Source of the DNA: Clostridia bacterium
Lineage (GTDB): Bacteria; Bacillota; Clostridia; Oscillospirales; CAG-272
DNA length: 41,053 bases
Direction of reading: 5' to 3'
NCBI GenBank assembly: GCA_017399145.1
Contig: JAFQEG010000040.1
Coordinates: 1 to 41,053 of the forward strand
Shown: positions 1 through 41,053 of the stretch, piece by piece
How the letters are laid out: every line of letters begins with the position of its first letter
Position numbering within the stretch: position 1 is the first letter of the stretch
Notes under the pieces: model-generated
Seen by the model: only the letters and a program-made list of their open reading frames with translations
Told to the model about the DNA's origin: nothing
Database searches by the model: none
Program-made: the position numbers and the translations under genes

Positions 1-25
1 AGTATAAGGTATTAGACAAGTAAAA

Positions 26-84
26 CTACACCTCATCCGTCAGCTTCGCTGACACCTTCCCCTCCGAACAAAGGGGAAGGCTTT
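26..84. repeat. Dispersed intergenic repeat, copy 1
   Basis: Starts with CTACACCTCATCC and ends with a small hairpin, CCTTCCCCTCC / AAAGGGGAAGG, then CTTT. The same start and end bracket copies at 9254-9339, 36733-36825 and 36867-36959, with different central segments. This copy has the short GTCAGCTTCGCTGAC hairpin in the middle. It is non-coding. Bases 85-251 after it contain no convincing ORF, RNA gene or promoter. Confidence 0.8.
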
Positions 85-251
85 GGCACAGGCACTGAAA
101 ACGGTCGTGCTTATGCCGATTTTGAATTTATGGAATATAGGGTGCTTCCCTAAATTTTGCTCAAATTGTGGGCACAAGATTGTTTTGCCAGCTGACGATG
201 AATGATTTTAATTGTTGCAAGCGACAACGAGGATAAGGATTCTCAATAAAA

Positions 252-281
252 TAAAAAAGTGAACCGATTGGTTCACTTTTT
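252..281. terminator. Bidirectional hairpin terminator
   Basis: AAAAAAGTGAACC / GGTTCACTTTTTT arms with a 4-nt loop, and T-runs on both strands. The stop codon of the minus-strand serine hydrolase (273-275) lies inside the right arm, so the hairpin ends that transcript. Confidence 0.85.
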
Positions 282-1742
282 TTGCTTTGCTACTAGGCTT
301 CCTTGGTATTCCTCTAGGAAGTCCTCGGCGGTTTTGTCAAAGGTTGCGTAAAGTAGGTCGTCCTTGAAGCCGAATTGGATTCCTAGATTGCCTAGGTATT
401 GGTCGATTATTTGTACGTACATAAATAGCTTTTTTTCCTCAAGGGCGCAAAGGGATACTGCATCCTTATATGTTGATTTATCGGTGGTTTTGGTCCTACC
501 GTACTCCTGTGAGTAGCCATATTGCGGGAAATTGCCAAAGACGTTTTTGTTAATGCCGAAGGGTATTTTTTTCTTGCCCTGCGCGTTTTCGTAGGCGAAA
601 ATTCCACAATCCTCCTTAAAGGTTAGGGAAAGGGATTTTATTCCCATTTCGTTTTCTTTACAGATATATTCCTTGCCACTTATAGATTTTATAAAGGGGG
701 ATAGGGGTATTCCCTTTACTGAATATAATTCTCTTGTGGACCCGTATTTTTCAAGCTCGGCTTGTGCTCCTTGGCTTTCTAAAATAGGGGCTGTCCTTAG
801 GGTGCTTAGAATATATTCCTCAAGAGCGTCAAAGATTATTTCACGAATTACGCCACTTCCTTGATTGTCGCATACACAACAAAATACTACTCCGTTTGGA
901 AAGCATACGGTCAGCTGGTCGCCCATTCCTATAAAGGCAAAGCCATCGCCTATTGTACGCCATATTTGATAGCCATAGCCACGATGATAGTTACTTTCGT
1001 GTGTGCCACGGTTGTCAACTATTTTAGACGTTGCCCTCTCAATATAGTCCTTGGGTATTAATTGCTTACCTTGATAGCTTCCACCCTGCAAAAGCAATTG
1101 ACCAAAGGAATACATATCACGAAGGGTACAAATAAGTGCCGAGTCGCCCCAGCTATCTCCGTTTGGTGCCTTTAGGATTTTTGCGTTTTTAAAGGTGCCT
1201 AGGTGGGAAAATACTTTTTCGTTTAGGTAATCAAAAAGTGTTTTGCCACTTAATTTTTCCACAAGTGAGGATAAAACCTGTGACCCTGTGCTATCGTAGT
1301 CCCAAATTGTGCCCGAGGGGTGAGTTTTTCTTTCACTGCTTAGATAGTGCTTAGTCCTGTCCTTTTCCTCAACGGAAAACCATGAATCTGCCTTTCCAAC
1401 CGTTGACATAAGAAGCATATCCTCTATTGTTTGGTCGCAAAGATATTCAATTTCATTATTTATTTTGTCGGGGAAGTGCTTGCCTATTTTGTCGCTTAGG
1501 CTTAGCTTTCCCTCAGCCTCTAGTAGTCCTATTGCAATTGACACATAGCTTTTTGTCTGCGAATACATTCTATGAAGTGAGTCAACTGTGTAGGGCTTAT
1601 AATAGGATTCGTAAATTATTTTGCCATGTCTTGCAAGTAAAATTCCGTGAGTTTTCGACCCTCTCTTTTCTAGCTTTTTAACAAATTTTAAAATGCTACC
1701 AGAGGCAACTCCTACGGATTCCGGTGTTACTCTCTCAAACAT
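273..1742 (-). CDS. Serine hydrolase, beta-lactamase/class C (penicillin-binding-like) family
   Basis: 489 aa. The active-site motif is S61-Q-T-K64 within YSQTKSYVS, the SxxK signature of class C beta-lactamases, DD-peptidases and EstB-type esterases. The second motif is Y149-D-S, and a glycine-rich GMGD stretch near residue 272 replaces the usual HxG/KTG box. The catalytic domain spans about residues 5-315; the rest looks like a separate beta-rich C-terminal domain. No signal peptide is visible, so the protein is probably cytoplasmic. The AAGGAG site sits 7 nt before the ATG. The gene follows the peroxiredoxin by 10 nt and should share its promoter. Substrate is unknown; in this family amide, ester or lactam hydrolysis cannot be told apart by sequence. 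Confidence 0.85.
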   Translation of the reverse strand: MFERVTPESVGVASGSILKFVKKLEKRGSKTHGILLARHGKIIYESYYKPYTVDSLHRMYSQTKSYVSIAIGLLEAEGKLSLSDKIGKHFPDKINNEIEYLCDQTIEDMLLMSTVGKADSWFSVEEKDRTKHYLSSERKTHPSGTIWDYDSTGSQVLSSLVEKLSGKTLFDYLNEKVFSHLGTFKNAKILKAPNGDSWGDSALICTLRDMYSFGQLLLQGGSYQGKQLIPKDYIERATSKIVDNRGTHESNYHRGYGYQIWRTIGDGFAFIGMGDQLTVCFPNGVVFCCVCDNQGSGVIREIIFDALEEYILSTLRTAPILESQGAQAELEKYGSTRELYSVKGIPLSPFIKSISGKEYICKENEMGIKSLSLTFKEDCGIFAYENAQGKKKIPFGINKNVFGNFPQYGYSQEYGRTKTTDKSTYKDAVSLCALEEKKLFMYVQIIDQYLGNLGIQFGFKDDLLYATFDKTAEDFLEEYQGSLVAKQKK

Positions 1743-1752
1743 AGTTTTCTCC

Positions 1753-2205
1753 TTAAAGCATATTTAGAATTTCTTGTGGGTTTGTGTCAGGCTTCACCTT
1801 TTCTTGTGCGTTTTGGATTATGCCGTTTTCGTCAATTATATAGGTTGTGCGTACCACTCCCATTGATACCTTACCACAGGTTTTCTTTTCCTGCCATACG
1901 TCGTAAGCCTTAATTATCTCTAGGTCCTTGTCGGCAAGAATGATAAAGGGCAATTGATACTTTTCTGCAAATTTCTTGTGGCTTTCTACACTATCACGGC
2001 TAATGCCGATTACCTGTATATTCTTATCAAGGAAGCCCTTGTACAAATCACGAAAGGCACAGGCTTGTCTTGTACACCCTGGGGTGTTATCTCTTGGGTA
2101 GAAATATAAAACTACCTTTTTTCCAAGATAGCTTGACAAGGAAATTTCCTTGTCCTCTTGGTCCTTTAGTGTAAATTGTGGTGCTTGCGTACCGATTTTT
2201 AACAT
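1753..2205 (-). CDS. bcp: Thioredoxin-dependent thiol peroxidase, Bcp/PrxQ-type peroxiredoxin
   Basis: 150 aa, the normal full length. The motif DNTPGCTRQAC carries the peroxidatic cysteine C44 and the resolving cysteine C49, the i+5 pair typical of PrxQ/Bcp. Family knowledge: it reduces H2O2 and organic hydroperoxides in the cytoplasm using thioredoxin, which suits an anaerobe needing peroxide defence. The start is supported by GAGGT upstream of the ATG. The promoter (TTTACA-17-TATAAT) lies at 2236-2264. It is first gene of a two-gene transcript with the serine hydrolase; the link between the two functions is not evident. Confidence 0.95.
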   Translation of the reverse strand: MLKIGTQAPQFTLKDQEDKEISLSSYLGKKVVLYFYPRDNTPGCTRQACAFRDLYKGFLDKNIQVIGISRDSVESHKKFAEKYQLPFIILADKDLEIIKAYDVWQEKKTCGKVSMGVVRTTYIIDENGIIQNAQEKVKPDTNPQEILNML

Positions 2206-2235
2206 AATATTACCTCGCTTTTAGAATATATACTA

Positions 2236-2264
2236 ATTATACTATATTATCGCACAAATGTAAA
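2236..2264 (-). promoter_or_regulatory. Sigma-A type promoter for bcp operon
   Basis: Read on the minus strand: -35 TTTACA (2264-2259), 17-bp spacer, -10 TATAAT (2241-2236), about 30 bases before the bcp start codon. Only one mismatch to consensus. Confidence 0.75.
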
Positions 2265-2363
2265 TAACTTTTTCGAGGGGGCTAGCGAAACGGGTGCAGA
2301 AGGCGTGAACTCGTACACGTAGATAGGGGTTCCCCGAAACGAAAAATGAGTTTTGGGGGTTCC

Positions 2364-2457
2364 CGTAGGCGTACTTTGTACGGTAGAGTGCGAGGTCGCG
2401 TCTAAAAAGCAGACATAAATAGAAGAGATTTTGCAAAATTGCAAAATCTCAACCTTA
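2364..2457 (+). repeat. Structured intergenic repeat, family B, copy A
   Basis: Aligns with 6748-6835: a small hairpin around GTACTTTGTACGG, then AGAGT, a variable stretch, AAAGCA, and a terminal GAGATTTT...AAAATCTC stem followed by AACCTTA. The terminal stem is 12 bp here but 8 bp with another loop in copy B, so the fold is kept while sequence changes. Upstream bases 2268-2363 hold further short inverted repeats (GGGGTTCCCC). Orientation and function are unknown. The remaining bases to 2540 carry nothing recognisable. Confidence 0.65.
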
Positions 2458-2540
2458 TATATTTACTTTATTGCCTAAGCTATACTTTTGTTTTGGGAAT
2501 GGTCCCGTCTGCTTTTGGTCTGTGCTCGTTGCAGCAGTCC

Positions 2541-3875
2541 CTATTCCTCTGGGAATTCGATTACAAATGCCACCTCTGCGTCAGCATCCCCCTGGTTTGT
2601 AACATAGAAGCTATCTACTCCCTCAAGGACTGTTTGGTCTGCGCCGTTTAGTAGGACACTACCGAGGGTTACAAGCTCTATTGATACTGGGGTGCCTGTT
2701 GCGAAATAAAGCGTTTCTCCTGCCTTTAAAATAAAGGCTTCGCTCTCGTAAAGCACGATTTGGTTAAAGTCTGTGCCTTGTCTTTCATCAACGGTTAGGC
2801 TAACCTGGATTTGCTCGTCCTCTGCCTCTGGTAGAAGCTCAACGCAAATGCTAATTTCGTCGCCTGCCACTGCGTAAACATAGGTTGCCTTGCCACCTCT
2901 TGTGCCCTCTGCAATTTCGTATGAGGTTAGGTTGCTTACTGAAACGTTATTAAATTCAGTTGGGCAATGTACTATAATGTAGCCTGTTTGGGTTGCAATT
3001 GCCTTATAGTAAACCTGCTCACCCTTGGAAATTGTTACCTTGTGCTCATAACGATATGTAACTGAAATTGGGTTATCTGGTGTGCCCTCCATTGCTTCAA
3101 AGGACAAAGAAATTGTGTTTTCACTATCAAGTGTATTAGTTATGTGAATTTGTGTAACTGCGTTTGAGTTAGTTGCCTTAATTGGCACTCTTATAACTCC
3201 ACCCTCTGGGTGATATTCTGTACCATTATAAGTAACGAATGCGTCTGGGTTGTTGATAACTAGGTATCTTTTTACAACACTCTTTGTAATAAAGGTGTAT
3301 CTTTGATTAGCTGGGAAGGTAATGCTAGCCGGCTCGCCTGTTTCGGCATCCTCAGCTGGGAATGGTTTTTCCTCTGTGCCGTTTGGGGTGTTGTCTATTG
3401 CCACAAAATCAAAGGTTGATTGAGTGCTTGATACTTTAATCGTTGAATAGTTATTGTCAACATACCAGTATTGTGGTAGATTTTCAATTGAAACGTAGTA
3501 GTTCCCTGCTACTAGCTGGGCTGTTGCTACGCCTTGGTCGTTTGTTGTAAGTGCTGTTGACTTGTCGTTACTATCTAAAAGAGTGATTGTAGCGCCACTA
3601 ACGCCTGCTTCGTCCTCGCCCTTTACTGTGATTGTTACGTTGATTTTTTCCTCCTCTAGCTTTTCACGACAGGTATCGCACACTAGGTCCTTATTTACGT
3701 CAACGTGCTGGTGAGGTGTAAGGTCCGCCTGACAGTTATCGCAAATTAGGTTTTCGTCCTGGTCAACGTGAGTTGTACAGGGTGGGGCTTCTCCACCACC
3801 ACAAGCAGAAAATACTACTAAGGTAAGAAGCATTACTGCTATAAGAATTAAAGAAAGTAGTCCTCTATTTTTCAT
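2541..3875 (-). CDS. Secreted lipoprotein with Cys-repeat and Ig-like/Cna-B-like domains
   Basis: 444 aa from the ATG at 3875, chosen because AGGAG lies 7 nt upstream; a longer reading lacks a ribosome site. N-terminus: K/R-containing start, hydrophobic stretch LILIAVMLLTLVVF and lipobox FSAC, so it is exported, lipidated and anchored to the outer face of the membrane. Next come two short repeats (HVDQDENLICDNC and HVDVNKDLVCDTC), each with a CxxC pair, resembling the H-D-CxxC repeats common in surface proteins of gut Clostridia. Then an Ig/Cna-B-like fold (VSGATITLLDSN...GNYYVSIENLP), and about 300 residues of beta-rich sequence in three similar segments. Function unknown; a surface binding role is inference. 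Confidence 0.75.
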   Translation of the reverse strand: MKNRGLLSLILIAVMLLTLVVFSACGGGEAPPCTTHVDQDENLICDNCQADLTPHQHVDVNKDLVCDTCREKLEEEKINVTITVKGEDEAGVSGATITLLDSNDKSTALTTNDQGVATAQLVAGNYYVSIENLPQYWYVDNNYSTIKVSSTQSTFDFVAIDNTPNGTEEKPFPAEDAETGEPASITFPANQRYTFITKSVVKRYLVINNPDAFVTYNGTEYHPEGGVIRVPIKATNSNAVTQIHITNTLDSENTISLSFEAMEGTPDNPISVTYRYEHKVTISKGEQVYYKAIATQTGYIIVHCPTEFNNVSVSNLTSYEIAEGTRGGKATYVYAVAGDEISICVELLPEAEDEQIQVSLTVDERQGTDFNQIVLYESEAFILKAGETLYFATGTPVSIELVTLGSVLLNGADQTVLEGVDSFYVTNQGDADAEVAFVIEFPEE

Positions 3876-3904
3876 AATAGCTCCTAAAAATTTATTATAT
3901 AAAT

Positions 3905-3933
3905 ATTTTAGCACAAGGTTTGTATAATTTCAA
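3905..3933 (-). promoter_or_regulatory. Promoter for the lipoprotein gene
   Basis: Minus strand: TTGAAA (3933-3928), 17-bp spacer, TAAAAT (3910-3905), 30 bases before the start codon. It diverges from the promoter at 3951-3979. Confidence 0.6.
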
Positions 3934-3950
3934 GTATTAATAGCATAGGG

Positions 3951-3979
3951 TTGAAAAAATATAGTAGGGGTGGTAAAAT
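3951..3979 (+). promoter_or_regulatory. Candidate promoter for the sigma factor operon
   Basis: TTGAAA (3951-3956), 17-bp spacer, TAAAAT (3974-3979), leaving a leader of about 85 nt before the ATG at 4072. Housekeeping type, so it does not by itself show autoregulation; an extra ECF-type promoter further down cannot be recognised without knowing the consensus. Confidence 0.5.
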
Positions 3980-4071
3980 ATTTTTAAGAGGGTATGTGTA
4001 ACCTCCCCCTTCCCTTTTTCGTCTTTACTTATGAAGGGACCCTTTAGACAGTCACGAAAGGAAGTGATTTT

Positions 4072-4629
4072 ATGGACGACTCGAAAATAGTGAAGCTATT
4101 CCTTGAACGAAACGAAAACGCTATTGCCGAGAGTGAGAAAAAATATGGCAAATACCTTATGTATATTGCTAACAATATTTTGCACTCACAGAGTGATAGC
4201 GAGGAATGTGTAAACGATACATACGCTCGTGCTTGGGGCTGTATTCCACCTAAAAGACCTACACGTCTTGGGGCTTTTTTAGGAAAAATAGCAAGAAATA
4301 TCTCTCTTGACAGGTATAACAAGCACCATGCTCAAAAAAGAGGTGGGCAAGAAATTGACCTTGCCTTTGAGGAGCTTGAGGGAGTTATTTCAAGTAGCGA
4401 AGGCACAGAAATTGTTGACGAGCTACATTTAAAGAGCGCTATAAATTCATTTCTTGAGGGACTTGACAAGGAAAAAAGAATTATTTTTCTTCAAAGATAT
4501 TGGTATTTTGCCTCAATTAAGGATATTGCAAAAAATCGTGACTTAAGCGAGGGAAACGTCAAGGTTATTCTTTCAAGATTAAGAGAAAAACTTAAAAAGC
4601 ATCTAGAGGAAAGGGGGATAAAAATATGA
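4072..4629 (+). CDS. RNA polymerase sigma factor, ECF/sigma-70 family
   Basis: 185 aa. Residues about 5-80 match region 2 (SDSEECVNDTYARAWGCIPP resembles the region 2.2-2.4 core), and residues about 125-180 match region 4 with a helix-turn-helix (SIKDIAKNRDLSEGNVKVIL). Regions 1 and 3 are missing, as in ECF factors. GGAAG lies 9 nt before the ATG. The last codons overlap the next gene by an ATGA junction, so the two are translationally coupled and the partner is the likely controller of this sigma factor. Target genes are unknown. Confidence 0.9.
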   Translation: MDDSKIVKLFLERNENAIAESEKKYGKYLMYIANNILHSQSDSEECVNDTYARAWGCIPPKRPTRLGAFLGKIARNISLDRYNKHHAQKRGGQEIDLAFEELEGVISSSEGTEIVDELHLKSAINSFLEGLDKEKRIIFLQRYWYFASIKDIAKNRDLSEGNVKVILSRLREKLKKHLEERGIKI

Positions 4630-6599
4630 AAAGACGAAATTTAAATAAAATGCTTGACCTAGTTGACGAAAAATACGTTGACGAGGCTAACCCTAAAAAA
4701 TTTTCATTTTGGGACAAAATAAAAAAGCCTAAGATTATTTCCTATATTGCCACAGGGCTATGCGCAGCGCTTTTAATTACAAATATTGCAACTATAATTC
4801 CACTTGTAAATCAAAATAGCGGTGGTAACTCTACCCCACCACCATCAAGCGAGGGCGACATAGGTAACATAGGTGGCGCCGGTGGTGAAGGTGGTAACGG
4901 CGACGGAATAATTGAGGTTATTCCACCAGATAACGAGGGTGGCAACGAAATTTATTACGGAAACTCTTTCTTGCCTAACACTAGCACCCCTGACAGTAGC
5001 TACGACAAGCTACTTGGTATTTTTGGCGTTGGTAGTGACAAGGAGGAAATAAAGGACGAGCTAGAGGACACAGCCGAGAAAATCGAGCAGGACAGCTCAT
5101 CAAATAGCTCAAATGATATAACCGATAATCAGGTTGCAGGAGTTGTTGAGGGTGACCTTGTAAAAAGGACAAATACCCATATTTTCCACCTACGTGGTAA
5201 TTATTTAGCAGTTTATGATATTAACAAGGATCAAAGTAATCTTGTAAATACCTTTGAAATTAAGTACATTCTTGATTATATTTCAAGTAAGGTAGATAGC
5301 GTTTTGGAAAATGACGACACTCTTAAGGAAGAGGTTGATATTTTAGATTCTTATGCGCCTAATTGGGAAATGCTTTTGTCAAGTGATGGGAAGCAACTAA
5401 CAATTATTGCAAACACAAAGGACGACATCATTTGGGACGAAAGCAAGCTTGCAACCTCTGTTGTTATGTTTCTTGACGTGACCGACCCTTGCAAAATTGG
5501 TATTAAAAACGTAATTACTCTATTTGGTAATTATCAAACCTCAAGGCTAGTTGATAATCAGCTTTTAGTGTTTACTAACCATCGTGCTAGCTTCTACAAG
5601 CTACTTATTCCACAGTATGACAATGGCAGTGGCTTTGTAAGAGTTGAGGCAGACAAAATATGCATTGACGAGGAAGAAGCAAGGGAATTGACCACAATTT
5701 ATAGCATTGATATGGACACTCACCAGGTAAATGACGCCTGTGCTTATACAGGCTACACGGCGCAGAATGCTTACGTATCAAGGGACAGAATCTATCTTCC
5801 ACGAATGGTTTACAAGAATTACAAATACTACACAGATATTGCAATAATGGGCTATAAGGATAGATTTGTACACGTTGGTGCTGTAAGTGTTGATGGCTAT
5901 ATTAACAATCAGTACAGCTTTGACGAGTACAATGGTATGTTAAGAGTGGTTACTACAAATAGAGGCTACTCCACCCCTACTAATGCAAGTCTTTATTGTA
6001 TTGACCTTCTCTCTTTAAGGGTTGCTTATTCGCTTAATAGATTTGCGCCAGATGGGGAAACAGTTCGCTCTGTAAGGTTTGACAAAAATCTTGCTTACGT
6101 ATGCACGGCAGTACAACTGACCGACCCTGTGTTTGTAATTGACTTAAGTGACCTAGAAAGCGTTAAGGTTTACGAGTCCGCGGAAATATACGGCTACTCT
6201 ACCTCGCTTATAAATATTGGTAATGATTTGCTAGTAGGAATTGGCTACGGGAAGAGTACCTCATACCTTAAAATTGAGCTTTATAAAAAGGTAGGCGACC
6301 AGGTTGTGTCAATTGAAAAGTACGAGGTTAATGCATCATTTTCTCATAATTATAAATCCTATATGGTAAATAGAGACCTTGGTCTTGTTGGTCTTGGCTA
6401 TTCTCAATGGAAAAGCGGTACAACCATAGAAAAATATTTGGTTTTACAAGCAACAGACGAGGGCTTTGTGGTAATTGGCAACTATTCATTCAGTGGCATA
6501 AATAGCACTAAGCGTGCATTCGTCCTTGATGGCTATATTTATATGCTTTCAAGCAACTATTTCAAGGTTGAGAAATTGATAGGCTTAGTAACTGAATAA
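4626..6599 (+). CDS. Membrane-anchored C-terminal beta-propeller protein, probable sigma-factor partner
   Basis: 657 aa. Residues 1-36 are a short basic cytoplasmic tail, 37-61 a single transmembrane helix, 62-145 a Gly/Pro/Ser/Asn-rich low-complexity linker, and about 165-655 repeated beta-propeller-like blades. This matches the family described as secreted proteins with a C-terminal beta-propeller distantly related to WD-40 (COG4880). The ATG overlaps the sigma gene's stop by 4 nt. The topology (inside tail, one helix, outside sensor domain) is that of an anti-sigma/sensor protein, but no zinc-binding anti-sigma motif (HxxxCxxC) is visible in the tail. The anti-sigma role is therefore inferred from context only. 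A hairpin terminator follows immediately. Confidence 0.8.
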   Translation: MKRRNLNKMLDLVDEKYVDEANPKKFSFWDKIKKPKIISYIATGLCAALLITNIATIIPLVNQNSGGNSTPPPSSEGDIGNIGGAGGEGGNGDGIIEVIPPDNEGGNEIYYGNSFLPNTSTPDSSYDKLLGIFGVGSDKEEIKDELEDTAEKIEQDSSSNSSNDITDNQVAGVVEGDLVKRTNTHIFHLRGNYLAVYDINKDQSNLVNTFEIKYILDYISSKVDSVLENDDTLKEEVDILDSYAPNWEMLLSSDGKQLTIIANTKDDIIWDESKLATSVVMFLDVTDPCKIGIKNVITLFGNYQTSRLVDNQLLVFTNHRASFYKLLIPQYDNGSGFVRVEADKICIDEEEARELTTIYSIDMDTHQVNDACAYTGYTAQNAYVSRDRIYLPRMVYKNYKYYTDIAIMGYKDRFVHVGAVSVDGYINNQYSFDEYNGMLRVVTTNRGYSTPTNASLYCIDLLSLRVAYSLNRFAPDGETVRSVRFDKNLAYVCTAVQLTDPVFVIDLSDLESVKVYESAEIYGYSTSLINIGNDLLVGIGYGKSTSYLKIELYKKVGDQVVSIEKYEVNASFSHNYKSYMVNRDLGLVGLGYSQWKSGTTIEKYLVLQATDEGFVVIGNYSFSGINSTKRAFVLDGYIYMLSSNYFKVEKLIGLVTE

Positions 6600-6608
6600 A
6601 AACAAACG

Positions 6609-6632
6609 GTAGGTGCAATGCACCTACTTTTT
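6609..6632 (+). terminator. Terminator of sigma/propeller operon
   Basis: Perfect 8-bp stem GTAGGTGC / GCACCTAC with an AAT loop, followed by TTTTT, 9 bases after the stop codon. Confidence 0.85.
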
Positions 6633-6663
6633 GTATTGAAATGGCTAAAGATTGTAAGATATA

Positions 6664-6692
6664 TTGACTTTTAGACAAGGGTGTGGTATAAT
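6664..6692 (+). promoter_or_regulatory. Strong sigma-A promoter in front of repeat copy B and the CNNM gene
   Basis: TTGACT (6664-6669), 17-bp spacer, TATAAT (6687-6692). Transcription should start near 6699, giving a leader of about 380 nt before the CNNM transporter gene. Confidence 0.8.
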
Positions 6693-6747
6693 AAACTGAG
6701 CAAATAAAGAGCTTTAGAGAATGAGGGAAAAATTGCGAATGCGTAGT

Positions 6748-6835
6748 CGTCGCCGTACTGGTGTACGGCAGAGTAGCAATCGCAATTAGAAAAGCAAATA
6801 ATGAAGAGATTTTCGAAGAAAAATCTCAACCTTAA
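6748..6835 (+). repeat. Structured intergenic repeat, family B, copy B (leader RNA)
   Basis: Second copy of the element at 2364-2457: hairpin CCGTAC/GTACGG, then CAGAGT, AAAGCA, and the stem GAGATTTT/AAAATCTC (6806-6813 / 6820-6827) followed by AACCTTA. An outer stem AATTGCGA/TCGCAATT (about 6731-6787) encloses the first hairpin. It lies downstream of a strong promoter, so it is probably transcribed. It does not match any riboswitch class I know. Confidence 0.6.
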
Positions 6836-6929
6836 AAGGTGTTTTACCGTCTTGATAGCTTTGCCTTCACATATCCCCTGCTTTTCGTTTTCACCATTCT
6901 GTACAGCTCGCTGAATAAGGAGAAATATC

Positions 6930-6971
6930 ATGGACGACGGCGTCAGTCGTATTTTTTATTTGAGATTGTAG
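6930..6971 (+). CDS. Putative 13-aa leader peptide
   Basis: ATG preceded by AAGGAG at 7 nt, encoding MDDGVSRIFYLRL then TAG, and lying between the strong promoter at 6664 and a terminator hairpin at 6979-7018. A well-placed ribosome site, a tiny ORF and a terminator just after its stop are the layout of an attenuation leader. It is short enough to arise by chance, and no run of one regulatory codon is present. Confidence 0.35.
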   Translation: MDDGVSRIFYLRL

Positions 6972-6978
6972 TAAATAA

Positions 6979-7018
6979 GGCGTTGCCTGTGTTGACTTTT
7001 CACAGGTAATGCCTTTTT
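6979..7018 (+). terminator. Terminator or attenuator before the CNNM gene
   Basis: Arms GGCGTTGCCTGTG (6979-6991) and CACAGGTAATGCC (7001-7013), 13 bp including two G-T pairs, then TTTTT. It ends transcripts from the 6664 promoter about 60 bases before the CNNM start codon, unless read-through is regulated. Confidence 0.75.
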
Positions 7019-7079
7019 GTGCTTATTTTTGAAAATTACTTAAAAAGGAGAATTAAAAAAGAGGGCTTGCCTCGATATT

Positions 7080-8411
7080 ATGGAATACATATTACCTATT
7101 ATTTTACAAATTGTACTAATTTCGCTTAATGCAATTTTTGCCAGTGCTGAAATTGCAGTTATTTCCTCAAGCTCGGCTAAGCTTGAAAAGCTTCGTGACG
7201 AGGGCAACAAAAGAGCTAAAAGGCTTTTGAAGATTAGCTCAAATCCATCTAAATTTTTATCAACGATACAGGTTGCAATTACTCTTGCCTCATTGCTAGG
7301 CTCTGCCTTTGCTGCAGATAGCTTCGGTGAGCTTTTAAGTGATTCGGTTGTTGGTTGGTTAGCTATTGAAAATCCAACTGCTATTGCAACTGTTGAGTCT
7401 GTTTGCGTTTTGGCTATTACTCTTGTTTTGTCCTTCTTCTCTATTGTTTTTGGCGAGCTTGTACCAAAAAGAGTTGCGATGAAGAATCCTGAAAAAACTG
7501 CCCTTGGCATTTCCGGTCTTTTGTCCTTTGTTTCTATTTGCTTTACACCATTTGTTTGGATTTTGACTAAGACAACTAATGGTATTTTAAGGCTATTTAA
7601 AATCAATCCTAATGAAGAGGACTCTAAGGTTACCGAGGAAGAAATAAGACTTATGGTAAACTCAAGCACACTAAGTGGTGAGATTGACGAGAGCGAGAAC
7701 GAAATGATACAAAATATCTTTGAGTTTGATGATATTTCAATTGCTGAAATTTGCACTCACCGTACAGACGTTACATTTTTATATAAAGAGGATTCCTTTG
7801 CAGATTGGAAAAAGACTATTCTTTCAACAAGACACGGCTTTTATCCTGTTTGTGGGGAAAATGCCGACGACGTGGTTGGTGTTTTGAATGCGAAGAAGTT
7901 TTTCCGTTGCGAGTGCAACGACCAAGAAACAGCTATTAAAAAGACAGTTGAAAAGCCATTCCTAGTGCCTGAAACTATAAAGGCAGACACTCTTTTTGAA
8001 AAGATGAAGGAAACAAGAAACTATTTTGCCATTGTTATTGACGAGTATGGTGGCACAACCGGTGTTGTTACTATGCACGACCTACTTGAGGTTTTGGTTG
8101 GTGAGCTAAACGACAAGGACGACGTTGAAATTGTTGAAATTAAGAAAACAGGGGACAACGTGTGGGAAATTCAAGGTACTGCCCCTATTGACGACGTGTG
8201 CAAGGAGCTTGATATTACGCTTGATAGCGAAAGCTTTGACACCTTTGGTGGCTATATCTTTGGTACTATTGACGTAATTCCTGACGATGGTACTGTTTTT
8301 GAGCTTGAAACCGACACTCTTTCAATTAAGGTTACTAAAATTGAGGACCACAGAATTGAAAAGTGTATTGTAACTAAGAAAATAGTTGAAAAGAACGAAA
8401 ACGATGAATAA
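7080..8411 (+). CDS. CNNM/CorC-HlyC family transporter (DUF21-CBS-CBS-CorC_C)
   Basis: 443 aa. Residues 1-195 form the DUF21/CNNM membrane domain with four hydrophobic segments and the motifs SSSSAKLEKL and FGELVPKRVA. Residues about 215-340 hold two CBS repeats (RTDVTFL... and FFAIVIDEYGGTTGVVTMHD-like DEYGG motif), and about 355-440 the CorC/HlyC C-terminal domain. Family knowledge: such proteins are Mg2+/Co2+ efflux or Na+-coupled magnesium exporters gated by adenine nucleotides on the CBS pair; older names call them hemolysin C. The ATG has GAGGG at 14 nt, a loose fit, and AAGGAG lies about 30 nt upstream. The long leader suggests regulated expression, but no M-box (Mg) or yybP-ykoY (Mn) aptamer is recognisable. 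Confidence 0.92.
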   Translation: MEYILPIILQIVLISLNAIFASAEIAVISSSSAKLEKLRDEGNKRAKRLLKISSNPSKFLSTIQVAITLASLLGSAFAADSFGELLSDSVVGWLAIENPTAIATVESVCVLAITLVLSFFSIVFGELVPKRVAMKNPEKTALGISGLLSFVSICFTPFVWILTKTTNGILRLFKINPNEEDSKVTEEEIRLMVNSSTLSGEIDESENEMIQNIFEFDDISIAEICTHRTDVTFLYKEDSFADWKKTILSTRHGFYPVCGENADDVVGVLNAKKFFRCECNDQETAIKKTVEKPFLVPETIKADTLFEKMKETRNYFAIVIDEYGGTTGVVTMHDLLEVLVGELNDKDDVEIVEIKKTGDNVWEIQGTAPIDDVCKELDITLDSESFDTFGGYIFGTIDVIPDDGTVFELETDTLSIKVTKIEDHRIEKCIVTKKIVEKNENDE

Positions 8412-8446
8412 AAAACAAGCCGAGAGAAATCTCGGCTTGTTTTTTA
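8411..8446 (+). terminator. Terminator of CNNM gene
   Basis: AAACAAGCCGAGA / TCTCGGCTTGTTT stem with a GAAA loop, then a T-rich tail. It also has A-runs on the left and may serve the converging lipoprotein gene. Confidence 0.9.
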
Positions 8447-8468
8447 TTTAGTACACATTCATACCTTT

Positions 8469-9062
8469 TTAATAATTTTGCTTAGATGATATTAGCACCT
8501 TGTCATTTTCCACCTTGTAGTAAAATCTCACAGACGAGTCTCCATAGCAGTGTTTTCCTTCCTCGTAAGGTTGTCCGATTTCAATAGTAATATAGCCCTT
8601 ATCGTTTGAAAGTAGTTCTTCGGTTAAAGTAAACTCCTCACTATAATTATAGACCAATCTTTTATTTTCATCACGATGCATAGAATACTTATCCACGTAT
8701 ATTTCGTCTAAGGTAAACTCGTGTAATATAATTTCTTTTCCTGTGCTATTTCTGATTTTGACATAGACAGGTGTGCTTGCCACGTTTTCCTCTATTATAT
8801 ACCTGTCAACCGCACTGAAAAATATGTTAAACTTAATATTTTTGCTATCGTAAACGCAATTGTCAAACCTGTAAGCACAAAATAGTCCCGTCCATACTGA
8901 AGGTGGGACTTGAGCACCACTGGGAACACTACTTCGATCACCGAATCCAGCCTCAACGATAGCTTGCTCGGGACAATCATTTTCGTTGTTTGGAGCTTGG
9001 CAAGAAGCTAAGCTGACTAAGAGAATAAAAACTGCCAACGTAATTGATAATATTTTTTTCAT
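8469..9062 (-). CDS. Small secreted lipoprotein of unknown function
   Basis: 197 aa from the ATG at 9062, chosen for AAGGAG 7 nt upstream; an 18-codon longer reading has no ribosome site. Signal sequence MKKILSITLAVFILLVSLASC ends in the lipobox LASC (Cys21), so it is lipidated outside the cell. The mature part is beta-strand rich (alternating hydrophobic pattern, FTLTEELLSNDKGYITIEIG) and shows no catalytic motif I recognise. The gene converges on the CNNM gene. Function is unknown. Confidence 0.7.
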   Translation of the reverse strand: MKKILSITLAVFILLVSLASCQAPNNENDCPEQAIVEAGFGDRSSVPSGAQVPPSVWTGLFCAYRFDNCVYDSKNIKFNIFFSAVDRYIIEENVASTPVYVKIRNSTGKEIILHEFTLDEIYVDKYSMHRDENKRLVYNYSEEFTLTEELLSNDKGYITIEIGQPYEEGKHCYGDSSVRFYYKVENDKVLISSKQNY

Positions 9063-9122
9063 ATTTATCTCCTTTCGTTTGGAATGGATTATCATTCTAT
9101 TAAGATAAACGAGCAAAATTGG

Positions 9123-9141
9123 AAAAAAGTCGGACTTTTTT
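9123..9141. terminator. Short A/T-flanked hairpin
   Basis: AAAAAAGTC-G-GACTTTTTT is palindromic with T-runs on both strands. It lies between the lipoprotein start and the 3' end of the fusion gene at 9277-11175, whose transcript it probably ends. Bases 9150-9235 are AT-rich palindromes without further signals. Confidence 0.55.
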
Positions 9142-9253
9142 CAAATTTTCTTATCTACAATTAAAGAGTAATTTTCTTTTCAAAAACCTTCATTTTTTAA
9201 AAATTTTTTAAAAATTTTTGCAATTATCGCACATTGGCACGCCTCTTGCAAGG

Positions 9254-9339
9254 CTACACCTCATCCACCGCTGATGTTAGTTTGTGCTTACTTTCCTCTT
9301 GGTGGTTGCGGTTCCCCTTCCCCTCGAGGGGAAGGCTTT
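9254..9339. repeat. Dispersed intergenic repeat, copy 2, overlapping a gene end
   Basis: CTACACCTCATCCACCGC ... GGTTGCGGTTCCCCTTCCCCTCGAGGGGAAGGCTTT: same ends as copies 1, 3 and 4. Bases 9277-9339 are read as the last 20 codons and stop codon of the transglutaminase-nitrilase gene, so the repeat has become coding. Confidence 0.8.
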
Positions 9340-11175
9340 GAACGCCTCGGGGCAAAGTCCGTCGTCGATAAATTTGTCGTTTAGGACAAATTCTCCGCCG
9401 AAGCCGGCAGGACGGTAGCATTTTTGCTTAATGTTTTCGTTAATTGAGGCAGTGCCCTCCTCCTTGCCTAGGTTGGCAACGATTTTCCCAATAGGTGTGG
9501 CAATTAGTGTACAGCCACCTAGGTTATCCTTGCCCATTGTGTAGGATGAGCGAAGCACGTAGGCATTGCATCTATAAGCAAGAAGGGTTGCTTGTGCCTT
9601 GATTATGTCTACTTGCTCACCTCTTTGGTAGCCAGGCACTATTATTATATCGGGCTTGAATTTTGCGATATGCTCAATTTGTTCATTGAAATAAACATCG
9701 TAGCAGGTCATAAAGGCAAAGCGAATATCGTCGTGCACACAGGTGCATTCACCTGTGCCTCTTTCTACGCCTAGGTCCTTTTCGGCAGGGGGAAGGTGTA
9801 CCTTGTCGTAAACAAAGACTACCTCTCCGTCCTTACCATATAGGTAGGTGCTATTTCTTATCTTGCCACCTCTTTTTTCAAGCACGTTTACAGCCACGTA
9901 GGCAGACTTTTTCTTTGCCTCTCTACTTGCTGATTCCTTCATTTCCTTAGCAAAGGAAAGGTTTTCCCTCTCAACCTCGGGGTCCTTTGTGCCACCTGCG
10001 TTTGAATATTCGGGAAGCACCATTATTTCGTCACCTTCAAGGTGGGAAAGCTTTTCAAGTAGGTATTCTCGTACGTTTTTACAGGGGCTTTCCTCCCAGT
10101 GATATTTAGGTTGAATAACTGTTAATTTCATTGGTCTTTTCCTTTTTGTTGTGAATTTGCAACGAAAATAGCCTTGACCGTCACGATAGAAAAACGAATT
10201 GTACTTGCTAAAGCCATAGCCTGTGTCCTTTAGTATTTCGTTGATTTCCTCGGGGGTAGGTATATATTTTTTCGAATCCTCGGTATCTATTTCGGGCGCC
10301 ACTCTAAAATTAAGCCAATTGGTTTCCTTGGTGTAGTCCATTTCCTTAATGAATTTTTGACACGCTTGTCTTATTTCCTCGTTGGTTTTTAGATATAGTC
10401 CCCTTTTGTAAGAATAGTTATATTCCTTTTTGTTGCATACTAGGTCATAATATCTTTTGCTTGGATAGTCGTATTCCACTTGCATTTCCTCGTCGGTTAC
10501 GTTGAAGCGAGAATATTGGGTGGTTTCCTCGTCCCTTGCTTCTGTGTGTATCGAGGTGATGTCCCAATGATAATAGGAATCCCCGTGCTTTATAGCTAAC
10601 CATGCGTGAGCACTTTTTTCGGGGTCTATATCCTTATCCTTGGACTCTGCCACAACGTAGGCTGTAGGGATTCCTCGTCTTTGGAATATATATTGGGCTA
10701 ATTGAGAAAAGGCCGAGCAAACGCCCCTTTTCCTTTTGATAAGTCCTACTATTGAGTGCATTTCCTGTCTAGTTTTAGGTCCACGATAAGAGTCACAGTA
10801 GGTATATTCCTTGCATATAAAATCGGTAACTGCCACCTGTAATTCAAAGGGGTCGGTTATGCTATCGAATTTATGATAAATTTTGTCAAGCTCTTTTCTT
10901 ATCTTTACTATTTCCTCGTGCTTATAGAATTGAATGCCCCTTACCTTAAGGACAAAGGGTACTCCCCAATCAATGTAGCTATTTTGGACATAAAAAAGCT
11001 CGGGAAAGTCGTCGATTACAGCACTGAATACCTCTATCATATTTGCCTTATCCCAGGTTAAGTCGTGGTTTATAACGTAGCTTTCCTTTAGTAGACTCTT
11101 GGCAATTTGGCGATATAGCCTTTTTTCGTATTTGTTTAGCTTAGAATAAAAATATCTTGTATTGAGTCTTAGCAT
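9277..11175 (-). CDS. Transglutaminase-like domain fused to a nitrilase-superfamily carbon-nitrogen hydrolase
   Basis: 632 aa in one open frame. Residues about 105-215 form a transglutaminase-like cysteine-protease core with C153 (KRGVCSAFSQL), H190 (SAHAWLAI) and D205 (YYHWDITSIH), the usual Cys-His-Asp triad. Residues 349-612 form a carbon-nitrogen hydrolase with E389 (LPEYSN), K458 (VYDKVHLP) and C491 (MTCYDVYF), the complete nitrilase Glu-Lys-Cys triad. No signal peptide, so probably cytoplasmic. M349 starts the second domain and has AAGGAAAAG 7-8 nt upstream, so the amidase could also be made separately. The last 20 residues come from an intergenic repeat. Its promoter is divergent from the ybaK promoter. 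Each domain cuts or transfers amides, so a peptide- or glutamine-type amide substrate is likely but unproven. Confidence 0.85.
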   Translation of the reverse strand: MLRLNTRYFYSKLNKYEKRLYRQIAKSLLKESYVINHDLTWDKANMIEVFSAVIDDFPELFYVQNSYIDWGVPFVLKVRGIQFYKHEEIVKIRKELDKIYHKFDSITDPFELQVAVTDFICKEYTYCDSYRGPKTRQEMHSIVGLIKRKRGVCSAFSQLAQYIFQRRGIPTAYVVAESKDKDIDPEKSAHAWLAIKHGDSYYHWDITSIHTEARDEETTQYSRFNVTDEEMQVEYDYPSKRYYDLVCNKKEYNYSYKRGLYLKTNEEIRQACQKFIKEMDYTKETNWLNFRVAPEIDTEDSKKYIPTPEEINEILKDTGYGFSKYNSFFYRDGQGYFRCKFTTKRKRPMKLTVIQPKYHWEESPCKNVREYLLEKLSHLEGDEIMVLPEYSNAGGTKDPEVERENLSFAKEMKESASREAKKKSAYVAVNVLEKRGGKIRNSTYLYGKDGEVVFVYDKVHLPPAEKDLGVERGTGECTCVHDDIRFAFMTCYDVYFNEQIEHIAKFKPDIIIVPGYQRGEQVDIIKAQATLLAYRCNAYVLRSSYTMGKDNLGGCTLIATPIGKIVANLGKEEGTASINENIKQKCYRPAGFGGEFVLNDKFIDDGLCPEAFKAFPSRGRGTATTKRKVSTN

Positions 11176-11208
11176 ATATCTTTCCCCCCTTTTCCCTTTT
11201 ATAAAATT

Positions 11209-11237
11209 ATTATAGCAATAAAAAAATGCTTTGTCAA
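11209..11237 (-). promoter_or_regulatory. Promoter for the fusion gene
   Basis: Minus strand: perfect TTGACA (11237-11232), 17-bp spacer, perfect TATAAT (11214-11209), 34 bases before the start codon. Its -35 abuts the -35 of the divergent promoter. Confidence 0.85.
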
Positions 11238-11266
11238 TTGACTTAGGTTAGTTTATATGCTATACT
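11238..11266 (+). promoter_or_regulatory. Promoter for the YbaK-family gene
   Basis: TTGACT (11238-11243), 17-bp spacer, TATACT (11261-11266), 29 bases before the ATG. Back-to-back with the minus-strand promoter: the two -35 boxes are adjacent, so binding of one polymerase probably hinders the other. Confidence 0.8.
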
Positions 11267-11295
11267 TTTAGTAATATTTTTGCGCGAGGTTTATT

Positions 11296-11766
11296 ATGGC
11301 TATTGAAAGAGTAAGAGAGTATTTTAAATCCTTTGGAATTGAGGATAGAATAAAAGAATTTGAGGTGTCAAGTGCTACTGTACAGTTAGCCTCGGAGGCG
11401 CTAGGCTGTGAGCCAAAAAGGATTGCTAAGTCCCTTTCATTTATGGTAAATGGGGGTGCGATTTTAGTAGTTGCCGGGGGAGACTCAAGGATTGACAATT
11501 CAAAATTCAAGACGCAATTTGGCACTAAGGCAAAAATGCTAACACCAGATGAAGCAATTGAGCTAGTAGGTCATGCTGTTGGTGGAGTTTGCCCCTTTGC
11601 CCTAAACGAGGGTGTTTCTGTTTATCTTGATAAGTCCCTTGCACGATTTGAAACGGTCTTCCCTGCCTGTGGTAGTAGCAATAGTGCAATTGAATTAACG
11701 ATTGCTGAGCTTGAAAAATATTCAGGCTACGTATCTTGGGTAGACGTTTGCAAGGATTGGGAATGA
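11296..11766 (+). CDS. YbaK/EbsC (ProX) family aminoacyl-tRNA deacylase
   Basis: 156 aa, usual single-domain length. Diagnostic stretches are the lysine in AKSLSFMVNGG, AILVVAGGDSRID, and the glycine loop VGHAVGGVCPFAL; these line the active site of YbaK-type trans-editing enzymes. Family knowledge: they free tRNA-Pro or other tRNAs mischarged with Cys, Ala or similar amino acids in the cytoplasm. Which tRNA this one edits cannot be told from sequence. GAGG lies 7 nt before the ATG. It is monocistronic, with its own promoter and terminator. Confidence 0.93.
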   Translation: MAIERVREYFKSFGIEDRIKEFEVSSATVQLASEALGCEPKRIAKSLSFMVNGGAILVVAGGDSRIDNSKFKTQFGTKAKMLTPDEAIELVGHAVGGVCPFALNEGVSVYLDKSLARFETVFPACGSSNSAIELTIAELEKYSGYVSWVDVCKDWE

Positions 11767-11799
11767 AAAAAAGCCACAGATTGCTCTGTGGCTTTTTGT
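11767..11799. terminator. Terminator between converging genes
   Basis: AAAAAGCCACAG / CTGTGGCTTTTT stem with T-runs on both strands; serves the YbaK gene and the converging permease gene. Confidence 0.9.
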
Positions 11800-11809
11800 T
11801 TTGTGTTTA

Positions 11810-13438
11810 TTAGAACAAGGTTGCAGGAACGAAGAAGTAAGCTAGGAATAGTACGGTTACTACGATAGCTACTACTGAAACCTCCCACTTTGGCTTTTCT
11901 GCCTCAGGGTTGTTCTTCTTTTGGATTGCGTACTTAATTAGGTCGATTAGGTATGCGATAGCTGTCATTACTGTGTAAGAAATCATACCGATACCGATAC
12001 CCTTTGTAATTGAGTATGAAAGTACCATTACTACAACTGTTAGGAATGCAGAGGTTGCGTTAACTGCGTGTGAGAAGTCTATATTCTTAACGTTGTTCTT
12101 CATCATAAGAACGCCTACATAGATAAGCGCTGATGCTGTTGCTGCAGATGGAATTACTGCAAATAGTGGCATTGCAAACATAGCTACGAAGAATAGGCAT
12201 GCGGTTGTGAAGGCTGTAAGACCTGTTCTACCACCTGCGGATACACCTGCACCAGATTCAACGAAGGTTGTAACTGTTGATGTACCAACTAAAGCACCTG
12301 TACAGGTTGCAATAGAGTCGCAAATCATAATCTTGCCGTAGTTGTGTGGCTTGTCGTTTTCGTCGGACAATACTCTGTTACCACTACAACAACCAACGAT
12401 TGTACCCATTGTGTCAAACATATCTATCATACAAAGGGTAATGATAATCATAATAATTGTGAATACTGTTGCGCCCGCTGGAATTAAGCCGTCGCCTGTG
12501 AATACGTCAACAAATGAGCCAAATACGCTCTTATCGCCTGCGAAATAGTTACCGAAGTTTTCCCAGAACTTCCAAGAAATAGCACCCTCGCCCTTGAGTA
12601 CAGACAAGTCTGTAACACCAAGAGGAATACCAACTACTGTTGCGCCGAGAATACCAAAGATTACTGAGCCCTTAACCTTAAGTTTGTCAAGGATTGCAAT
12701 TAGGAATAGACCGATAAATGCAACTGCAGCAGTTTTAGCAGCAGCTACTAATGGTAAGCCGTTACCATTGTTAATGATTTGTGAGTTTTCCCAGTTTGTG
12801 AAGTCAATAAAGCCAACCTGTGTAAAGTCGTTTGTTACGATAATACCAGCATTTTGGAAGCCGATATATGCAATAAATAGACCGATACCAACGGAAATTG
12901 CACTTCTTACTGCAACTGGCATACCGTCGAATACAAGCTCACGGAAGGTTTTGCCCTTGATTTTGATTACGGATAGAAGCATAAATACAAGTCCTGAAAT
13001 AAGAACTAGGAAGAATGCTTGACCATAGGTAAATTTAGCACCGTAGCCTGACCAACCACCAATCATACCACCAATCATTGAGTTAAGACCCATGCCTGAT
13101 GCTTGAGCAAGTGGCATCTTAGCAAAGAATGCCATTAAAAGTGTACCGATAACTGCACCGATTGCTGTTGCGATAAATACAGATGCCCAGTACTCGCTAC
13201 CCGCACCTGCAATTTGGTTAGGGTTAACGATAAGAATGTAAGCCATTGCCAAGAATGTTACTACACCGGCAACGAGCTCTGTTCTTATGCTTGTTTGCTT
13301 TTTTACTGCATCGAAGCCAACAAGTCTTGTGAACCAGTTACCCTTTTTAGCAGGCTCTTCTGCTACTGGGGTCGCTTGCTCGTCAACAACAGAATCGTCT
13401 TTTGTGCTTTTTACGATTTCTTCGTTTGTGTTTGACAT
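11810..13438 (-). CDS. NCS2-family (AzgA/PbuG-type) purine nucleobase permease
   Basis: 542 aa with about 12-13 hydrophobic segments. The early motif VAGVVTFLAMAYILIVNP and the central stretch ESGAGVSAGGRTGLTAFTT are hallmarks of the AzgA-like branch of the NCS2 family, which imports hypoxanthine, guanine or adenine by proton symport. A 55-residue acidic/basic hydrophilic N-terminal tail precedes the first helix. Start: AAGGAG at about 8-9 nt in TTCTCCTTC on the plus strand. It has its own promoter. No purine riboswitch is visible upstream, unlike many pbuG genes. Substrate among purines is uncertain. Confidence 0.92.
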   Translation of the reverse strand: MSNTNEEIVKSTKDDSVVDEQATPVAEEPAKKGNWFTRLVGFDAVKKQTSIRTELVAGVVTFLAMAYILIVNPNQIAGAGSEYWASVFIATAIGAVIGTLLMAFFAKMPLAQASGMGLNSMIGGMIGGWSGYGAKFTYGQAFFLVLISGLVFMLLSVIKIKGKTFRELVFDGMPVAVRSAISVGIGLFIAYIGFQNAGIIVTNDFTQVGFIDFTNWENSQIINNGNGLPLVAAAKTAAVAFIGLFLIAILDKLKVKGSVIFGILGATVVGIPLGVTDLSVLKGEGAISWKFWENFGNYFAGDKSVFGSFVDVFTGDGLIPAGATVFTIIMIIITLCMIDMFDTMGTIVGCCSGNRVLSDENDKPHNYGKIMICDSIATCTGALVGTSTVTTFVESGAGVSAGGRTGLTAFTTACLFFVAMFAMPLFAVIPSAATASALIYVGVLMMKNNVKNIDFSHAVNATSAFLTVVVMVLSYSITKGIGIGMISYTVMTAIAYLIDLIKYAIQKKNNPEAEKPKWEVSVVAIVVTVLFLAYFFVPATLF

Positions 13439-13486
13439 TTAAATTTTTCTCCTTCTTTTTCGTCTTTCGACTTTTATAGTAACTTC

Positions 13487-13515
13487 ATTATATCACTAGT
13501 TTACATATTTTTCAA
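13487..13515 (-). promoter_or_regulatory. Promoter for the purine permease
   Basis: Minus strand: TTGAAA (13515-13510), 17-bp spacer, TATAAT (13492-13487), leaving a leader of about 40 nt, too short for a purine aptamer. Confidence 0.75.
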
Positions 13516-13566
13516 TATGTAGTATCAAAATATTTGTATTTTTGTCAATATTTAGTGAAAACAAAG

Positions 13567-13596
13567 AAAAACAGACTCTTGTCTGTTTTTCCTTTT
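13567..13596. terminator. Terminator of the peptidase/glycosidase/MBL operon
   Basis: AAAAACAGAC / GTCTGTTTTT stem with a TCTT loop; read on the minus strand it follows the stop codon of the MBL-fold gene directly. Confidence 0.85.
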
Positions 13597-14323
13597 ACAA
13601 AATGATTTCTAGTCCGTCATAGGCACGGAATACCTTGTAGGGTACCTTTGCCTTTTCTAATTCCTCAACTGAGGGAAAAAATCTAGGTGAATAGTGTGTG
13701 ATACAAAGTGAGTTTATTTCCTTTGCGTCCTTTAGAATATCTAAGTATTTAGTTGCTTCAAAATGGGCGCTTTCACCAATTACAAGGTCTAGTGAAAATT
13801 CAAGGAATTGCTTTGGAAAGTCGTCCTCGGGTGTGTTAGACAAATCCCCTGTGTACAATACTCGCTTGCCCTCTGCCTCAATTAAGTAGGCGTAGGAATT
13901 ATTTGTGTGCTTAGTTGGATAGGCTAAAACCTTTACAGTCCCATCGTCAAAAAGAAGTCCACCCTCTACCCCATTAAATCTAAAGTCACGAAGGCTATTT
14001 CCGTTGCACCTAATCCACAAATCAATTGCCTTGATTGGTCCGTCTATATTCCCAGGTAGGAAAATTTGTGGGTCTGCTTTTTTATAGTACCAGCTACAAA
14101 GGTCGAGATAGGAAACAAGTCCGTTTGTGTGGTCCCCGTGGAAGTGGGTAATAAATATTGCGTTTATGCTATCAACTGCTATTCCCTTAGTTGTTAATGC
14201 CTCGGCTGTGTGTGTGCCCATATCTACAATATAGCGACACTCCCCTGCCTCAATTAGTATTGAGGTGCATTTTCTGTCTACCTCGGGCACACCGTGGCTT
14301 GTACCTAAAAAGGTTATTTTCAT
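13595..14323 (-). CDS. MBL-fold metallohydrolase, RNase Z-like
   Basis: 242 aa. The zinc motif THFHGDH gives H60, H62, D64 and H65; further ligands are expected at H138 (YPTKHTNNS region), D161 (LYTGDLSN) and H215 (SLCITHYS). The N-terminus MKITFLGTSHGVPEVDR is typical of the RNase Z/ElaC-related branch. Family members cleave tRNA 3' trailers or phosphodiesters; the missing flexible exosite arm and the location at the end of a carbohydrate operon argue against it being the main RNase Z. It overlaps the glycosidase gene by ATGA, so it is translationally coupled. A small-molecule phosphodiesterase or lactonase role is possible. Confidence 0.8.
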   Translation of the reverse strand: MKITFLGTSHGVPEVDRKCTSILIEAGECRYIVDMGTHTAEALTTKGIAVDSINAIFITHFHGDHTNGLVSYLDLCSWYYKKADPQIFLPGNIDGPIKAIDLWIRCNGNSLRDFRFNGVEGGLLFDDGTVKVLAYPTKHTNNSYAYLIEAEGKRVLYTGDLSNTPEDDFPKQFLEFSLDLVIGESAHFEATKYLDILKDAKEINSLCITHYSPRFFPSVEELEKAKVPYKVFRAYDGLEIIL

Positions 14324-16920
14324 TTGCTTTTCACCTCGTATTTACAAAGATAAACGTCGCCTAAAATTCCACTAGGTGGTATTTGCATAAAGCTACTTAG
14401 CCAGTCGGGTCTGCCATGTCCTAGGTTACTTTGGACTATTACCTCAAGGGTGTTTTCACCCTCCTTAATAGCCTTACTTAGGTCGAATTTATAGGGCTGA
14501 CAAATTCGTGTGCCTAGGCATCTGCCATTTAGGTATAGCTGTGCTACCTCGCCAACCTGTCCTAGGTCGATTACCGTGTAGTCCTTAACCGAATTAAAGC
14601 TTGTCTTATACCTTATGGTACCTGAAAAATCTGGTAGGTTATCGGGGCTTGATATATCAATTAAGCTACTGCTTGATTTGTATAGGGTGTAGTCCTTTTC
14701 GTTTTCTCTTTTGATTGAAATATCATAGCTTAGGTCAAGTGGTATTCTGTCAATCTCTTTTGTGAAATATGGTAGACTCTTGTCAATTTCACAACCGAAG
14801 ATTACAAAAAGCATATTGCCCTTTTCTATTCTTAGGTCAAGAGCGCCATTGTTGGTATTGTAGCGATAGGTTTTATTGTCCCATGGCTCGTAAATTAGAC
14901 ACTCTCCCTCTTGTTTTAGAGAAATTTGTGCATTTAGCTCCTTGTTTATAGCCTCGTTTGAGAAAAGATATAAGTCCTTGTTTTCCCTTTGAGTATGATA
15001 GAAACGAAGTGATTTTACATTTTCGCCCCTTGCCTCTATGTGAAAAAGTCCCATTTTTCTCAAGACCTTAGTTAAATCGATCGTTGGCACTGCTTGAAAT
15101 TTATTTATAAATGCTAAAAAGTCCTTGCCCTCTGCACTTTTTTGAGGTAGACTATCTGTAAAGATTACAGGCAAGCCCATTTTTGCAAGGCGACAAAATG
15201 CCAGTAGTAGGTATGTTGGCAAAATCTCGCTTTGAGAAACGATAAGCGCTCCGTAGTCCTTGCCGTTTATATAAAGCCTTTTGTTTTTTACCTCTGCATT
15301 TTCAAGTGCGTCATAGGGGACTATGTCAAAGTCGATTTGGTCCTGTGACAAAATTTTGCAAATCTCAAAGAAGGATTGATGCTTGCCACCTGTCCACTCG
15401 CCCTCTGCATTATAAAATACGCATACGTCTGCCTTGTGAGTGCCCTCTTGGGTTAAGTGGGCGCATCTTTTCATATATGCGATAAGGTCCTTAAGGTAGG
15501 GGTATTGAATATTTTTGCCACCATTATAAAAATGTGGTGGGCAATCCTGATCCTCGCTAGTTGGTGAAAATGCGTGAGGCACAAAGTGGTTTATGCCAGA
15601 CACTAGCATAATATCTGCAAGACCCTTCATAAAGGGTAGTCCCTCTGCCCAACCGAAGGCACCAAAGATTTCACACATAGCCCTACCCTTTTTAAGGGGC
15701 TGTATGTGGGAATGAGATGAGGCTAGCTTAGGTAGAGTATAACGGAAAAAGGTAGGGTCAGCTTGTCCCCCGTCGGCAAGTGGGCCTCTGTGGATTGAGT
15801 CGTCAATACCAGGAATATCCTGCATTAAAACTATATCAACGCCTGCCATATCCTGTCCGTCAAGGGCACGGAAGAAGTGTCCCGACCCGTAGCCCATACG
15901 CATATGCGCACCCATATCCTCGATAACGTGGCCTATGTACATAACACCGTGGTCACGGCACCAATTTCCAAGCTGATAGCCAAAATTCTTGCTATATTCC
16001 TTGGAAATTACATCCATATAGTGAGTGCGAATAAGGGCGGTTACCTCTCCTAAATCCTCCCATAAGGCAGGCAAATAAAGACTTGCTTTTTCCTTTTCTA
16101 TACCTGCGCCCTCTGCAATAAGACTTGGCAATTCCCGCTTCCATGGATATGGTGAGTACATTTTACCAAGGGTATTGAAGTAGGTATCGAATACGTTTAA
16201 AAATGCAGGCTCGTCGGAGAAAAATCCAAGGAAGGTATTTCCAAAATACTCCTTGAAATGCTCGTAGTGTGGTTGATAAATTGCATCTATCATTGAGTGA
16301 CAGGACTCCTCGCTTAGCATATCTATGTAATAGAAAAGCCTTGAGTCCTTGTCTTGAAATTGAGTTTCCACAAGCACACAAACTCGCCATGTACCCTCTG
16401 GGATATCCCAATAGGTCATACCATTTTTAGTTTTGTCGGTTAGGTCGATAGCGCTTTTGTAGTCAAGTCCCTCACCACTATCAATATGCTTATAGGCAAT
16501 GACGGAATAAATTGTTTCGTCACTTGCAATTCTGCCACCTACGTACACCTTTGCACAATTCATAGGTCCTAACACGTCTATTTGAAATTCTCTTATTAGC
16601 TTTTTGCGAAGGTGGGAATTTTCCTCCCTCTCAAGGTATCCATTTGCATAGCCTGTTGGGAATTTTTTGTCGTCAAGTAGCCATACCTTCATATCTAGGT
16701 CCTTGGCGGTTTTTAAAATAAAGCCAAAGTCTTCCCACCAGGACTCTCCACAAAAATCCTCATAGGGTCTGCTTTCTGCACAGAATTGGTCAATTCCACT
16801 ATTTTTTATTGCTAAAATTTCCTCGTAAAGTCTTTCGTGACTCTCGCCGTGTAGCCACAAAAATGGCAAAATATAGCCACTGGGTACACCATTTTGACAT
16901 TCCTTTAATCTTTTATCCAT
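14320..16920 (-). CDS. Large glycoside hydrolase, GH106/alpha-L-rhamnosidase-like
   Basis: 866 aa. The N-terminal 500 residues look like a TIM-barrel of the type seen in GH106 and related uncharacterised glycosidases: GFFSDEPAF, a candidate acidic pair near residue 238; VMYIGHVIEDMGAH; CEIFGAFGW; SGINHFVPHAFSP. Residues about 500-700 resemble the glutamine-amidotransferase-like A5 domain (GALIVSQSEILPT). The last 130 residues form a GH2-like jelly-roll sugar-binding domain (VAQLYLNGRCLG, IVQSNLGHGRPDW). There is no signal peptide, so the substrate must be taken up as an oligosaccharide. It is 8 nt downstream of the metallopeptidase gene and overlaps the MBL gene. Exact family and substrate are uncertain. 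Confidence 0.75.
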   Translation of the reverse strand: MDKRLKECQNGVPSGYILPFLWLHGESHERLYEEILAIKNSGIDQFCAESRPYEDFCGESWWEDFGFILKTAKDLDMKVWLLDDKKFPTGYANGYLEREENSHLRKKLIREFQIDVLGPMNCAKVYVGGRIASDETIYSVIAYKHIDSGEGLDYKSAIDLTDKTKNGMTYWDIPEGTWRVCVLVETQFQDKDSRLFYYIDMLSEESCHSMIDAIYQPHYEHFKEYFGNTFLGFFSDEPAFLNVFDTYFNTLGKMYSPYPWKRELPSLIAEGAGIEKEKASLYLPALWEDLGEVTALIRTHYMDVISKEYSKNFGYQLGNWCRDHGVMYIGHVIEDMGAHMRMGYGSGHFFRALDGQDMAGVDIVLMQDIPGIDDSIHRGPLADGGQADPTFFRYTLPKLASSHSHIQPLKKGRAMCEIFGAFGWAEGLPFMKGLADIMLVSGINHFVPHAFSPTSEDQDCPPHFYNGGKNIQYPYLKDLIAYMKRCAHLTQEGTHKADVCVFYNAEGEWTGGKHQSFFEICKILSQDQIDFDIVPYDALENAEVKNKRLYINGKDYGALIVSQSEILPTYLLLAFCRLAKMGLPVIFTDSLPQKSAEGKDFLAFINKFQAVPTIDLTKVLRKMGLFHIEARGENVKSLRFYHTQRENKDLYLFSNEAINKELNAQISLKQEGECLIYEPWDNKTYRYNTNNGALDLRIEKGNMLFVIFGCEIDKSLPYFTKEIDRIPLDLSYDISIKRENEKDYTLYKSSSSLIDISSPDNLPDFSGTIRYKTSFNSVKDYTVIDLGQVGEVAQLYLNGRCLGTRICQPYKFDLSKAIKEGENTLEVIVQSNLGHGRPDWLSSFMQIPPSGILGDVYLCKYEVKSK

Positions 16921-16928
16921 TGTTACAC

Positions 16929-17669
16929 CTATCTTGCTAATGGGTATTTTTTCTGCTTACCAGCAAGAATTTTTTCTGCATTTTCCAAGGTTTCTAGCCA
17001 TTCCTCGAATACGATTGATTCAAAGGGAGTATGCTCATTGTAGTAGCCTACGCTTAGGTTTACAGCGCAAATATCTCTTGCTAAAACCTTTATGTCTGTG
17101 CCTGAGTTAGTGCCTGAATTATAGTAGTATGTGTTACTCTTAATAAAGTCCTCAAATTCCTTAGTTACTGGTATGTTATAAAATTTGTAGTTGCCCTTTT
17201 CTCTTCTGTCGAATTGAATCATATAGCAATGATTATTAAATTCGTCGTATAGCTCGGGGTAGTTGTCCCTTATGTGCTTTGAGGTAACACAGCCTATTTC
17301 CTCACCGTCGGTTATAAGTAGGCTATGTCCACTATTTCTAAGTAGCCAAAGGATTGCACAACCGGACCTATCGTCTGCGCCAATTCCACATTCTATGTTT
17401 GTACCGAGGAATGTGCCCTCTTGCTCAAATAATTCTTGCTCGTAATTTTTGTCGCCTAAGCCGTCCTTGTCCCATACTGTGTCTGCATGGGCGATTAATA
17501 GGACTCTGTCCTCTCTTGTGCCTGGTACGTAAACAAAATTCTTTGTTTCCTCGTCGTAATGGTGGATTGCACCTGGCAATTTTTCAAATATTTCAAAAAC
17601 TGCACGACTTGTGCTTATTGGTAATGATAAAAATCTTTTTAATTCTTCCCTTGCTAATTGTCTATCCAT
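16929..17669 (-). CDS. Compact M20/M28-type zinc aminopeptidase
   Basis: 246 aa. Metal and catalytic motifs in the expected order: LIAHADTVWD (His-x-Asp ligand), GIGADDRSGC (bridging Asp), TDGEEIGC (catalytic Glu plus ligand Glu), QFDRR, and YNEHTPFE (last His ligand). It lacks the lid/dimerisation domain of M20 peptidases, so it is closer to M28 or to the short clan MH enzymes of Clostridia. AAGGAGG sits 8 nt before the ATG. It is the first gene of a three-gene operon with the glycosidase and MBL protein. Cytoplasmic; substrate unknown, possibly small peptides or acylated amino acids. Confidence 0.8.
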   Translation of the reverse strand: MDRQLAREELKRFLSLPISTSRAVFEIFEKLPGAIHHYDEETKNFVYVPGTREDRVLLIAHADTVWDKDGLGDKNYEQELFEQEGTFLGTNIECGIGADDRSGCAILWLLRNSGHSLLITDGEEIGCVTSKHIRDNYPELYDEFNNHCYMIQFDRREKGNYKFYNIPVTKEFEDFIKSNTYYYNSGTNSGTDIKVLARDICAVNLSVGYYNEHTPFESIVFEEWLETLENAEKILAGKQKKYPLAR

Positions 17670-17741
17670 TTTTAATACCTCCTTAGGCTTATATGTTTAT
17701 TTTAGCATATTTTATATAGCACTTGCAACAGGTTTATATAA

Positions 17742-17769
17742 AAAAGGCACTCGGTTGAGTGCCTTTTTA
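17742..17769. terminator. Terminator after the 36-aa ORF
   Basis: AAAAAGGCACTC / GAGTGCCTTTTT with a GGTT loop, symmetrical, just downstream of the small minus-strand ORF at 17772-17882. Confidence 0.85.
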
Positions 17770-17771
17770 AA

Positions 17772-17882
17772 TTACCAATTGTATGAAATTGATTTTAGGT
17801 ATTGGACTGTTCCCTCTTCGTCCTTTATTGTTGCAATTATGTCATTTACAAGGCTGGTTGTTATGTCCTTTGTTTCCTTCAT
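17772..17882 (-). CDS. Putative 36-aa small protein downstream of the nuclease-like gene
   Basis: ATG at 17882 and TAA at 17772-17774. The product begins MKETKDITTSLVND and ends SISYNW. It lies 14 nt after the stop codon of the gene at 17897-18928 and directly before the terminator, so it would be co-transcribed. The composition is protein-like (amphipathic helix pattern, no rare-codon run), but the ribosome site is weak (TAAGAA). It could be a real small partner protein or the frayed end of an older, longer reading frame. Confidence 0.4.
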   Translation of the reverse strand: MKETKDITTSLVNDIIATIKDEEGTVQYLKSISYNW

Positions 17883-17896
17883 TAGCAAATTTATTC

Positions 17897-18928
17897 TTAT
17901 TTTATGTTTACGAAAACCTGTTCTAAGCCGTCCTCTTTTCCACTTCGCCATTGTGGGCGTGATTGTATATTTCCTGAAATGCTTGATTTATCATTAATTT
18001 TTGAGGCATCCCAGTGGTTTGTGCTTCTTGTTCCGTCGCTATATACCCAAATAATCTCTGCACTCTTTCTTGCCATAAGCTCCTTCTTGAAGATGTCGGG
18101 GTCGGCAGGGGTATAAGTAATAGTTGGGCATTTCTTTGATTTTTTAGGAGCACCAGCCTTTAAGGTTGTGGTCTTTGCAGGTGTTGGGAGTGTTGCCATA
18201 TGCTTCTCGGCAGCTCTTAATATGTTTACAGACCTTATAAACAAGTCGTTATCGTTGTTTAATTTATCTGCATTTTCAACTAGTGGCTTACATATTTCCT
18301 CTGAAAATTTTTCATTGAGGTACAGTTCAATTGAAAACCTAGAATATTTACCAACAAGTAGCTCACGTAGTATTTCCACTACATTTTCAATATCAGCCCT
18401 TACAGTGTCACGGCATTCGGGTGCGGCAAAGCCTACGGTTACGTCAACGCCTGTGCCGAAAATGATTGTTGAAACAAGCACTGCTCTTATAATTTTTTTA
18501 ATAACAGTTGCTACAACGTCGTGATAGCCTAAGCCGTTTTTGTGAAAGGCAGAATCTACAAGGTACACACGGTCAACTATTCCGTCGTCTAATCTTATAC
18601 CTGCTACGTCTATTTCACACTGGCGGATAAATTGCTTTGCATTTGATTTTTTCGTTATGTTAAGGGTTGTGGTTTTCTTTTTTGATTTCTTCGGCATTTC
18701 CTCGCCAAGGTCCTCGTCGATTGAGGCTTGAAGTGCTTCGACAGCTTCCTCGTTTAGTCTTTCGTTAAGGGTGTCTTGCACTTTTGTTACAAAATCGTAA
18801 GCGTCGTCAATATCAGCCTTAACTATGCTACGCATTGGGGAAATAGTCCAGTTGGTTTGCACCACCTGACATTGCTTTACGTTTGCTAACCAAGATTGTA
18901 CCATTTGCTCGCAGATTTCAATTTTCAT
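17897..18928 (-). CDS. Unknown protein, possible PD-(D/E)xK-type nuclease fold
   Basis: 343 aa from the second ATG (18928); GGGAG is 7 nt upstream of it but touches the first ATG at 18934. Residues about 80-90 are a Lys-rich linker (PKKSKKKTTT). The best-conserved-looking block is residues 102-150: E107-I-D109-VAGI, then VYLVD127-SAFH131, then a helix with IKKIIRA. The E-x-D...D-x-A-F-H layout resembles a divergent restriction-type nuclease core, but the usual E-x-K is absent. The C-terminal 55 residues (IIWVYSDGTRSTNHWDAS) look like a separate small beta domain. No homologous family is recognised with certainty. Transcribed alone with the 36-aa ORF. Confidence 0.55.
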   Translation of the reverse strand: MKIEICEQMVQSWLANVKQCQVVQTNWTISPMRSIVKADIDDAYDFVTKVQDTLNERLNEEAVEALQASIDEDLGEEMPKKSKKKTTTLNITKKSNAKQFIRQCEIDVAGIRLDDGIVDRVYLVDSAFHKNGLGYHDVVATVIKKIIRAVLVSTIIFGTGVDVTVGFAAPECRDTVRADIENVVEILRELLVGKYSRFSIELYLNEKFSEEICKPLVENADKLNNDNDLFIRSVNILRAAEKHMATLPTPAKTTTLKAGAPKKSKKCPTITYTPADPDIFKKELMARKSAEIIWVYSDGTRSTNHWDASKINDKSSISGNIQSRPQWRSGKEDGLEQVFVNIK

Positions 18929-19039
18929 TTTCATTCTCCCTTGAAATGTATTATTTAATGCAATGCATCGTATTTATTTTATCATACTATTTAAAGAAAA
19001 TCAAGCTTCGACTGTACTGATTTTAGTACAGCACATCTT

Positions 19040-19918
19040 TTAATAGGTTAAAAATGAAGTATTTTCCTCGGAATATTCAATTTCTGCCGAGATTATTCTT
19101 GCAATATCTACAATTTTATCAAGGTCGTCCTCGTTGTAAATCAAGGATGCAAGTAGTCTTTCACAAAACAAGCAAAAGGAAAGCCTTTTACAAAAATCCT
19201 CATAGTCAACTGCCTCGGTGCAATGGCGATAGATGAAATATGCTAAAAATCTTTCTTGATATTTTTCCTTGCCCCTTGGTCTTTTTTTACTTGAATAGTT
19301 TTGGAAAAGTAGCTTGCTTTCGTTGTCAAGATATTCAAGGGTGTCTAAAATTTCAAGCCAGTAGCTATCATTTTTCTTGTCAATTTGATACTTAGAATAA
19401 ATTGCTTCAAGATTATTTTCGTAACCCTGTGTCGTATTTTTTAAAATTTGATATACCTCGCCTCGCAAGACACGTCCGTCAAAATCAATATCAATGGGGT
19501 CCTCATCTATCCGCCCTACCTCTATAATTTCGTCGTAATTTTGCGAGGTAAGAATAATCCTTGCACTCTCTGGACAGGACATACCAATTCCCACCTCTGC
19601 CTCGGTTGTGTAGTTATAAAATCTTGGGTGCTGTGCACAAATTTGGCAAAGGTAGTCCTTATTATAATTTAATATGATTTTGCAAAGACCATTTTCGTCA
19701 AGGTGGGGGCATCTATCCCCCTTGCAAAGCTTAAAGTGAGGGGTATCCTCAAGGGAAATGCTATTCATAATTGTAGGACCATAGCCATTTTTTAGACTCT
19801 TATATTTTTCAAGTGATATTTCGTCTATATCAATTTCCCAACCGATACAGCAGTTATGGGCACACTTGTCGGCTATACATTTAAAATCCTTGTAGTAGCT
19901 TGGCGCGTAAAGCTTCAT
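19040..19918 (-). CDS. FliB-like (flagellin lysine-N-methylase family) Cys-rich protein
   Basis: 292 aa. Cysteine-rich N-terminal half: KCAHNCCIGWEIDID (C18, C22, C23), RCPHLDENGLCKI, and YLCQICAQHPRFYN, the C-x2-C-x2-HPRF motif characteristic of the FliB/YkgJ-related family. In Salmonella FliB methylates flagellin lysines; many Clostridia carry homologues without flagella nearby, and none are seen here. The protein is shorter than typical FliB (around 380-400 aa), missing part of the C-terminal helical region. The clustered cysteines suggest a metal or Fe-S centre. Last gene of the S51-PHP-GDPD-fliB-like run, 18 nt after GDPD. Confidence 0.75.
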   Translation of the reverse strand: MKLYAPSYYKDFKCIADKCAHNCCIGWEIDIDEISLEKYKSLKNGYGPTIMNSISLEDTPHFKLCKGDRCPHLDENGLCKIILNYNKDYLCQICAQHPRFYNYTTEAEVGIGMSCPESARIILTSQNYDEIIEVGRIDEDPIDIDFDGRVLRGEVYQILKNTTQGYENNLEAIYSKYQIDKKNDSYWLEILDTLEYLDNESKLLFQNYSSKKRPRGKEKYQERFLAYFIYRHCTEAVDYEDFCKRLSFCLFCERLLASLIYNEDDLDKIVDIARIISAEIEYSEENTSFLTY

Positions 19919-19936
19919 ATTTCCCCCTTTGATTAT

Positions 19937-20692
19937 TTAATACAATTTTATGTTTTTTAAATACTCTTCCTCTATTGACTTAAAATCAGAGGTGTGCAAA
20001 TATTCGCACATATCGGGATGAAGTGCTATTGTATTCTTAAAATTATTTTCGTTTAGGCTAATAAGGGCAAGAAGGCAACCCGCCTTTCTTATAGCCTCAA
20101 TCTCATCCTTGCAGGAATCCCAGGTATAGCAAAAGCATCTTTTTCCTCGCTCGGAAAAGTCCTTAACAGTATTTGCAAAGGTTGGTCCGCGGTCGATAAA
20201 ACGAGCATCTGGGTCTATTTTTAAAATTGCGTTGATTCCGTCCATTCCCGAGCCATTAAGGGCATAAACCACCTTGCCTATCATTCCACATTTTAGGACT
20301 AATTTAGACACGTCCTCGGCAATTTTGTATCCATTCTTTAAATCTATGTTGACAAGGAGTCCTGTGTTATAGGCTAGGTGCAAAACCTGTTCAAGAGTAG
20401 GGACTCTTTGTACACCCCATTTTTCGTCCCTTGATAAAATTACGGAGCAAATTTTCTCTGCTGTGGTTTCGGCTACAATATAAGTAACTGCCTCGCCCTT
20501 TTCGTTATAGCCTCTTACTGTGTCGTCGTGGTTGACAATTAAAACACCGTCACTTGTTAATCTTGCGTCGGTTTCTATCATTTCTGCCCCGTGTAGGTAT
20601 GCGTTATAGTAGGCGCCTAGGCAATTTTCCTTTAGGTCCCCCTCAACAAAGCCTCTGTGGGCAGAGGTTATCCAATTCTTTTTATGGTTCAT
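19937..20692 (-). CDS. Glycerophosphodiester phosphodiesterase-family protein
   Basis: 251 aa. GDPD signature: H12-R13-G, E22-N23, E40-x-D42 (MIETDARLTSDG) and H55-D56, covering the two catalytic histidines and the Ca/Mg ligands. Length is that of short cytoplasmic GDPDs. Family reaction: glycerophosphodiester + water gives glycerol-3-phosphate and an alcohol. The ATG overlaps the PHP gene stop by 4 nt, so the two phosphoesterases are coupled, perhaps acting on consecutive steps of one phospho-compound. Confidence 0.9.
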   Translation of the reverse strand: MNHKKNWITSAHRGFVEGDLKENCLGAYYNAYLHGAEMIETDARLTSDGVLIVNHDDTVRGYNEKGEAVTYIVAETTAEKICSVILSRDEKWGVQRVPTLEQVLHLAYNTGLLVNIDLKNGYKIAEDVSKLVLKCGMIGKVVYALNGSGMDGINAILKIDPDARFIDRGPTFANTVKDFSERGKRCFCYTWDSCKDEIEAIRKAGCLLALISLNENNFKNTIALHPDMCEYLHTSDFKSIEEEYLKNIKLY

Positions 20693-21393
20693 ATGTCTTC
20701 TCCCTGCTCGTTTACAAAAATTATGTATTCTTGATTTTTTAAGATACGTACAAGGTCCTTATTGCTTTTTATACGCACCTTGGTTGCAATTCCTGCCTTG
20801 CCTGCCGAGGCTGTGCTATGGCCGTCGGAGCCGGCAACACATAAAAGTCCCTTTTCCTCAGCTAGCCTTTTTGCGCTATCATTCCACTCTTTCTCGTTGC
20901 CTGCGTTGTAAACCTCAATTCCGTCTAGCTTGTCTAAGCAATCAAGGGGATAGGGTGCGCTAATATACCATCTATTTCGATAGGGGTGTGCTTGATAAAC
21001 AAGTCCACCTGCCGAATGAACAACCTTGGCAAATGCTTCAGCTGATGCATATTTTAGCTCAGGGTGGTTAGCAATTAAGTCGGGGGTTATTCCGTAAATT
21101 AGAATTTCCTGTCCGTTGCCTACCTGCTCCTCAAGACCAAAAAGCAAGTCAAAGTCTACCCTTTTTGCATACTCTAGTCCGTATAAATAGTCCTGTCTGT
21201 ATGCATTTACAAATTCCTCCCAGGGCAAGCCTCTGTCTATTCTTGTGTCCCCTCCGTAAAAATGGTTGGTAACAACCATTCCACTATATCCCTTCTTTTT
21301 TAAGCAGTCGATATGGTCACGAATATCGGCGCCTCCTCCACTACAAGGGCTTGTGTGTATGTGCATTTCATATTTGTATAAGTAGTCCTTCAT
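20689..21393 (-). CDS. PHP-domain metallo-phosphoesterase
   Basis: 234 aa from the ATG at 21393, chosen because GAGGTGGG lies 3-4 nt upstream; a TTG six codons earlier overlaps that site. Metal motifs: H11-I-H13-T, H44 (VTNHFYG), E-x-Q region (LLFGLEEQ), H140 (VYQAHPYR), and GSDGHS near residue 188. These are the trinuclear metal ligands of PHP phosphoesterases (histidinol-phosphatase/PolC-PHP type). Substrate unknown; it is likely a small phospho-monoester, given the adjoining GDPD. Confidence 0.9.
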   Translation of the reverse strand: MKDYLYKYEMHIHTSPCSGGGADIRDHIDCLKKKGYSGMVVTNHFYGGDTRIDRGLPWEEFVNAYRQDYLYGLEYAKRVDFDLLFGLEEQVGNGQEILIYGITPDLIANHPELKYASAEAFAKVVHSAGGLVYQAHPYRNRWYISAPYPLDCLDKLDGIEVYNAGNEKEWNDSAKRLAEEKGLLCVAGSDGHSTASAGKAGIATKVRIKSNKDLVRILKNQEYIIFVNEQGEDI

Positions 21394-21432
21394 TATCCCA
21401 CCTCGTTTCAAGGATATTTTACTAGGGTAGCA

Positions 21433-22239
21433 CTAATTTTTTACGCCACCAATATTCTTAGATAGCAAATCACTAAGAGGCTTAAATTCGGGGGAGTCGT
21501 CGATTTTTTCTTGTATATATTCTCCCTTTTCCCAATATGCTTTTAAGCCATAGGCTTGTATATTGTGATAAGATGCGTCGCTCGTTATCAATCTATATTG
21601 GTCATCAACAATTTCTAGTGCGGTACAATTAGATATAAGTAACCCAATTTGTTGGCTATCCTTTAAAAGCTCCTTGGCATTTTCAAGTCTGCCTTGTTTA
21701 TCGCAATGAGGAACAAACAATCCATCGACAAAGCCTAAGCATTCCATACCAATCAATGGTTGGTCGTCTCCGTATTTGATTTTCAACGAATCAGATGAGC
21801 ATTCCTTAAACCAGCAGTTTGCCCCCGCTGAAACTCCACACATCACCTTGCCATTTTCCCATGCTTGCCTTAGGATTTTATCAAAGCCAGTATCCTTCCA
21901 AAGGCTAATCATATCCAGTGTGTTTCCACCACCCTCGTAAATGATATCAGCCCACTTGATTATTTCCTTGACGTATTCCGTATCAGTTAATTTATCGCTT
22001 TTTAGGTCCTTGCAGGGGCAACCATACATTTTGTTGTATATATCGACCATTACTTGAAAATATCCTTCTTGCCTTTCAAGCGGTTGGGAATGGGCTATCA
22101 GTAAAAAGTTAGGGTGCTCCTTGCCTGTAAGTCTAATAATTTCTTTATCTTGATTAGCTAGCTCGTACGGATATCTAATTCCGTCAGACCCTAATCTTCC
22201 ATTTTCTCCGCCACCAATGGCTACTATCCTTTTGCTCAT
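21433..22239 (-). CDS. Peptidase E-like serine peptidase, family S51
   Basis: 268 aa. Nucleophile S137 in GVSAGANCWF, oxyanion glycine motif YEGGGNT (101-107), and H178 in FVPHCD match the Ser-His-Glu site of S51 peptidases (aspartyl dipeptidase PepE, cyanophycinase). Length fits the PepE branch. Cytoplasmic. Probable substrates are Asp-X dipeptides. First gene of the four-gene minus-strand run, 39 nt before the PHP gene. Ribosome site GGAGG visible upstream (CGGAGGCTTATT). Confidence 0.9.
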   Translation of the reverse strand: MSKRIVAIGGGENGRLGSDGIRYPYELANQDKEIIRLTGKEHPNFLLIAHSQPLERQEGYFQVMVDIYNKMYGCPCKDLKSDKLTDTEYVKEIIKWADIIYEGGGNTLDMISLWKDTGFDKILRQAWENGKVMCGVSAGANCWFKECSSDSLKIKYGDDQPLIGMECLGFVDGLFVPHCDKQGRLENAKELLKDSQQIGLLISNCTALEIVDDQYRLITSDASYHNIQAYGLKAYWEKGEYIQEKIDDSPEFKPLSDLLSKNIGGVKN

Positions 22240-22475
22240 AATAAGCCTCCGACAAATTTATCATTTAAATTATATCATATCATTGTGGATAAATCAAGGC
22301 AGTGGCTTGTATGTAAGATAAGAAACGGGACACCAAATTGATAACATGCTCCCTGTCAAGTAGACATAGTAAAAAAACATATAATGCTTTTTGTTATTTG
22401 AAAGGATGCTTGACAATGGCAACTAAACATGATTTTATTATTGTTTGGCATCATTTGCTAAGAATTAAAAAATAA

Positions 22476-22528
22476 TGACAACTTTTTGACAACTTTTTAT
22501 AGGTATTTGTATGTATTAAAACGGAATG
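22476..22528 (-). other. Integrase-arm-like repeats of an orphan attachment region
   Basis: Read on the minus strand: CATTCCGTTTTAATAC (22528-22513), then two tandem 11-bp units containing GTTGTCAAAA (22497-22476). The same order, with CATTCCGTTTTATTAC and two 11-bp units TTTCGTCAAAA, stands at 26641-26686 beside tRNA-Trp. In both places a hairpin terminator and a tRNA 3' end precede them. Such short tandem units beside an attachment core are typical arm sites of tyrosine integrases. The rest of 22240-22470 shows no convincing gene. Confidence 0.6.
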
Positions 22529-22545
22529 AAATGGATTTTCTAAAA

Positions 22546-22599
22546 GATAAAAAACCCTGTAAATACAAGCTTTTGCTTGGTTTTACAGGGTTTTTTATC
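22546..22599 (-). terminator. Long hairpin terminator downstream of the RM gene
   Basis: Perfect 18-bp arms GATAAAAAACCCTGTAAA / TTTACAGGGTTTTTTATC, with an inner CAAGC/GCTTG stem. T-runs on both strands. Confidence 0.9.
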
Positions 22600-22632
22600 T
22601 TTGCGGAAGGGCTATAAAAAGATATTTTTGGC

Positions 22633-22660
22633 GGAGTGCTTACGGGATTTGAACCTTACG
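22633..22660 (-). repeat. Displaced tRNA 3'-end-like fragment
   Basis: Minus strand: GGTTCAAATCCCGTAAGCACTCCGCCA has a T-loop (TTCAAAT), an acceptor tail like those of serine tRNAs (CTCCGCCA) and a CCA end, but no matching upstream tRNA body; the RM gene lies there instead. Two extra bases between T-stem and acceptor make it non-canonical. A partial inverted copy lies at 25672-25690. It reads as the leftover 3' end of a tRNA used as an attachment site. Confidence 0.55.
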
Positions 22661-22663
22661 AAT

Positions 22664-25366
22664 TTATTCGATATCAAGATTCAAAAAATGCTTCAATGTT
22701 TTGTCTAATTGGTGATCTATGTCATCTTGGAATTGCTCTAACGAATGGAATAGTTCGTTAAGCATATTTTGTTTGAAATCTCTCATTTTTTGATAATACT
22801 CAATGAATTTTAATTGCATATCTTGATCTATTTTTCCGTTCTTTACGGGTACACAAATAACAATTTGCTCTAAATAACTATTATTTGCTTTAAATCTAAA
22901 ATCCAAAGAATATTGCTTTTTCATGTCTTGAATGTAGTAGTACACATACAAGGGGTTTATTTCTGAATTTTTGATAGAAAAAACCCTTCTAGATGTGTTG
23001 ATGTAAAATGGAGATTCATGGTAAAAAATATTCGTTCCGGCAGTACCGTCACCATCAGAAGCGAATGATATTAAAGGAGCCTCTTTTGAACATTTTAACG
23101 GTTCAGACTTGAATGAATTAAAATACGCTACGGGTTTTCTGGCGGCAGTATAAACAGGAATATCTTGAGGATTCTTGGTATCTAAAACAGCATATTGTTT
23201 TCTAGTAAGTCCTAACCCAAAAGGAATAAATTCAAAATTGCTTTCATCTGTTAAAGAAAAAGATATATATTCGGTATCGTCGTCTTTAATTTCGCCAATT
23301 AGTTCGTTCAATGAAGATTTAATATTTCTGAATTTTTGAACGACATGATCGATTTCTTCAATTATATCATCTGAGGTTAACTCTTTTTCTTCTTCTTTTA
23401 TCCCTAATTCGACTAATTCATTGTCGCTCCAATAATTTTCAATTAACCAATTTAAATTTGATTTTATTTTATTAAACTCAACCAATTTAATCCTTTTACT
23501 TGTTGATTGATATGAATCATTATCAAAAGCGAACTTTTTGTATTCTTTTGAGATTTCCAACAAATCATTTTCCGAACTAGGAATTCTATCCGAATCCAAT
23601 GTCTCTCCAATTTGACTAACTAACCCCAAGAAAACACTATTCTGTTGTAACACTTCGGGACTGCTCTTTTTTGTTAGGCATAAAATATATGTTTTCTTGC
23701 TAGTCGCATAAAATGTTTTTAGAGGCAAAGATATTATACCATTTACAAAGCATTCTGATATTATTTTTTCTTTTAAAGCATTATCTGTTGGACGATAAAA
23801 GAAGCCGTCTGGTAGAATTACAAAAGCTTTTCCGTTTGGCTTCAACTCGGCTATTATCTTTTGCAAAAACAGTCCTTCTTTTCCAATCGCTGTTGTATTG
23901 TAATGTTTTTTTAATGAGTGTCTTTCGTCTATATACTTTGTATATAATCCTTTTCCTGAAGAAATATATGGAGGGTTTGACATTATTAAATCATATCTAC
24001 ACTCATCCACAGTTTCCAAGGAACCTATAATACTTTTGTTATGCAATTCAAAGACATTTGAAAAAGTTTCAGAAAATCTTTCTGTCAAAGAAGAATTTTG
24101 AGCAACTAATTCGATCAATGTTATTAAATAATTTGCCTTTGCCAATATAATTGTCAGTTCATCATAGTCTGTTCCTCGATAATCAATAGAGGATAAAATG
24201 TCGCCGTTTTTTACACTATAATCAATTATTCCATTTGATCTTCTATTTAAAACCGTTTCCGAAATAAATCCTCCCACTCCGCAAGCTGGATCACAAACAG
24301 AAGATCCATTAGGCAGATTTTTAACATTTGCCATTTCAACTATAGCTTTTACCACATTTCTCGGTGTGAAAAATTGCGCTAATTGTTTTTTCCCCGTTGT
24401 GCTTTTTAAAAAATCTTCAAACAATCTACTTTTAAAAGCAGGATCGATATTATCTAGTCGACCATTCTCTTTGAAAGCTTTTAATACATCAAAAAACAAT
24501 TCGTCTTGATTTTGATCTTTTTTCAAACTTAAGCCATTAATTATAGTGGTTCCGTCTTTCCCTATAGGGAAAAGTTTTTTTATGTATGGACGAACGTTCG
24601 CAAGATAATATTTTAAACAATATCCTTTTCCTTTATCGTAAACCGTTTCAAAATCTATCGAATTGCCGTTCTCATCGAATTTTAATATTTTTTTGTCGCT
24701 CAAAAACTTAAAAATAAACAATTCGGTGAATGTCATTAAACATTTTTTAGGATCATCTCCGGTAGACATATATACAGATTGCCAAACTTTTTTTGCCAAT
24801 GCAGAAGGAGAAACCATTTGCGCAGGTCTAATTAGATGGTTACTTTCGGTAATTGTGCTAGAAAGCAGTTCTATTGTATTAATCGATTCGGCAGATGTTT
24901 GGTCAAAATATTCTTTAAAATAAGTATTATTCTCATTTCGAATAAAACAAAATCCTCGTTCTTTTTGCTCTTCATTATCAAAATATTTATAATCCCAATC
25001 CTTCTTGCTAGCTCTTGGATTTATCCAATAAAATTCAATTCCGTCAGTAATAATGCAAATTTTAGCGTTACATACTTGAGCGTAATTGTTGCATTGCTCG
25101 AATGCTATGTGTTTTTTATGTTCAGTATTAAATTCGCTAGGTTGTTTGTATTCAATAACGCAAATTACGATTGGGTTTTGTTTGTTCCTTCTGTCACAAA
25201 TCAGTGCGTCTGGACATTTGTTTCTATATTTGCCCCAATTCAACTTAGGAACTATTAAATTATTCTCAAGGTCTGCGAAATTTGTTTTACCTATATTGTA
25301 ATATTCATATTCACCGAAACGATCACCGTGTTTAAGGTACCTCTTCTGTATCAATTCTTCACTCAT
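22664..25366 (-). CDS. Single-chain restriction-modification-specificity protein (type IIG / type I-like)
   Basis: 900 aa. Residues about 20-120: nuclease domain with P52-D53 and E72-Y-K74, a PD-x18-ExK site of the HsdR_N type. Residues about 170-320: HsdM-type helical N-terminal region. Residues 325-560: N6-adenine methylase with motif I DPACGVGGF (359-367) and motif IV NPPY (464-467). Residues about 670-890: a type I S-like target-recognition domain followed by a coiled helix. No helicase/translocase motor is present, so it should cut near its site like type IIG enzymes, not translocate like type I. It overlaps the RHH gene by 8 nt. It is more AT-rich than neighbouring core genes, fitting acquisition by transfer. 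Confidence 0.88.
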   Translation of the reverse strand: MSEELIQKRYLKHGDRFGEYEYYNIGKTNFADLENNLIVPKLNWGKYRNKCPDALICDRRNKQNPIVICVIEYKQPSEFNTEHKKHIAFEQCNNYAQVCNAKICIITDGIEFYWINPRASKKDWDYKYFDNEEQKERGFCFIRNENNTYFKEYFDQTSAESINTIELLSSTITESNHLIRPAQMVSPSALAKKVWQSVYMSTGDDPKKCLMTFTELFIFKFLSDKKILKFDENGNSIDFETVYDKGKGYCLKYYLANVRPYIKKLFPIGKDGTTIINGLSLKKDQNQDELFFDVLKAFKENGRLDNIDPAFKSRLFEDFLKSTTGKKQLAQFFTPRNVVKAIVEMANVKNLPNGSSVCDPACGVGGFISETVLNRRSNGIIDYSVKNGDILSSIDYRGTDYDELTIILAKANYLITLIELVAQNSSLTERFSETFSNVFELHNKSIIGSLETVDECRYDLIMSNPPYISSGKGLYTKYIDERHSLKKHYNTTAIGKEGLFLQKIIAELKPNGKAFVILPDGFFYRPTDNALKEKIISECFVNGIISLPLKTFYATSKKTYILCLTKKSSPEVLQQNSVFLGLVSQIGETLDSDRIPSSENDLLEISKEYKKFAFDNDSYQSTSKRIKLVEFNKIKSNLNWLIENYWSDNELVELGIKEEEKELTSDDIIEEIDHVVQKFRNIKSSLNELIGEIKDDDTEYISFSLTDESNFEFIPFGLGLTRKQYAVLDTKNPQDIPVYTAARKPVAYFNSFKSEPLKCSKEAPLISFASDGDGTAGTNIFYHESPFYINTSRRVFSIKNSEINPLYVYYYIQDMKKQYSLDFRFKANNSYLEQIVICVPVKNGKIDQDMQLKFIEYYQKMRDFKQNMLNELFHSLEQFQDDIDHQLDKTLKHFLNLDIE

Positions 25367-25541
25367 GTTTTTTCTCCTTCAAATCCTTTGCGAGTATTTC
25401 AGTCAAATACTGATTAACGCTATATCCGCGCTCTTTTTTCTTTTTCTTTTGCACTACTTCCATCATTTGCTCGTAAAGCTCGGGCGGTAGCCGCAAGGGA
25501 ATCGGAATTTTTTGCTTTGTTGGGGTATCTGATTTATTCAC
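25359..25541 (-). CDS. Ribbon-helix-helix (Arc/MetJ-type) small DNA-binding protein, probable RM regulator
   Basis: 60 aa with a GTG start preceded by GGAGGTGG. The core PIPLRLPPELYEQMMEVV...GYSVNQYLTEILAKDL has the RHH pattern: a short beta-strand (IPLRL) and two helices, with SVNQYLTEIL as the second. A Lys-rich stretch (QKKKKKERG) separates them. It overlaps the start of the RM gene by 8 nt, so the two are coupled. A perfect dyad lies over the promoter just upstream, consistent with autorepression that delays the nuclease, the job done by C-proteins in other RM systems. That regulatory role is inference. Confidence 0.75.
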   Translation of the reverse strand: MNKSDTPTKQKIPIPLRLPPELYEQMMEVVQKKKKKERGYSVNQYLTEILAKDLKEKKHE

Positions 25542-25557
25542 AATCCCACCTCCATTT

Positions 25558-25609
25558 TGATATCATAATATCTTGATACTATGATATCATATAAGGAATA
25601 TTTTGTCAA
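25558..25609 (-). promoter_or_regulatory. RM operon promoter with dyad operator
   Basis: Minus strand: perfect -35 TTGACA (25609-25604), 17-bp spacer, -10 TATCAT (25586-25581). A 10-bp perfect inverted repeat, TGATATCATA (25558-25567) / TATGATATCA (25580-25589), covers the -10 and the transcription start. Each arm contains the palindrome TGATATCA. This is a natural operator for the adjoining RHH protein. Confidence 0.7.
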
Positions 25610-25620
25610 GAATTTTAAAC

Positions 25621-25649
25621 AAAAAAGTGCATAGGAGGTTCCTATGCAC
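25621..25649 (-). terminator. Minus-strand terminator upstream of the RM operon
   Basis: Perfect 10-bp stem GTGCATAGGA / TCCTATGCAC with a 3-nt loop; on the minus strand it ends in TTTTTT. It insulates the RM promoter from transcription out of the tRNA cluster. Confidence 0.75.
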
Positions 25650-25671
25650 AAGGTGGTAGTATTCAGTTTCG

Positions 25672-25690
25672 GGAAGTTCAAATCCCGTAA
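25672..25690 (+). repeat. Inverted copy of the tRNA-like core
   Basis: Contains GTTCAAATCCCGTAAG, identical over 16 bases to the minus-strand sequence at 22633-22660, here on the plus strand. After a few different bases both continue into AATATCTTTTT. The two copies flank the RM operon in opposite orientation. A small CGGGA/TCCCG hairpin is formed locally. Confidence 0.5.
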
Positions 25691-25741
25691 GTGTTTAATA
25701 TCTTTTTCTCACGACTATGTGAGAAAAGGGGAGAGAAACAA

Positions 25742-25767
25742 AAAAACCTTGAAAATCAAGGCTTTTC
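25742..25767. terminator. Hairpin terminator beside the displaced tRNA-Met end
   Basis: AAAACCTTGA / TCAAGGCTTTT with an AAA loop. Read on the minus strand it follows the extra tRNA-Met 3' end at 25797-25817, so it may be the tRNA's original terminator. Bases 25818-26030 hold an imperfect hairpin (GTTAACTAAAGTTAAC) and no clear gene. Confidence 0.65.
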
Positions 25768-25796
25768 GCGGCTATATCTTTTTTATGGCCCTTACT

Positions 25797-25817
25797 TGGG
25801 TGCGGAGGTGGGATTTG
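25797..25817 (-). repeat. Duplicate of the tRNA-Met 3' end
   Basis: Identical over 21 bases to 26073-26093 (the last 21 nt of the initiator tRNA with CCA), in the same orientation, 276 bp away. It is followed, on the minus strand, by its own hairpin terminator. This is the signature left by an element inserted at a tRNA 3' end. Confidence 0.75.
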
Positions 25818-26030
25818 TTTGAGAGGTCAATATAGTTGGTGCGAACACATCCCACTCCTGTCGCATAGTCGTCTAAGACGTTAACTAAAGTTAACTTCTT
25901 ATACTCCTTGCTTTGAGGAGAGAACTTAGGAGAAAACAATACTCAATTGTTTTCTCCGTCGTTCCCCAACGAGCTACGCTCGTCGGCATAACCCGAGGTG
26001 ATGTGCAAAGCCTTCTCTGCACACAGGAGA

Positions 26031-26070
26031 ATAACAAAAAGGACACTCGATTGAGTGTCCTTTTTGTTAT
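26031..26070 (-). terminator. Terminator of the tRNA-Leu/tRNA-Met transcript
   Basis: Perfect 18-bp arms ATAACAAAAAGGACACTC / GAGTGTCCTTTTTGTTAT with a GATT loop, two bases after the tRNA-Met CCA end on the minus strand. Confidence 0.9.
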
Positions 26071-26072
26071 TC

Positions 26073-26150
<78 letters not shown>

Positions 26151-26176
26151 ATGTTTTGTTGTTACAAGGAATCTTA

Positions 26177-26263
26177 TGGTGCCGATGACCGGACTTGAAC
26201 CGGTACGAGATTGCTCCCGAGGGATTTTAAGTCCCTTGCGTCTGCCGATTCCGCCACATCGGC
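26177..26263 (-). tRNA. tRNA-Leu (TAA)
   Basis: 87 nt with encoded CCA. Acceptor GCCGATG / CATCGGC, anticodon loop CTTAAAA giving anticodon TAA, long class II variable arm (CGGGAGCAATCTCG), T-loop TTCAAGT. First gene of the two-tRNA minus-strand transcript. Confidence 0.95.
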
Positions 26264-26277
26264 TTGTGTGCTTGTAT

Positions 26278-26306
26278 AGTATATCATAGTTTTCTTTGTC
26301 TGTCAA
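26278..26306 (-). promoter_or_regulatory. Promoter of the tRNA-Leu/tRNA-Met operon
   Basis: Minus strand: perfect TTGACA (26306-26301), 17-bp spacer, TATACT (26283-26278), 15 bases before the tRNA-Leu 5' end. Confidence 0.85.
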
Positions 26307-26436
26307 GTGTTTTTTTCATTTTTTTATCAAGTCCAAACAAGCCCTTTCAGGTTACATTAAAGTATATTCCGTTGATATTTATTTTATTCACTTTTTTATA
26401 AATACCGAGAATTTTTTAATTATTTGCAAAAACCTA

Positions 26437-26465
26437 TTGCAATTTGATAAAACTTATGCTATAAT
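26437..26465 (+). promoter_or_regulatory. Promoter of tRNA-Trp
   Basis: TTGCAA (26437-26442), 17-bp spacer, TATAAT (26460-26465), 18 bases before the tRNA-Trp 5' end. Confidence 0.8.
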
Positions 26466-26482
26466 TCATAGGTAAAATTTAT

Positions 26483-26558
26483 AGGGGTGTAGTTCAGTCG
26501 GTAGAACACCAGTCTCCAAAACTGGGTGTCCAGGGTTCGAGTCCTTGCGCCCCTGCCA
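26483..26558 (+). tRNA. tRNA-Trp (CCA)
   Basis: 76 nt with encoded CCA. Acceptor AGGGGTG / CGCCCCT, discriminator G, anticodon loop CTCCAAA giving anticodon CCA. T-stem CAGGG/CCTTG. Its last 25 bases are the left attachment core of the integrated element; the gene is complete because the element supplies the 3' end. Confidence 0.95.
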
Positions 26559-26560
26559 AA
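26534..26560 (+). repeat. attL core (tRNA-Trp 3' end)
   Basis: 27 bases from GGTTCGAGTCC to CTGCCAAA, identical to 30138-30164. It overlaps the T-arm, acceptor and CCA end of tRNA-Trp. Confidence 0.92.
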
Positions 26561-26564
26561 GACT

Positions 26565-26606
26565 AAAGCCTTGTAATTACTGAAAATTCAGTTATTACAA
26601 GGCTTT
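26565..26606 (+). terminator. Element-borne terminator for tRNA-Trp
   Basis: 20-bp arms AAAGCCTTGTAATTACTGAA / TTCAGTTATTACAAGGCTTT with a single mismatch, then TTTCTTTATTTTTT. It replaces the host terminator, which now stands after attR. Confidence 0.85.
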
Positions 26607-26620
26607 TTCTTTATTTTTTG

Positions 26621-26686
26621 CATTCCTTTTCATTCCTTTACATTCCGTTTTATTACTTGCATTTTTTCGTCAAAATTTCGTCAAAA
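26621..26686 (+). other. Integrase arm-type repeats
   Basis: CATTCC occurs three times at 10-bp spacing (26621, 26631, 26641), then TTTCGTCAAAA twice in tandem at 11-bp spacing (26665-26686). Spacing near one helical turn next to the attachment core fits binding by the integrase N-terminal domain or an excisionase. Confidence 0.6.
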
Positions 26687-26707
26687 TTATATTAGTTTTT
26701 GCCACTA

Positions 26708-26766
26708 AAAAATGGAAAAAGAAAATGACACCACATATTAAAGTGTCATTTTCTTTTTCCATTTTT
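26708..26766. repeat. Perfect 24-bp inverted repeat (hairpin)
   Basis: AAAAATGGAAAAAGAAAATG... (26708-26731) and its exact complement (26743-26766) around an 11-base loop. Far longer than an ordinary terminator; T-runs on both strands allow it to stop transcription both ways. Confidence 0.85.
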
Positions 26767-26783
26767 CTATACGTTTTATTTTT

Positions 26784-26945
26784 TCACTCCGTGGGCACTC
26801 GCCGAGGGCAGAAGGGTTGCGCCCTTTTGTCGCACCCTTCGGGTGTAAGTGTGGGTGCGTTTTTGCCAAGGCGTCAAGAGTTTTCTCGGCATAAAATTTT
26901 ATTCCAATTTCCTCTTGACACCTTTAGTTTGGGTGCGTTGATTTT
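26784..26945. other. GC-rich structured non-coding segment inside the AT-rich element
   Basis: Contains nested inverted repeats: CACCC-TTC-GGGTG (26833-26846 region), CGCACCC/GGGTGCG around it, and GGCGTCAAGAG (26870-26880) / CTCTTGACACC (26911-26921). GGGTGCGTT occurs twice. No codon-like ORF on either strand is credible. Base composition is unlike the rest of the element, so it is a candidate structured RNA or protein-binding region. Confidence 0.45.
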
Positions 26946-27038
26946 TCATTTTTCCATATCCATTGATTGATTTAGAAACTTTGTTTTAAAGTTAAAAAAT
27001 ACCAAGATAAAAAACAACAAACAAAGCAATCGGTTTTT

Positions 27039-27090
27039 ATTAAGTATTTTATTTTAAATACTTTATTATTAAGTATTTTATTATTATATA
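27039..27090. repeat. AT-rich AAGTATTTTATT repeats
   Basis: AAGTATTTTATT occurs twice in direct orientation with an inverted AATACTTTATT between, forming an almost pure A/T stretch immediately before the 15-bp iterons. This resembles the AT-rich unwinding region that accompanies iteron origins. Confidence 0.5.
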
Positions 27091-27110
27091 TTTAATTAAG
27101 TGAGGTTTTA

Positions 27111-27170
27111 CAATATGTTGAAAAACAATATGTTGAAAAACAAGACGTTGAAAAACAAGATGTTGAAAAA
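27111..27170. repeat. Four 15-bp iteron-like direct repeats
   Basis: CAATATGTTGAAAAA twice, then CAAGACGTTGAAAAA and CAAGATGTTGAAAAA, with no gaps. Inverted partial copies (TTTTTCAAC) follow at 27188-27204. Non-coding. Period 15 is a multiple of 3, but no ribosome site or longer frame supports translation. Confidence 0.85.
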
Positions 27171-27335
27171 CCGCACTTGTTTTTCATTTTTCAACATTTT
27201 TAAATTCATTTCAAATGAGCATTAGAATCGCACTTTATTAAACACAAAATAACATGTTACAAATTATGAACAAATTATTAAATGAGCATTAGGCGTGTGC
27301 TTGTCTTGATACGAGTAACAACAAAACAATAAAAT

Positions 27336-27402
27336 AAAAAACCGAGGCAAAACGAAAAATGCTAAACCGCTTTTTTTCGTTTTGCCTCATCTCGGTTTTT
27401 AA
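27336..27402. repeat. Long imperfect hairpin
   Basis: AAAAACCGAG...CTCGGTTTTT outer arms and GCAAAACGAAAAA / TTTTTCGTTTTGC inner arms around a short loop, about 66 bases in all. It sits just beyond the end of the repressor gene and may end its minus-strand transcript or act as a single-strand structure. Confidence 0.7.
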
Positions 27403-27404
27403 TA

Positions 27405-27458
27405 TTTTAGTTGTGTTTTAGTTGTGTTTTAGTTGTGTTTTTGTTGTGTTTTAGTTGG
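27405..27458. repeat. Five 11-bp tandem repeats
   Basis: TTTTAGTTGTG repeated almost exactly five times (the fourth unit has A to T, the fifth ends in GG). Located between the hairpin and the 3' end of the repressor gene. Confidence 0.85.
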
Positions 27459-27486
27459 TTAAAATTCTATCGCACACGTAGTATAA

Positions 27487-27771
27487 TTATATTAAATTAT
27501 AAAATAATTCGTTTACATCAATTGCAAAAATTATAGACAGTATTAGTATATAATAACAACTTGGTTCCCTTGTACCTTGTTCCCAATTTGCGTAGGTGCT
27601 AACTCTCAAATTTAATTGTTCAGCAACTTCTTTTTGCGTTAAACCTTTTTTTAGTCTTATTTCTTTTAATCTTTTAGCAAAATTTTGTCTAAATAATGCT
27701 TGGTTTTGATTTTCTTGTTTTTTTAAATTTTCTATTTTTTCTACTAAAATATTTTTCTCTAATTCTTTCAT
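27487..27771 (-). CDS. Cro/CI-type XRE helix-turn-helix repressor
   Basis: 94 aa. Residues 33-90 carry the XRE fold: RLKEIRLKKGLTQKEVAEQL (helices 1-2) then NLRVSTYANWEQGTREPS (recognition helix and turn). Residues 1-28 are a Lys/Glu-rich, coiled-coil-like extension, possibly for dimerisation; there is no CI-type C-terminal domain. It diverges from the S24-fold gene, with two matching operators between them. The ribosome site is GGTGA before the ATG. Most likely the element's master repressor. Confidence 0.85.
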   Translation of the reverse strand: MKELEKNILVEKIENLKKQENQNQALFRQNFAKRLKEIRLKKGLTQKEVAEQLNLRVSTYANWEQGTREPSCYYILILSIIFAIDVNELFYNLI

Positions 27772-27795
27772 AATTCACCAAATTAAATAAAACTA

Positions 27796-27846
27796 TTGAC
27801 AAATACACACTTTGTGTATATAATGGTAATGTACACGTTACGTGTA
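27796..27846 (+). promoter_or_regulatory. Consensus promoter with twin repressor operators
   Basis: Perfect -35 TTGACA (27796-27801), 17-bp spacer, perfect -10 TATAAT (27819-27824). The spacer contains a perfect dyad ATACACA-CTT-TGTGTAT (27803-27819). A second dyad, TACACG-TTA-CGTGTA (27832-27846), lies at the start site. Both fit TACAC-N5-GTGTA. Such a strong promoter must be tightly repressed in the integrated state. Confidence 0.85.
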
Positions 27847-27922
27847 TAAAGTCATTTGTTTTTATTTATTTTAACACAGAAAAAAAACAAAGTCAACAAA
27901 TTAAAAAGAAAGGTGTAAAACA

Positions 27923-28261
27923 ATGAAAAAAAAGTATTATGAAACACAAATTCCAAACAAAGAAACAGAAAAAGCAAATTTCTGCATTGCTATTAAAGAC
28001 GATTCCTTAATAGACTTTAACATAAAAAAAGGAAGTTACCTTTTAGTAAAAGCACAAAACACTATTGAAAATGGAAATTTAATTGTTTTTTCAGTAGATA
28101 ATAACATTTTAATTTCTCGTGTGTTTTTTTATGAAAATAATGCGATTTTAACCAATGGTTACAATGACAAAGAACCATTGACAATAAAAAAAGAAAGTCT
28201 TTTAAAAGACTTAAAAATTTTAGGTAAAGTAATTGCGTGTCAATTTCCTATTGAACTTTAG
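27923..28261 (+). CDS. Stand-alone S24/LexA-type C-terminal domain protein without catalytic lysine
   Basis: 112 aa. The sequence follows the LexA/UmuD/CI C-terminal fold: KDDSLIDFNIKKGSYLLVKA (catalytic-serine region, S28), ENGNLIVFSVDNNILISRVFF, and the closing KDLKILGKVIACQFP. In LexA and UmuD the catalytic lysine stands 37 residues after the serine; here that position is S65 (ISR instead of VKR), so self-cleavage is unlikely. There is no helix-turn-helix. AAAGGTG precedes the ATG. First gene of the lytic-direction operon. It may pair with the divergent HTH protein, or act as an anti-repressor; both are inference. Confidence 0.75.
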   Translation: MKKKYYETQIPNKETEKANFCIAIKDDSLIDFNIKKGSYLLVKAQNTIENGNLIVFSVDNNILISRVFFYENNAILTNGYNDKEPLTIKKESLLKDLKILGKVIACQFPIEL

Positions 28262-28274
28262 AAAGGAGAGTATT

Positions 28275-28451
28275 ATGAAAGAAATAACACAAATCACATT
28301 GACAGACGAAGAACTCGAAATGTTATCGTTTTCAGTTAATTTTTTAAACTATCTTTTAGAAAAGACAGAAAATTTAGAAATTACAAAAGATAAATTCGAA
28401 GAACTGAACGAAACATTAAACAAAACTAAAACACATAAAATAGGTTTTTAA
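28275..28451 (+). CDS. Small acidic protein of unknown function
   Basis: 58 aa from the ATG at 28275, with AAAGGAGAG 5 nt upstream. Begins MKEITQITLTDEELEMLS. Predicted to be almost wholly helical and acidic, with no known motif. It is placed where small integrative elements usually encode an excisionase or replication helper, but it lacks the basic winged-helix look of an excisionase. 13 nt after the S24-fold gene. Confidence 0.65.
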   Translation: MKEITQITLTDEELEMLSFSVNFLNYLLEKTENLEITKDKFEELNETLNKTKTHKIGF

Positions 28452-28466
28452 GGAAAGGAAAAAACA

Positions 28467-29102
28467 ATGATAAAATTTTTCAAAGAATTAATTGAAGACG
28501 ATAAGAAACAAAATGAAATTAGAAAAATCAAAGAGGAACGAGATAATATTTTTCGTTATACCGTAATTGGTCGGAAGTACAGACCTACAGAAGAACAGTA
28601 TTACAAATTTGAACATAGAAATATACATTTCGGTGTAGATTTATCATTTTACAAAAATGACACATTTAAAGATTGCAAAAAATTATTAGATTTCAATGGG
28701 GAAAATTTATACGTTTATGGTTCAAATGAACAAATTCAAATTAAAGAAAGAGCTATAGAATTATTTAAACAATATGGTATTAGGTGGAGAGACATTGTCT
28801 TATTTTGGTGTGAAGAAAATGACAAAGATTTCAATGCTATAATGAAAGAATATAAAATTGACATTATAGCAAATTTAATTTTTAATTTCGAGCCTGACTA
28901 TCTAATAGATGCAACTGAGCAACACATTGAAAATTTTATAAATGACAATTATATTTCAATAGATATTTTGACAAAAGCAGAAAACAAAGAATTAAAAGAA
29001 TATTTACTGAAAAGTATTTTTGAATTTGCACATTCAAAAAAATTTATACCGAATAATATTTACACGGAGTACGAAAATGATAAAAAAAAGAAAAGATGGT
29101 AG
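28467..29102 (+). CDS. Unknown 211-aa element protein
   Basis: AAGGAAAGG precedes the ATG. The N-terminal 40 residues are highly charged (EDDKKQNEIRKIKEERD). The remainder mixes helices and short strands (RWRDIVLFWCEENDKDFN), and the C-terminus is basic (YENDKKKKRW). No catalytic motif is recognised. Its 3' end overlaps the integrase start by 26 nt, implying coupled translation. As the largest non-integrase protein of the element, it is the best candidate for its main function, such as replication, interference or defence, but nothing in sequence decides. Confidence 0.65.
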   Translation: MIKFFKELIEDDKKQNEIRKIKEERDNIFRYTVIGRKYRPTEEQYYKFEHRNIHFGVDLSFYKNDTFKDCKKLLDFNGENLYVYGSNEQIQIKERAIELFKQYGIRWRDIVLFWCEENDKDFNAIMKEYKIDIIANLIFNFEPDYLIDATEQHIENFINDNYISIDILTKAENKELKEYLLKSIFEFAHSKKFIPNNIYTEYENDKKKKRW

Positions 29103-30108
29103 ATATGCAAAAGTTGTAATAGACAACAGAGGGAAAAAGCATTATTTTTACGGTAAAACCATAAAAGAAATAAATCAAAAAATGTTAGAATTTAATGCAA
29201 CAATAGAGAAAGGTGAATTATTTGAAAAAATAGCACTTCAATGGTGGGAAGAACACGAAAAGAATTTAGCATTGCAAACAATTTCTTCATATAAACCGGC
29301 ATTGAATAGAGCAATTGACGAATTTGGAAAAATTCCAATAAAATCAATTAAAACAAATGACATACTTAAATATATTAAAAAACTTGAATTAAGAGGGTAT
29401 GCACAAAAAACTATTGCAAATCACAAATTAGTATGTAATTTAATTTTTAGATATGCAATTTTAGAAGAATACATAGAAAACAACCCTTGTACAATAATAA
29501 AAATACCTAAAGGGTTACCAAGAAAAAAAAGAACTTCTGCAAGTAACCAAGACGAGCAAATTATACTTAATTCTTTCGACCTTTGGCTATTCCCATATAT
29601 TGCACTATTAACAGGTATGCGAAAAGGCGAAATTTTGGCTTTAAAGTGGTCGGACATAGATTTTAACAAGAATATAATAAACGTGTCAAAATCGGTATGT
29701 TACCATCGTGGAAATGCAATTATTAAATTGCCTAAAACAGAAAATGGAATTAGAATTGTTCCATTACTTAATAGATTAAAAAAAGTTTTATTGAAACAAA
29801 ACATTATTAAAGAAAACTATATATTAAGTGATGACGGAAAAAACCCACTTTCACAAAAAAGATATAGAACACTCTATAAAAAATTTAAAAATGAAACGGG
29901 AATAAATTGCACAGCCCACCAATTAAGACATAGTTTTGCAACATTTGCATTTGAAAGTGGTGTCCCAATAAAATCAATACAAAACTTATTAGGACACGCA
30001 CAAATTTCAACCACTATGGACATATACACAGATTTTAGAGAAAAGTCTTTAATAGATGCAAGTGAAATATTAAATGATAAATTGTCAAAAAAAAGTCAAA
30101 ACTCTTAA
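29077..30108 (+). CDS. int: Tyrosine recombinase/integrase
   Basis: 343 aa from the ATG at 29077 (GGAG 8 nt upstream); a longer reading has no ribosome site. Residues 1-45 resemble the AP2-like arm-binding domain (KDGRYAKVVIDNRGKKHYFY), 48-150 the SAM-like core-binding domain, and 155-335 the catalytic domain with R182 (GMRKGE), K220, H281-x-x-R284 (HQLRHS), H307 (LLGHAQ) and nucleophile Y317 (MDIYTDF): all six catalytic positions are intact. It lies 30 bases from attR, the usual place. Expected to integrate into and excise from the tRNA-Trp 3' end. Confidence 0.95.
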   Translation: MIKKRKDGRYAKVVIDNRGKKHYFYGKTIKEINQKMLEFNATIEKGELFEKIALQWWEEHEKNLALQTISSYKPALNRAIDEFGKIPIKSIKTNDILKYIKKLELRGYAQKTIANHKLVCNLIFRYAILEEYIENNPCTIIKIPKGLPRKKRTSASNQDEQIILNSFDLWLFPYIALLTGMRKGEILALKWSDIDFNKNIINVSKSVCYHRGNAIIKLPKTENGIRIVPLLNRLKKVLLKQNIIKENYILSDDGKNPLSQKRYRTLYKKFKNETGINCTAHQLRHSFATFAFESGVPIKSIQNLLGHAQISTTMDIYTDFREKSLIDASEILNDKLSKKSQNS

Positions 30109-30137
30109 AAGTGCACATTTTATTGAAATTTAACAAT

Positions 30138-30164
30138 GGTTCGAGTCCTTGCGCCCCTGCCAAA
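30138..30164 (+). repeat. attR core (tRNA-Trp 3' end copy)
   Basis: Perfect 27-base copy of 26534-26560. It is followed at once by the host's original tRNA-Trp terminator. Confidence 0.92.
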
Positions 30165-30197
30165 AAATACGACAAGTTTCAGCTTGTCGTATTTTTT
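30162..30197. terminator. Original host terminator of tRNA-Trp, now after attR
   Basis: Perfect 15-bp arms AAAAAATACGACAAG / CTTGTCGTATTTTTT with a 6-base loop; T-runs both ways, so it can also end the integrase transcript. Confidence 0.9.
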
Positions 30198-30200
30198 ATT

Positions 30201-30370
30201 CAAGCCGCAGGCTTGGTATGGAATCACGCGTAAGCGTGTATGGTATCGCCGTAGGCGCATGGCATCACCGAAGGTGCATTTTCTGCGGCTTGATTCCATA
30301 CCGTCTTGCAACCGGATTCCATACAATGCTTTGCATTGATTCCATACACGCCTTTGGCGTGATTGAGACA
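30201..30370. repeat. Mosaic array of small hairpins with conserved linkers
   Basis: Short hairpins (ACGCGTAAGCGT, GCCGTAGGC, ACCGAAGGT, AATGCTTTGCATT, ACGCCTTTGGCGT) are separated by a linker close to GTATGGAATC. In the left half the linker reads GTATGGNATC, in the right half its complement GATTCCATAC, so the array is a large inverted repeat around TTTTCTGCGGC. Non-coding; bases 30371-30407 hold no signal. Confidence 0.75.
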
Positions 30371-30407
30371 CGTGAGTTCAAATTTTGAGGTATTAAATTC
30401 GTTCTTT

Positions 30408-30914
30408 TTATTTTATCTTAAGGAGCTTTAGCTTTTCCAAGGCTTTGAGAAGGACTATGCCGATTGTAACGCCGGCAATACCTTGGATTGCGTTTGGTAA
30501 GATGTTAACGACCGAGGGACCGAAGCCGTATAGGAAGCCCTCGAAAACGAAGTAGCCTAAAATCATTAGTGCTTCGGCAAGGACACCGCCTATTATTTGG
30601 GAAGGGAGCTTGCCGATTTTTTTGTGAAGAAGCTTATATGTACCAAAGGCTACAAGTGCCATTAGCCCCTTAATCAAGAATGTGGCAGGGGCATAAAGTG
30701 CATAGCCCGAAAATAGATCTGCAAGAGCTGAGCCTAAGCCTGCGGACAAAAAGCCGTAAGCTGGAGACAGGCACCACCCTGCTATTAAAACCATACAGTC
30801 CCCCAAATTTACATAACCGTTCAAGGGTGAGGGTATTTTTATAACCATAGTAGATACACAAACAAGTGATGTCAATAATGCTACATATATGAGTTCCTTA
30901 AGCCTTGTGCGCAT
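30408..30914 (-). CDS. ECF transporter S-component (substrate-binding membrane subunit)
   Basis: 168 aa, about six hydrophobic segments. The first-helix pattern LKELIYVALLTSLVCVSTMV, then NGYVNLGDCMVLIAGWCLSPAYGFLSAGLGSALADL, is typical of the S-components of energy-coupling factor vitamin transporters. Family knowledge: it binds a vitamin or precursor outside and works with a shared EcfA/EcfA'/EcfT module encoded elsewhere. No vitamin riboswitch (TPP, FMN, folate) is visible in the 50-base leader, so specificity cannot be assigned. Transcribed alone. Confidence 0.85.
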   Translation of the reverse strand: MRTRLKELIYVALLTSLVCVSTMVIKIPSPLNGYVNLGDCMVLIAGWCLSPAYGFLSAGLGSALADLFSGYALYAPATFLIKGLMALVAFGTYKLLHKKIGKLPSQIIGGVLAEALMILGYFVFEGFLYGFGPSVVNILPNAIQGIAGVTIGIVLLKALEKLKLLKIK

Positions 30915-31040
30915 TTTTTCTCTCCTTTACACTTTTATGCAATAAATTATACACCCTTCCTCTCTGCTTTGCAATATTTAAGCCCAACTTTTTTTGACTT
31001 ACTACTAAACATATTAAAGCTTTTGCTTGCGTCTTTTTTC

Positions 31041-31069
31041 TTGATTTTTGAAGGATTTGGATTTATAAT
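31041..31069 (+). promoter_or_regulatory. Promoter of the orphan gene pair
   Basis: TTGATT (31041-31046), 17-bp spacer, perfect TATAAT (31064-31069), 29 bases before the ATG at 31098. Confidence 0.7.
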
Positions 31070-31097
31070 AGAATTAGTAAATTTTTTGGAGGATATT

Positions 31098-31691
31098 ATG
31101 AAGGAAAAGATTTGTAATTTTGAATGTAGTGAGGCTGAATTAAACGAGTTTTTGAAAAATGCAGAGGCAGGTCTTGTCAAAAAGGATTTTGACGCCTACT
31201 CCCTTGACGTGATTTTAAAATGTATTGATTTGTACAACAACAACAAAATGACATACAAGTATCTTACCTTATGGGTAGATGCTTACGCATATTTGTTTGA
31301 GCCATTGTTAAGTGAGATAATTTCAAAAAAGGAGCTTGTGCTATTTGAAATTGCCGATTTTGTTGGTGCCCTTTCCTACTATGAAAGAGAGCAGACAGAC
31401 ACTCTTGATTGGAGCATTGATACGTTTTTGTTATATGATTCTATTTTTAAAGAGCTTGACAAATGGGAGCTTTCATATTCTATCACAAAGGGACAGTACT
31501 CTGATGGAATTGTAAATACTATCGAGGCTATTCTTGTTAACCATACAGATATGAAATATATACTTCTTGATAAGTTCTACAAGGGGGATAAAAACGTATC
31601 CCTTGAGGGTAATTGGCTTGCTCTTTCTGAATTAAACTTTTATGAAATGGAGCTTAGTAATTTAGGCTTCAAAAAATTAAAGAAATTTTAA
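31098..31691 (+). CDS. Unknown soluble protein, first of an orphan pair
   Basis: 197 aa from the ATG at 31098, where GGAGG is 5 nt upstream; a 43-codon longer reading lacks a ribosome site and would run through the promoter. Mostly helical and acidic, with aromatic-rich patches (LWVDAYAYLFEPLLSEI). No signal peptide, membrane helix or catalytic motif. Nine bases separate it from the next gene. The style (small, acidic, helical, paired) resembles immunity proteins of polymorphic toxin systems, but no toxin is recognised nearby. Not recognised. Confidence 0.7.
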   Translation: MKEKICNFECSEAELNEFLKNAEAGLVKKDFDAYSLDVILKCIDLYNNNKMTYKYLTLWVDAYAYLFEPLLSEIISKKELVLFEIADFVGALSYYEREQTDTLDWSIDTFLLYDSIFKELDKWELSYSITKGQYSDGIVNTIEAILVNHTDMKYILLDKFYKGDKNVSLEGNWLALSELNFYEMELSNLGFKKLKKF

Positions 31692-31699
31692 GAGGTTTT

Positions 31700-32263
31700 A
31701 TGACAACAACGGAAAAATTAAAAAACGACCTTTGCGTAAGAATTGAACAGCTAAAGCATATAAGACACAAGGTACAGCATCTTAATGGCTTTTCTTCATC
31801 CTCGACTCTTAAGGTTTTTGACAACAGATTAAAGAAAAGACAGGACTATTTTCAAAACGCATATGATGGTGGGGCTAATTGGAATTCCTATCGGTCTATT
31901 TCAAGCAGTGAGGACCTTACCCACTCAATTATAGTTGGGCAAAGGCTTGAGATTTTTGCCCTTGAGGTGGAATTTGAAATGTTTGCACTTAAGTGTAGCA
32001 GGGAATTTTTTGGTTTTTACAATCCTGACAGATTTATGCTATTTGGATTATCCCCTGAGCTAGTTCATAATAAGGGGTACAGTGGTGGCTATTACGTTGA
32101 TAGCTACGGTCGTGTCCGTGATGAGATTAACAAGGACCCGTCCTTAATTCTTAAGGAAAGAGAAAAGGTAACTAAGTATCTAATTCGTGGTAGCGAAACC
32201 TGTGCTTACAAAAAACAGGGCAAGCCCTTCCCTATTGATTTGACTGTTCCATATGGATATTAA
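31700..32263 (+). CDS. Unknown soluble protein, second of an orphan pair
   Basis: 187 aa, with AGAGG before the ATG. The first 60 residues look like a charged coiled coil (EQLKHIRHKVQHLNG...NRLKKRQDYFQNAYDG). The rest is mixed, with a Gly/Tyr-rich turn (NKGYSGGYYVDSYGRVRDEI). No family recognised. Cotranscribed with the preceding gene and ended by a hairpin terminator. Confidence 0.7.
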   Translation: MTTTEKLKNDLCVRIEQLKHIRHKVQHLNGFSSSSTLKVFDNRLKKRQDYFQNAYDGGANWNSYRSISSSEDLTHSIIVGQRLEIFALEVEFEMFALKCSREFFGFYNPDRFMLFGLSPELVHNKGYSGGYYVDSYGRVRDEINKDPSLILKEREKVTKYLIRGSETCAYKKQGKPFPIDLTVPYGY

Positions 32264-32264
32264 A

Positions 32265-32290
32265 AAAAGCCGACTGAGTGTCGGCTTTTG
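32265..32290 (+). terminator. Terminator of the orphan pair
   Basis: GCCGAC / GTCGGC stem with a TGAGT loop, then TTTTGTTTATTT. Confidence 0.85.
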
Positions 32291-32299
32291 TTTATTTAA

Positions 32300-32338
32300 G
32301 ACAGGGGGTGCAAAATTGCACCCCCTGTCCTTTTTTTT
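32300..32338 (+). terminator. Second, GC-rich hairpin terminator
   Basis: GACAGGGGGTGCAA / TTGCACCCCCTGTC, 14 bp with a two-base loop, then CTTTTTTTT. Unusually GC-rich for this region. Reading the other way it could also serve the converging minus-strand operon. Confidence 0.85.
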
Positions 32339-32383
32339 AGTTAATTAAAACGTCAATTTTTTTAACGAAGATTGTTTTCCTAA

Positions 32384-32761
32384 TTATTCTTCTACTACGC
32401 GAATATTGTATTTATTCGCTATTGATTTAAGGTCTTCCAACCATTCGTCTGGACTAAATAATGATAATTTTATGTCCGAATTATATTTTACTCCGTCTAT
32501 ACTGAATTGATTTACACTTAACACATCAAATTCGATAGATATTCTACCCTTTTGTATAAAAAGCATTGGTTTATAAATGTGTATACATGTTATCAGCTTA
32601 TCTTTTAATAGTACATCAAATTTCTTTCCGCCCGGAACCTCAAAGGATATGCCTGTCTCCAATAGGCTCATAGCATTCAATTCCGAAGCCTTATAGTTTG
32701 TGCCATAACTTCTGTTGTATTCGAACATTTTTGTTTTTTCGTTATATCTTACTGTTAGCAT
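32384..32761 (-). CDS. Unknown 125-aa protein, paralogue of its upstream neighbour
   Basis: Shares a pattern with the protein at 32798-33184: V-x-YN-x-K...FEY near the start, a K-x-FD-x-x-L strand, a KPM/KPQ turn, FxxDGxxY, and a final W-x-x-D-x-x-x-I helix. Likely a small beta-rich fold with a C-terminal helix (about residues 105-125). No catalytic residues. Only a weak ribosome site (AAGAAG), so its translation may depend on the gene before it. Last gene of the operon led by the membrane protein. Confidence 0.65.
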   Translation of the reverse strand: MLTVRYNEKTKMFEYNRSYGTNYKASELNAMSLLETGISFEVPGGKKFDVLLKDKLITCIHIYKPMLFIQKGRISIEFDVLSVNQFSIDGVKYNSDIKLSLFSPDEWLEDLKSIANKYNIRVVEE

Positions 32762-32797
32762 TTTTCTTCTTTTCTTAATTACGATTATCTTTTTTTA

Positions 32798-33184
32798 TCA
32801 TAGAATAGGAGGAGTAAATTTAAGGTCTAACTCCTTCATTATTTTCTCTATATCGTCTGCCCAAGAGCTATAAATCTTTTTGGGAATTTCTATTACTGTT
32901 GTGTATCTTTTGCCGTCTAACTCAAAAAATGAATCATTATATTCATTTGACTTTAAGAAAAAGAACAGCAAGCCTCCTCTGGGTGGCAAAAACTGTGGCT
33001 TCATAAGCATTGCAGAGCTTATATTTTCGTTTGTCAATTCTAAATCAAACCACTTATCGTCTGATACGTAAAAGCGAACGCTTCCAAATCTTAATTGGCG
33101 GATTGCAAACTCTAATGTTCCTTCATAGTTACCTTTGCGATACTCAAATCTTTCTCTTTTGGGATTGTAATAAACACTAAACAT
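32798..33184 (-). CDS. Unknown 128-aa protein, paralogue of its downstream neighbour
   Basis: AGAGG before the ATG. Same layout as the protein at 32384-32761 (FSVYYNPKRERFEYRKG, KWFDLEL, KPQFLPPRGG, FFELDGKRYTT, SWADDIEKIMKEL). The two look like an old tandem duplication that has diverged strongly. Cytoplasmic, no motif known. Sits 31 nt after the membrane-protein gene. Confidence 0.7.
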   Translation of the reverse strand: MFSVYYNPKRERFEYRKGNYEGTLEFAIRQLRFGSVRFYVSDDKWFDLELTNENISSAMLMKPQFLPPRGGLLFFFLKSNEYNDSFFELDGKRYTTVIEIPKKIYSSWADDIEKIMKELDLKFTPPIL

Positions 33185-33215
33185 ATTTTTTGTACCTCTT
33201 TTCTATTATTTTTAT

Positions 33216-33710
33216 TTATCCTCTTATACGTGCAATTACCATAATGATATTTAATATCAATGTGAAAGCAAATGCAACCAAACCTATTACGAACGACCAT
33301 AAGTATGAGAAATAAAATAACAAGCCAGAAAGAGCTATTATTCCTCCACTCCAATAGCCGAACGCCAATAATGGGTGATTTGTATCGTGGACAAGCGTTC
33401 CAAAAATTAGATAATCGCCCTCTGTTTCCGAATCAAATATTGCATTACCCATTAAGAAAACGTAACAGACGGCAAAAACTATTCCTCCGGAAATTGCTCC
33501 TACCATCGATGCTTCAACATTTATAAGTGTGTATATACTAATGATAATACCCACTATACTTAATAAAATTGACAAAATCTTACTGACCCAAAAGGATTTA
33601 ATAGCAAGCACCAACATAATTAACGCTACAACAATAGCTATAATTATCCAAACAAAGCTTGGTATTCCACTTTGAGGATTTTCTTGAGTGATAGCAAGTA
33701 GACTCAGCAT
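33216..33710 (-). CDS. Small multi-pass membrane protein of unknown function
   Basis: 164 aa with about five hydrophobic helices: residues 17-37 (PSFVWIIIAIVVALIMLVLA), 43-63, 68-93, 113-130 and 134-158. A hydrophilic loop (NAIFDSETEGDYLIFG) lies in the middle. GGAGG is 9 nt before the ATG. First gene of an operon with the two paralogous small proteins, driven by a consensus-type promoter shared back-to-back with an HTH regulator gene. No family recognised. Confidence 0.7.
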   Translation of the reverse strand: MLSLLAITQENPQSGIPSFVWIIIAIVVALIMLVLAIKSFWVSKILSILLSIVGIIISIYTLINVEASMVGAISGGIVFAVCYVFLMGNAIFDSETEGDYLIFGTLVHDTNHPLLAFGYWSGGIIALSGLLFYFSYLWSFVIGLVAFAFTLILNIIMVIARIRG

Positions 33711-33748
33711 CTCCGTTTACCTCCTTCCAATCTATACTCTATATATTA

Positions 33749-33777
33749 AGTATACTCTATTTATCGACAATTGTCAA
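33749..33777 (-). promoter_or_regulatory. Promoter of the membrane-protein operon
   Basis: Minus strand: perfect TTGACA (33777-33772), 17-bp spacer, TATACT (33754-33749). Its -35 lies in the palindrome GACAATTGTC (33766-33775), which also holds the -35 of the opposite promoter. TATACTCTAT occurs twice (33733-33742 and 33751-33760) over and past the -10. Confidence 0.8.
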
Positions 33778-33799
33778 TAGATAGAACATATTTTATAAT
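33771..33799 (+). promoter_or_regulatory. Promoter of the HTH regulator, overlapping the divergent one
   Basis: TTGTCA (33771-33776), 17-bp spacer, perfect TATAAT (33794-33799). It overlaps the minus-strand promoter in the -35 region, so the two cannot be occupied at once; a protein bound to GACAATTGTC would block both. Confidence 0.75.
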
Positions 33800-33842
33800 G
33801 AAATTAAGACACAGGTCAAATTTGTCAAGGGAGGCAATTTAT

Positions 33843-34049
33843 ATGATTTCGTATGAGCCTTTTTATAAAACATTAAAGGAAAAAGGCATTAGCACCTACA
33901 AGCTTATTAATCAATATGGCTTGAGCAGAAGTCTATTAGATAGGCTAAAGCACAACAAGCCAATAAGCACGGTAACTATTGACGAGCTTTGTCGAATTTT
34001 GTCTTGTAGTGTTGATTGCATTTTGCTTTATAAAAATGATGAAAAATAA
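33843..34049 (+). CDS. Small XRE/Cro-type HTH regulator
   Basis: 68 aa from the ATG at 33843 (GGGAGG 7 nt upstream). The whole protein is one HTH domain of the YozG-like type: FYKTLKEKGISTYKLINQYG, SRSLLDRLKHNKPISTVTI, then DELCRILSCSVDCILLY. Diverges from the membrane-protein operon with overlapping promoters and is the obvious candidate regulator. Ends in a terminator overlapping its stop codon. Confidence 0.88.
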   Translation: MISYEPFYKTLKEKGISTYKLINQYGLSRSLLDRLKHNKPISTVTIDELCRILSCSVDCILLYKNDEK

Positions 34050-34086
34050 CTCTGCACGCCTCGTTGTGAGTAATGCAGAGTTATTT
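34044..34086. terminator. Bidirectional terminator between HTH and LRR genes
   Basis: AAATAACTCTGCA / TGCAGAGTTATTT arms with an 18-base loop; T-runs on both strands serve both converging genes. Confidence 0.8.
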
Positions 34087-34097
34087 TTATATACTTA

Positions 34098-34892
34098 TTA
34101 TTTAAGGTTGTTTTTGTACTCAAGCAGAAGGGCTATTGCCTCGGTGCTTTTGTGCTTTTGGGCTACGTCCAAAAGCTCATCGAAGGTTTGCTCACTCATT
34201 TTGCTTTTGTACTCAAGGAGCTTAACAAGTAGGTCTATGCGACCTATCTCGATTAGGTTGTCAACTGTTATGACTATATTCTTTATAATCAATTTTGTAA
34301 GGGGGCTTTCCTTATCAAAGCTTTCAAGGGCAATAACGTCTCGCACAGCGCCGTCGAAGGCGCGCTTGAATATCTCTGCCCTTCTTATTTTCCACAAGTC
34401 TCTGTTGGCAAAATCCACCTTCAAAAGCTTAAAGCAACAAGAAAATGCGCCTGTTTCCATAGTCTTTAGGCTTTTTGGAATTTTTATTCTTTCTAAGCTT
34501 TCGCACTCACGAAATGCGCCAAATTCTAGCTTTTCAACTCCCTCGGGAATTTCAAATTCCACTAAGGAATTGCATTTTGCAAAGGCTTCTGTGCCGATTT
34601 CCTTGAGTGTGCTTGGCAAGGCTACGCTTTTAAGGCTTGTGCAACTACTAAAGCAATACCAAGGAAGGCTTTCTATTTTTGCGTCTATTATTACAGATTC
34701 AAGATTAGTGCAATTTTGAAAGGCTCCGTCCATTATTTGCGACACTTGGTCCCCTATTTTAACACTTTTTATATAATCGTTGTCCTTAAAGGCACCATTT
34801 GCAATTTTGTTTACCTCTTTTGGAATTTCTACGTTTTCCTCCTTGCCATCATAGGCTAAAAGAGTGCTTTCACTTATAACAAAGTCCTTCAT
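34098..34892 (-). CDS. BspA-type leucine-rich repeat protein with ankyrin-like tail
   Basis: 264 aa. Residues about 15-165 are six or seven LRR_5/BspA repeats (IPKEVNKIANGAF, TLKEIGTEAF, GVEKLEFGAF, SLKTMETGAF). Residues about 195-264 are helical and resemble ankyrin-like repeats (DLLVKLLEYKSK, AIALLLEYKNN). No signal peptide, so cytoplasmic, unlike classical surface BspA proteins. The ATG shares one base with the galactosidase stop codon. Likely a protein-binding scaffold; partner unknown. Confidence 0.85.
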   Translation of the reverse strand: MKDFVISESTLLAYDGKEENVEIPKEVNKIANGAFKDNDYIKSVKIGDQVSQIMDGAFQNCTNLESVIIDAKIESLPWYCFSSCTSLKSVALPSTLKEIGTEAFAKCNSLVEFEIPEGVEKLEFGAFRECESLERIKIPKSLKTMETGAFSCCFKLLKVDFANRDLWKIRRAEIFKRAFDGAVRDVIALESFDKESPLTKLIIKNIVITVDNLIEIGRIDLLVKLLEYKSKMSEQTFDELLDVAQKHKSTEAIALLLEYKNNLK

Positions 34893-36634
34893 TATCCTAA
34901 GTCTGGCTTGTCAAGAAATTCAACGGTTGGGTTTTCCTTCTTTGCCCCGTCACTTTCAAAGACTACAATTTCGTTTTCGCCCTCTTTTAGTAGGCAAGAT
35001 GGAATATAGTAATTCTTTTGTGGTCCTATTTCCCAATATCTGCCTATGTTAAAGCCGTTTACAAGAATAAAGCCCTTTGTAAAGTCGTCAAGACGAATAA
35101 AGGTATCTGCCACCTTGTCAACTACAAGGATGCCCTTATAAAATCCAGTTGGCTCGGTTGTGTTATTTCCATATACAACCTTATCAAGATTATCCATTGG
35201 AAGTGGGTAAACCTGCCAGTTAAAGTGAATTATGTTATCACCTAAAAGAAGTCTGCCTGCAATTCCCTTTTTACGCATCATCTTAGGTCCAAAGTTTGCT
35301 CTACCCATATTTTCAACAAGGATTGTTAGGGTGTCGCCTGCTTTTGCGTTGATTGTGGTCTTTAATTCATCGTCGTTTACGTAAACTATGCCTTGGAGTG
35401 TGCGATTTACGTAGATTTGGGCACGATCGCCTAGGTCCTGAAAACGAAGTGGTGTATCCTTATATTCTCTGTTTAGAGTAGTTGTATAAGCTATGTAGCC
35501 GTAGCCCTGTCCGTAATGCTCCATACATTTTGGCACGTTTGAGAAAATAGGGCTTGATAGGTTATTAAGGTTATCGAAGAAGCCACCTCTTTCTGTAAGG
35601 GTGATTTTTCCGTAGCCTCTTTTTTCTCTATTTGCAGGGACAGGTGGCAATTCCTTATCAACGTATTTTTTGATTACCTCACGAAGCGCAAAATACTTTT
35701 CTGTTGTGTCGCCACATTCGGAAAGAGGTGCGTCGTAGTCGTAGCTTGTTACGTCGGGTCTGTACTTTTCGTAGTGGTTTGCGCCACTTGTAAAGCCGAA
35801 GTTAGTGCCTCCAATAAACATATACATATTGAAGCTACCCTTTTTAAGCATATCATCGGCAACCTTGCAATAGTCCTCGGCTGAGGTTTTATGGTGGAAG
35901 CCACAGCCCCAGTCGTCAAACCAGCCACACCACATTTCCATACACATTTTTGGTGAGTTGGGAAATAGCTTATCGTGAGCTCTAAAGTTTTCCTCAACGC
36001 GAGAGCCGAAGTTAAGAGTTGCAAGACAGCCGTCAATTGTACCGTCAAGTAGGTTGTTTTCGCTTGTACCGTCTGAGGTAAAGAGAGGCACGTCAATGCC
36101 TAAGTCTCTGTACATATCACGAAGCTTATTTAGATAAACCTTGTCGTCACCATAGTAGCCGTATTCATTTTCGCATTGAAGCATAATGATAGGTCCGCCA
36201 TTTGTTGAAAGAAGTGGACGGATTTGGTCAAATAGATGCTTTAGATAGTTTTCAAAATGACGCACGTAGGTTTCGTTACAGCAACGAATTTCCATATCCT
36301 CCATTGTTTGTAGCCACCAAGGAAGTCCACCAAATTCCCACTCTGAGCAGATGTATGGTCCTGGTCGAACTATTACCATAAGACCCTCCTCACCTGCTAT
36401 TTTTATGAACTGGGCAATGTCTAGATTTCCCTCAAAATCAAACACTCCCACCTGTTTTTCGTGCATATTCCAGGCACAATAGGTTTCTACACAGTTACAG
36501 CCTAGTGCAACTAGCTTTTTGAAAATATCTCGCCACGTGCCTTGCATATTTCTAAAGTAATGAACGGCACCTGAGATTAGCTTAGTTTCCTTTCCGTCCT
36601 TTACGAATTGATTGCCTATAATTTCAAATTTCAT
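34892..36634 (-). CDS. Beta-galactosidase, glycoside hydrolase family 35
   Basis: 580 aa from the ATG at 36634, chosen because GGAG is 6 nt upstream; the ATG four codons earlier has no ribosome site. GH35 barrel: SGAVHYFRNMQGTW, VETYCAWNMHE, IVRPGPYICSEWEFGGLPWW, acid/base E157 in QCENEYGYYG, nucleophile E233 in CMEMWCGWFDDWG. Residues about 380-580 form the jelly-roll domains (NGFNIGRYWEIGPQKNYYIP). No signal peptide, so it acts on imported galactosides. Function with the LRR protein is unclear. Confidence 0.94.
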   Translation of the reverse strand: MKFEIIGNQFVKDGKETKLISGAVHYFRNMQGTWRDIFKKLVALGCNCVETYCAWNMHEKQVGVFDFEGNLDIAQFIKIAGEEGLMVIVRPGPYICSEWEFGGLPWWLQTMEDMEIRCCNETYVRHFENYLKHLFDQIRPLLSTNGGPIIMLQCENEYGYYGDDKVYLNKLRDMYRDLGIDVPLFTSDGTSENNLLDGTIDGCLATLNFGSRVEENFRAHDKLFPNSPKMCMEMWCGWFDDWGCGFHHKTSAEDYCKVADDMLKKGSFNMYMFIGGTNFGFTSGANHYEKYRPDVTSYDYDAPLSECGDTTEKYFALREVIKKYVDKELPPVPANREKRGYGKITLTERGGFFDNLNNLSSPIFSNVPKCMEHYGQGYGYIAYTTTLNREYKDTPLRFQDLGDRAQIYVNRTLQGIVYVNDDELKTTINAKAGDTLTILVENMGRANFGPKMMRKKGIAGRLLLGDNIIHFNWQVYPLPMDNLDKVVYGNNTTEPTGFYKGILVVDKVADTFIRLDDFTKGFILVNGFNIGRYWEIGPQKNYYIPSCLLKEGENEIVVFESDGAKKENPTVEFLDKPDLG

Positions 36635-36651
36635 AACGTTCTCCATTTGTT

Positions 36652-36684
36652 AAAAAGGGCTTGAGTGTGTCAAGCCCCTTTTTG
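36652..36684. terminator. Terminator downstream of the oad operon
   Basis: AAAAAGGGCTTGA / TCAAGCCCCTTTTT with a GTGTG loop. It ends the oad transcript after the duplicated repeat region and isolates the galactosidase gene. Confidence 0.85.
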
Positions 36685-36691
36685 TTTTATT

Positions 36692-36959
36692 AGTTTCCAG
36701 AATCCTCAACGAAGATTGACCCTTTAGACCAACTACACCTCATCCACCGCTTTTATTAGCTTTGGCTTTATTTATTGTTCGGTTGTTGCGGTCCCCCTTC
36801 CCCTCCGGACAAAGGGGAAGGCTTTAATTGCCAGAATCCTCAACGAAGATTGACCCTTTAGACCAACTACACCTCATCCACCGCTTTTATTAGCCTTGGC
36901 TTTATTTATTGTTCGGTTGTTGCGGTCCCCCTTCCCCTCCGGACAAAGGGGAAGGCTTT
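36692..36959. repeat. Two tandem 134-bp units carrying dispersed repeat copies 3 and 4 and the oadA 3' end
   Basis: Each unit has AGTTTCCAGAATCCTCAACG (or AATTGCC...) matching the last 8 codons and stop of oadA, a linker GACCCTTTAGACCAA, then the dispersed repeat (36733-36825; 36867-36959). The true oadA end follows as a third partial copy. The units differ at only a few bases. Both keep the VEDSGN-stop coding frame, although untranslated. Confidence 0.9.
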
Positions 36960-38365
36960 TAGTTTCCAGAATCCTCAACGAAGATTTCTCTTACTGTGTT
37001 TTCGCTTGTTGTGTTAGCTACCGGCTTGTTTCTTTCAGTTAGGAATTTAGTTGCAACTTGTGGGAAAAGTGCGTAGGACAAAACGTCCTCGTCGCATTTT
37101 GCCAGATCCTTTGCCTCTTGTCTATACTTTTCAAGCTCGGGCTGAATTAGGTCGGCTGGACGGCAGGTGATAATTTCGTCGTCTCCGATTGCCTTCCTTC
37201 TTACCTCTTCGTTTACCTCGCCAGGTACACGACCATACTCGCCCTTAAGAAGTCCCTTTGACTCCTTAGTTACCATCTTATATCTTTCACCTGCAAGCAC
37301 GTTTAATACTGCCTGTGAGCCTACGATTTGGCTAGTTGGGGTAACAAGTGGTGGGTAGCCGAAGTCCTTTCTAACTCTTGGCACCTCTGCAAGCACCTCG
37401 TAATACTTATCCTCTGCCTTAGCCTGCTTTAATTGAGAGATAAGGTTGGATAGCATACCACCTGGTACTTGGTATAGAAGTGTGTTAGGGTCAACGTTTA
37501 ATACCTTAGGGTCAAGTGTGCCTTGGTCCTTTAGCTTTTTAGCTACGTTTCTAAAGTGAGCTGCAATATCGCTAAGTGCGTCAAGCTTAATGCCTGTGTC
37601 GTACTCGGTGCCTTGAAGTGTTGCTACAATCGCCTCGGTTGATGGCTGTGAGGTACCATTTGCAAGTGGGGAAAGAGCTGTGTCGATAATGTCAACTCCT
37701 GCCTGAATTGCCATAAGGTATGTCATATCGCCTGTACCTGTGGTATTGTGTGTGTGCAAGTGAATTGGCACCTTGATTTCCTTTTTGAGAGCCTTTACAA
37801 GCTCGTATGCATCGTAAGGAAGCAAGAGGTTTGCCATATCCTTAATACAGATAGTGTCAGCACCTCTGTTTTCAAGCTCCTTTGCAAGGTTAACGAAATA
37901 CTCAAGATTGTGTACAGGGCTTTCGGTATAGCTGATAGCTGCCTCAACGTGTCCACCGTATTTCTTTGTTGCCTTCATTGCAGTTTCAATGTTTCTTACG
38001 TCATTTAGCGCATCGAAGATACGAACAACGTTAATACCATTTTCAATAGATTTTTTAACAAATTCCTCAACAACGTCGTCTGCGTAATGCTTATAGCCAA
38101 GTAGGTTTTGACCACGAAGTAGCATTTGTAGTCTTGTGTTTGGCATTGCACGACGAAGTGTCCTTAGTCTTTCCCATGGGTCCTCACCAAGGAAACGCAT
38201 ACAGGAATCGAAGGTTGCGCCACCCCAGCACTCAAGGGACCAGTAGCCTACCTTGTCTAGTGCCTCACAGGCTGGAAGCATATCCTCTATTCTCATTCTT
38301 GTTGCTGCCTGTGATTGATGGGCATCACGCAAGATTGTATCTGTGATTAATATTTTTTTAGCCAT
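36959..38365 (-). CDS. oadA: Oxaloacetate decarboxylase alpha subunit (carboxyltransferase)
   Basis: 468 aa. TIM-barrel carboxyltransferase of the pyruvate-carboxylase type: DTILRDAHQSQAATRM (metal Asp and pyruvate-site Gln), MLLRGQNLLGY, the carbamylated lysine in CIKDMANLL, HLHTHNTTG (metal His pair). It stops before the biotinyl domain, which is a separate protein two genes upstream. Family reaction: moves CO2 from oxaloacetate to biotin, leaving pyruvate. Gene 14 nt after oadB. The very 3' end is repeated downstream. Confidence 0.94.
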   Translation of the reverse strand: MAKKILITDTILRDAHQSQAATRMRIEDMLPACEALDKVGYWSLECWGGATFDSCMRFLGEDPWERLRTLRRAMPNTRLQMLLRGQNLLGYKHYADDVVEEFVKKSIENGINVVRIFDALNDVRNIETAMKATKKYGGHVEAAISYTESPVHNLEYFVNLAKELENRGADTICIKDMANLLLPYDAYELVKALKKEIKVPIHLHTHNTTGTGDMTYLMAIQAGVDIIDTALSPLANGTSQPSTEAIVATLQGTEYDTGIKLDALSDIAAHFRNVAKKLKDQGTLDPKVLNVDPNTLLYQVPGGMLSNLISQLKQAKAEDKYYEVLAEVPRVRKDFGYPPLVTPTSQIVGSQAVLNVLAGERYKMVTKESKGLLKGEYGRVPGEVNEEVRRKAIGDDEIITCRPADLIQPELEKYRQEAKDLAKCDEDVLSYALFPQVATKFLTERNKPVANTTSENTVREIFVEDSGN

Positions 38366-38379
38366 TTTTTATACCTCGT

Positions 38380-39693
38380 TTATCCAAGTAGTGCCATTAG
38401 CACGCCTGCTGCAATTGCAGAACCGATTACACCTGCTACGTTTGGTCCCATTGCGTGCATTAGTAGGAAGTTGCTAGGATTAGCCTCTTGTCCAACCTTT
38501 TGTGATACACGGGCTGCCATTGGTACGGCGGAAACGCCAGCTGAGCCGATAAGTGGATTGATTTTCTTGCCCTCTGGTAGAAATAGGTTCATTAGCTTAG
38601 CGATAAGCACGCCACAAGCGGTAGCAACACCGAAGGCAACGATGCCCATTGCGATAATGATAATTGTCTTTGGTGACAAGAAGGTTTTTGCAGTAGCAGT
38701 TGCGCCTACGGAAATACCTAGGAATACTGTTACTATATTCATAAGCTCGTTTTGTACTGTCTTTGAAAGTCTGTCGCAAACACCACATTCCTTTAGTAGG
38801 TTACCAAACATTAAGCAACCAACAAGAGATGCTGCGCTTGGTACTAGGAGTGCTACGAATACTGTTACAACGATTGGGAATACGATTTTTGCTGTCTTAG
38901 ATACAGGACGTAATGCAGGCATTACGATTTCTCTTTCCTTCTTTGTTGTAAGAAGCTTCATAATTGGTGGTTGGATTACAGGCACAAGTGCCATGTATGA
39001 GTATGCGGCAACGGCAATTGGGCCTAGCAATTGTGGTGCCATATTTGAGGTTACAAAGATTGCAGTAGGACCGTCTGCACCACCGATAATACCGATTGAG
39101 CCAGCTTCCTTTAGTGTAAAGATGATGTCCTCCCAGCCTGTTACCTGACCGATGGCGCTAACGCCCATAACGCCTGCTACAGTTGCAAAGATACCAACCT
39201 GTGCAGCTGCGCCAAGAAGTAGGCTCTTTGGGTTAGCAAGGAGTGGACCGAAGTCGGTCATTGCTCCAACACCGATAAAGATTAAGCATGGGTAAATGCC
39301 AAGCTTAACACCTAAGTAAAGAACATCGATAAGACCGATTGAAATGCTTTGACCTAGCATTGCTTGTAGGGTGAGATAAACCTCACTATCCGTTTGTACA
39401 CCATAGGTAACAAGGGTGTCAAGCATTTCCTGTGTTACTGGGTTGCCACCGAAGAGCGCCCAGTTAATATGACCACCCGCAAAAAGCTCCTCATGGAACA
39501 TTCCTGCGCCTGGTAGGTTTGTAAGAAGCATACCGATTGCGATAGGTAAAAGGAGTAGTGGCTCGAACTTTTTAACTATTGCAAGGTAGCAAAGAACGCA
39601 AGCTACTGCTATCATTATTAGCATCTTCCAGTTTCCACCCTCGGAAAACATATAGAAGCCCGTGTCCTTTAGAAAATCTAACATTTTTTCCAT
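38380..39693 (-). CDS. oadB: Oxaloacetate decarboxylase beta subunit (Na+-pumping membrane carboxybiotin decarboxylase)
   Basis: 437 aa, about 9-11 transmembrane segments. Motifs [28 protein letters not shown] (the conserved sodium-site aspartate) and [19 protein letters not shown] are characteristic of the OadB/MmdB/GcdB family. It decarboxylates carboxybiotin and pumps Na+ out. Pairing with a pyruvate-type carboxyltransferase, and not an acyl-CoA one, points to oxaloacetate decarboxylase. Confidence 0.95.
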
Positions 39694-39720
39694 TGATTAG
39701 CCTCCGAAAAAAGCGCTTAA

Positions 39721-40074
39721 TTAGTTAAGTGAGCAAAGAACTGTACCAGCCTCAACTGTTTGACCAGCAGTTACGTTTACAGAAGATACTGTTGCATCGG
39801 CAGGAGCTAGAATTTCATTTTCCATCTTCATAGCCTCAAGAATTACGAGCACGTCGCCCTTCTTTACAGCTTGACCGTTTGATACGTTTACCTTAAGAAT
39901 GTTGCCAGGCATTGGAGCTGTTACTGTTTGTGCGCCTGCAGGTGCTGATGCTGGTGCAGGTGTAGCTACTGGTGCCTCTGCCTTCTTTTCAACTGGCTTT
40001 ATATCTTCCTTATCAATTACCTCTAGTGTGATTTCATAAACATTTCCGTTTACATTTACTCTGTAAGCTTTCAT
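39721..40074 (-). CDS. Biotin carboxyl carrier protein of the decarboxylase
   Basis: 117 aa. Residues 1-25 are a small beta segment, 27-50 an Ala/Pro-rich flexible linker, and 51-117 the biotinyl domain with EAMKMEN (biotinylated K83). It shuttles carboxylate from OadA in the cytoplasm to OadB in the membrane. In many bacteria this domain is fused to OadA; here it is separate, as in Clostridia and in methylmalonyl-CoA decarboxylases. Confidence 0.95.
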   Translation of the reverse strand: MKAYRVNVNGNVYEITLEVIDKEDIKPVEKKAEAPVATPAPASAPAGAQTVTAPMPGNILKVNVSNGQAVKKGDVLVILEAMKMENEILAPADATVSSVNVTAGQTVEAGTVLCSLN

Positions 40075-40101
40075 TTTTTGGTTCCTTTCAAATACTATAT
40101 A

Positions 40102-40428
40102 TTAATTTACTTTTTTGAACGATATTACACGGATAGCGGAAATGTCCGTACCGTTTTCCTCTGCAACTGCTGCGCATACTGCGGCAATTAACTCACCACG
40201 ATTTTCAATAACTCCACTTGGCTGTGAGCTACTAACAGGTGCTGGGGTAGCAGGTGCCTGTTGTGGTCTTGCGCTCTTTTCTGCAAGCTTGTTGCATACA
40301 AGGGTCATTAGCTCAACTAAGCCGATGATACACAAAAGGCCTACAAAAACAACTGCAATACCTAGTAAGCATACAAGCCATACCGGTGGGTCTGTTGGTG
40401 GGTTGCTTGTTAAAAACAAATTATACAT
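40102..40428 (-). CDS. OadG-like gamma/delta subunit
   Basis: 108 aa from the ATG at 40428 (AAGGAG 7-8 nt upstream); a 16-codon longer reading runs through that site. One transmembrane helix (residues 15-40, WLVCLLGIAVVFVGLLCIIG) then an Ala/Pro linker and a C-terminal segment IAAVCAAVAEENGTD as in OadG/MmdD subunits, which hold the complex together at the membrane. First gene of the operon. Confidence 0.85.
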   Translation of the reverse strand: MYNLFLTSNPPTDPPVWLVCLLGIAVVFVGLLCIIGLVELMTLVCNKLAEKSARPQQAPATPAPVSSSQPSGVIENRGELIAAVCAAVAEENGTDISAIRVISFKKVN

Positions 40429-40486
40429 CTCTTCACTCCTTTTTGTAGTACTTGATATTAAAATATCAAAGCCCAAATTTTTTTAT

Positions 40487-40515
40487 ATTTTACCATATTA
40501 TTTTATAAAAGTAAA
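40487..40515 (-). promoter_or_regulatory. Candidate oad operon promoter
   Basis: Minus strand: TTTACT (40515-40510), 17-bp spacer, TAAAAT (40492-40487). Plausible, but the region is so AT-rich that chance matches are common. An ATATTTTAATAT-like dyad stands at 40454-40467. Confidence 0.45.
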
Positions 40516-40696
40516 TAGGTTTAAACAATATTTTAACATTATTTTACATTTAATATTGTATAAGAAAAAAATCCTTAATCCCACTAAGTCACTCTATACG
40601 ATTTTTTAGAAAAGTCTAGACAATTTTGAGTAAAGGTTTATACGATTTTGAGGCGAATTTTAAGGTAAAAATGAAAAATAGTGACTTGTTATCTGT

Positions 40697-40768
40697 CACT
40701 TCTTACAGGGGAAAAGTAACACATAACTTCTTATAGGGGATTATATATCTATCACTTCTTACAGAGTT
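40697..40768. repeat. Three degenerate 28-bp spaced repeats
   Basis: ACTTCTTACAGGGG, ACTTCTTATAGGGG and ACTTCTTACAGAG begin at 40698, 40726 and 40754, exactly 28 bp apart. Sequence between them differs. Non-coding. Confidence 0.7.
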
Positions 40769-40802
40769 AGGGGCAAAATCGGTAATTTTTGTGAGATTTT
40801 TT

Positions 40803-40861
40803 CTCTACAAATCGTAGATGTGTACTATTGTTGGTACAATTCAACTCAACAAATTGTAGAT
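40803..40861. repeat. Pair of CTCWACAAATYGTAGAT repeats
   Basis: Two 17-base copies (15 of 17 identical) end at 40819 and 40861, 42 bp apart. The first folds as TCTAC/GTAGA with a 5-nt loop. No cas gene is present in the window. Confidence 0.5.
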
Positions 40862-40907
40862 ACAAGTGTGGTTGATAAGTGGGTGACAAAAAGGGCTAAT
40901 AGCCTTT

Positions 40908-41053
40908 GGTGGAGATGATGGGATTTAAGCGGTGGAGTTGGTTGGATTTGGGTGGTGGAGATGATGGGATTTGGGCGGTGGAGTTGGTCGGATTGGAGTG
41001 GTGGAGATGATGGGATTTGGGCGGTGGAGATGGTCGGATTCGAGTGGTGGAGA
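40908..41053. repeat. 23-bp minisatellite reaching the window edge
   Basis: Six full units and one partial unit of GGTGGAGATGATGGGATTTGGGC type, starting every 23 bases from 40908. Most units alternate between GAGATGATGGG and GAGTTGGTYGG variants, giving a 46-bp higher-order period. 23 is not a multiple of 3, so it is not a protein repeat. G-rich on the plus strand. The array continues past the end. Confidence 0.9.

What the first reader, a model, noticed from the sequence alone, without database searches (positions are those of the whole stretch)
26534..30164. Minimal 3.6-kb integrative element in tRNA-Trp with unknown cargo
Seen: perfect 27-bp direct repeats of the tRNA-Trp 3' end, an intact tyrosine integrase beside attR, a divergent repressor, and only three other proteins, none recognisable as relaxase, replicase, capsid or toxin. 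Composition is much more AT-rich than the host. Inference: a satellite that depends on a helper phage or plasmid, or a tiny autonomous element whose 211-aa protein carries an undescribed function.
Basis: partly seen in the sequence, partly recalled or inferred. Interest (0 to 1): 0.75.

Follow-up and report, generated by a model that had tools for sequence, protein, structure and literature searches.

The report
Tiny satellite-like element in tRNA-Trp
A 3.6-kb mobile DNA element sits in a tRNA gene of what is probably a gut Clostridia bacterium; it has its own integrase and an origin-like sequence shared with some larger phage-like prophages, but no replication or export genes, so it may live as a parasite (satellite) of such prophages.

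Summary
Confirmed: exact 27-bp repeats (26534-26560, 30138-30164) bound a 3.6-kb integrative element in tRNA-Trp, with five complete ORFs and GC 0.27 against 0.39 for the rest of the window.

Larger elements of the genus use the same site and integrase family. One (genome G021) is about 20 kb and phage-like, with a G2P-type Rep, a membrane P-loop protein, pIII-like and coat-like proteins and PcfJ. The window keeps its gene order but lacks the whole Rep/morphogenesis operon; 928 bp of structured non-coding DNA stands there instead.

That DNA holds GGCGTGTGCTTGTCTTGATACGAG, identical 24/24 beside a G2P-type Rep in G024 and containing the pC194-type nick TCTTG/ATA.

Best reading: a Rep-less satellite of filamentous-phage-like prophages. 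Against it: no helper found in this 76%-complete genome; the origin's 3' arm is eroded; 15 of 23 other tabulated motif loci show no Rep in the fetched flank; and several larger elements with this integrase lack the motif.

p211 is an orphan in a slot where relatives often carry nuclease or defence-like genes. The 112-aa protein is an S24 domain whose catalytic lysine is replaced. Structure prediction never ran.

The parts
26483..26558 (+). tRNA-Trp (cca), target gene, left intact
   Evidence: ARAGORN and Rfam RF00005
26534..26560 (+). attL core, 27-bp direct repeat
   Evidence: exact repeat of 30138-30164
26565..26606 (.). hairpin/terminator immediately inside attL; similar sequence after the tRNA in G021, G020, G027, G002 and in the tRNA-Ser element of G013
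26665..26688 (+). direct repeats TTTCGTCAAAA, candidate integrase arm-type sites; similar repeats in G021, G020, G027, G002
26708..26766 (.). perfect 24-bp inverted repeat, 11-nt loop
26868..26924 (.). inverted repeat AAGGCGTCAAGAG/CTCTTGACACCTT; 28 nt (26912-26939) 93% identical to the G013 compact element, E 2e-7
27110..27171 (+). four iteron-like 15-bp repeats ACAAGATGTTGAAAA, not present in the G013 left region
27291..27314 (+). candidate rolling-circle origin: 5' arm and nick motif GGCGTGTGCTTGTCTTGATACGAG
   Evidence: 24/24 in G024:C20 (beside Rep), G010:C33 and G013:C46 (no Rep found)
27472..27478 (+). possible residual 3' arm GCACACG pairing with CGTGTGC of the motif
   Evidence: DNA fold of 27275-27490, z -6.2; 26 of 1000 shuffles reach a 7-mer
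27405..27457 (+). tandem 11-bp repeats TTTTAGTTGTG
27487..27771 (-). HTH_3 repressor, 94 aa (P0001); 41-43% identical to the HTH of the G013 element
27796..27824 (+). consensus promoter TTGACA-17-TATAAT of the rightward operon
   Evidence: only 12-of-12 match in 26400-30400; promoter-like sites as a whole are not enriched there (28 found, 22.1 in shuffles)
27803..27819 (.). palindrome ATACACACTTTGTGTAT, candidate operator 1 (different letters at the same place in G013)
   Evidence: by eye
27831..27847 (.). near-palindrome GTACACGTTACGTGTAT, candidate operator 2
   Evidence: by eye
27923..28261 (+). stand-alone S24/LexA C-terminal-like domain, 112 aa (P0002); Ser kept, catalytic Lys replaced by Ser
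28275..28451 (+). 58-aa protein (P0003), 35% identical in alignment to a 63-aa protein at a like place in the G013 element
28467..29102 (+). 211-aa orphan protein (P0004) in the cargo slot
29077..30108 (+). tyrosine integrase, 343 aa (P0005)
30084..30101 (+). GTCAAA repeats next to attR, candidate right arm-type sites
   Evidence: by eye
30138..30164 (+). attR core, 27-bp direct repeat

Best explanation
The locus is a 3.6-kb integrative satellite. Its tyrosine integrase recombines the 3' end of tRNA-Trp (shown by anatomy, not by experiment). An HTH repressor holds a divergent consensus promoter through two operators and so silences S24-p58-p211-int (inferred). After derepression and excision the circle is replicated in trans by the G2P/HUH-type Rep of a co-resident filamentous-phage-like prophage that nicks the shared motif at TCTTG/ATAC (inferred from motif identity with a subset of such elements). 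It may leave the cell through that prophage's export machinery as single-stranded DNA (a guess). p211 is most likely cargo, in the slot where relatives often keep nuclease or defence-like genes. The stand-alone, lysine-less S24 domain is most likely a non-cleaving regulatory partner, perhaps of a helper's CI-type repressor.
For: Same site and integrase family in larger elements: the integrases of G021, G008 and G002 (52-57% identical) are each followed by the tRNA-Trp tail. The G021 element, about 20 kb at that site, has a G2P Rep (PF23343, 2.5e-12), PcfJ (2.6e-33), an HTH-S24 repressor, a P-loop protein with about four hydrophobic N-terminal segments, and proteins with N- and C-terminal hydrophobic segments, in the window's gene order plus the leftward operon. 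The P-loop family lies on the same 17-20-kb stretch as this integrase kind in 4 of 8 long stretches read (G025, G055, G200, G243). Origin motif: 20 sites, the window's included, in 15 of 295 family genomes; 0 for the reversed-pattern control. A G2P-type Rep match ends 165-189 nt from the motif in 8 of 23 non-window loci tabulated (one of the 8, G027:C16, has a 3-mismatch copy). In viral contigs the 21-nt motif occurs in one contig, also the one contig found there with a P-loop relative and a Rep. pC194 nick sequence seen in PMC5037232 (passages). G013:C63 is a second compact element: terminator, IR, AAATGAGCATTAG, HTH, promoter layout and a p58 homologue are shared.
Against: No PF23343 and no P-loop homologue in the window's own genome (76% complete), so no helper is shown. 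Only the 5' half of the origin hairpin is intact; the 7-nt residual arm is reached by 26 of 1000 shuffles. 15 of the 23 tabulated non-window motif loci have no Rep in the fetched flank (many flanks are about 1.5 kb or cut by contig ends), and two further loci with weaker copies (L318, L325), left out of that table, showed no REP353 match either. The core CTTGTCTTGA is absent from 11 of 12 stretches of larger relatives checked, among them Rep-bearing G055, G200, G243, G004 and G005 and the partial tRNA-Trp elements of G020, G027, G002 and G008; only G024:C124 had it. G021 has it in a diverged setting. The annotated-phage record MT835493, with Rep and P-loop relatives, lacks TTGTCTTGATA in the 32 kb read. 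So the motif marks a subset of such elements. The larger elements are not proven filamentous phages: no Zot or other family match, and no significant PDB match, for the P-loop protein. PF23343 also rings in 3 of 14 control genomes. No reads were available. This HTH type was found in 2 of 375 genomes only.
Confidence: 0.45

Rival explanations
1. Deletion remnant: a once complete tRNA-Trp prophage that lost its replication and morphogenesis operon and now persists passively, with integrase and repressor still intact.
For: Gene order equals the G021 prophage minus the leftward operon. The origin hairpin is half eroded. No helper in the genome. The motif is rare among the larger relatives checked.
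Against: tblastn with the G021 reference proteins finds no Rep or P-loop fragment in the element. All five ORFs are complete. The non-coding part matches an independent compact element in another tRNA in several places (28 nt at 93%, E 2e-7; 34 nt at 85%; 55 nt at 78%) and by four exact matches of 13-16 nt, two of them window copies of one G013 sequence (0 of 300 shuffles reach four). Promoter layout is kept there while operator letters differ.
Confidence: 0.25
2. Autonomous mini-replicon: p211 is an undescribed initiator that binds the 15-bp iterons, so no helper is needed for replication.
For: The window has four iteron-like repeats and no Rep; the G013 element has a Rep downstream of its p58 homologue and no copy of the iteron core in its left region. 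p211 has no convincing family match.
Against: p211 lies in the slot that relatives often fill with nuclease or defence-like genes and its gene overlaps int; the rolling-circle motif would then be unexplained.
Confidence: 0.15
3. Integrative mobilizable element moved by conjugation, with an inverted repeat acting as oriT for a helper's relaxase.
For: Inverted repeats such as 26868-26924, kept in the G013 element; PcfJ, known from conjugative plasmids (recalled), occurs in larger relatives.
Against: No relaxase match in the element; the shared motif goes with a G2P-type Rep where a replication gene is seen.
Confidence: 0.1

Closest known systems
RS1, satellite of the filamentous phage CTXphi
   Same: Small satellite of a rolling-circle filamentous phage; RstR-type repressor (best NCBIfam match of the window HTH, 5e-12, 46 bits against a cut-off of 80); RS1 counteracts the phage repressor (passage in PMC11389934).
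   Different: RS1 brings its own rep gene and integrates by host XerCD (recalled); the window element has its own integrase and no rep, and probably a Clostridia host.
pDolos, plasmid satellite of an inovirus
   Same: Satellite of a single-stranded DNA phage (named in a passage of PMC11389934; original paper not held).
   Different: An autonomous plasmid by the title in that reference list; the window element is integrated and Rep-less.
PICI, P4-like and PICMI phage satellites
   Same: Integrase plus regulator in a small chromosomal island (recalled; search listings only).
   Different: Helpers are tailed phages (recalled); here no primase, capsid-remodelling or packaging gene was recognised and another helper is proposed.
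G021:C4 57959-78130 phage-like prophage at tRNA-Trp
   Same: Same attachment site, integrase 56% identical, same gene order, similar hairpin and arm repeats, diverged origin hairpin.
   Different: About 20 kb, with Rep, P-loop, coat-like and PcfJ genes.
G013:C63 compact element in tRNA-Ser
   Same: HTH 41-43% identical, p58 homologue, same promoter layout and cis sequences.
   Different: Carries its own G2P-type Rep; different operator letters and diverged origin; no S24 gene seen; right end not seen (contig ends).

Membership tests
Integrative element (site-specific, tRNA) | Direct repeats of a tRNA 3' end, intact integrase next to one of them | tested here: met
Integrative element (site-specific, tRNA) | Flanks joined in relatives lacking the element | tested here: inconclusive
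   18 of 29 genomes have another sequence after tRNA-Trp; in 5 of them about 30-55 bp beyond the core align with the window's right flank, but this is partly a dispersed repeat and the next host gene was not found in 22 short loci
Phage satellite | Lacks structural/morphogenesis genes of its own | tested here: met
   5 proteins scanned in four libraries, none matched a structural family convincingly; p58 and p211 have no assigned function
Phage satellite | Shares a replication or packaging signal with a helper | tested here: inconclusive
   Motif 24/24 with Rep-adjacent G024:C20, but only the 5' half is intact and most larger relatives checked lack the core
Phage satellite | Induction, replication or packaging depends on a helper | not testable with these tools
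   No experiment; no helper found in the own genome
Inovirus (for the proposed helper) | pI/Zot morphogenesis ATPase | tested here: inconclusive
   P-loop protein with about four hydrophobic N-terminal segments, no Zot match; Roux et al. count N-terminal-TM forms as atypical but asked for Zot as nearest domain and one or two TMs (passages)
Inovirus (for the proposed helper) | Rolling-circle Rep | tested here: met
   PF23343 REP_ORF2-G2P 2.5e-12 in the G021 element; the family is not confined to phages (3 of 14 control genomes)
IME | Relaxase of its own | tested here: not met
   No relaxase match
IME | oriT used by a helper | not testable with these tools
   Inverted repeats present, no known oriT to compare
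LexA/S24 autoprotease | Ser-Lys dyad and N-terminal DNA-binding domain | tested here: not met
   Lys column is Ser in P0002 while the four relatives have Lys; no HTH part

The most novel reading that the evidence does not exclude
A new class of minimal integrative satellites in gut Clostridia that exploits an undescribed group of G2P-replicated, integrase-bearing filamentous-like prophages: it mimics the helper's origin, competes for the same attachment site, switches its own operator specificity, and carries a proteolytically dead S24 domain that poisons the helper's cleavable repressor, plus a new defence gene (p211).
Probability: 0.18. Interest if true: 0.8.

Novelty: new variant of a known kind. 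Interest (0 to 1): 0.58.

Why it matters
[quoted passage not shown] The origin motif makes helper dependence directly testable and gives a handle for finding further elements in metagenomes.

Tried and rejected
p211 function by homology: no relative in viral contigs, genome contigs, phages, plasmids or the other 95 of 96 relatives. Of 394 order genomes, one further hit (7.5e-4) lies in a frame that I recognise as RpoB and was rejected. Weak PADLOC hits of p211 (0.0015 and 0.0096) and PDB hits (best 0.23) were judged chance.

Structure prediction of P0004 was asked for 26 times; the queue was full each time and no fold was obtained.

Helper in the own genome: none found. Identity of the P-loop protein: best PDB profile match 0.34, not significant; no NCBIfam match in 3 members, one weak Pfam match among 11. 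Left-arm DNA in the genus: apart from the origin motif and G013:C63, short AT-rich hits, not used. Motif copies as further satellites: the contexts of six loci and eight more were read; several copies seem to lie in host intergenic DNA without integrase or Rep and stay unexplained. The blastn part failed on unsupported gap costs; it was redone with default costs.

Literature: searches listed no integrase-bearing Rep-less inovirus satellite that I recognised by title or abstract start; this rests on those listings of an open-licence library. One term was a mistyped sequence.

Full report
Observation. The element is bounded by an exact 27-bp repeat of the tRNA-Trp 3' end at 26534-26560 and 30138-30164. 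It has an HTH protein on the minus strand (27487-27771) and, on the plus strand, a 112-aa, a 58-aa and a 211-aa gene and a 343-aa tyrosine integrase that ends 29 bp before attR. GC is 0.267 against 0.392 for the rest of the window. The first 928 bp (26559-27486) hold no convincing gene but fold as single-stranded DNA far better than shuffles (z -11.7, 20 shuffles).

Site occupancy. In 29 genomes of the genus, the sequence after tRNA-Trp is element-like in 5 (G000, G021, G020, G027, G002), different in 18, cut by a contig end in 2 (G001, G008) and not found in 4 (G006, G011, G016, G022). G008 shows the right end with a 56-57% identical integrase and the att tail. Among the 18, five align with the window's right flank directly at the tRNA, over about 30-55 bp beyond the core. 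This flank is partly a dispersed repeat, and the next gene was not seen in 22 short loci.

Larger relatives. The integrase of G021 (56%) closes an element of about 20 kb at the same tRNA-Trp. It encodes a G2P-type Rep (PF23343), an HTH_36 initiator-like protein, PcfJ, an HTH-S24 repressor and a zinc-ribbon protein with a nuclease-like C-terminal part. It also has a 735-aa protein with about four N-terminal hydrophobic segments and a Walker-A-like motif, clearest in G200 and G243, and 644-, 287- and 269-aa proteins with an N-terminal and a C-terminal hydrophobic segment. The 735-aa family occurs in 10 of 29 genomes of the genus and PF23343 in 11 of 29; neither was found in the window's own genome. 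Of eight long stretches ending in this integrase kind, four hold the 735-aa family (G025, G055, G200, G243) and four do not (G135, G201, G320, G054); it also lies near attL in the partly held tRNA-Trp elements of G020, G027 and G002. Integrase similarity does not fix the site: the 56% identical integrase of G025 is followed by another tail. I call the larger elements filamentous-phage-like; they are not proven inoviruses.

Same layout, missing operon. In G021 the order is attL, hairpin, arm repeats, origin hairpin, Rep and the leftward operon, HTH(-), HTH-S24(+), cargo, integrase, attR. The window has the same order without the operon between origin and HTH. The hairpin right after the core and GTCAAA-type repeats are similar in G021, G020, G027 and G002.

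Origin motif. A DNA search with 26600-28470 drew attention to 27289-27315. As GYGTGYGCTTGTCTTGAYACGA with up to one mismatch it has 20 sites, the window's included, in 15 of 295 family genomes, and none for the reversed pattern. Many sites are the 5' arm of a hairpin closed by GACAAGCACACGCC. In a table of 24 loci (window, 22 genome loci, one viral contig) a G2P-type Rep lies in the fetched flank in 8 of the 23 non-window loci, its match ending 165-189 nt from the motif; 15 have none. Two further loci with weaker copies (L318, L325) were not in that table and had no REP353 match. In viral contigs the 21-nt core occurs in one contig, the one found there with a 735-aa relative.

Against a general rule: the core CTTGTCTTGA is absent from 11 of 12 stretches of larger relatives, including Rep-bearing G055, G200, G243, G004 and G005, and TTGTCTTGATA is absent from the 32 kb read of phage record MT835493, which has Rep and 735-aa relatives. 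G021 has the core in a diverged hairpin. Only some Reps of this group would therefore fit the window's origin.

The motif contains TCTTGATA; the pC194 origin quoted in PMC5037232 reads, on the other strand, TATTAT/CAAGATAAGAAAGA, so the nick would be TCTTG/ATA. The same paper says that origins of this plasmid family can lack hairpins (passage). In the window the 3' arm is reduced to GCACACG at 27472; a 7-nt match is reached by 26 of 1000 shuffles, and the DNA fold pairs it with the motif.

A second compact element. G013:C63 has, after tRNA-Ser, a similar terminator, arm repeats, the inverted repeat around CTCTTGAC, AAATGAGCATTAG, a homologous HTH (41-43%), the same promoter layout with other operator letters, and a p58 homologue (35%), followed by its own G2P-type Rep; its contig ends before any integrase. 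blastn of the two left parts gives 28 nt at 93% (E 2e-7), 34 nt at 85% and 55 nt at 78% in the non-coding region, and 105 and 56 nt over HTH and promoter. Four exact matches of 13-16 nt are shared, two of them window copies of one G013 sequence; 0 of 300 shuffles reach four, and with a 12-nt threshold 1 of 300. The HTH type occurs in 2 of 375 genomes at 1e-15. Kept positions with changed operator letters suggest different immunity groups (inference).

Regulators and cargo. P0002 is an S24 domain without HTH; aligned with four fused repressors it keeps the serine but has Ser where they have Lys, so autocleavage is unlikely. p211 has no detected relatives. Of eight proteins that I picked from the interval between repressor and integrase in relatives (one is itself an HTH protein), four match PADLOC candidate-defence or defence models (L017 and G021: PDC-S69; L019: PDC-S09, with nucleotidyltransferase domains in Pfam; L024: PglW, with NERD in Pfam). 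A fifth has an Mrr endonuclease domain (L018), and L021 and the 91-aa L178 protein do not fit. Other proteins of that interval were not scanned. This supports, but does not show, a defence-type cargo role for p211.

Mechanism and limits. Integration by the element's own integrase is well supported by anatomy. Repression by the HTH protein is likely. Replication in trans by a helper Rep is inferred from the motif, and export by the helper is a guess. The missing helper, the eroded hairpin, the Rep-less motif copies and the motif-less larger relatives keep confidence just under one half. Literature: PMC6813254, PMC11389934 and PMC5037232 were seen in passages; other papers only as search listings.

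Noticed in passing
window 22664-25366 (-): 900-aa ORF that looks, by eye, like a fused N6-methylase and specificity protein of a restriction system (NPPY motif), in a stretch of about 0.31 GC, with a 60-aa ORF at 25359-25541.
   Followed up: no
window 25797-25817 and 26073-26093: 21-nt exact repeat covering the 3' end of tRNA-Met, 276 bp apart; a possible att remnant of another island.
   Followed up: no
window 36690 and 36959: 28-bp exact direct repeat.
   Followed up: no
L317 (G010:C33), L322 (G003:C40), L319 (G013:C46), L332 (G307:C66) and others: Solo or half copies of the origin motif without a Rep match in the fetched flank; possibly traces of Rep-mediated insertion or of lost elements.
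   Followed up: partly
L177 (G008:C130): Genes on the tRNA-Trp side of this contig include a 374-aa protein that looks TIR-like by eye and an 810-aa protein.
   Followed up: no
L318 (G010:C51): Island-like region near tRNA-Arg with a serine-recombinase-like gene (by eye), two motif copies flanking a 98-aa relative of a G021 prophage protein, and restriction-like genes by eye.
   Followed up: partly
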